Assembly (NCBI RefSeq): GCF_001281265.1
Contig: NZ_JXDB01000016.1
Location: 1-32,511 of the forward strand
Source of the DNA: Apilactobacillus kunkeei DSM 12361 = ATCC 700308
Lineage (GTDB): Bacteria > Bacillota > Bacilli > Lactobacillales > Lactobacillaceae
Length of the DNA: 32,511 nucleotides
Direction: 5' to 3'
Position numbers and translations under genes: made by a program. Under the pieces are notes generated by a model. It made no database searches. It was not told the origin of the DNA and saw only the letters and a program-made list of their open reading frames with translations. Shown in pieces: positions 1 to 32,511 of this stretch. Positions within the stretch are counted from its first letter, which is position 1, and the number at the start of each line of letters is the position of its first letter.

Positions 1-90
1 CCAATCCCCTGTAGAATACAGAAAATCAGTTGCCCAATTAAATAGTTAGAAAGCTGCTTTTATTTATTTGTTCAAAATAATAGTTGCAGT

Positions 91-111
91 TCCTCGGAGG
101 TCTCTTTTTTT
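91..111 (+). terminator. possible weak terminator at window edge
   Basis: A short inverted repeat, CCTC-G-GAGG, is followed by TCTC and seven T on the + strand, abutting the stop codon of the leftward permease gene. The stem is only 3-4 bp with a tiny loop, so this is a weak candidate for ending a transcript entering from the left. Positions 1-90 show no coding sequence or other recognisable signal. Confidence 0.2.
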
Positions 112-829
112 ATTGGATACCTTTTTTTATTGCTCTGAAAAATAAAAATAAAATGATTGCTAAATGGACAACAAAGGTAATTACAAATAGCCAAATCAAT
201 TTGTCATAGCTACCACCATTTTGAATAACGTTGGCTAGTTTAATGACATAATATCCCGGGAACAATTTTTGAATGTCAGTAACTACATCAAAAAATTTAT
301 TTTGGACGAAAGTGTAAAAGGGAGTTATAAAAAGTGCAACCACACACATAAGTGGGAAGCCTGCCATATCAAGTAAATCCACTTTGCAAATTACTCCAAT
401 CAAAAAACCTATAAAACTAAGATACATCCCCAATGATAACAAAACAATTATTAACGGTAGTAGAGATAGATTAAGGGAAATGGCGCCCAATATTATTGCT
501 TCCAATGTCAATATACATAAGATTAATAAATTTAATAGCACTTGTTGCAGCATATCATCCATTATCCATTTAAATGGACTATATGGAGTGGTCTTAATCG
601 CAATTAGGTAATATTCCTTGGAATTACCCACTCTTTTACCAAATGTAACAATTGAATTACCGATTATTCCCATAAGTGCACTAGTAATGAACCATACCGT
701 CATTAAATTTTTTGTAAATCTTCCAATACCTATGTCAATAAAAATAAACCAAACCGCGGGAAAAATAATGGTAAAAATCAAAAATCTTTTATTGCGTAAA
801 ACCGTTTTTAAGTTAATTAAATTAATCAT
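110..829 (-). CDS. ABC-2 type transporter permease
   Basis: This 239-residue integral membrane protein has about six hydrophobic segments, the first near residues 15-32 and the last near 212-232, separated by short basic loops. Size and pattern fit the ABC-2 permease fold used by small exporters of drugs, peptides or lipids. Its start overlaps the end of the upstream ATPase gene by 8 nt, so the two are translationally coupled and very probably form one transporter (two ATPases plus two permeases). Substrate is unknown. Nothing downstream in the window belongs to the operon. Family call is from topology and context rather than a diagnostic motif. Confidence 0.8.
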   Translation of the reverse strand: MINLINLKTVLRNKRFLIFTIIFPAVWFIFIDIGIGRFTKNLMTVWFITSALMGIIGNSIVTFGKRVGNSKEYYLIAIKTTPYSPFKWIMDDMLQQVLLNLLILCILTLEAIILGAISLNLSLLPLIIVLLSLGMYLSFIGFLIGVICKVDLLDMAGFPLMCVVALFITPFYTFVQNKFFDVVTDIQKLFPGYYVIKLANVIQNGGSYDKLIWLFVITFVVHLAIILFLFFRAIKKGIQ

Positions 830-1730
830 GATTCAACCCTCCATTATTAGCACGATACCACTGTTCAACATTTTGATTGTGGCTGTGAATCTTATCAACG
901 TTCATGTCACTTTCAATTTTGCCGTCCTTCAACAATAAGACTCTAGAAAAGAACTTATCGATTTGATTGAAATCATGAGTAACCATTAATATTGATCCAG
1001 TAACATGTTCAAGGTGATGCCATAAGATATCAATAGTTTCCAAATCCATTCCTACTGTTGGTTCATCTAAGACTAATAGTTTTGATGGTGCCATTAAACT
1101 TAATAGAAGAGACAATCTACGTTTTTGTCCACCTGATAAAGATCCAACATAATGGTCCATTAATTCAGAGAAATTGAATTCTTTTACTAGAGATTCAACA
1201 TGATTATTGTTCTTTACTTTATTTAACAATTGAGTTAGTTTGATTAGTTCAATAACCTTCATATCATTAATAAGAACATCATTTTGCGGCATTAGTTTTA
1301 ATCCCTTTTTCTTATTAAAACTAAATTTTACATTACCACTATCAGCTTTTTTAAGTCCCGTCATAATGCTAATCATTGTGGTCTTACCTGATCCGTTTAA
1401 ACCTAATAAAGCAATTCTTTCGTTATCATAAATATCTAGACTCAAGTCGTTTAAAACTTGGTTATCATATGATTTGTTTAGATGTTTGATGGAAACCAAT
1501 TTATCTTTATCGGACTTGCTACCCATGATTAAATTATCCAGGCTGGTGTTAAAAATTTCAGAAATACTAATCAACTTATCAATACTAGGTTCAGATTCAC
1601 CATTTTCCCATTTCGAAATTGATTGTCTAGTAACAAATAATTTATTTGCTAAAGCAGCTTGCGATAATTGATTTTTTCGACGTAAACCAATTAACTTACT
1701 GCTAAATATGTTTTTTTCCATGTAATTCAT
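822..1730 (-). CDS. Cro/C1 helix-turn-helix fused to ABC transporter ATPase
   Basis: A 302-residue fusion. Residues about 10-68 are a Cro/C1 (XRE) DNA-binding domain, with the typical RRKNQLSQAALANKLFVTR and ISKWENGESEP segments. From about residue 78 a full ABC ATPase follows: Walker A GLNGSGKT (110-117), Q-loop Gln149, signature LSGGQ (198-202), Walker B LLVLDEP (218-224) and switch His252. All catalytic residues are present, so it should energise the downstream permease (8-nt overlap). The ATG at 1730 has a GGAG ribosome site a few bases upstream. The fusion suggests that the transporter ATPase may itself bind DNA, for example the palindrome at 1819-1851; this is inference. A bifunctional sensor-regulator or a DNA-tethered decoy are alternatives. 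Confidence 0.88.
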   Translation of the reverse strand: MNYMEKNIFSSKLIGLRRKNQLSQAALANKLFVTRQSISKWENGESEPSIDKLISISEIFNTSLDNLIMGSKSDKDKLVSIKHLNKSYDNQVLNDLSLDIYDNERIALLGLNGSGKTTMISIMTGLKKADSGNVKFSFNKKKGLKLMPQNDVLINDMKVIELIKLTQLLNKVKNNNHVESLVKEFNFSELMDHYVGSLSGGQKRRLSLLLSLMAPSKLLVLDEPTVGMDLETIDILWHHLEHVTGSILMVTHDFNQIDKFFSRVLLLKDGKIESDMNVDKIHSHNQNVEQWYRANNGGLNHD

Positions 1731-2129
1731 TTCACTCCTTTTTTCGAATTACTTTTTATTATCACTAAAAAATTTTTTATGTATATAACATCCAGTCTAA
1801 AAGCGGATAATCTTCTTTGACAACCTCGCAACCTAGGGTTGCAACGTTGTCATATCAATACCTATTATACATTTAATCTAAACCAAAATTATTTTATTAT
1901 TATATGGATATTAAAATGGACAGAATGTTTAAATTTATATCTATAATGGCCATATAAATAAATAACTCTTAAGCAAAAAGCTACCAGAATAAAATAAATT
2001 TTGTAACGTTTGTATATTTATGAGACAATTAACGCATTGTGATTAGACAAATGAAATTTTTGCAATAATTATTAATTTTTCGAATTCTATTAGGAGGTTC
2101 CATAGCAGCTTTTTTGCTGTAAAACATAT
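1731..2129. other. divergent intergenic region between two ABC operons
   Basis: About 400 bp without a supportable gene. It holds the 1819-1851 palindrome, a - strand TATAAT (1864-1869), and on the + strand a candidate promoter TAGACA (2044-2049), 17-nt gap, AATTAT (2067-2072). A strong AGGAGG at 2092-2097 lies 32 nt upstream of the first rightward ATG, an unusually long distance. The short ATG-initiated frames, such as a 17-codon one at 1904, lack ribosome sites. Confidence 0.6.
1819..1851. promoter_or_regulatory. 33-bp nested palindrome, probable operator
   Basis: Two perfect inverted repeats share one centre: outer arms GACAAC/GTTGTC and inner arms GCAACC/GGTTGC, with 3-nt spacers and a central TAG. 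It is GC-rich in a very AT-rich gap. On the - strand a TATAAT at 1869-1864 lies just upstream, placing the palindrome around the start of transcription of the HTH-ABC operon, where a repressor would act. The binding protein is not known; the HTH domain encoded next door is an obvious candidate. Confidence 0.6.
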
Positions 2130-2882
2130 ATGAATTATTTTTTTAACACAGCTTTAAGATATGTAAATTTAAAAAATGTCTTCTTCGCTGCAATCATATT
2201 TATATTCAGTGTTACTTTGAATATATTAACTGATAATAACGACAATTCTAATATATTTTTATTTTTAAACGGTGTAAGTGGGCCTGGTGTATTATCAATA
2301 GCTATTATATTTATAGTTGTTTTACCATCTTCGTTATCTTTATATGAAGATCTTGCGGAAAAAAACATCAAAAATATTTTAACTAGAATGAATTTTAAAA
2401 AATACTTTTTCACTAAGACCCTATCTGTAGGAATAACTAGTGCTCTTTTCATTACCATTCTACTTACAATCTTGTTAGTCATTTCATTATTATACAAAGA
2501 AATGCCCAAAAATATAGTTAATAATTTTACATTGGGAGCATTTAATTCAATATATCCAAAACATAAAATTTTATATTCAATAATATTTATTATGAATAGT
2601 TTCATTTTCAGTTTTGTATTTTCAATATTGGCAATGGTAGCGACAATCTTCTGGCAAAATAAATATTCCGCTGCTGTAATAACTTTTGTTATTTACATTT
2701 TTTCAGGGGCATTACTGTTTGATATCAAATTAAGCAAATTGGGATTGGTTAATCTATTTAGTTATTCCAACAACGCTTTTACAACTCCTGCACAAATATA
2801 TATAGAATTTATTATCATATTTATAGTTTCAGTTTCAGCAGGTTATTTTAAACTTAAGAGGTCAATATATGTCAATAAGTAA
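2130..2882 (+). CDS. ABC transporter membrane subunit, LanE/G-like
   Basis: A 250-residue hydrophobic protein with about six membrane segments (near residues 17-33, 48-65, 98-120, 150-172, 182-200 and 225-242). It is first in a three-gene rightward operon with a second membrane protein (14-nt overlap) and an ABC ATPase. Two unlike permeases of about 250 residues plus one ATPase match the arrangement of LanFEG/BcrAB-type self-protection exporters. There is no sequence motif specific enough to name it. Base composition is markedly more AT-rich than the flanking metabolic genes, consistent with horizontal acquisition. The ATG at 2130 is the only standard start in frame after TAG at 2103, though its best Shine-Dalgarno is 32 nt away. 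Confidence 0.72.
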   Translation: MNYFFNTALRYVNLKNVFFAAIIFIFSVTLNILTDNNDNSNIFLFLNGVSGPGVLSIAIIFIVVLPSSLSLYEDLAEKNIKNILTRMNFKKYFFTKTLSVGITSALFITILLTILLVISLLYKEMPKNIVNNFTLGAFNSIYPKHKILYSIIFIMNSFIFSFVFSILAMVATIFWQNKYSAAVITFVIYIFSGALLFDIKLSKLGLVNLFSYSNNAFTTPAQIYIEFIIIFIVSVSAGYFKLKRSIYVNK

Positions 2883-3684
2883 CAATTTAAGCATGACAGT
2901 AGTGAATTTAAAGAAAAAGGTATATATATCCATATACCTTTTTCTTCTATTATTTATGGTAACGAATCTGTATAGTTACCAATCTAGCTACAATGGTACA
3001 AAATATTTTTTTAATTGGGTGTTATATTCACTAAATCAATCTATTACTAGTAACTTTGTTATACCAATTCTTTTTACATTAACGATTAGTTACATGCTTT
3101 CAACTAATGATAATAGGTTGATAATATATAGAATGAAAAATAGAACTCAAATATTCTTATACAATGTTTGGGTGATAATATATAACGATTTAATATTCAT
3201 AGCAGGAATCTTAGGTACAATAATATTATTATCTATTAGTAGCCAAAATAAAATCCAATTTAATTGGGATGAAAAGAGTATTAAGTCATTTTCAATGCTA
3301 TTTAATGGATTTAGTCCTAATAATGCACAGCCCATAATTCAAATAATTATGTTAATTGTTTTTATGTTTTTATTTCTATTATTTTTGGGATTATTAACTC
3401 AAACTATAAATTTATTATTTAAAAACAAGGCTACACCTACTTTTATAAATATCTTTTTAATAATATTACAAGGTAAGGTATCGTCCATCCCAGGATTTAA
3501 TACAAACTTTATAAAATATTTTCCAATTAGTCATTTTTTATTGTATTCAGATCAAACAATTAATTTCACGGAGACAAGCAATTTCAATATCATTGTTTTT
3601 TATAACATAATTTATTGGATTATATGCATTTTCATAATTACTTTTATTTTAGAAAAAATATATAAACATAAGCAATTTAATTAG
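2869..3684 (+). CDS. ABC transporter membrane subunit, second permease
   Basis: A 271-residue protein with about six predicted membrane spans (near residues 19-35, 60-77, 102-122, 158-180, 188-203 and 243-263). Its ATG overlaps the preceding gene by 14 nt and is preceded by AGAGG, indicating translational coupling. It probably pairs with the 2130-2882 product as a heterodimeric membrane domain driven by the ATPase at 3703. As with its neighbour, it is extremely AT-rich and no substrate can be inferred from sequence. Confidence is good that it is a membrane partner in this transporter, lower for any particular family. Confidence 0.72.
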   Translation: MSISNNLSMTVVNLKKKVYISIYLFLLLFMVTNLYSYQSSYNGTKYFFNWVLYSLNQSITSNFVIPILFTLTISYMLSTNDNRLIIYRMKNRTQIFLYNVWVIIYNDLIFIAGILGTIILLSISSQNKIQFNWDEKSIKSFSMLFNGFSPNNAQPIIQIIMLIVFMFLFLLFLGLLTQTINLLFKNKATPTFINIFLIILQGKVSSIPGFNTNFIKYFPISHFLLYSDQTINFTETSNFNIIVFYNIIYWIICIFIITFILEKIYKHKQFN

Positions 3685-3702
3685 AAAAGGATAGGTTGGG
3701 TT

Positions 3703-4356
3703 ATGAGTAGTATAGAAGTTAAAGATTTAAATTTTTCTTTTAAGGATCAAACAATTTTTAAGGATTTATCATTAAATACTGAAAGCGGAACAATCACTGG
3801 AATTATTGGTCCAAACGGTGTTGGTAAAAGTGTCCTGTTCAAAATAATAGCTGGACTGATAATTCCGCAAACTGGATTAGTTAAGGTCAACGGACAAGAA
3901 ATTAACCAAAATGGATTCCCTGATGATTTTGGTGCATTAATTGAGGAACCTGGTTTTGTAGATAGGTTATCTGGATATGACAATTTAAAAATACTATCTA
4001 GTATAAAGAATTTAATCAATAAAGATGATATTAAAAGCACTTTAAAGTTAGTTGGACTATGGGGAAAGCATAATCAAAAAGTAAAAAATTATTCACTAGG
4101 TATGAAGAAAAAATTAGGCATTGCTCAAGCAATCATGGAAAAACCAAAAGTCATTATATTGGATGAGCCAATGAATGCCCTAGATGAAGACAGTGTACAA
4201 AATATTAGGACTGTTCTAAAAAAACTGGCAACTGAAAATAATGTAAGTATATTAATTGCTAGTCATAATATGGACGACATTAATTTATTATGCGATAAAA
4301 TTTATAAAATAAATAACTATAAGGTCAATGAAATTCAAAAAAGCAATAATGAATAA
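3703..4356 (+). CDS. ABC ATPase with E-loop, lantibiotic-immunity/BcrA type
   Basis: A 217-residue ATPase with Walker A GPNGVGKS (36-43), signature YSLGMKKK (130-137), Walker B VIILDEP (150-156) and switch His188. The usual Q-loop Gln is replaced by Glu in ALIEEPGF (Glu81). That E-loop, together with the SLGM signature, is a known hallmark of LanF/BcrA-like ATPases that expel antimicrobial peptides from the membrane. It follows two permease genes at 18 nt and ends the operon before a strong terminator. No lantibiotic or modification gene is visible, so an immunity or resistance pump without its own bacteriocin is the best inference; the ligand is unknown. Confidence 0.85.
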   Translation: MSSIEVKDLNFSFKDQTIFKDLSLNTESGTITGIIGPNGVGKSVLFKIIAGLIIPQTGLVKVNGQEINQNGFPDDFGALIEEPGFVDRLSGYDNLKILSSIKNLINKDDIKSTLKLVGLWGKHNQKVKNYSLGMKKKLGIAQAIMEKPKVIILDEPMNALDEDSVQNIRTVLKKLATENNVSILIASHNMDDINLLCDKIYKINNYKVNEIQKSNNE

Positions 4357-4390
4357 TTGATACCATAGAAAACAATGTGACTAACTAAAA

Positions 4391-4417
4391 AAAAGACCTC
4401 CACCGAGGTCTTTTTTT
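4391..4417. terminator. bidirectional intrinsic terminator
   Basis: A 10-bp stem, AAAAGACCTC/GAGGTCTTTT, closes a CACC loop, with A-rich and T-rich flanks on either side. It serves the rightward ABC operon and the leftward ydcZ-like gene, whose stop codon lies at its edge. Confidence 0.9.
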
Positions 4418-5333
4418 AATACAATTTGATAATGGCAACGGCGATTAACATCACGACTAAACCAATGTATTTCATAATGCCAACCGTTTTTTTCGGTGAA
4501 TTTAATAGTCCATATTTATCGACCATTACACTACCGAATAAGTTACCCAATAGGACTAAAACGACAGTGGTTCCGGCACCGATTTGCGGACTTAGGAATG
4601 CGTTTGATAAAACGAAGATAGCCCCCAAGATACCACCGAGCCAAATCCACCAAGGATTGCCCTTTCCAATCGCATCTTTAGCGTGAACGTATGAACGATC
4701 AACTAGTCCGGTAATCACAAATAAGATGATGGTACCAACTAAAAATGAGATAAAGGCTGCATGAATTGGTGAATGAAGCACTACACCCAGATGGCCATTA
4801 ACCGGTGCTTGAGAAGCCTGGAACATCCCTGCGACGATTCCTAGAATCTGCCAAGGTAATTGTTTGGCCTTATCGGCACCATCACTGCTCTTTTTATCTA
4901 GGACAACCATCAAAATACCAACAACTAGTAGGATGACTCCGACTAATCTGATGATTGTGAATGCATGGTGGTCAGCGTCAAATAAGGAAAAGTTATCAAT
5001 AATCATTCCCATGATAATTTGACCTGTAATTGGCATAATCACCGTTTGCACCGCCCCTAAGTATGGGAAAATTAAAACGTTAGTGGTTAAACCAATCACA
5101 CCAAATAATCCGCCCAACCAAATCCATTCTGGTTGGCTTGTAAACAAGTGACTAGAAAAGAATAGTGATTTGCCACTCAATAAAGTGGCGAAAAGTAACG
5201 CGATGGTTCCAATCATAAACGATAGCATTGAAGCTAGAAATGGTGATCCACCAGCTCGATTCTTCAAGTTTGTATTGACCGAAGTCTGAATGGGTAAAAC
5301 CAATCCGGCTAAAATACCGAGTCCGTATAACAT
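4416..5333 (-). CDS. DMT-superfamily transporter, YdcZ (DUF606) type
   Basis: A 305-residue, ten-helix membrane protein made of two similar halves of about 150 residues, each with five helices. The N-terminal half starts LAGLVLPIQTSVNTNLKNRA and the second half has the parallel AGMFQASQAPVNGHLG, the duplicated signature of the fused YdcZ/DUF606 family. Members are inner-membrane transporters of largely undetermined substrate. It stands alone between two terminators. The start ATG at 5333 is preceded by a GA-rich stretch (GAGGGGGG). Confidence 0.85.
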   Translation of the reverse strand: MLYGLGILAGLVLPIQTSVNTNLKNRAGGSPFLASMLSFMIGTIALLFATLLSGKSLFFSSHLFTSQPEWIWLGGLFGVIGLTTNVLIFPYLGAVQTVIMPITGQIIMGMIIDNFSLFDADHHAFTIIRLVGVILLVVGILMVVLDKKSSDGADKAKQLPWQILGIVAGMFQASQAPVNGHLGVVLHSPIHAAFISFLVGTIILFVITGLVDRSYVHAKDAIGKGNPWWIWLGGILGAIFVLSNAFLSPQIGAGTTVVLVLLGNLFGSVMVDKYGLLNSPKKTVGIMKYIGLVVMLIAVAIIKLY

Positions 5334-5361
5334 TAAAATGCCCCCCTCAATTATGTAAAAT

Positions 5362-5387
5362 AAAACCTCCCGGTACGGGAGGTTTTT
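5362..5387 (-). terminator. intrinsic terminator of the MFS gene
   Basis: Stem ACCTCCCG/CGGGAGGT (extended by AAA/TTT) around a GTA loop, with T residues following on the - strand. It lies downstream of the leftward MFS gene and upstream of the ydcZ-like gene, separating the two transcripts. Confidence 0.88.
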
Positions 5388-5440
5388 AGTTTATATATTA
5401 TTATTACATGTAAAAACTAATTCGTCAGAATAAAAGATTA

Positions 5441-6658
5441 TTATTGCGTTGCTAGACCCTTCAAAGCAGGAATAGACATCATAGTGATGAAACTAATTAG
5501 GTATAGTACTGATAGCATTGCCATAATTACTAGTAATGAATGGTTTTCCATCAATAAACCGATAATGGCTGGTGAGAATCCACCGATTGCACGTCCGAAT
5601 CCCATGATGAAGTTATTCGCAGTGGAACGAACTTCAGTTGGATATAAACGACTAATGATAGCACCATATCCACCATACATCCCGTTTGAGAAGAAACCTA
5701 ATACTGTTGAAGCTAGTAATAATGTGAAACCATTGAATGAGAAGGTAATTCCATATACCGCCACAGAAGCAACTAGTAAGAATAAACCAAAAGCCTTTCT
5801 AGGACCAATTTTATCTAAGATGGTACCAAAGGTTAACATTCCCGCACTCATACCAATGATGGTAACAATCGTCCATAGTGATGAACCGGCAACACTTAAA
5901 CCTAACTTCTTTTGCATGATTGAAGGTAACCAGTTAATTAGTCCATAGTATCCAGCAATTTGCACAATTACCATCACGATTAATGCCATAGTTTGGTAAG
6001 CCAATCTTGGTGTTGCAAATAATTTCTTTACAGAAACCTTAGGACGCTTGCCTGTTTCCATTGTATCAATGAAATCTTGGCTTTCAGTTAGGTTCTTTCT
6101 GATGATGAAGGCAAAGAAGATTGGAATGATTCCGATTAGGAAAAGTGAACGCCAACCAAATGCTGGAATCATAATCGCTGCTAACACAGCTGCCATCATT
6201 GATCCAACTTGACCACCTATTGTGGTGATTGACACTGACTTTCCTAATTGCTTTTTCTTAAATGATTCAGCCACCATGGCAACACCTGAACCATATTCAC
6301 CCCCGGCACCTAGGCCGACACAAAAACGTAAAATAGCAAAAGTAATAAAATTCTGGGCAAACATAATCCCGGCAGTTGAGATGGCGAAAATGAAGATGGT
6401 GTAAGTCAAGATACGTACTCGACCAAATCGGTCAGCTAAAAGACCAAATAAAATACCACCCAACAACGATCCAAAAGTAGTAACTGTTGAAAGCATTCCA
6501 GCAGCTGCGGTACTAATGTGTAAACCGATAATGATTGAAGACATTGCAAAAGAGATAAATGATATATCCATGCTCTCTAGCATTTGTCCAATCGATGTCG
6601 ATGCTAAAACCCATTTTTGGATCTTAGTCGTTGAAGTGTGGTCTTGTGCGTTTTCCAT
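5441..6658 (-). CDS. MFS transporter, organic acid/sugar:H+ symporter type
   Basis: A 405-residue protein with twelve hydrophobic segments. The loop 2-3 MFS signature GLLADRFGRVRI is present, as is the helix 4-5 segment RFCVGLGAGGEYGSG, typical of the branch carrying aromatic acids, nicotinate and other organic acids; a related motif is repeated in the second half. It would import or export a small organic solute with protons. Substrate cannot be assigned. ATG at 6658 has a GGAGGAATT ribosome site. Monocistronic, with its own terminator. Confidence 0.85.
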   Translation of the reverse strand: MENAQDHTSTTKIQKWVLASTSIGQMLESMDISFISFAMSSIIIGLHISTAAAGMLSTVTTFGSLLGGILFGLLADRFGRVRILTYTIFIFAISTAGIMFAQNFITFAILRFCVGLGAGGEYGSGVAMVAESFKKKQLGKSVSITTIGGQVGSMMAAVLAAIMIPAFGWRSLFLIGIIPIFFAFIIRKNLTESQDFIDTMETGKRPKVSVKKLFATPRLAYQTMALIVMVIVQIAGYYGLINWLPSIMQKKLGLSVAGSSLWTIVTIIGMSAGMLTFGTILDKIGPRKAFGLFLLVASVAVYGITFSFNGFTLLLASTVLGFFSNGMYGGYGAIISRLYPTEVRSTANNFIMGFGRAIGGFSPAIIGLLMENHSLLVIMAMLSVLYLISFITMMSIPALKGLATQ

Positions 6659-6777
6659 TATTCAATTCCTCCAAAATGAACGCTCGCTGTCGTTCCTTAT
6701 TTTTTTGAAATACCTGTTCCAAGTATTTTATAAAACTATACTCTTTAATTTTTTCTAATGCAAGTTTCATTTTTTGG

Positions 6778-6805
6778 TTGCTTTATTCGGGGAAAAGCGT
6801 ATATT
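6778..6805 (+). promoter_or_regulatory. promoter of pyrFE
   Basis: A -35-like TTGCTT (6778-6783), 16-nt spacer and -10 TATATT (6800-6805) lie about 20 nt before the PyrR-responsive leader, the expected position for the start of an attenuated pyr transcript. Confidence 0.55.
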
Positions 6806-6824
6806 GTAATCAACATATGATTTT

Positions 6825-6912
6825 AAATTAGTCCAGAGAGGCTAGTAAATCGACGAACGGAATAAATGGACCCTAATTTGTCGTATAGTCTCTAAGGCTA
6901 TGCGACTTTTTT
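6825..6912 (+). promoter_or_regulatory. PyrR-binding attenuator leader
   Basis: The leader contains the PyrR-binding sequence AGTCCAGAGAGGCT (6830-6843). This is closed by a long-range stem of AAATTAG (6825-6831) with CTAATTT (6873-6879) plus GTCC/GGAC. It is followed by a terminator stem GTCGTATAG (6880-6888)/CTATGCGAC (6898-6906) and six T. Part of the binding loop (AGAGAGGCTA) can instead pair with TAGTCTCT of the terminator as antiterminator. Known mechanism: UMP-bound PyrR stabilises the first hairpin, allowing termination; in pyrimidine shortage the antiterminator forms. pyrR itself is not in the window. Confidence 0.9.
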
Positions 6913-6927
6913 GTTGGAGGGAAACGT

Positions 6928-7647
6928 ATGAAACCAGTATTCATTGCACTAGATTTTATCGATGCACCCACTGCTTTAAAATTTTTAGAGCCATTTAAGG
7001 ACGTCAAACCATTAGCGGTAAAGGTCGGAATGGAGCTATTCTACCGCGAGGGATCAAGTATTATCAAACAGCTTAGAGAGCAAAATATCGATGTATTTTT
7101 AGACCTAAAACTACACGATATTCCACATACCGTACAACAAGCTGCCAAACAAATCGGCCAATTGGATGTTCAATTCACCACGGTTCATTCATTAGGTGGA
7201 AGCGAAATGATTAATGCTTCTAGACATGGCTTAGATGAAGGTGCCAAAAAAGCAGGAGTCAATGCACCACAACTACTTGCAGTGACTCAACTAACATCGA
7301 CATCGGAAGAACAACTCCACGATGAAGAATTAGTTCCAGTTTCAATGGCCGAATCAGTATCCCATTTAGCTAAAATTGCCAGTCAAAATGGCGCCGATGG
7401 TGTCATCTCATCTGCACTGGAAAATGAGCTAATCCATCAAGCAGTCTCCAATGATTTTAAGTGTATCAATCCTGGCATTCGCCTTCCTAGTAATAATGTC
7501 GATGATCAAAAAAGAGTCGTAACTCCACAAAAAGCTTCAGAGTTACGGACTAGCGGTATCGTCGTAGGGAGAAGTATCACACAATCTAATGACCCGGTTC
7601 AAACATATAAGAACATCTACAACGCCGTTAATGGAGGAATCAAATAA
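6928..7647 (+). CDS. pyrF: orotidine 5'-phosphate decarboxylase
   Basis: A 239-residue cytosolic enzyme converting OMP to UMP, the last step of de novo pyrimidine synthesis. Full-length family match: N-terminal FIALDF, catalytic segment DLKLHDIPHT (59-68) with the Asp-Lys-Asp triad, and the C-terminal phosphate-binding region GIRLPSNNVDDQ ... GIVVGRSIT. It starts at ATG 6928 after TTGGAGGGAAACGT. Its TAA overlaps the pyrE ATG by one base (TAATG), so the two are coupled. Expression should be set by the PyrR attenuator immediately upstream. Confidence 0.97.
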   Translation: MKPVFIALDFIDAPTALKFLEPFKDVKPLAVKVGMELFYREGSSIIKQLREQNIDVFLDLKLHDIPHTVQQAAKQIGQLDVQFTTVHSLGGSEMINASRHGLDEGAKKAGVNAPQLLAVTQLTSTSEEQLHDEELVPVSMAESVSHLAKIASQNGADGVISSALENELIHQAVSNDFKCINPGIRLPSNNVDDQKRVVTPQKASELRTSGIVVGRSITQSNDPVQTYKNIYNAVNGGIK

Positions 7648-8273
7648 TGAATACTAACCAACTAATCGCTTCAGACCTTTTAAAAATTAATGCAGTTACC
7701 TTATCACCAAATGAACCTTTCACTTGGGCATCTGGTATCAAAGCACCAATTTACACTGACAATAGAATTACCATCAGTTTCCCAGAAGTCCGCACCCACA
7801 TCGCAGATGGTCTATCAGAATTAATTCGCAACAAATTTCCAGAAGTAAAAGTAATCGGTGGCGTCGCTACTGCCGGAATTCCCCATGCTGCAATCGTTGC
7901 AGATAAGATGGACTTACCAATGATTTATGTGCGTTCCAAACCCAAGGATCACGGTCGAGGAAAACAAATGGAGGGAAGAATTAACCAACAAGATCCAATT
8001 GTTTTAATTGACGACTTACTTTCGACAGGAAAGAGCGTTTTAAACGCTGCGCAAGCACTTAAGAACGAAGGCTACAACGTGATTGGTGTCGTTGCCATCT
8101 TCTCATACGAACTTCCAGATAGTACTAAGAATTTCAAGGAAGCTGGTATCGAATTCGATACATTAACCAACTACTCCACAATCATCGAACAAGCTAAAGC
8201 AGAAAACAGCATTTCAGACGATGAATTAGTAGTGCTACGTAAGTGGCGTGACGATCCATGGAACTGGATGTAA
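7647..8273 (+). CDS. pyrE: orotate phosphoribosyltransferase
   Basis: A 208-residue type I phosphoribosyltransferase making OMP from orotate and PRPP. The PRPP-binding motif VLIDDLLSTGKSV is at 119-131, the flexible catalytic loop RSKPKDHGRGKQMEG at about 96-110, and the substrate region WASGIKAPIYTDNR at 27-40. It begins one base before the pyrF stop ends. The two genes catalyse successive steps (PyrE then PyrF). The earlier pathway genes (pyrBC, carAB, pyrD) are not beside them here. Ends just before a strong terminator. Confidence 0.97.
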   Translation: MNTNQLIASDLLKINAVTLSPNEPFTWASGIKAPIYTDNRITISFPEVRTHIADGLSELIRNKFPEVKVIGGVATAGIPHAAIVADKMDLPMIYVRSKPKDHGRGKQMEGRINQQDPIVLIDDLLSTGKSVLNAAQALKNEGYNVIGVVAIFSYELPDSTKNFKEAGIEFDTLTNYSTIIEQAKAENSISDDELVVLRKWRDDPWNWM

Positions 8274-8275
8274 AC

Positions 8276-8306
8276 AAAAAATCCCACGAAATGTGGGATT
8301 TTTTTA
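8276..8306. terminator. bidirectional terminator between pyrE and cls
   Basis: Stem ATCCCAC/GTGGGAT with loop GAAAT (8281-8299), preceded by A and followed by T tracts. It serves convergent pyrFE and cls. Confidence 0.92.
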
Positions 8307-8308
8307 TT

Positions 8309-9760
8309 TTATAGAATTGGTGAGAATAAACGACTGAATACTTGTTTGAATTTCAACCAACGTGATTGTTTTTCAAAGTCCGCATAGGTCATTAATTTAC
8401 TGCTTCTAATGTCGTTAACATAGATTGAATGTAATTGTTCAGCCAAACCTTCGTCGTAGATAAACGCGTTAATTTCGAAGTTTAATTTGAAACTTCTAAA
8501 GTCCATGTTGGCGGAACCAACTGACGCGATTTTACCATCAACTAAAACAGTCTTAGCATGAATGAACCCATCTTCATAGAAGTAAATCTTGACGCCATAT
8601 TTTGATAATTGTTTTGCATAATATTGAGTTGCTCGATATACGAATGGGTGATCTGGCATACATGGGACCATTATTCTGATATCAACACCTGACATTGCAG
8701 CTGTTCTGATAGCATCCAATGCACTATCGTCAGGAATCAAATATGGTGATTGAATCCAACAATAATTCTTAGCATTTTGAATCATCTTGATGTAGCCTAA
8801 TTTAATTTGTTGTAAATCGGAGTTAGGACCACTTGATACCACTTGAATATTAGTAGAACCTTCTTGGTATACCTTGGGAAAATAGAATCCCTTAGTTTGT
8901 TCAACATCAATTTTGTGTTCCATATCTGTAACATTCCAGTCCAAAATAAATTGGGCTTGTAAGTGGTGAACCGCTGATCCAGCAATTCTCAAATGAGTAT
9001 CTCTCCAGTTACCAAACTTCTTCTTACGACCAAGGTATTGATCACCAATGTTAAATCCACCAATATATCCGTACTTACCATCAATAACTACAATCTTTCT
9101 GTGATCTCTAAAGTTCAAACGAAAATCCATTACGGCTGAGTGTGTGTGTAAGAAAGGTTCTACGAATCCTCCAACTTCACGTAATGGATCAAAGAAATGG
9201 TGCTTATTTCCCATTGAACCCCAGCTATCATAAATAACGTGAATTTTAACGCCTTCTTTAGCCTTTTTTACCAGTTCATTCAAAACACGATGCCCAATCT
9301 GATCATCATAGAAAGTGTAAAATTCGATATTAATTGAACTCTTAGCGTGTTGGATATCTGAAATGATGCAATCAAATAAGTGATTACCATCGGTGAAAAC
9401 TTTTACGTGATTTCTTCTTGATAAATCAGTAACATCTGATGTCTTAAATAACTTTACCAGTGTTCTGTAGGAATAGGATACCTCATCTGCCCTAATCTTT
9501 TCGGGATTGTTATGTATTTTACTTTGTTCTTTTAAGATGTCATACATCAATTTATTGTCTTTATATTGAAAACGGAATAAGCGCTTTTTGGGTAGTTTTC
9601 TGCCGACGAATGCATAAATCATAAATCCTATCACAGGTAGGAATGAAAGAACTAATAACCATGCCCATGTTGCAGCAATATCACGTTCTTCTCTAAATAC
9701 TGTAATCAATGCCAAAATTTCGTTAACTAAAACAATGAAATATAGGATGTTTAGAAGCAT
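8309..9760 (-). CDS. cls: cardiolipin synthase
   Basis: A 483-residue membrane enzyme that joins two phosphatidylglycerols into cardiolipin. Two N-terminal helices (about 2-20 and 30-52; PLDc_N region) anchor two phospholipase D domains. HKD motif 1 is HRKIVVIDGKYGYIGG (His220, Lys222, Asp227) and motif 2 is HAKTVLVDGKIASVGSAN (His401, Lys403, Asp408); both are intact. Length matches bacterial ClsA-type enzymes. Start ATG 9760 follows AAGGGGGAAT. Monocistronic and divergent from the eRF1-like gene. Confidence 0.95.
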   Translation of the reverse strand: MLLNILYFIVLVNEILALITVFREERDIAATWAWLLVLSFLPVIGFMIYAFVGRKLPKKRLFRFQYKDNKLMYDILKEQSKIHNNPEKIRADEVSYSYRTLVKLFKTSDVTDLSRRNHVKVFTDGNHLFDCIISDIQHAKSSINIEFYTFYDDQIGHRVLNELVKKAKEGVKIHVIYDSWGSMGNKHHFFDPLREVGGFVEPFLHTHSAVMDFRLNFRDHRKIVVIDGKYGYIGGFNIGDQYLGRKKKFGNWRDTHLRIAGSAVHHLQAQFILDWNVTDMEHKIDVEQTKGFYFPKVYQEGSTNIQVVSSGPNSDLQQIKLGYIKMIQNAKNYCWIQSPYLIPDDSALDAIRTAAMSGVDIRIMVPCMPDHPFVYRATQYYAKQLSKYGVKIYFYEDGFIHAKTVLVDGKIASVGSANMDFRSFKLNFEINAFIYDEGLAEQLHSIYVNDIRSSKLMTYADFEKQSRWLKFKQVFSRLFSPIL

Positions 9761-9796
9761 AATTATTCCCCCTTCTTTTCAGCTTAATATAGCATA

Positions 9797-9840
9797 ATTA
9801 TAGCACAATATATTTCGCTTTTAGCTCATCATGATATAAT
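9797..9840. promoter_or_regulatory. divergent extended -10 promoters for cls and the eRF1-like gene
   Basis: Rightward: TGATATAAT at 9832-9840. Leftward: TGCTATAAT on the - strand, with its TATAAT at 9802-9797. Both carry the TGn extension and lack good -35 boxes. The two -10 elements are about 35 bp apart, so polymerase binding at one could affect the other. Confidence 0.55.
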
Positions 9841-9870
9841 ATAAACATATAAATCTAAGGAGGTTAGACT

Positions 9871-10833
9871 ATGACGTCGACAATCGAGCTTAGAAATACC
9901 CTAACTTTGGATTACGAAATAGGGCCATTCATCTCACTAATTGTTTCATTTAACGAAATTAGTAACAAAAATGATTATTTAAATTTAATCGAAACTGTTA
10001 AAGAAGAATTCATCCAAAAACACGACGAAAATATCTGGCCAAGATACGAAAGAAAATTAAGAAGATTCAACTTTGATCGCGCAAAACACATCGGAAACGG
10101 TTCTGGTGTTGCACTATACGTTAGTTTTAAAGCCATCCATTCATTTAACTTAACTCAACCTGTTAAGACCCAAATCTCAATCGATGACACCATGAACGTA
10201 GCGCAACTAATCAAGGAAATCGAAAGCCAACTTCACTACCGCGTTTTAATCCTACGCGATAACGACTTTAAGCTACTAAGAGTTGATAATGGTCACTTTA
10301 GCATCTTAAACCTTGTGAACAAGCCAATTCCAGTCCTTGTAAACAACGACAAAAACAAGTACTTCATGTTAGTTAAAGAATACCTAAGCGATTTATTCGA
10401 TGACGATGACTACCTACAAACTGTGGTGGTTGCCAACGAAGAAAACCGTAAGTTATTCAACGAATTAGCTGACCAAAAGACATTTGTGAAAGACATCGTA
10501 AGCAAAGTTGATATGGACGATCTTGGCCCCGATAAGATTTCTGAAATGATTGATGAATTGAACCAACAATTCTTCGATAAGTTAGCAAACGACAACAAAA
10601 TTAAATACGAAAAAGCTAGTGATCACCGTTTAGTTGCAACTGATTTACGCGATATTATTTCAAACGCATTATCTGGTAAGATTGATACTCTATACATTAG
10701 CGAAGAAAGCTACAACAAGACTTTAAATGATTTAGCAATCACTACCATTGGTTTCGCAGGAAACGTTCTACTACTTCCAAAGAGCCAAATGCCAATGAAC
10801 TTGGACTACGCTGCAATCACATTGAAGTTTTAA
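9871..10833 (+). CDS. bacterial eRF1/Pelota-like protein (baeRF type)
   Basis: A 320-residue cytosolic protein that resembles the bacterial archaeo-eukaryotic release-factor-like (baeRF) families. It has a central strand segment VLILRDNDFKLLRVDNG (about 125-142) and a C-terminal L7Ae-like part with ISNALSGKIDTLYISEE (about 264-280), the pattern seen in eRF1/Pelota C-terminal domains. No GGQ peptide-release motif is present. baeRF proteins have been proposed, mostly from comparative genomics, to act on ribosomes. Own extended -10 promoter, AAGGAGG ribosome site and terminator. The assignment is from motif resemblance, so moderate. Confidence 0.6.
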   Translation: MTSTIELRNTLTLDYEIGPFISLIVSFNEISNKNDYLNLIETVKEEFIQKHDENIWPRYERKLRRFNFDRAKHIGNGSGVALYVSFKAIHSFNLTQPVKTQISIDDTMNVAQLIKEIESQLHYRVLILRDNDFKLLRVDNGHFSILNLVNKPIPVLVNNDKNKYFMLVKEYLSDLFDDDDYLQTVVVANEENRKLFNELADQKTFVKDIVSKVDMDDLGPDKISEMIDELNQQFFDKLANDNKIKYEKASDHRLVATDLRDIISNALSGKIDTLYISEESYNKTLNDLAITTIGFAGNVLLLPKSQMPMNLDYAAITLKF

Positions 10834-10844
10834 TGCAATAAAAA

Positions 10845-10868
10845 AGGCCTAGATTCTAGGTCTTTTTT
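10845..10868 (+). terminator. terminator after the eRF1-like gene
   Basis: Stem GGCCTAG (10846-10852)/CTAGGTC (10856-10862) with an ATT loop and a following T6 run, preceded by an A run. It separates the eRF1-like gene from the acidic orphan downstream. Confidence 0.88.
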
Positions 10869-11060
10869 ATTTTTTCTTAAATGTTTATATATTTTTGCAA
10901 TTAGTATCCTTTATGTGAGATACTATCATAGGTGTTACATGATTTTTTTCTGTAATCCCCATTTAATGACATTATAAATGAAAAAACTACACACGTTTTT
11001 AGATGTTTGTACTAGAATAATCTAAACGCATTATCTGAATTAGGAGAGGATTTTTTAACA

Positions 11061-11450
11061 ATGTCAGACATACAACTAAGACCTATTATTAACCAATGGG
11101 CACAAGACTTTAGCGAGGAAATCGTTGATTTGCACTACGTTAAAGGACAATTATCAGATGCACAATTTGATAACTTTATGAAACAAGTTAAGGCATTAGA
11201 CCTATTAACTAATACCGAAGCTTACAAGATTATTTACGATGCAGCTAAAAACGACTTGGAACTAAACCATATCGATGATTTAGCAAACCGTACCAATCAA
11301 CTACAACGTTTGATTGAAATCACTGGTGAATACAGCGATCAACCAAAATATGTTTTATTCGCAAACATGTTCGAAAACGCTGGTGTATCAACTGATGATA
11401 CTTTCGCCCGTCTAACATATGCAGAACTTGCATTACAAGATTTTGAATAA
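11061..11450 (+). CDS. small acidic helical protein, unknown function
   Basis: A 129-residue soluble protein, strongly acidic and apparently all-helical (many L, A, N, D, E; only two Pro). There is no signal peptide, membrane segment, metal-binding cluster or nucleotide motif. TAGGAGAGGA precedes the ATG with good spacing. Codon choice (AAC, CGT, CTA) resembles that of well-expressed neighbours, supporting a real gene. It sits 227 bp after the eRF1-like gene, separated by a terminator, so co-regulation is not shown. I do not recognise the family. Confidence 0.8.
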   Translation: MSDIQLRPIINQWAQDFSEEIVDLHYVKGQLSDAQFDNFMKQVKALDLLTNTEAYKIIYDAAKNDLELNHIDDLANRTNQLQRLIEITGEYSDQPKYVLFANMFENAGVSTDDTFARLTYAELALQDFE

Positions 11451-11460
11451 GAAAACAAAT

Positions 11461-11488
11461 AAGAGCGCCTAATATAGGCGCTCTTTTT
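11461..11488. terminator. bidirectional terminator
   Basis: Ten-bp stem AAGAGCGCCT/AGGCGCTCTT with an AATAT loop and T run, shared by the acidic orphan (rightward) and hom (leftward); it touches the hom stop codon. Confidence 0.92.
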
Positions 11489-12680
11489 ATTTTTCAATCC
11501 ATGGATTGTATGCCCCACCACTGATACAGGCAAAGAAAATTCCCTTATCATCACTGGATAATTCGTTAACAACATCATGAATTTTTTGGGTGTCAATTTC
11601 GGCAATATGGTAGTAATTACCGTCTTTTTGAATGTCATAATCTGGTAGTTTTGATTCTAAATCCGCACTGGTTCTAACGACGTAATTCTTTTTCTTATTA
11701 GTGTTATCCAAAGAAAATTCTTCGTTAAAATCACGTTTTAAGTGCACATTGTTGGCCTTTAAATCTAAGATATCTTGCACTAACGCGTGGGCAGTTGGAA
11801 ATTCACCCGCACCTTGACCATTAAAGGTTAGTTTACCGATGGTTGTTCCACGTAAACCGACGAAATTGTAGTTATCATGAATTCCGGTTTCAATTTGTCC
11901 GGGAGTATATAAAGTTGGTTCCACCACAAAGTTAAAACTGTTGTTTTTCTTGAAACTACGACCTAGTAATTTAACTATTAAATTGTGTTTTTTGAAGTAC
12001 TTAATATCCTCATCAGTAATGTTTCTAATCCCAAATTTTAATAGGTGGTCCCCTGGTTTAACAAAGGTGTTATATGCAATGTCCACACTAATACATAATT
12101 TATTTTCGATGTCGTATCCATCGATATCTGCACTCGGATCGGCTTCTGCGTATCCTAAGTCTTGAGCATCTTTTAGGACTTTGTCGAAACTTTGACCAGT
12201 CCTAGTCATAGTATCCAAAATGTAGTTACTAGTTCCGTTTAGGATTCCGTGAATTGAATCAATTTGGTCGATACGAAGTGCTCTCTCCAAATTAATAATC
12301 CAAGGAATTCCACCACCAACGGCTGATTCAAAGTAGAACTTTACACCATTTTCTTCAGCGATTTCATCAAATTCCTTCAAGTTTCTCGCCACGACCGCTT
12401 TGTTAGCTGTCACAACGTTCTTGCCATGTTTTAATGCATCGATGATCATTGTCTTAGCGGGTTCTAGTCCACCTATCACTTCCACGACTACATCGACTTC
12501 TTCATCATTTAAAATCGTTGCGTAATCATCCACAAATAATTCGTTTTGATCAACTTTTTCTGGACGAACAAATACATATTTAACTGATAAATCTTTTTCA
12601 AATGGATGCAAAGCGCTGTCTTGAATAATCTTCAAAACTCCACTTCCGACGGTACCGTAACCTAAGATTGCAATTTTCAT
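11487..12680 (-). CDS. hom: homoserine dehydrogenase
   Basis: A 397-residue enzyme reducing aspartate semialdehyde to homoserine, the branch point to threonine and methionine. NAD(P)-binding GYGTVGSG is at 7-14, and the family region GGIPWIINLERAL ... GILNGTSNYIL is at about 123-155. Length is about 30-40 residues short of the common Gram-positive form: the C-terminal 75 residues lack the usual DxPGVLA-type start of an ACT domain, so feedback control by threonine may be altered. No thrB/thrC adjacent. Start ATG 12680 has AAGGAGG nine or so bases upstream. Confidence 0.95.
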   Translation of the reverse strand: MKIAILGYGTVGSGVLKIIQDSALHPFEKDLSVKYVFVRPEKVDQNELFVDDYATILNDEEVDVVVEVIGGLEPAKTMIIDALKHGKNVVTANKAVVARNLKEFDEIAEENGVKFYFESAVGGGIPWIINLERALRIDQIDSIHGILNGTSNYILDTMTRTGQSFDKVLKDAQDLGYAEADPSADIDGYDIENKLCISVDIAYNTFVKPGDHLLKFGIRNITDEDIKYFKKHNLIVKLLGRSFKKNNSFNFVVEPTLYTPGQIETGIHDNYNFVGLRGTTIGKLTFNGQGAGEFPTAHALVQDILDLKANNVHLKRDFNEEFSLDNTNKKKNYVVRTSADLESKLPDYDIQKDGNYYHIAEIDTQKIHDVVNELSSDDKGIFFACISGGAYNPWIEK

Positions 12681-12779
12681 AGTGCAAGCCTCCTTTTTAT
12701 ACTTTGGCTTTATTATATCTTATTTCGCGGATTGTACCGTATTTAATTTTTTGTCTTAGCGAATGCTTGCTCTAAAATT

Positions 12780-12814
12780 AAAAGAGAGTGAACATAACTG
12801 TTCACTCTCTTTTT
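12780..12814 (-). terminator. terminator-like hairpin upstream of hom
   Basis: A 14-bp perfect stem (AAAAGAGAGTGAAC with its complement, loop ATAACT) with a T run on both strands. It follows the leftward small-gene pair ending at 12843 and so ends that transcript before the hom promoter region. Confidence 0.9.
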
Positions 12815-12842
12815 AGATACGCAGATTCTGCGATAATAATAT

Positions 12843-13199
12843 TTAAATAAAATGAATGAAAGGACGACCGCCAGCGACGATTAATCCAATCACAATCACT
12901 AGTGCGAATACTAGGATTAGGCTCATCACCAATCCAACAGTTAACGACTTTTTAGTCTTTTGGGCATAGGCCATTTCAATCAAGCCAATTAAGAAGATGG
13001 CTGATAAAACCTTCAAAATCGTGAACATGGCATCGCGTTCAAAGGCTTTGCTAAATAGTACAATTCCCGTCACGATGAAGACTAGATAAGACACTCTAGT
13101 GGCCATCATGTAAGGCTTAAAGTTATTCTTTTTGCATAGCGCGGTAATAACTAAAACGATTAGTAATACCGCAAAAATTAAATGAATCCATAAAAACAT
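12843..13199 (-). CDS. DUF1516/YisL-family membrane protein
   Basis: About 118 residues with four membrane helices beginning at FLWIHLIFAVLLIVLVI, then a pair around residues 37-75 and a final one ending in GRPFIHFI. This matches the YisL/DUF1516 family of small four-helix proteins of unknown function. The open frame extends to 13217, but the ATG at 13199 is preferred because GGGGGAA sits nine bases before it and the protein then opens directly with the first helix. It follows a DUF6440-like gene closely, so the two are likely co-transcribed. Confidence 0.8.
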   Translation of the reverse strand: MFLWIHLIFAVLLIVLVITALCKKNNFKPYMMATRVSYLVFIVTGIVLFSKAFERDAMFTILKVLSAIFLIGLIEMAYAQKTKKSLTVGLVMSLILVFALVIVIGLIVAGGRPFIHFI

Positions 13200-13217
13200 G
13201 GTTTCATATTCCCCCAT

Positions 13218-13400
13218 TTATTTTTCTTTGTGTTCGTAATCTTGATCAATTTCAGATTCATCAACAAACAAAGTTCCGTCAGGGTTACGTAGTGGAGTTA
13301 ATGTACTTCCGTATCCACCGTATTCGACACCGGTTCTTTGATCGATGTAAATGGATACTCCTGTAAATGATTCTTCTACTAGTTTAAAACGTTTAGACAA
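13218..13400 (-). CDS. small DUF6440-like protein, TTG start
   Basis: A 60-residue soluble protein beginning (M)SKRFKLVEESFTGVSIY, with YIDQRTGVEYGGYGSTLTPL in the middle. This RFKLVEE...G...I.VD..TGV.Y pattern is that of DUF6440 proteins. The frame is open further upstream to 13487, but the only good ribosome site, AGGAGG at 13413-13408, points to TTG at 13400 with 7-nt spacing; the extra upstream residues are hydrophobic and unlike the family. Function unknown. Confidence 0.75.
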   Translation of the reverse strand: MSKRFKLVEESFTGVSIYIDQRTGVEYGGYGSTLTPLRNPDGTLFVDESEIDQDYEHKEK

Positions 13401-13473
13401 TTGATTTCCTCCTCGGATTAATTCAAAATGTGTCATGTTTAGGTTTATTGTACAAAATAAAATGAGAATAATC

Positions 13474-13503
13474 AAAAAGACCAACATAAATGTTGGTCTT
13501 TTT
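13474..13503 (-). terminator. terminator of the arg operon
   Basis: Stem AAGACCAACA (13477-13486)/TGTTGGTCTT (13491-13500), loop TAAA, with T runs on either side. It lies 17 nt beyond the stop of the ABC ATPase gene and ends the leftward argG-argH-transporter transcript. Confidence 0.92.
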
Positions 13504-13520
13504 ACGTATCTATAAACAGA

Positions 13521-14255
13521 TTAAATCATTTTACTTAAAAAACGTTGGGCGTTAGGGGTTTTTGGATTTTCGAAAAAGTCTTTAGGTGCTTGTTTTTCTT
13601 GAATCTTTCCTTCATCCATAAACCAAATTTCATCTGAAACATTCTTAGCGAATTCCATTTCATGGGTAACAATAATCATTGTCATGTCTTTCTTAGCTAA
13701 ATCTTGCATAACACTAAGTACTTCACCAACTTTTTCAGGATCTAGTGCTGAAGTTGGTTCGTCAAATAGAATTACCTCAGGATCCATGGCTAGCGCACGG
13801 ACGATTGCGATACGTTGAGCTTGCCCACCTGATAGGCTGTCTGGGTATACGTTTGCCTTATCATCTAGACCAACTGTTTTAAGCAGTTCATGTGCTTTTT
13901 CTTCCGCACCTTCCTTGCTCATCCCCTTAACCTTAATGGGTGCTAGTGTGATGTTATCGATAACTGTCTTGTTTTCAAACAAGTTAAAGCTTTGGAACAC
14001 CATTCCGATGTGGGTTCTTAATTGAATTAGTTCCTTTTCAGAGCTGCTTACTAGGTCTTTTCCATCCAATAGAATCTTTCCAGAAGTTGGTTCACCCAGC
14101 ATGTTAATGCAACGAAGGAAAGTACTCTTACCGGCACCAGAAGGACCTAAAAGTGAGATTACTTCACCCTTGTGGACTTCAGCGTTGATGTCAGAAAAGA
14201 TGGTATTATTTTTGAATTTTTTGGTTAATTTTTCAATTTTAATCATTGGTTCCAT
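13521..14255 (-). CDS. polar amino acid ABC transporter ATPase
   Basis: A 244-residue ATPase of the GlnQ/HisP class, with Walker A GPSGAGKS (37-44), Q-loop Gln88, signature LSGGQAQR (141-148), Walker B VILFDEP (161-167) and switch His about 198. It drives uptake through the SBP-permease fusion just upstream, overlapping it by 17 nt. As the last gene of an arginine T-box-controlled operon, the substrate is probably arginine or its precursor citrulline; this rests on context, since GlnQ-type ATPases serve many amino acids. Confidence 0.93.
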   Translation of the reverse strand: MEPMIKIEKLTKKFKNNTIFSDINAEVHKGEVISLLGPSGAGKSTFLRCINMLGEPTSGKILLDGKDLVSSSEKELIQLRTHIGMVFQSFNLFENKTVIDNITLAPIKVKGMSKEGAEEKAHELLKTVGLDDKANVYPDSLSGGQAQRIAIVRALAMDPEVILFDEPTSALDPEKVGEVLSVMQDLAKKDMTMIIVTHEMEFAKNVSDEIWFMDEGKIQEKQAPKDFFENPKTPNAQRFLSKMI

Positions 14256-15729
14256 GGCTAATCTTCCCTTCTAAGTGTTTCATGATTCTAGAAATTGTAA
14301 ATGTGATTACGAAGTAAATGACCATAATGACAGCGATTGGTGCGACACCTAGATAAGTATCAGCTTGAACAGCTCTCATTTGATACATTAGTTCTCCAAC
14401 CCCAATTACGGATGCTAGTGAACTATCCTTGATCAAGGTTACTAATTCGTTACCAAGTGCAGGCCAGATGTTCTTGAAGGCTTGTGGTAACACAATGTAT
14501 TGCATCGATTGTTTCTTGGATAGGCCAAGTGATAATGCGGCTTCGCTTTGACCATCAGAGATAGAATTAATTCCCCCTCTAATGATTTCGGCGACGTAGG
14601 CTCCAGAATTAATGGAAATAGCGATAATTCCTGAAGTTAAGGCTGGAACGTTAACGATGGTACCTAGACCAAAGTAGATAAACATAATTTGTACTAATTG
14701 AGGTGTTCCACGAATGAATTCGATGTAGCAAACGGAGATTGAGTGTAGTAGCCAGTTGTGACTTAATCTCATTAGCGCAAAGATAATTCCTAAGATGATA
14801 CCGAAGAATACTGATACCACTGAAATGATCATTGTGTATTCGATACCTGAGATAAAGAAGTTCTTGTATTGCCACATTGTTTCAAATTGTGATTGTGACT
14901 TGTTGTTAGTGATGTGTTTTGCAGCTGCTGGAACAAATTTCTTGGTGTATAGGTTATCTTTGTTAACCTTATCAATTGTCTTGTTAGCAGCGTTTTCTAG
15001 ACTAGTAGCACCCTTGAAGAAGGCAATCTTGTTTGAGCTTTCTTGACCAGGCATCTTAGCGTCAATAATCTTTAGTCCTGGGTTGTGGGCTGCGTATGCT
15101 TGCGCTACAGCAGTATCTAGCGGAATGGCTGCGATTTTTCCTGACTTCAAAGCAAGAATTAAATCGTTGATGTTTTCCATTCCCTTTAGGTTAATGTTCT
15201 TGATACCCTTCTTCACAGCGTCATATTGTACTGATCCAATTTGAGCACCGATGGTCTTTCCTTGTAAGTCCTTGTATGACTTAATTTTCTTGTCATCGGA
15301 AGTGTTTAATACCAAACTCAATCCAGATGAGTAGTAAGTCTTACTGAAGTCGACACTCTTGGCTCTTTCAGGAGTTTCGTTCATCCCTGCAATAACCATA
15401 TCAACCTTTTTGGTTTGAAGCGCAACTAGTAGTGAGTCAAATCCCATTGATTTAACCTTTAGTTTTACTCCTAAGTCTTTGGCGATGGCCTTACCTAATT
15501 CGATATCGGCACCGTAGACCTTTGAACCACCGTTATCTTTTCCAATAAATTCGTATGGAGGATAATCTGGGGCGGTTCCCATTACGATGTATCCTTTTTG
15601 CTTAATTTGTTGTAGTGAGTTATCGGAAGCTGATGCTTGAACACTTGGAACAGTGAATGCTGTCACGAATAGTGTTGCAATCATTAGCAACATGGTAATT
15701 AACACGGAATGTTTCATTTTATTCTTCAT
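14239..15729 (-). CDS. fused substrate-binding protein and permease, amino acid ABC importer
   Basis: A 496-residue fusion. Signal peptide/anchor at 1-33 (hydrophobic [19 protein letters not shown], then VQASA). An extracellular type 3 solute-binding domain (about 40-270) carries the typical [16 protein letters not shown] and [20 protein letters not shown] motifs. A HisM-type permease follows (about 290-490), with the inner-membrane signature [21 protein letters not shown]. Both domains look complete, giving a tethered receptor as in lactic acid bacterial GlnP. Start at 15729 overlaps argH by 11 nt with GGGAG nine bases before. Probable arginine/citrulline importer from operon context. Confidence 0.93.
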
Positions 15730-17116
15730 GATTCATTTCTCCCTTTAGTTTTTCTTTCGCTTTTTCAATCTGTTTATGGACTTCATTAAAACCGGTTGAC
15801 CCATAACTCTTTCTTCTTTGAATTGCGACGTGTGGTTTCAAATCTTCATAGATGTCTTCTTCAAACAAGTCTGAATAGTTATGTAGTTGTTCTAATGATA
15901 AATCCTGTAAGTAACAATTTTCGTTTATGCATTTAGCGACTAATTCACCGGCGATACGATGAGATTGTCTAAATGGTAATCCTTTGGCTGATAGGTAATC
16001 AGCTAATTCAGTTGCGTTGGAAAAATCCTTTTCAACCGCTTGTAGCATCAGGTCTTTATTGACCTGCATTGTCGCAATCATTTCGGTCATTAATTGTAGG
16101 ATTGGTTCGATGTTTTCGACTGTGTCAAACACCCCAGCCTTATCTTCTTGTAGATCCTTATTATATGCCAGTGGCAATGATTTCATTGTTGCTAATAAGG
16201 CGTTTAGGTGACCGTATACTACGCCAGTTTTACCCCTAATTAGTTCACACATATCAGGGTTCTTCTTTTGTGGCATGATTGAGCTTCCAGTACTGAATGC
16301 ATCCGATAGTTCGACGTATTTGAATTCGTAGCTAGACCATAAGCAAATTTCTTCGCATAGTCTTGATAAGTGCATCATTAGAATAGAAGCATTGCTTAGA
16401 AATTCAATGGCGAAGTCCCTATCTGAGACTGCATCAATAGAATTATTGTAAGGTGAATCTAAGCCTAATTCGTTGGCGGTGAAGTGAGGATCGATTGGAA
16501 ACGTGGTTCCAGCTAAGGCAGCTGCACCAATTGGTGACATGTTGGTGTGCTTTTGGTTGAATTCGAACCTGTCGTAGTCACGGTCTAACATTTCGTAGTA
16601 GGCCATTAGGTAATGGGCAAATGAAATTGGTTGAGCGTGTTGTAAATGGGTATATCCTGGCATGATGGTTTCTAAATTTTCATCGGCTAGGTTAACCAAT
16701 TCACTTTGAAAACTCCTAATTAGTGCCATGATTTGTGGTAGACGTTTCTTTAGGTATAAATGAAAATCTAGTGCCACTTGATCGTTTCTTGAACGTGCTG
16801 TGTGAAGCTTTCCAGCGACCGATCCGATTTTTTCGGTTAGCACTGTTTCGACATTCATATGAATGTCTTCGTTTTGGTAACTAAAATGAAGTTTTCCTTC
16901 ATCGAACTCTTCTTTAATCTCTTTTAAACCATTCACGATTTGGTCTTTTTCGGTTTCTGTGATGATACCAACGTGGCTTAACATGGTAGCGTGAGCAATT
17001 GATCCCTCAATATCTTCGTTTGCCATCTTGATATCAACATTGATTGAGGCGCCGAGCCGCAAGAATAAATCGTTGGCGTCGCCGTTAAAACGACCGCCCC
17101 ATAGTTTCTCACTCAT
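15719..17116 (-). CDS. argH: argininosuccinate lyase
   Basis: About 465 residues; splits argininosuccinate into arginine and fumarate. N-terminal [10 protein letters not shown] and the fumarase-superfamily signature [14 protein letters not shown] (about 277-290) are present, as are the substrate segment [13 protein letters not shown] and the catalytic-His region [13 protein letters not shown]. The frame runs to a GTG at 17125, but ATG 17116 is preferred: AAGGTGA precedes it and it matches the family N-terminus. It overlaps the argG stop by 8 nt (ATGAGTGA), implying coupled translation. Third base use is like argG. Confidence 0.96.
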
Positions 17117-18410
17117 CAGATTCACCTTCTAACTTGTTTTCAACTAGCACCTTTTCCTTTGTTTGTGTCTTCATAACGTCTTTCATGAAGTTCTTTTGTA
17201 AGTTCTTTTGTTTTACTTGTGATGCTACTTGAGTAGGTAGTCCCCATAGTTTGATGAAACCAACTGAAGCATTTTGATCGAATGAATCGGCAGAGGTGTA
17301 AGTAGCTAAGTCTTCGTCGTATAGTGATTCTTCTGACTTAGAAGCGACTACGTAAACGTTACCCTTGAACAACTTCACTTTAACTGTTCCACTAACTGTA
17401 TCTTGTGATGATTGGATAAATGCCTTTAGTGACTTCATCAATGGTGAGAACCATAAACCGTTGTAAGTGAGATTAGCGATTTGTTGTTCAATCATTGGCT
17501 TGAAGTGAGCTAAATCTCTTTCCATAGTTAGATTTTCCATTGCCTTGTGGGCTTTTAGTAATACGGTAGCACCAGGCGCTTCGTATACTTCTCTGGATTT
17601 GATTCCTACTAAACGGTTTTCAATGTGATCGATACGACCGACACCGTGTTCGCCGGCTGCGATATTAACCTTTTGGATAACATCAACGAAGCTCATTTCA
17701 ACGCCGTTAACTGCGACTGGCTTACCTTGTTTAAAGGTGATGTCCATGAATTCTGGTTGGTCAGGAGTTTCTTCAATTGGTTTAGTAATATCGAAGGCGT
17801 CTTCTGGAGCTTGGTTCCATGGATTTTCTAGGACACCACATTCATTGGCACGTCCCCAGATATTTGCGTCGATTGAGTATGGAGAATCTAAATCAATTGG
17901 AATATCGATGTTATGTTTCTTAGCAAATTCGATTTCTTCTTCTCTGTTCCAGTGCCATTGACGAACTGGAGTAACCACTGTCAGTTTTGGATCTAGAGAA
18001 TGGATAGCGACATCGAAACGAACTTGGTCGTTTCCTTTACCAGTACATCCATGACAAATATATTCAGCACCTTCTTTATGAGCAATTTCAACTAATTTTT
18101 GACTCATTAAAGGACGAGATAGGGCTGAGCTCAATGGATATTCGCCTTCATACATAGCATTAGCATCCAATGCAGTTAATAGGAAATCTTCAGCGAATTC
18201 GTCTAATGCATCAACAACATATGACTTAACGGCACCTACTTTTAACGCCTTTTCTTTAATTTGATTTAAATCTTTATGTTCACCGTAGTCCTCTCCAACA
18301 TTAATGCAGCAGGCAATTACGTCAAAACCTTGTTCGATTAACCATGCAATTGAAACTGATGTATCTAATCCTCCGGAATATGCTAAAACGATTTTCTTTG
18401 ATTGTTTCAT
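17109..18410 (-). CDS. argG: argininosuccinate synthase
   Basis: About 433 residues; ligates citrulline and aspartate using ATP. The N-type pyrophosphatase motif [11 protein letters not shown] is at about 9-19, with [13 protein letters not shown] (about 117-129) and [13 protein letters not shown] (about 177-189). The frame has an ATG at 18419, but GGAGG abuts that codon; the ATG at 18410 lies 9 nt from GGAGG and fits the family start. First gene of a four-gene coupled operon controlled by three upstream T-boxes. The start region also contains a parS-like 16-mer (18403-18418). With ArgH it makes arginine from citrulline; no argF or carAB is nearby. Confidence 0.95.
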
Positions 18411-18418
18411 GTGAAACA
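18403..18418. promoter_or_regulatory. parS-like site at the argG start
   Basis: TGTTTCATGTGAAACA differs from the Bacillota parS form TGTTTCACGTGAAACA by one central base. The reverse complement is identical to the 16-mer at 28208-28223. Located within 15 kb of oriC, where ParB/Spo0J loads. It overlaps the argG initiation region. Confidence 0.65.
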
Positions 18419-18419
18419 T

Positions 18420-18666
18420 CCTCCTTTTTTGTATATAAACAATGAAATTTTTATTTCAACAGAGGACGATGTAACCGCGGTACCACCTCACTTCCTAACA
18501 TCCTCGCGAATGCTAGCTCATAAAGTCAATGACTTCCGCGTTAACGCCGCCAACGTTTGCTTCTACTCATTTCGAAGCTCATTCATAAGTACGATTAATC
18601 AAATGTCATTATTAACTCTCATCAACGTTATTTTCTCTGTAAATGATTGGTTTGATTAAATTCTTG
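18420..18666 (-). promoter_or_regulatory. T-box riboswitch 3 (argG-proximal), CGU specifier, translational type
   Basis: Read on the - strand: AG-bulge ACAGAGA, apical GATGAGAG, specifier AATCGTAC with CGU at 18593-18591, hairpin GCTTC/GAAGC around GAAATGAGTA, a stem III with GCGA loop, and T-box AGGTGGTACCGCG (18488-18476). Unlike copies 1 and 2 there is no GC-rich terminator with a U run. The segment CGTCCTCT can pair with GGAGGATG at the argG ribosome site (8 bp including two G-U pairs), mutually exclusive with the T-box antiterminator/antisequestrator. This predicts control of translation by uncharged tRNA-Arg. Confidence 0.88.
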
Positions 18667-18689
18667 ATCATCATGCAAATATTTATATA

Positions 18690-18927
18690 AAAAAAGTCCC
18701 CTAGGAATAAATCCTAGAGGACGACTAATCGTGGTTCCACCTCAGTTTCTGATGCTCTCACAAACATCAGCTCATAAAGTTTTTTCAAACTTTAACGATA
18801 ACGCGTTAACGGTGAATTCTACTCATTTCGAATTCAAACTCATAGGTACGATTTAATTAATGTCATCCTTAGCTCTCACCCGGCTTTGCTAAGTTCTCTG
18901 TAAATAACTGAATTAATTAAAATTCCT
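18690..18927 (-). promoter_or_regulatory. T-box riboswitch 2, CGU specifier, with terminator
   Basis: Leftward leader with ACAGAGA bulge, specifier AAATCGTACC (CGU at 18850-18848), hairpin GAATTC/GAATTC around GAAATGAGTA, stem III CTGATGTTT-GTGA-GAGCATCAG, and T-box AGGTGGAACCACG (18742-18730; one base off the usual ACCGCG). Terminator stem GTCCTCTAGGA/TCCTAGGGGAC, followed by T7, occupies 18722-18690 and overlaps the CGTCCTC antiterminator strand. Uncharged tRNA-Arg should permit readthrough to the third T-box. Confidence 0.93.
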
Positions 18928-18964
18928 AATCACTGTTTTTAAAATTAATATTTATTTTGGGTAT

Positions 18965-19197
18965 AAAAAAATCCTCTTGGATAAGATATCCAAGAGGACG
19001 AATAAATCGCGGTGCCACCTCAATTCCTAGCATTCTCACGAATACTAGCTCGAGAAGTTATAATAACTTCAGCGTTAACGCCGCCAACGATTTTTTCTAC
19101 TCATTTCGAAAAATGACTCTCAGGTACGATTCAATTACCGTGCTACCCACTCTCATAACCGTGGACTCCCTGTGAAACACTCAATAATTAAAATTCC
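18965..19197 (-). promoter_or_regulatory. T-box riboswitch 1 (promoter-proximal), CGU specifier, with terminator
   Basis: Leftward leader: AGGGAG bulge, apical GGTTATGAGAG, specifier TGAATCGTACC (CGU at 19128-19126), hairpin TTTTTC/GAAAAA around GAAATGAGTA, stem III CTAGTATTC-GTGA-GAATGCTAG, T-box AGGTGGCACCGCG (19020-19008). The terminator is CCTCTTGGAT/ATCCAAGAGG (18997-18973) with T7. All canonical elements are present. It is the first checkpoint on the arg operon transcript. Confidence 0.94.
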
Positions 19198-19225
19198 TGT
19201 TCAACGTCTTATTTGATTGTCACTT

Positions 19226-19254
19226 ATGTTAATACCTTCTTAGAAAAATTGCAA
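19226..19254 (-). promoter_or_regulatory. candidate promoter of the T-box/arg operon
   Basis: On the - strand TTGCAA (19254-19249), 17-nt spacer, TAACAT (19231-19226), about 30 nt before the first T-box. No terminator is visible between the pepC stop at 19265 and this point, so readthrough from the pepC operon could also feed the leader. Confidence 0.45.
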
Positions 19255-19264
19255 CACTTTAATT

Positions 19265-20590
19265 TTATTCTAATGAATCCCAAGGTGCTAATTCTACCGG
19301 GGATTGGCTCAACAGTGCGATTTTATCATTAGATAAATATTTTTTATTTATTACGATTTCATATACATATTCGTTCATCCAACCATCATCCATGATGAAA
19401 TATCCGTTAACACCATTCTTTGATCCCCATGAATTTTCCACTTTCCATTTAGTTGGTTTATCATCGACTAAATCGACACCGGTTAATGCAGTGGCGTGTG
19501 AAACGTTAGCTTCATGGTATTGTAGACGTTCTTTTTTGCTCATTGATAAATCAACGTCAAAAAGTTCGTCGTAATGGTATAGGTTTTCAGCTAGGAAGCC
19601 TTTTTTTCGGTCAGATTGACGCGCAATGTCGTTAGCGAACCAAACAGCTTGACCGTCCTTTAATTGTGCAATTGCGACATTTTTTAGGTCTTCCATTGGT
19701 AGGTTCAAGAATTCAATCTTTCTACCATCAACCACGTTTTCTTGGGCTGATAATCGATACATCTTGTCGTATTCCTTGTCAGGAGAGTTACTTAGGACAA
19801 CGTAATCGTCTAAATCAGCATCCGATAGGTACTTTTCATAGAATGCCTTAGGGGTTAAATCACGATCAATGTGGTAGTTGTCGTTATCATCCCTATATTC
19901 AAAGTCAAAAGTTTTTGGAGGCACGCCAAGTGAGTACGCAGCAATCTTGTAAACTTCGGCCAGCATTTGTTCTCTAGCGTCATGGATGTCTTCCTCAGAC
20001 ACGCCGTCTTTTACCATGTTACGTAGCTTGAACGCATCGTTTCTTAGTTTGTAATTCAAAATTGCTTTCAAATCACCGGTACTTTCGGAAACGTTGGTTT
20101 CACTAAACGCAGTGGTTGGCACAACCCCGTATTTTTGAACTAATGCTACGGCCATTGCCCATTGACCACCGTCGGCACCTGGTCCCACTTCTAGGAAGTA
20201 TTGAACGGTTCGGTCATCTAGTGGTTTGTCAGCAGTGTTTACGATGCGGTCGTAAAAGATGTTAGCACGTTCAATCTTATCCCAGAAGAATAGATAGTTT
20301 TGTGATAATTCGAAGTCTTTGACGTTGTACTTAGCGCCAAATTGGTGCTTTAAGGTGTTTAATAACGCAAACATCCAGCAACGACCGGATTGTTTTTGGT
20401 TGGACACCTTACCAGTCTTCACTTCAACAAAAAAGACGGGATTTAATTTTTCAGTGGCTGTCTCATCGTATGAAACATTGCCAATTCCATTTTGTGTTAC
20501 GGTTCTTTCCAAAATCGCATTGGTAGGATTTTTTTCGTAGGCCGCACGTAATTCTTTTAGATCTTGTTCGGTAATTTTTGTTTCAGTCAT
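19265..20590 (-). CDS. pepC: aminopeptidase C, copy 1 (bleomycin hydrolase family)
   Basis: A 441-residue cytosolic cysteine aminopeptidase (C1B) that releases N-terminal residues from peptides. The catalytic triad is intact: Cys71 in QSGRCWMF, His365 in SHATALTG, Asn386 in VENSWG. Length equals the lactobacillar PepC standard. It lies 14 nt after a second pepC copy; the two align end to end, so this is a tandem duplication that has diverged. AAGGAGG precedes the ATG. No terminator is seen after it, before the arg T-box leaders. Confidence 0.94.
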   Translation of the reverse strand: MTETKITEQDLKELRAAYEKNPTNAILERTVTQNGIGNVSYDETATEKLNPVFFVEVKTGKVSNQKQSGRCWMFALLNTLKHQFGAKYNVKDFELSQNYLFFWDKIERANIFYDRIVNTADKPLDDRTVQYFLEVGPGADGGQWAMAVALVQKYGVVPTTAFSETNVSESTGDLKAILNYKLRNDAFKLRNMVKDGVSEEDIHDAREQMLAEVYKIAAYSLGVPPKTFDFEYRDDNDNYHIDRDLTPKAFYEKYLSDADLDDYVVLSNSPDKEYDKMYRLSAQENVVDGRKIEFLNLPMEDLKNVAIAQLKDGQAVWFANDIARQSDRKKGFLAENLYHYDELFDVDLSMSKKERLQYHEANVSHATALTGVDLVDDKPTKWKVENSWGSKNGVNGYFIMDDGWMNEYVYEIVINKKYLSNDKIALLSQSPVELAPWDSLE

Positions 20591-20604
20591 TATCTACGTC
20601 CTCC

Positions 20605-21921
20605 TTATACCGCTGCCCAAGGGTCTAAATCGACTGGGGTTTGTGCTAGTAATTGTCTTTGTGAATCGGTTAGGTACTTCTTGTTGACGATCACTTCGAA
20701 GACGTTATTGTCCATCCAGTTATCGGCCATTACGAAGTAACCCTTTTCGCCGACCTTTTCACCCCATGAGTTTTCGACCTTCCACTTAGTTGGTTTGTCG
20801 TCGACAATGTCGACACCAGTAAGTGTCATCGCGTGGTTAGGAATGTTGTCGTAGTAATCCAAGCGTTGGGCCTTGTCCATGTTCATGTCGATATCAAACA
20901 ATTCAGCACGGCGGTATAAATCGTCGTCTAAAAGACCGTTTTGGCGGTCTGATTGTTCGGTCACGGTGTTGGCAAACCAGACAGTTTCGCCATCCTTTAA
21001 TTGCGCAATCGCCGCATCCTTTAACACGTCCATTGACATGTTTAAGAATTCAACTTGGCGACCACCAACGACGTTTTGACCGGCCTTGTTACGGAATAAT
21101 TGTTCCATTTTACGGTTAGGATAATTACCTAAAACAACGTAATCATCTAAATCAATTTCGAAGTATTTATCGAAGAATTGTTTAGGTGTGATGTCTGCAT
21201 CTACATGGTAGTTTTGCTTGTCATCACGGTATTCAAAGGTAAATGTTTCACGTGGAACACCACACGCGAAACCAGCGATTTTGTAAACTTCTTTTAGCAT
21301 TTCCTTACGTTTTTCAGCAATCTCGGCATCACTATTTCCGGCATGAATCATGTCACGTAATACCATTGCGTCACGACGTAACTTACGGTTCAATACTTCC
21401 TTTAAATCAGATGTATCTTCGGTTACGTTGCTTTCAGGAAAGGCTGAAGTTGGCATTACACCGTACTTTTGAACTAGTGCAACGGCCATCCCCCATTCAC
21501 CACCATCTGCACCCGGTGCAGCTAAGTAGCAGCGAAGTTCGCGATTATCGAAAGGCTTATCAGCAGTATCGATAATGCGATCGTAAAAGATGTTGGCACG
21601 TTCTACCTTATCCCAGAAAAATAGGTAGCTTTGTGATAGTTCAAAGTCTTTTACGTCGTAGCGTTTCGCAAAGTCGTGTTTTAAAACATTTAACAATGAG
21701 AATAGCCAGCAACGTCCTGAACGTTTTTGGTTTGATACCTTACCAGTATCGATTTCTACAGAGTATGTGTGGTTTAATTTGGCCACTACTCGATTGTCTT
21801 TGGCGGTATTGTTTATGCCGTTTTTCATAACGGAACGTTGTAATACCTTATTTTTTGGATCACTGTCATATTTTTCGCGCATTGCGTCAAAGTCGGCCTG
21901 CGTTAACTTAGTATGAGCCAT
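20605..21921 (-). CDS. pepC: aminopeptidase C, copy 2 (bleomycin hydrolase family)
   Basis: A 438-residue paralogue of the adjacent gene with triad Cys71 (RSGRCWLF), His363 (NHAMTLTG) and Asn384 (VENSWG). Both copies keep the same C-terminal tail pattern (PV.L.PW), which in this family reaches into the active-site channel and sets aminopeptidase specificity. It is 23 nt downstream of an aminotransferase-like gene, so the three probably share a transcript. The coding sequence contains a consensus parS site (21244-21259). Two active copies suggest different peptide preferences or a dosage effect; neither can be told from sequence. Confidence 0.94.
   Translation of the reverse strand: MAHTKLTQADFDAMREKYDSDPKNKVLQRSVMKNGINNTAKDNRVVAKLNHTYSVEIDTGKVSNQKRSGRCWLFSLLNVLKHDFAKRYDVKDFELSQSYLFFWDKVERANIFYDRIIDTADKPFDNRELRCYLAAPGADGGEWGMAVALVQKYGVMPTSAFPESNVTEDTSDLKEVLNRKLRRDAMVLRDMIHAGNSDAEIAEKRKEMLKEVYKIAGFACGVPRETFTFEYRDDKQNYHVDADITPKQFFDKYFEIDLDDYVVLGNYPNRKMEQLFRNKAGQNVVGGRQVEFLNMSMDVLKDAAIAQLKDGETVWFANTVTEQSDRQNGLLDDDLYRRAELFDIDMNMDKAQRLDYYDNIPNHAMTLTGVDIVDDKPTKWKVENSWGEKVGEKGYFVMADNWMDNNVFEVIVNKKYLTDSQRQLLAQTPVDLDPWAAV
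21244..21259. promoter_or_regulatory. parS site inside pepC copy 2
   Basis: TGTTTCACGTGGAACA matches the consensus TGTTNCACGTGNAACA completely. ParB/Spo0J sites of this form cluster around oriC in Bacillota; this one is about 11 kb from the DnaA boxes. Being inside a coding region is common for parS. Confidence 0.85.
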
Positions 21922-21944
21922 TAATTACACCCCTAATTAGCTTA

Positions 21945-23282
21945 TTAATCAGTACTCCAACCGATAGTCTTATCGAATTGAATACGACCGTTTGCTTCAT
22001 CATCCATCGCTTGATCGATAACGTCAAAGGCCTTTTCTAGTTGTTCTTCGGTAATTACCAAAGGTGGTTGGAATCTAAGCACATTTCCCCTAACGGTAAT
22101 CATGATTACCCCTAGTTCAAACATGCGATAGATTAGTTTTGTCGCTACTTTGACATCAGCTTTTCCGGTCTTTGAATCGACGATATCAATTCCACCGTCT
22201 AGTCCGTACATTCTAACGTCGCCGACAAAATCGTACTTCTCTTTCATTCTATCAAAGAATACTTTTGATTTAACACCTAAACGCTCACTACGTTCTAGTA
22301 GATGTTCGTCTTCGATGACGTCGATTGTGGCCATGGCAGCCGCTGTGGTAACAGGGTTTCCGGCGGTGGTAAATGCATTGGCAGGTGATTGCAAAGATTC
22401 CATAATTTCTTTCCTACCAATCACCGCACTAAGTGGCAATCCGGATGCTAACGATTTCCCAACGGTCATTAAATCTGGATAGATCTCGTCAAATTGTTGA
22501 ATTGACCACCATTTACCGGTACGGCCCATCCCTTGATTGACCTCATCAATTGCAAATAGGATGCCATGTTCGTGGGCAAATTCGTATACTTTCTTTAGGT
22601 ACTTTTCTGGTGCTTTAACGATTCCACCATCACCTTGAATTGGTTCAATCAAGATGACCGCAACTTCGTCAGCAGGTAAATATGTATCAAATGGTAGCTT
22701 AAATTCCTCAAACATGCGATCTACGAACTCATCTTCTGTTTCATATGATTCGCGGTACCATGGACTTGGAAATGGCACTTTGTAGAATCCACTCATTAAT
22801 GGTCCCATCTTACGATTCATGTTCAAACTAACGCCAGAAGCACTCATTGAACCGTATGTAGAACCGTGATATGCTCCAGTAAAACTAACAACGTCTTGGC
22901 GACCGGTATAGCCGCGAGCAAACTTGATTAGCGCGTCATTGGCGTCTGATCCAGAGTTTCCCCATGACAATTCAGCCGGACCATCGATTGGCGCTAAATC
23001 GGTCAATCGTTTGGCCAGTTGGGCTGCTGGTAAGTTGGCAAAGTACGCTGGAGTATATTGGATTAACTTTTGAGCCTGTTTGGTGATTGCATCAACCACA
23101 TGCGGATGGCTATGACCAGTATTGGTTGAGGATGCGCTCGCTAATAAATCAATGTATTCGTTTCCTTCGACGTCCTTTAAAATCGCACCTTCACCCGATT
23201 CAATTACCATATCAAAGTACTTGATACGTGAAGCTGATGCGAAACTTTCGTCTTCGTCATGCAAAATTTCTTGATTTTTCAT
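21945..23282 (-). CDS. class III PLP aminotransferase, isoleucine 2-epimerase-like
   Basis: About 445 residues. A fold-type I PLP enzyme with cofactor Lys about 276 in TVGKSLASG, the Asp of AIDEVNQGMGRTGK, and GNSGSDANDALIKFARGYTGRQ. These segments, with ASAS near residue 50 and LNMNRKMGPL, closely resemble the lactobacillar isoleucine 2-epimerase rather than GABA or ornithine aminotransferases. The predicted reaction is epimerisation of branched-chain amino acids to D-allo forms. The frame starts at GTG 23291, but ATG 23282 sits 8 nt after GAGG and is preferred. First gene of an apparent operon with two pepC genes. Confidence 0.85.
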   Translation of the reverse strand: MKNQEILHDEDESFASASRIKYFDMVIESGEGAILKDVEGNEYIDLLASASSTNTGHSHPHVVDAITKQAQKLIQYTPAYFANLPAAQLAKRLTDLAPIDGPAELSWGNSGSDANDALIKFARGYTGRQDVVSFTGAYHGSTYGSMSASGVSLNMNRKMGPLMSGFYKVPFPSPWYRESYETEDEFVDRMFEEFKLPFDTYLPADEVAVILIEPIQGDGGIVKAPEKYLKKVYEFAHEHGILFAIDEVNQGMGRTGKWWSIQQFDEIYPDLMTVGKSLASGLPLSAVIGRKEIMESLQSPANAFTTAGNPVTTAAAMATIDVIEDEHLLERSERLGVKSKVFFDRMKEKYDFVGDVRMYGLDGGIDIVDSKTGKADVKVATKLIYRMFELGVIMITVRGNVLRFQPPLVITEEQLEKAFDVIDQAMDDEANGRIQFDKTIGWSTD

Positions 23283-23308
23283 ATTGAACACCTCATTCCA
23301 TATATTTA

Positions 23309-23341
23309 TTAGAAAACGATTAATTTCTAATCGTTTTCTAA
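23309..23341. promoter_or_regulatory. perfect 14-bp inverted repeat, probable operator
   Basis: TTAGAAAACGATTA and its exact complement flank the 5-nt ATTTC. It begins about 8 nt after the predicted transcription start of the aminotransferase-pepC operon, a typical repressor position. There is no T tract, so it is not a terminator. It does not fit the CcpA cre consensus at the outer positions. The regulator is unknown. Confidence 0.65.
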
Positions 23342-23355
23342 TTTAATTGTCATTA

Positions 23356-23383
23356 ATTATAGCTGACTGATTAAAGTTGTCAA
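23356..23383 (-). promoter_or_regulatory. strong promoter of the aminotransferase-pepC operon
   Basis: On the - strand a consensus TTGACA (23383-23378), 16-nt spacer and consensus TATAAT (23361-23356). One of the best sigma-A matches in the window, directly upstream of the inverted repeat. Confidence 0.85.
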
Positions 23384-23507
23384 CATGTGGATAAGTGAAC
23401 TAAAGGTTACATTTAAGTTAAATTGGCCGATTTAGCTTGATATTTATGTATTTACTGGTAAATTATTATATATATGAGAATTTTTTACATTCCCAGGAGG
23501 AAACGAT

Positions 23508-24224
23508 ATGAAAAAGAGAGTCGCCGCTGCATTTGCAGCTGTCGGTGCCGTATTTTTAATCGGTACTGCCGTCCATGCATCCGCTAAACAAACATACACT
23601 AACCGAAGCGAATTCGTTAACGTCTACAAATATGGAAAATTACGTCACGGTCGTCACACAATGATGAGATACCGTTACTTCAAGAGAATTGGTCACATGC
23701 ACGTGGGTAACCGCGTTCGTTTCAACGGATCAAACTTCCTATTCTTACCAAAATTAGGTGGTTATGTTCCTGAATACCAATTAAAGCTTGTCAAACCCGT
23801 TAAAAAGGTTAAAAAAGCTAAGCAAGTTCTTGTAAAACATAAGAAGACTACAAAGAAGAATAAAGCTAAAAAAGAAGTTAAGAACATGGTTATCACTGAT
23901 ACCAGCGCTTCAGGTTTCAGCCTAAGTACCCGTATGCTTGATGATTCAGCAGTTGCTCAACCAAAACAAAACGTTACTGCTACTAAACAACAAGCAAATC
24001 AGGATGTTGTAAAACCTAAACAAGAAATGGTTAAACCCGAGCAATCAAAACGTCCATTCAGCGATCACCACGATGATTTGAATCAATCACGTGATGACGA
24101 TCAAAAGGTAACTCAAAACAATACCACAGATGGTTCAGGTGCTGCTCTAAACAACAGCGCAGCTGCTACTACCACTTCATCAGTAAGTGACGGTACAACT
24201 AGTACCGCATCAAAGAATAAATAA
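23508..24224 (+). CDS. secreted lysine-rich protein with low-complexity tail
   Basis: A 238-residue exported protein. Signal peptide 1-26 (KKR, hydrophobic core, ASA before the cut). A basic, Tyr/Arg-rich module (about 27-95) follows, with VNVYKYGKLRHGRHTMMRYR and FLFLPKLGGYVPEYQLKLV. Then a lysine-rich stretch (96-127) and a disordered Q/N/S/T-rich tail. No LPxTG, membrane anchor or catalytic motif is visible; the positive charge could hold it to teichoic acids or envelope polymers (inference). Good ribosome site CAGGAGGAAACGAT. Stands alone with a strong terminator. I do not recognise the family. Confidence 0.85.
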   Translation: MKKRVAAAFAAVGAVFLIGTAVHASAKQTYTNRSEFVNVYKYGKLRHGRHTMMRYRYFKRIGHMHVGNRVRFNGSNFLFLPKLGGYVPEYQLKLVKPVKKVKKAKQVLVKHKKTTKKNKAKKEVKNMVITDTSASGFSLSTRMLDDSAVAQPKQNVTATKQQANQDVVKPKQEMVKPEQSKRPFSDHHDDLNQSRDDDQKVTQNNTTDGSGAALNNSAAATTTSSVSDGTTSTASKNK

Positions 24225-24238
24225 ATAACCAACAAAAA

Positions 24239-24267
24239 AGCGTTGAATTTAATTCAACGCTTTTTTA
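24239..24267. terminator. bidirectional terminator
   Basis: Stem GCGTTGAA/TTCAACGC with short AT loop, flanked by A6 and T6. It serves the secreted protein gene and the convergent signal peptidase gene, whose stop codon lies within it. Confidence 0.92.
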
Positions 24268-24884
24268 TTTTGTAAATCATTAATGTTGTAACGCTGTGTG
24301 GCATTTCCGGACCATGGGAATGAATACACAACTCCTAATACTTTTCTTTGTTCAACAAATCCCCAATAACGGCTGTCATTTGAGATTGATCGATTATCAC
24401 CTAAAACAAAGTACATCCCTTTAGGGACAATCTTTTCATCTTGGTCATCTACCCATTTTTCTCTGGATAACTTGGTAATATCCCAGTTCTTAATGACATC
24501 ATTTTGAAATTTGTAGCGTGTTCCCACGCCCACCTGTTGCTTACTAATATAGTTTTGCTTGTAGAGCTTGTTATTGATGTATAGCTTCCCGTTTTTATAA
24601 ACGATTTTATCGCCAGGCATCCCAACTACACGCTTTACGTAGTATGTAGTGGCGAATTTGGTAGGATCCTCGCCGAACGCGTCAAACACAATCACGCTAT
24701 TGCGTTTAATTTCTGCTTGTTTCATCACCAAGACTCGTTGTCCCGTATGTAAGTTGGGGTCCATCGAATGGCCATCAACCTTAACTACGGTCGCAAAACT
24801 CTTGATAGCAAACCAGGCCAGTACCAAGAATAACAGGTAGATAACCCATGATAATAAACTCTTTTGTTTTGCAGTTAATTTCAT
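24249..24884 (-). CDS. lepB: signal peptidase I, copy 1
   Basis: A 211-residue membrane protease that removes signal peptides from exported proteins. One N-terminal membrane helix (about 10-31) precedes the catalytic Ser40 in VDGHSMDPN. The Lys84 general base is in YYVKRVVGMPGD and the conserved GDNRSISNDSRYWG is at about 167-180. Single N-terminal helix is the Gram-positive type. It lies 15 nt after a near-identical-length paralogue and is probably co-transcribed with it. Confidence 0.94.
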   Translation of the reverse strand: MKLTAKQKSLLSWVIYLLFLVLAWFAIKSFATVVKVDGHSMDPNLHTGQRVLVMKQAEIKRNSVIVFDAFGEDPTKFATTYYVKRVVGMPGDKIVYKNGKLYINNKLYKQNYISKQQVGVGTRYKFQNDVIKNWDITKLSREKWVDDQDEKIVPKGMYFVLGDNRSISNDSRYWGFVEQRKVLGVVYSFPWSGNATQRYNINDLQNKKALN

Positions 24885-24899
24885 GGATTAAATTCCCCT

Positions 24900-25538
24900 C
24901 TACTTAGCTAGATCATTAACATTATAACGGTGCTTAGCAGTACCTGACCATGGGAATAACTTGGCTACTCCCAATACCTTAGATTTCTTTACGAATCCCC
25001 AGTAACGACTATCGTTTGAAATGCTTCTGTTATCACCTAATACAAAGTATTCACCCTTTGGTACTACCTTTGAATTTTGGTTGTATACCCATTTTGTGCT
25101 GGATAAACTTGAGATACTCCAGTTCTTAATTTGATTGTTAGTATCAAAGTATCTAGTACCAACATTTAGTTCCTTTTTACTAATAAAACTTTGGTCAGCG
25201 ACCTTATTATTAACGTATAATTTCCCATCTTTATATGAAACAGTATCACCTGGCAAACCAATAACACGCTTTACATAATAGTCCTTAGCAGTGGCATTAG
25301 GATCTTCTCCATGCGCGTCAAAAATGATGACACTATTACGTTTAATATCAGCTTGCTTTAATACCAACATCTTTTCTCCGTTGTATAGGTTTGGATCCAT
25401 CGAATGGCCATCAACGGTTGCCATCGTAAAGAAGTGGGCAATTGTTAAGTAAATACCTCCTAGTACAACTAAGTAAATTAGCCAACTAAGGCATTCTCTT
25501 AAAAAATTATTTTTTTTCTTTTTGGTAGAATTTTCCAT
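24900..25538 (-). CDS. lepB: signal peptidase I, copy 2
   Basis: A 212-residue paralogue with membrane helix about 17-38, Ser46 in VDGHSMDPN, Lys90 in YYVKRVIGLPGD, and GDNRSISNDSRYWG near the end. All catalytic residues are kept. Tandem copies share order and most core residues but differ in the linker 105-150, consistent with old duplication. ATG 25538 follows GGAGTAACAAAAA. Multiple type I peptidases are known in Gram-positives with heavy secretion; division of labour here is unknown. Confidence 0.94.
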   Translation of the reverse strand: MENSTKKKKNNFLRECLSWLIYLVVLGGIYLTIAHFFTMATVDGHSMDPNLYNGEKMLVLKQADIKRNSVIIFDAHGEDPNATAKDYYVKRVIGLPGDTVSYKDGKLYVNNKVADQSFISKKELNVGTRYFDTNNQIKNWSISSLSSTKWVYNQNSKVVPKGEYFVLGDNRSISNDSRYWGFVKKSKVLGVAKLFPWSGTAKHRYNVNDLAK

Positions 25539-25606
25539 TTTTTGTTACTCCTAACTTTGATAATCCCATTGTATCATTATTTCATAAATTGTTTTAAATA
25601 ATTTCC

Positions 25607-25635
25607 TTGTGATAAATTATGCTTATAAGTATAAT
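25607..25635 (+). promoter_or_regulatory. promoter for the membrane protein gene
   Basis: TTGTGA (25607-25612), 17-nt spacer, TATAAT (25630-25635). It faces right toward the gene beginning near 25671-25681. Confidence 0.7.
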
Positions 25636-25680
25636 TTAATTGTTAATATTTAATTAAATGATAAAAAGGAATGACTAAAC

Positions 25681-26214
25681 ATTAATAAAATCGGAAATCT
25701 CAACATACATAAGAATATCCTTGGGGCCTTCTTCGTATGGTTTTTACTATCAGTCCTATGGGGAATATTCAACATTGATAAGGAAGCAATGTCCTTACAT
25801 GTGATTTTAAAAGCAAACTTTGTAACCGCAATCCCACAAATGCTAATTTTCATAGAAGTTGCAATATTGTATGCAATCATTTCTATGCTAAGGACCAGAA
25901 TCTTCTTAGCATTTTTATCCATTTATACCGTCTATATCGACGCTTTAAACTTGTCTACTGTAATTGTATACATAATTAATGGAAACTACTTCTACGCCAT
26001 TTTTTGGGCGATTATGTGGATTCTACTGACAATATCAATGATTTGCTTCACAGTATCAGCAAATCATTCGATTTTAAAACATAGATCAGTTAAAATTCAG
26101 CGTCAAAAATCATCAGAATACTTTAAATATCAATTCACACTACTTAAAAATGCCTTGATTCCAGGAATCGTTTCATCATTCCTATATACCATTTTAAATA
26201 GCTGCATTCGATAA
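25681..26214 (+). CDS. four-to-five-helix membrane protein, unusual or frameshifted start
   Basis: About 177 residues. The first ATG in this frame is at 25789, but the frame is open back to TGA at 25672 and encodes a convincing extra membrane helix, LGAFFVWFLLSVLWGIF. No ATG, GTG or TTG exists in that extension. AAGGA (25666-25670) is followed at once by ATG (25671) in another frame, which ends after four codons (ATG ACT AAA CAT TAA). Either AUU at 25681 is the start, or one base (an A in the AAA run) has been lost and the gene is frameshifted at codon 3. Function unknown; not recognised. Confidence 0.6.
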   Translation: MNKIGNLNIHKNILGAFFVWFLLSVLWGIFNIDKEAMSLHVILKANFVTAIPQMLIFIEVAILYAIISMLRTRIFLAFLSIYTVYIDALNLSTVIVYIINGNYFYAIFWAIMWILLTISMICFTVSANHSILKHRSVKIQRQKSSEYFKYQFTLLKNALIPGIVSSFLYTILNSCIR

Positions 26215-26219
26215 TAAAG

Positions 26220-26252
26220 AAGCCGTCTAAACATTGTTTAGACGGCTTTTTG
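26220..26252. terminator. bidirectional terminator
   Basis: A 13-bp stem, AAGCCGTCTAAAC with its complement around an ATT loop (26220-26248), with T run to the right and A residues to the left. Shared by the membrane protein gene and mnmG. Confidence 0.93.
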
Positions 26253-26258
26253 TTTTAC

Positions 26259-28187
26259 CTATTTTTTAATTTTAGCAATTTTACCTTGTTGAATGTAAAC
26301 ACCTAAAATAGCAACATCTGAAGGGTTAACCCCTGAAATTCTAGAAGCTTGAGCCACAGTACGTGGTCTAATCTTTTCTAGTTTTTGACGAGCTTCGGTA
26401 GCTAAACTGTCGATTGCATCATAATCGATATCATCTGGAATTTTCTTAGCTTCCATTTTCTTCATACGAGCAACATTTTCTTCGGCCTTCTTGATGTATC
26501 CGGCGTACTTAGTTCTGATTTCAACTTGTTCTACCACACGACGACCTAATGGCTTTTCAGCTGGTTCGATGAACTTCAACAATGTGTTATAAGTTACATA
26601 TGGACGACGTAAGAATACAGATGCCAAGATACCATCCTTAAGTGGCTTATCGCCATGAGCTTCAACGAATTCGTTTACTTCATCACTTGGTTTGATACGA
26701 GTGTGATCTAAGCGGTCTAATTCGTTAATAACGGCCTCTTTCTTTTCTAAGAACTTGTTATATCTTTCATCAGAAATTAGACCTAATTCATGACCCTTTT
26801 CAGTTAGACGGAAATCAGCATTGTCGTTTCTAAGAAGTAAACGGTATTCAGCACGACTAGTTAGTAAACGGTATGGTTCGTTAGTTCCCTTAGTTACTAA
26901 GTCATCCACTAGCACACCAATGTATGCTTCGTTACGTTTTAGAACCATTGGTTCCTTACCTTGAGCGCGTAGTGCGGCATTGATTCCGGCATATAGACCT
27001 TGTCCAGCGGCTTCTTCGTATCCTGAAGTACCGTTAGTTTGACCGGCAGTGTATAGGTTCTTAACAATCTTAGTTTCAAATGTTGGTTTTAATTGATATG
27101 GTGCTACGACATCATATTCGATGGCGTAACCAGGTCTCATCATTTCAGCGTGTTCTAGTCCAGCAACACTGTGTAACATCTTTTGTTGTACTTCTTCTGG
27201 AAGAGAAGTTGAAAGACTATCACAGTAGTATTCGTTTGTTTCACGACCTTCAGGTTCCAAGAAAACTTGGTGTCTGTTCTTGTCAGCAAAACGAACAATC
27301 TTATCTTCGATTGATGGACAGTAACGAGGTCCAACTCCTTCAATCACACCGGTAAACATAGGTGCACGGTCTAGGTTGTCACGAATGATTTGATGAGTGT
27401 GTTCATTGGTGTAAGTTAACCAACATGATAGTTGATCCTTAACTGGAATGTACTTGTCATCAGGAGTTTCAAAACTGAAGTGGTTAACTTCTTCATCCCC
27501 TGGTTGTTCTTCCGTCTTAGAGAAATCAATGGTACGACCGTTAACACGTGGAGGTGTACCGGTCTTGAAACGCTTCAATTCAAAACCTAATTCCTCTAGA
27601 TTTTCTGATAGCTTCAATGCTGGTTGAGAATTGTTTGGACCTGAAGAATATCTTAGTTCACCAATGATAATTCTTCCACGAGCTGCTGTTCCGGCACAAA
27701 TAACCGTTGTTTTGGAGTAGTACTTAGCACCTGTGAAAGTCACGATCCCCTTGCAGACACCATCTTCAACGATTAATGAATCAACAATTCCTTGTTTTAA
27801 ATCCAAATTAGGTTGATTTTCGATAGTTTCTTTCATTGCACGGTGGTAAGCATGTTTGTCAGCTTGCGCACGTAATGCACGAACGGCAGGCCCTTTACCA
27901 GTGTTTAGCATTCTCATTTGCACGTAAGTCTTATCGATATTTCTACCCATTTCCCCACCTAGTGCATCGATTTCTCTTACAACGGTTCCTTTGGCTGGTC
28001 CACCAAGTGATGGATTACATGGCATGAATGCAACCATGTCCAAATTAATTGTTATTAACATTGTTTTGTTTCCCATTCTGGCTGAAGCAAGCGCAGCTTC
28101 ACTACCAGCATGACCGGCACCAACGACGATAACGTCGTATTCACCGGCATCGTATTGGATATTTTCTTCGCTTACGATTTGGCTCAT
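26259..28187 (-). CDS. mnmG: tRNA uridine-5-carboxymethylaminomethyl modification enzyme MnmG
   Basis: A 642-residue FAD protein that, with MnmE, installs carboxymethylaminomethyl groups at U34 of tRNAs reading split codon boxes. FAD-binding [14 protein letters not shown] is near residue 19; the family segment [13 protein letters not shown] (about 55-67) and [13 protein letters not shown] (about 207-219) are present. Full length. TGGAGGAAAACAA precedes the ATG. It follows mnmE by 41 nt; that gap contains a parS-like site. Order mnmE-mnmG near oriC is typical of Bacillota. Confidence 0.97.
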
Positions 28188-28207
28188 TTGTTTTCCTCCA
28201 TTAAAAA

Positions 28208-28223
28208 TGTTTCACATGAAACA
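28208..28223. promoter_or_regulatory. parS-like site between mnmE and mnmG
   Basis: TGTTTCACATGAAACA differs by one central base from TGTTTCACGTGAAACA and is the exact reverse complement of the site at 18403-18418. It is about 4 kb from the DnaA-box cluster. Intergenic, in the short gap before mnmG. Confidence 0.7.
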
Positions 28224-28228
28224 ATTGA

Positions 28229-29620
28229 CTATTTTCCTAGACAGAATTGGCTGAATAGTTGATCTAATAGCTCACCGTTGTAGCTATCACCGGTAATTTC
28301 ACCAAGTGATTCCCAACATGCGTGCATGTCCATTTGAACTAAATCAACCGGTAGACCTTCATCCAATCCGTTAATTACGCTGTTTAATGATTCTTTTGCA
28401 TTGTGTAACAAACTAACGTGTCTGGCGTTTGTAACCATAACGTCGTTTTGTGAGCTTTGAATTCCTTGGGTAAAGAATAGCTTAGCAATCATTTCCTCAA
28501 GTGGTTCCGTTCCATTGTCTTGAATGGCAGAAGTAGTGCTTACGTTTTCTGCACCGACTAAGTTCTTAACTTCATCAACATCGATTTGTTGAGGTAAGTC
28601 GGTCTTGTTTAAAATCACGATTCGTTTGGAATCGTTGGTTAATTCGATTAATTGACGATCTTCGTCAGAAATTTTTTCAGAGTAGTTCAATACCAATAGC
28701 ACTAAATCTGAACTTGCAATGGCCTTTCTTGAACGTTCCACACCAATTTTTTCAACCTTATCTTCGGTTTCACGGATTCCGGCAGTATCAACTAATTTCA
28801 AAGGAACACCCTTAACGTTCACGTATTCTTCCAACACGTCACGTGTGGTTCCTGGAACATCTGTAACGATGGCCTTATCTTGGTGTAACAAGTGGTTTAA
28901 GATACTTGATTTACCAACATTTGGGCGACCAACGATAGAAGTAGCAAGTCCATCCCTTAGAACTTGTCCTTGCTTGGCAGTTTCTAGTAGTTTTTCAACC
29001 TTAGCTTTTAAATCAACCGCATTTTCCCTCAATAACTTAGAAGTCATTACTTCGGCATCGTCATATTCAGGGTAATCGATGTTAACTTCGACATTTGCTA
29101 AGACGTCCAAAATTTGTTGTCTAAGCGTTCTAATTAGTCTTGAAAGGTTTCCTTCAAGTTGGCTTTCAGCAGCCTTCATAGAGCGGGTAGTTTTGGCGTC
29201 AATAACATCCATGACCGCTTCTGATTGTGAAAGGTCAATTCGTCCATTCAAGAATGCACGTTTAGTAAATTCACCCGGTTCAGCAAGACGGGCGCCATAA
29301 CTTAAAATCAATTGAAGAATAGTGTTAGTGGCCAAGATACCACCGTGACAGTTAACCTCAATCACGTCTTCACATGTGTAAGTCTTTGGTGCTCTCATTA
29401 CTGATACCATTACTTCGTCAACGTCTTCGTTAGTGTCTGGATCAAAGACATGACCATAGTTAATGGTGTGTGAGGCAACCTTGTTTAAGTCCTTGCCTCG
29501 ATAAATTTTACTAATCACCTTTAAAGCGTCATCCCCACTGATTCTAACGATGGAGATTCCCCCTTCACCAGGTGGTGTTGAAATCGCTGCGATTGTATCA
29601 AAATCTGTAGTCGTTGCCAT
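28229..29620 (-). CDS. mnmE: tRNA modification GTPase MnmE
   Basis: A 463-residue GTPase. An N-terminal formyl-THF-binding domain ([19 protein letters not shown] at 11-29) leads into a helical domain, in which a Ras-like G domain is inserted: G1 GRPNVGKS (231-238), G2/G3 DVPGTTRD and DTAGI (about 254-282), G4 NKTD near 337. The C-terminus ends FCLGK with the conserved Cys460. Works with MnmG in wobble-uridine modification. AAAGGAAGAGG lies before the ATG. Probably co-transcribed with mnmG. Confidence 0.97.
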
Positions 29621-29670
29621 GTTCCTCTTCCTTTCTTAATTATCAAAATCCGTTTTGTGGCCTAGCGCAC

Positions 29671-29722
29671 AAAAAAAGTGCCCACTCCACGCCAAAAAAA
29701 CTCAGCATGGATAAAGCACTTT
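29671..29722 (-). terminator. long terminator after jag
   Basis: On the - strand AAAGTGC (29722-29716) pairs with GCACTTT (29681-29675), with an inner helix CCATGC/GCGTGG separated by unpaired bases, followed by a run of seven T. It is 75 nt or more beyond the jag stop. The internal bulges make it more elaborate than the others in the window. Confidence 0.6.
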
Positions 29723-29798
29723 GACTACTTCATCTATCTCTGATAAGAATGATACCTTATATAATAAAAACTTTATCCGGTTTTGTCAATTTATATGA

Positions 29799-30527
29799 CT
29801 ATCCTTGTGGTTCTACAACGACAGCACGGTAAGGTTCGCGACCTGATGAGAATGTGTTGACGTATAGACTGTTTTCTAGTTGGTTATGAATAACCTTTCT
29901 TTCGAAGGAAGGCATTGGATCTAGGTATACCGGTTGTCCTGTTGCGACAGCTTCTCTGGCTGTTTTTTCAGCTAATTTCTTCAAAATTTCAGTACGGCGG
30001 TGACGGTAATCGGCTGTATCTAGTTGAATTGATAAACGGCTGTATCCGATGTGATTCAAGTAGATTTGTGCCAAGTTTTGTAAAGCATTGATGGTTAGTC
30101 CATGTTTACCAATTAGTAGACCTTCTTGTTCAGTCTTGAAATTAATACGAGCGAACTTACGGTTAATAATCTTAGGTTGTAATTCGGCTGAAACGCCCAA
30201 TTCTTCAACAATTGGCTTCAAATAAGCCACTAAATCTTCCATGGCTTGTTCATTTGAATGATAACGTTTCTTAGTTTCTGTTGTTTCTTCTGATTGGTTG
30301 TTAATCTTAATGTTTTTTGTTGGTGTTGCTGCGATTTCTTGAGTGTTTGATGCATTTTCATTGTTTTTAACGTCGATTTCGACGATTGCATCACGTTTTC
30401 CGATTCCAAAAAAGCCTTTACGGTTTGTTTGAACAATGTTGATTTCAGCATTGCTCTTATCAACGTTTAGTGACTTTAGTCCTTTCTCGATCGCTTCACT
30501 GACTGTTTTAGCAGTAAATGTTGACAT
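29799..30527 (-). CDS. jag: RNA-binding protein Jag/KhpB (EloR)
   Basis: A 242-residue RNA-binding protein. Jag-N domain at 1-52 (TVSEAIEKGLKSL ... GFFGIGKRDAIVEI), an acidic low-complexity linker, a KH domain (about 95-170, with LLIGKHGLTINALQNL) and a C-terminal R3H domain (about 180-240, ending YRAVVVEPQ). Homologues act with KhpA and control cell elongation in streptococci and lactobacilli. It follows yidC as usual, but a strong terminator separates them and a candidate promoter lies between, so it can be expressed alone. AAGGAG seven bases upstream. Confidence 0.95.
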   Translation of the reverse strand: MSTFTAKTVSEAIEKGLKSLNVDKSNAEINIVQTNRKGFFGIGKRDAIVEIDVKNNENASNTQEIAATPTKNIKINNQSEETTETKKRYHSNEQAMEDLVAYLKPIVEELGVSAELQPKIINRKFARINFKTEQEGLLIGKHGLTINALQNLAQIYLNHIGYSRLSIQLDTADYRHRRTEILKKLAEKTAREAVATGQPVYLDPMPSFERKVIHNQLENSLYVNTFSSGREPYRAVVVEPQG

Positions 30528-30559
30528 GTTGGGACTCCTTTTAAAAATAAACTATGTTA

Positions 30560-30587
30560 TTAATAATATCACAAAATAGCGGTTCAA
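30560..30587 (-). promoter_or_regulatory. candidate promoter of jag
   Basis: On the - strand TTGAAC (30587-30582), 16-nt spacer, TATTAA (30565-30560), between the yidC terminator and the jag ribosome site. Confidence 0.45.
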
Positions 30588-30596
30588 TGATACACA

Positions 30597-30634
30597 AAAA
30601 AAGCGTCTGATTATAAAATCAGACGCTTTTTTAT
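30597..30634 (-). terminator. terminator between yidC and jag
   Basis: Stem AAAAGCGTCTGATT with its complement around a short TATA-type loop, flanked by A and T tracts. It lies directly after the yidC stop codon and so limits readthrough into jag. Confidence 0.92.
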
Positions 30635-31467
30635 TATTTACGACGAGATTTTTTAGCTTTGCGAATTGCTTTTTCAACATTACGCTTGTGTTGCTTTTCA
30701 GCACGAAGCTTTTCTTCTCGTTCTCTTTGAATCTTCCAAGGATTTTGAATAAACAATGTTTGTACAGCTTGGAAGGCATTTGTTACTACCCAATAAATTG
30801 AGATCGCAGCAGGAATATTTAATGCCATGAAGAAAATGATAACGGGCATTCCGAACATCATTCCTTTTGTCATCCCATTTTGCTCAGGTTGTGACTTCAT
30901 TGCTAGCCATGAACTAATGAAAGTAAATACGGCGGCTAGAACCGGCATAATAAAGTATGGGTCTTTGTGTCCTAATTGTAACCATAGGAAATGACCTGAC
31001 TTCAAAACATCTGTACGCCAGATAGCTTGGTATAAGGCCCACAAGATTGGCAATTGAACTAGTAGTGGTAAACAACCAGCAACAGGATTAACGCCTGCTT
31101 CAGCATAAAGCTTTTGTTGTTCTTCACGAAGTAACTTAACTGTTTCAGTATCCTTTGATGAATACTTCTTTTGAAGTTCCTTTAACTTAGGTTGTAGTTC
31201 TTGCGTCTTCTTCATACTCTTGGTTTGATAAATCATCAAAGGCAAGATAATGATACGAACAATGATGGTAAAAGCAACGATACCCATTCCGTAATTTGAA
31301 CCAAAGAATTTAGCTAACCAAATGATGGCTCTTGAGAAATTAAGTACGATAACTCCATCCCATAGACCGGTACTGTGTGAAGTAATTGGTTTATTACTAC
31401 ATGCAGTCAAGAAAAATACCAATCCTAAAATTGAAGTAAGTGAAAGATACTTTTTAAATTTTTTCAT
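30634..31467 (-). CDS. yidC: membrane protein insertase YidC/OxaA lipoprotein
   Basis: A 277-residue insertase for membrane proteins. Lipoprotein signal with lipobox LTAC and Cys23. The YidC core has five membrane segments starting at about residue 60 (YGMGIVAFTIIVRIIILPLM, including the conserved hydrophilic-groove Arg), then a cytoplasmic coiled hairpin (about 80-115) and the basic C-terminal tail KAIRKAKKSRRK for ribosome contact. This is the short Gram-positive form without the large periplasmic domain. Its ATG overlaps the rnpA stop by one base. Confidence 0.96.
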   Translation of the reverse strand: MKKFKKYLSLTSILGLVFFLTACSNKPITSHSTGLWDGVIVLNFSRAIIWLAKFFGSNYGMGIVAFTIIVRIIILPLMIYQTKSMKKTQELQPKLKELQKKYSSKDTETVKLLREEQQKLYAEAGVNPVAGCLPLLVQLPILWALYQAIWRTDVLKSGHFLWLQLGHKDPYFIMPVLAAVFTFISSWLAMKSQPEQNGMTKGMMFGMPVIIFFMALNIPAAISIYWVVTNAFQAVQTLFIQNPWKIQREREEKLRAEKQHKRNVEKAIRKAKKSRRK

Positions 31468-31829
31468 TAGTCTTCTCCCTCAACATAATCAGAATAAAGC
31501 AAGTTTGCTAATTTTAAAACATGCACCATATTCTTCTTAACTTCTTCCATTGATAGTTGGTCGGCTCTTGGACGAGCAATAACCAAGAAATCAACGTCTT
31601 GTCTTAGATATGGCTTTAATTCAGTCAAACTTTGTCTAACTCGTCTTTTAACCCAGTTTCTGTGAACAGCATTCCCAATCTTCTTACCAACTGAGATACC
31701 AACTCTAAAATGGGGTTGATCAGGCTTTTCCATTTGATAAATGACAAAAGTCCGATTAGCAACTGAATTATGTTTTTCAAAAACATTTTGGAATTCTGCT
31801 TCTTTTTTGACGCGATATGACTTACGCAT
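31467..31829 (-). CDS. rnpA: ribonuclease P protein component
   Basis: A 120-residue basic protein that assists RNase P RNA in cleaving 5' leaders from tRNA precursors. N-terminal [17 protein letters not shown] and the family RNR-region [15 protein letters not shown] (about 51-65), here with Trp in place of the third residue of the usual RNR. The central cleft is [13 protein letters not shown]. It sits between rpmH and yidC as in nearly all Bacillota. Coupled to yidC through TAATG. Confidence 0.95.
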
Positions 31830-31863
31830 AATCCATCTCCATTAAATTTTGTTCAATATAATG

Positions 31864-31890
31864 AAAAAGACCACTGAATGGTCAGTGGTC
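31864..31890 (-). terminator. intrinsic terminator between rpmH and rnpA
   Basis: Stem GACCACTGA/TCAGTGGTC with loop ATGG (31869-31890), followed on the - strand by five T. It overlaps the rpmH stop codon. It should reduce transcription of rnpA relative to rpmH, matching the far higher need for ribosomal protein. Confidence 0.88.
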
Positions 31891-32024
31891 TATACAGTCA
31901 ATGACTTTCTACCTTTTTTACGACGGCGAGCTAAAACTTTACGACCGTTGCTAGTGCTCATACGACTACGGAAACCGTGAGTACGTGCGTGCTTACGTTT
32001 CTTTGGTTGGTAAGTTCTCTTCAT
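31890..32024 (-). CDS. rpmH: 50S ribosomal protein L34
   Basis: A 44-residue, extremely basic ribosomal protein: starts [19 protein letters not shown], continues with [19 protein letters not shown] and ends SLTV. Full-length family match. GGGAGGG lies before the ATG. The first gene leftward from oriC, as in most Bacillota. Its stop codon lies in a terminator hairpin. Confidence 0.98.
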
Positions 32025-32040
32025 TACTAACCCTCCCTTA

Positions 32041-32070
32041 TATATTTTGTGTGTTTCTTTTCTATGTCAA
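32041..32070 (-). promoter_or_regulatory. promoter of rpmH
   Basis: A consensus TTGACA (32070-32065) is followed after 17-18 nt by AAATAT/AATATA (about 32047-32041), 17 nt or more before the rpmH start. Confidence 0.55.
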
Positions 32071-32152
32071 ATACATTTCCTAAACATAATACCATAAAAA
32101 AATTAATGATGAAACATAAAAATCAAATTCTTTCCCTAAAGGGATCCATTTT

Positions 32153-32457
32153 TTATCCACATTTCAATTTGTTTCATACACATTTTTTTATTTTTCCTGT
32201 TGATTAAAATTTTGCAATTAACAGTCTTTTCCACAAGTTTTCCACAAGTAAACAACCTGTTATTAGAATTATTCACAAGTTGTGCATAACTTTTTGTTTT
32301 TATTGATATATCAGTTATACTTACCTGTGGATTATTAACATTTTTCTGTGGAAAACTAAAAAATGAGATGATTTTAATCAAGTTATCAACAGGTTGTGGA
32401 AAATAAAATTAACAGGGTGTGAAACAATTATACACAAGTAAATGTGCTTGTGGAAAA
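32153..32457. other. replication origin: DnaA-box cluster (oriC)
   Basis: At least ten DnaA-box-like 9-mers lie in the AT-rich gap between rpmH and dnaA. The perfect TTATCCACA is at 32153-32161. Close variants are TTTTCCACA (32227-32235, 32238-32246), TTATTCACA (32269-32277), TGTGCATAA (32281-32289), TGTGGATTA (32326-32334), TGTGGAAAA (32347-32355, 32395-32403, 32449-32457), TTATCAACA (32383-32391) and TTATACACA (32428-32436). The left boxes tend to one orientation and the right ones to the other. No gene is present; a frame across 32136-32381 is a by-product of the repeats. Confidence 0.92.
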
Positions 32458-32470
32458 CTTTTTTTTTTAA

Positions 32471-32479
32471 TGGTAAAAT
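32471..32479 (+). promoter_or_regulatory. extended -10 of the putative dnaA promoter
   Basis: TGGTAAAAT carries a TGn extension before TAAAAT, about 26 nt before the first ATG. The DnaA box at 32449-32457 covers the -35 position, consistent with known DnaA autorepression. Confidence 0.5.
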
Positions 32480-32504
32480 TACTAAAGATTTTTAACGGGA
32501 GGAA

Positions 32505-32511
32505 ATGATTC
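32505..32511 (+). CDS. dnaA: probable start of dnaA (cut by window end)
   Basis: Only ATG ATT C is visible. GGGAGG at 32497-32502 leaves just 2 nt before this ATG, closer than usual, so the true start may be a later codon outside the window. Identity is inferred from position: DnaA boxes and rpmH on the left, rightward orientation. Confidence 0.55.

Follow-up and report, generated by a model that had tools for sequence, protein, structure and literature searches.

Three arginine T-boxes follow one another in the same orientation on the minus strand ahead of argG, and only the first two have intrinsic terminators competing with their antiterminators, the arrangement that defines transcriptional T-boxes. 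In unit 3, the antiterminator-type fold (antisequestrator) is predicted to compete instead with a helix that hides the argG Shine-Dalgarno sequence, as in translational T-boxes. The array therefore differs from a simple repetition of one regulatory unit, and it probably combines two transcriptional gates with one translational gate in a serial two-level switch responding to arginine starvation. The features concerned (Table 1) are located in the window, i.e., the whole stretch of 32,511 nucleotides of DNA from the bee-associated bacterium Apilactobacillus kunkeei that was analysed, which belongs to a genome of 1.52 Mb.

Table 1. Window coordinates of the T-box array and of the operon behind it
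Feature	Position	Strand	Evidence and details
T-box unit 1 (Arg)	18991..19213	-	RF00230, 100.9 bits; specifier CGU 19128-19126; bulge UGGC 19017-19014
Unit 1 intrinsic terminator hairpin, then U run	18971..18999	-	-18.4 kcal/mol
T-box unit 2 (Arg)	18714..18942	-	RF00230, 102.0 bits; specifier CGU 18850-18848; bulge UGGA 18739-18736
Unit 2 intrinsic terminator hairpin, then U run	18696..18722	-	-18.2 kcal/mol
T-box unit 3 (Arg)	18459..18680	-	RF00230, 89.3 bits, E 2.4e-20; specifier CGU 18593-18591; bulge UGGU 18485-18482; no terminator after it
Unit 3 antiterminator 3' arm CGUCCUCU, predicted anti-Shine-Dalgarno arm	18461..18468	-	Folding and comparison
GGAGGAUG, includes the argG Shine-Dalgarno; pairs with arm 18468-18461 in the predicted OFF fold	18417..18424	-	Folding and comparison
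parS-like palindrome TGTTTCACATGAAACA, contains the argG start codon (18410-18408)	18403..18418	-	Palindrome search
argG, argininosuccinate synthase	17109..18410	-	NCBIfam above cut-off; start by Shine-Dalgarno spacing
argH, argininosuccinate lyase, overlaps argG	15719..17116	-	NCBIfam above cut-off; start 17116 from ATGAGTGA overlap
ABC transporter, substrate-binding domain fused to permease	14239..15729	-	Permease model TIGR01726 above cut-off; substrate-naming models below theirs
ABC transporter ATPase	13521..14255	-	Amino-acid ABC ATPase models match strongly, with scores below the cut-off for each of the 25 shown

The T-boxes and their operon

The initial annotation had described three arginine T-boxes, each with CGU followed by A at the specifier position. 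The sequence and the matches to RF00230 place the T-box cores where it had put them, and alignment to the Rfam model returned this specifier in all three units, each of which covers the full model (positions 1-219). Its own refuting condition, a covariance model that does not call all three units, strictly applies to this genome at the gathering cut-off: relative to the RF00230 gathering score of 93 bits, units 1 and 2 are above and unit 3 is slightly below, and in seven related contigs 19 of the 21 units, including five of the seven third units, pass this score.

Pairing was compared across 43 units from 16 genomes of the genus with an anchored pattern that dropped none of them. The arms around the GAAATGAGTA loop, whose stem sits beside the GAA...AGUA motif, were paired in 100% of cells, compared with 67% after exchange of arms between unit positions; the corresponding values for stem III were 99.2% and 88%. 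These percentages count related sequences many times over. Two-sided changes were found at four of the five pairs of the loop stem (11 distinct arm pairs) and at eight of the nine pairs of stem III (28 distinct arm pairs). The stem changes listed in the initial annotation are present in the sequence. The pairing, together with the conservation of the units described below, supports the earlier proposal that the changes in the loop stem and the covariation of stem III reflect selection on the RNA.

The specifier matches tRNA-Arg(ACG), for which the genome has two genes, as well as the downstream argGH. This tRNA was found in 14 of the 16 genomes of the genus with 97-100% identity (not in G010 and G011), and all 14 copies readable by motif have A73. 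UGG is kept in the three bulges of the array, and the fourth base pairs with A73 solely in unit 3, not in unit 1 or unit 2. Across the genus this base is C in 25 of the 43 units, A in nine, and U in nine; in unit 3 it is U in all seven genomes of the kunkeei group and C in the five other three-unit genomes. The match between UGGU and A73 was given little weight, since units 1 and 2 mismatch A73 and so do other T-boxes of the genome, those read as His and Thr mismatching the discriminator base and two read as Gly matching it.

Behind the array, argG, argH, the transporter, and the ATPase follow in this order with overlapping reading frames. The T-boxes suggest that the transporter is specific for arginine. 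Searching the genome for ornithine carbamoyltransferase gave one match over the cut-off. Six genome records have an argG with 97%-99% identity to the one in the window; five bear Apilactobacillus names (A. kunkeei, A. nanyangensis, A. zhangqiuensis, and A. waqarii), and the sixth is from an uncultured Lactobacillus. The array had been described as standing in front of argGH, which is correct here but does not extend to the genus, where argG is present in eight of the 16 genomes, each with an argH-like frame alongside, between the array and the transporter. In the eight genomes without argG the array is directly ahead of the transporter, with a short ORF between them at most. Since the transporter orthologue lies behind the array in all 16 genomes, it is the common target.

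Several observations concern the region between the array and the transporter. One of the seven kunkeei-group genomes has an in-frame stop in argG (L066, G013:C21:4022-5320), and its argH behind is open. Loci L082 and L083 contain short similar ORFs, MIFINIFSLFKYTEIEKR and MFINIFNLFKYKEIEQR, after the third T-box and before the transporter, which by eye are possible leader peptides. At L081, a 30-codon ORF with five arginines follows the third T-box and, by eye, starts with MKQS and the palindrome like argG; it may be a leader peptide or what is left of a former argGH. In blastn, the L081 gap gave strong matches to T-box tails and the first bases of argG only.

The palindrome TGTTTCACATGAAACA over the argG start codon resembles parS. 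Three such sites occur in the window (18403-18418, 21244-21259, and 28208-28223), where 0.11 would be expected by chance, and parS-like sites were found in all 16 genomes of the genus. A ParB-type site over a start codon directly after a T-box array is odd. The presence of rnpA, yidC, mnmE, and mnmG suggests that the window is near the origin. Two tandem pairs of ORFs were also noted, C1-peptidase-like (19265-20590 and 20605-21921, the first with no NCBIfam match) and signal-peptidase-I-like (24249-24884 and 24900-25538); these names, like those of the four genes above, come from reading the ORFs.

Terminators and history of the array

A separate terminator scan found the same two terminators, two weak ones inside unit 1, and none after unit 3, giving four sites on the array stretch versus 0.5 expected; the initial annotation had missed that unit 3 lacks a terminator. 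Among the 27 T-boxes of the genome, 26 have a hairpin with a T-rich tail at -14.3 to -32.0 kcal/mol, although for two of them (rows 3 and 21) the best hairpin overlaps the T-box core and the energies are not clean terminator values; the sole exception is unit 3, with -1.8 kcal/mol. Across the 16 genomes of the genus, 36 of the 43 scored units have a terminator (-15.8 to -20.2 kcal/mol), while the second unit of G012, with a variant core, was outside the scoring and has a terminator visible in its sequence. The remaining seven are exactly the third units of the kunkeei group (G000, G004, G005, G007, G011, G013, and G015). The weak A/U hairpin that follows unit 3 in three of these seven genomes (-1.8 kcal/mol) and is absent in the other four was not counted as a terminator.

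Five genomes (G001, G003, G008, G010, and G014) have terminators on all three units; in G010, which also has argG, that of unit 3 is CGTCCTCTAGACATTAGTCTAGAGGAC followed by eight T. The terminator-less genomes form one clade in the transporter protein tree (98/95), consistent with one change in a trait that is not part of the tree data; in its neighbours G003, G010, and G001, the last unit is followed by a terminator. The loss of the unit 3 terminator is thus confined to one clade of the genus and looks derived and single.

Three units are present in 12 of the 16 genomes and two units in the other four (G002, G006, G009, and G012), which form one clade. In a tree of 43 units, from which the second unit of G012 was left out, the units grouped by position: unit 1 with 100/100, unit 2 with 98/79, and unit 3 of the 12 genomes with 95/88, the second unit of the two-unit arrays joining unit 3 weakly (82/29). 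Recent duplication with homogenisation was rejected, as the units cluster by position across genomes. The simplest reading of these sequences would be an ancestral triple array with one loss of the middle unit. The triple array is older than the loss of the unit 3 terminator. The exact triple-core pattern was found in 11 of 301 Lactobacillaceae genomes, all in the genus of the window (one of 40 genera), and this pattern, with its exact core and fixed spacing, may miss other triples. At seven argG loci from other genera (Bacillus, Enterococcus, and Leuconostoc), taken from 26 other matches to argG, no T-box scored as high as the gathering cut-off.

Predicted sequestrator and proposed two-level control

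The arm of unit 3, CGTCCTCT (18468-18461), and the segment GGAGGATG (18424-18417) are invariant in all seven kunkeei-group genomes and lie 35-36 bases apart. In the free fold of this region of the window, seven of the eight pairs between the arm and the Shine-Dalgarno sequence form, with the latter within the helix, and the four relatives with the same motif that were folded all gave a 5- to 7-pair version of this helix. The unit 3 region has an energy of -27.9 kcal/mol in the free fold, with the Shine-Dalgarno paired, versus -17.4 kcal/mol with the antiterminator forced; therefore, OFF would be the default state, and the other fold would depend on uncharged tRNA to hold it, as described for translational T-boxes (PMC7583486). 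The energy of the arm:Shine-Dalgarno duplex is -11.7 to -12.2 kcal/mol in the seven genomes versus -4.2 to -8.2 kcal/mol in eight others, with the Shine-Dalgarno of each genome chosen by motif (the one used for G008 and G014 belongs to a short ORF, and the motif gave none for G012). argG has the second-strongest duplex among 30 genes of the window, with another gene at -13.5, and the accessibility of the argG Shine-Dalgarno, 0.18, is the fourth lowest.

The complementarity between the arm and the Shine-Dalgarno is partly generic. It is partly built in, because an antiterminator arm ending in CCUC resembles an anti-Shine-Dalgarno, and in G003, where the terminator is present, eight pairs of complementarity are still found, although weaker (-8.1). 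The sequestrator helix provides no covariation, both arm and Shine-Dalgarno being invariant in the seven genomes, which are close relatives, and the last two bases of GGAGGAUG fall in the parS-like site, which has its own reason for conservation. A pattern search of 395 Lactobacillales genomes (T-box core, CGTCCTC arm, and GGAGGAYG 22-52 bases on) gave three matches, of which those in G318 and G555 have an intervening terminator, as read by eye, and that in the genome of the window alone does not; restricted to one arm sequence, this pattern is narrow and uninformative on other translational T-boxes. In other Lactobacillales families, L195 and L196 have a T-box with a terminator as well as GGAGGAYG complementary to the antiterminator arm, and these could be double-acting platforms.

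In the proposed mechanism, uncharged tRNA-Arg(ACG) would bind T-boxes 1 and 2, enabling RNA polymerase to pass both terminators, and on the finished mRNA T-box 3 would decide translation. Without uncharged tRNA, the arm CGUCCUCU would pair with the argG Shine-Dalgarno in GGAGGAUG and hide it; with uncharged tRNA, the arm would be taken into the antisequestrator, and the ribosome-binding site would be free. The two transcriptional gates would commit once, and the translational gate could be shut and opened again on mRNA already made. The frames of argG, argH, the transporter, and the ATPase overlap, so that shutting argG could reduce expression of all four genes through translational coupling. 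Given the architecture, gating would be serial provided that a single transcript runs through the three units. We infer this transcript, as well as tRNA binding, switching, and coupling. The predicted architecture would fit the layout of bi-mechanism tandem riboswitches, in which transcriptional units come first, a translational unit is last, and the ligand is the same. Our confidence in the two-level switch is moderate, because the complementarity is partly generic, the helix shares two bases with a parS-like site, covariation is absent, the promoter scan is uninformative, and the function is a predicted one. As to its origin, the balance tips slightly towards unit 3 being a full-length T-box that became translational, behind two terminating T-boxes, by a single terminator loss in the ancestor of the A. 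kunkeei group. The array would then be a caught example of a translational T-box arising from a transcriptional one, because the 3' arm of an antiterminator is by nature close to an anti-Shine-Dalgarno.

The absence of the unit 3 terminator in all seven genomes and the partly generic complementarity are also compatible with a unit that no longer has an expression platform and has ceased to regulate, remaining as a passive spacer while the two terminator units perform the regulation. This is unlikely in view of the conservation of unit 3. Among the seven kunkeei-group genomes, units 1, 2, and 3 have 22 of 219, 14 of 218, and 14 of 219 variable columns, respectively, compared with 55 variable positions at the 158 fourfold sites of argG; moreover, the specifier CGU of unit 3 is kept in all seven. 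A relic without a platform should drift, and unit 3, being conserved like unit 2, is not decaying. That unit 3 is a decayed copy was rejected on the same comparison.

T-box leaders can be processed, and the conservation of the aptamer without a terminator would agree with unit 3 binding tRNA and acting on RNA processing or stability, the bound leader being protected or cleaved, rather than on ribosome access. We consider this improbable, since the predicted default fold already occludes the Shine-Dalgarno and no further factor is therefore needed. Three equivalent transcriptional gates in series, the reading of the initial annotation, are suggested by the three complete T-boxes in line and by the five relatives with three terminators, but are very improbable here, being contradicted by the sequence of this and six other kunkeei-group genomes at unit 3; the shared specifier and the serial layout of that reading stand as architecture, and the equivalence of the units is not supported. 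Additive control from a separate promoter for each unit, compatible with the A/T-rich spacers and with the promoter scan, is the least probable, since promoter-like sites in the array region are no commoner than in shuffles (3 versus 3.2).

Comparison with known systems

Among Bacillota, triple T-boxes are already in print for thrS, for artQ-glnQ-artP operons, and for the trp operon in Streptococcus macedonicus (PMC12452182), so that the triple same-specifier array, reported at first as unusual, is unusual but not the first triple; it may be among the triple arrays of that paper. Like those, it consists of complete T-boxes in line ahead of an amino-acid operon, up to three being described there before amino-acid ABC transporter operons. 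Unlike those, its last unit has no terminator and has a predicted Shine-Dalgarno sequestrator, and argGH is located between the array and the transporter. The layout agrees with the working hypothesis of PMC12452182, according to which the first unit of a tandem acts on transcription and a later unit is free for either level. A 2020 review states that it is not yet known how tandem T-boxes act (PMC7583486).

In the literature searched, where subscription journals were thinly covered, no publication was found that describes three arginine T-boxes in a row in Apilactobacillus or a T-box array with mixed platforms, and the accessible text of PMC2494555 has no mention of either. Triple T-boxes and two-level tandem riboswitches are known singly; their combination within the T-box class was not found in this literature.

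Translational T-boxes are mostly actinobacterial (PMC1262725, PMC7583486), and the published ones mostly have a shorter stem I (PMC7583486). Like the ileS T-boxes of Actinobacteria, unit 3 has, here by prediction, an antiterminator-type fold in competition with a helix that covers the Shine-Dalgarno (PMC1262725, PMC7583486). It differs from them in being full-length, specific for Arg, found in a lactobacillus, and placed behind two transcriptional units, and the length of its stem I counts against the translational reading. The search for translational T-boxes in the T-box database TBDB was directed at Actinobacteria and at T-boxes with truncated stem I (PMC7778990); given this scope, a full-length translational T-box in a lactobacillus could be overlooked. 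The array points to a straightforward way in which translational T-boxes could arise from transcriptional ones. In related genomes the last unit has a terminator in some and a predicted sequestrator in others, so that a natural pair exists in which the effect of exchanging one platform is measurable. It also cautions that counts of T-boxes alone do not establish a "triple transcriptional AND gate."

Two-level tandem riboswitches have been published for SAM-II/SAM-V and some SAM-II doublets; no T-box pair was seen among the bi-mechanism entries in the accessible part of that work, in which not all tandems were checked for mechanism (PMC9481103). As in the SAM-II/SAM-V tandems, the first switch of the arginine array would end transcription and the last would govern ribosome access in response to the same ligand. 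The arginine array differs from the SAM tandems in its ligand, uncharged tRNA, which would switch expression on (PMC9481103).
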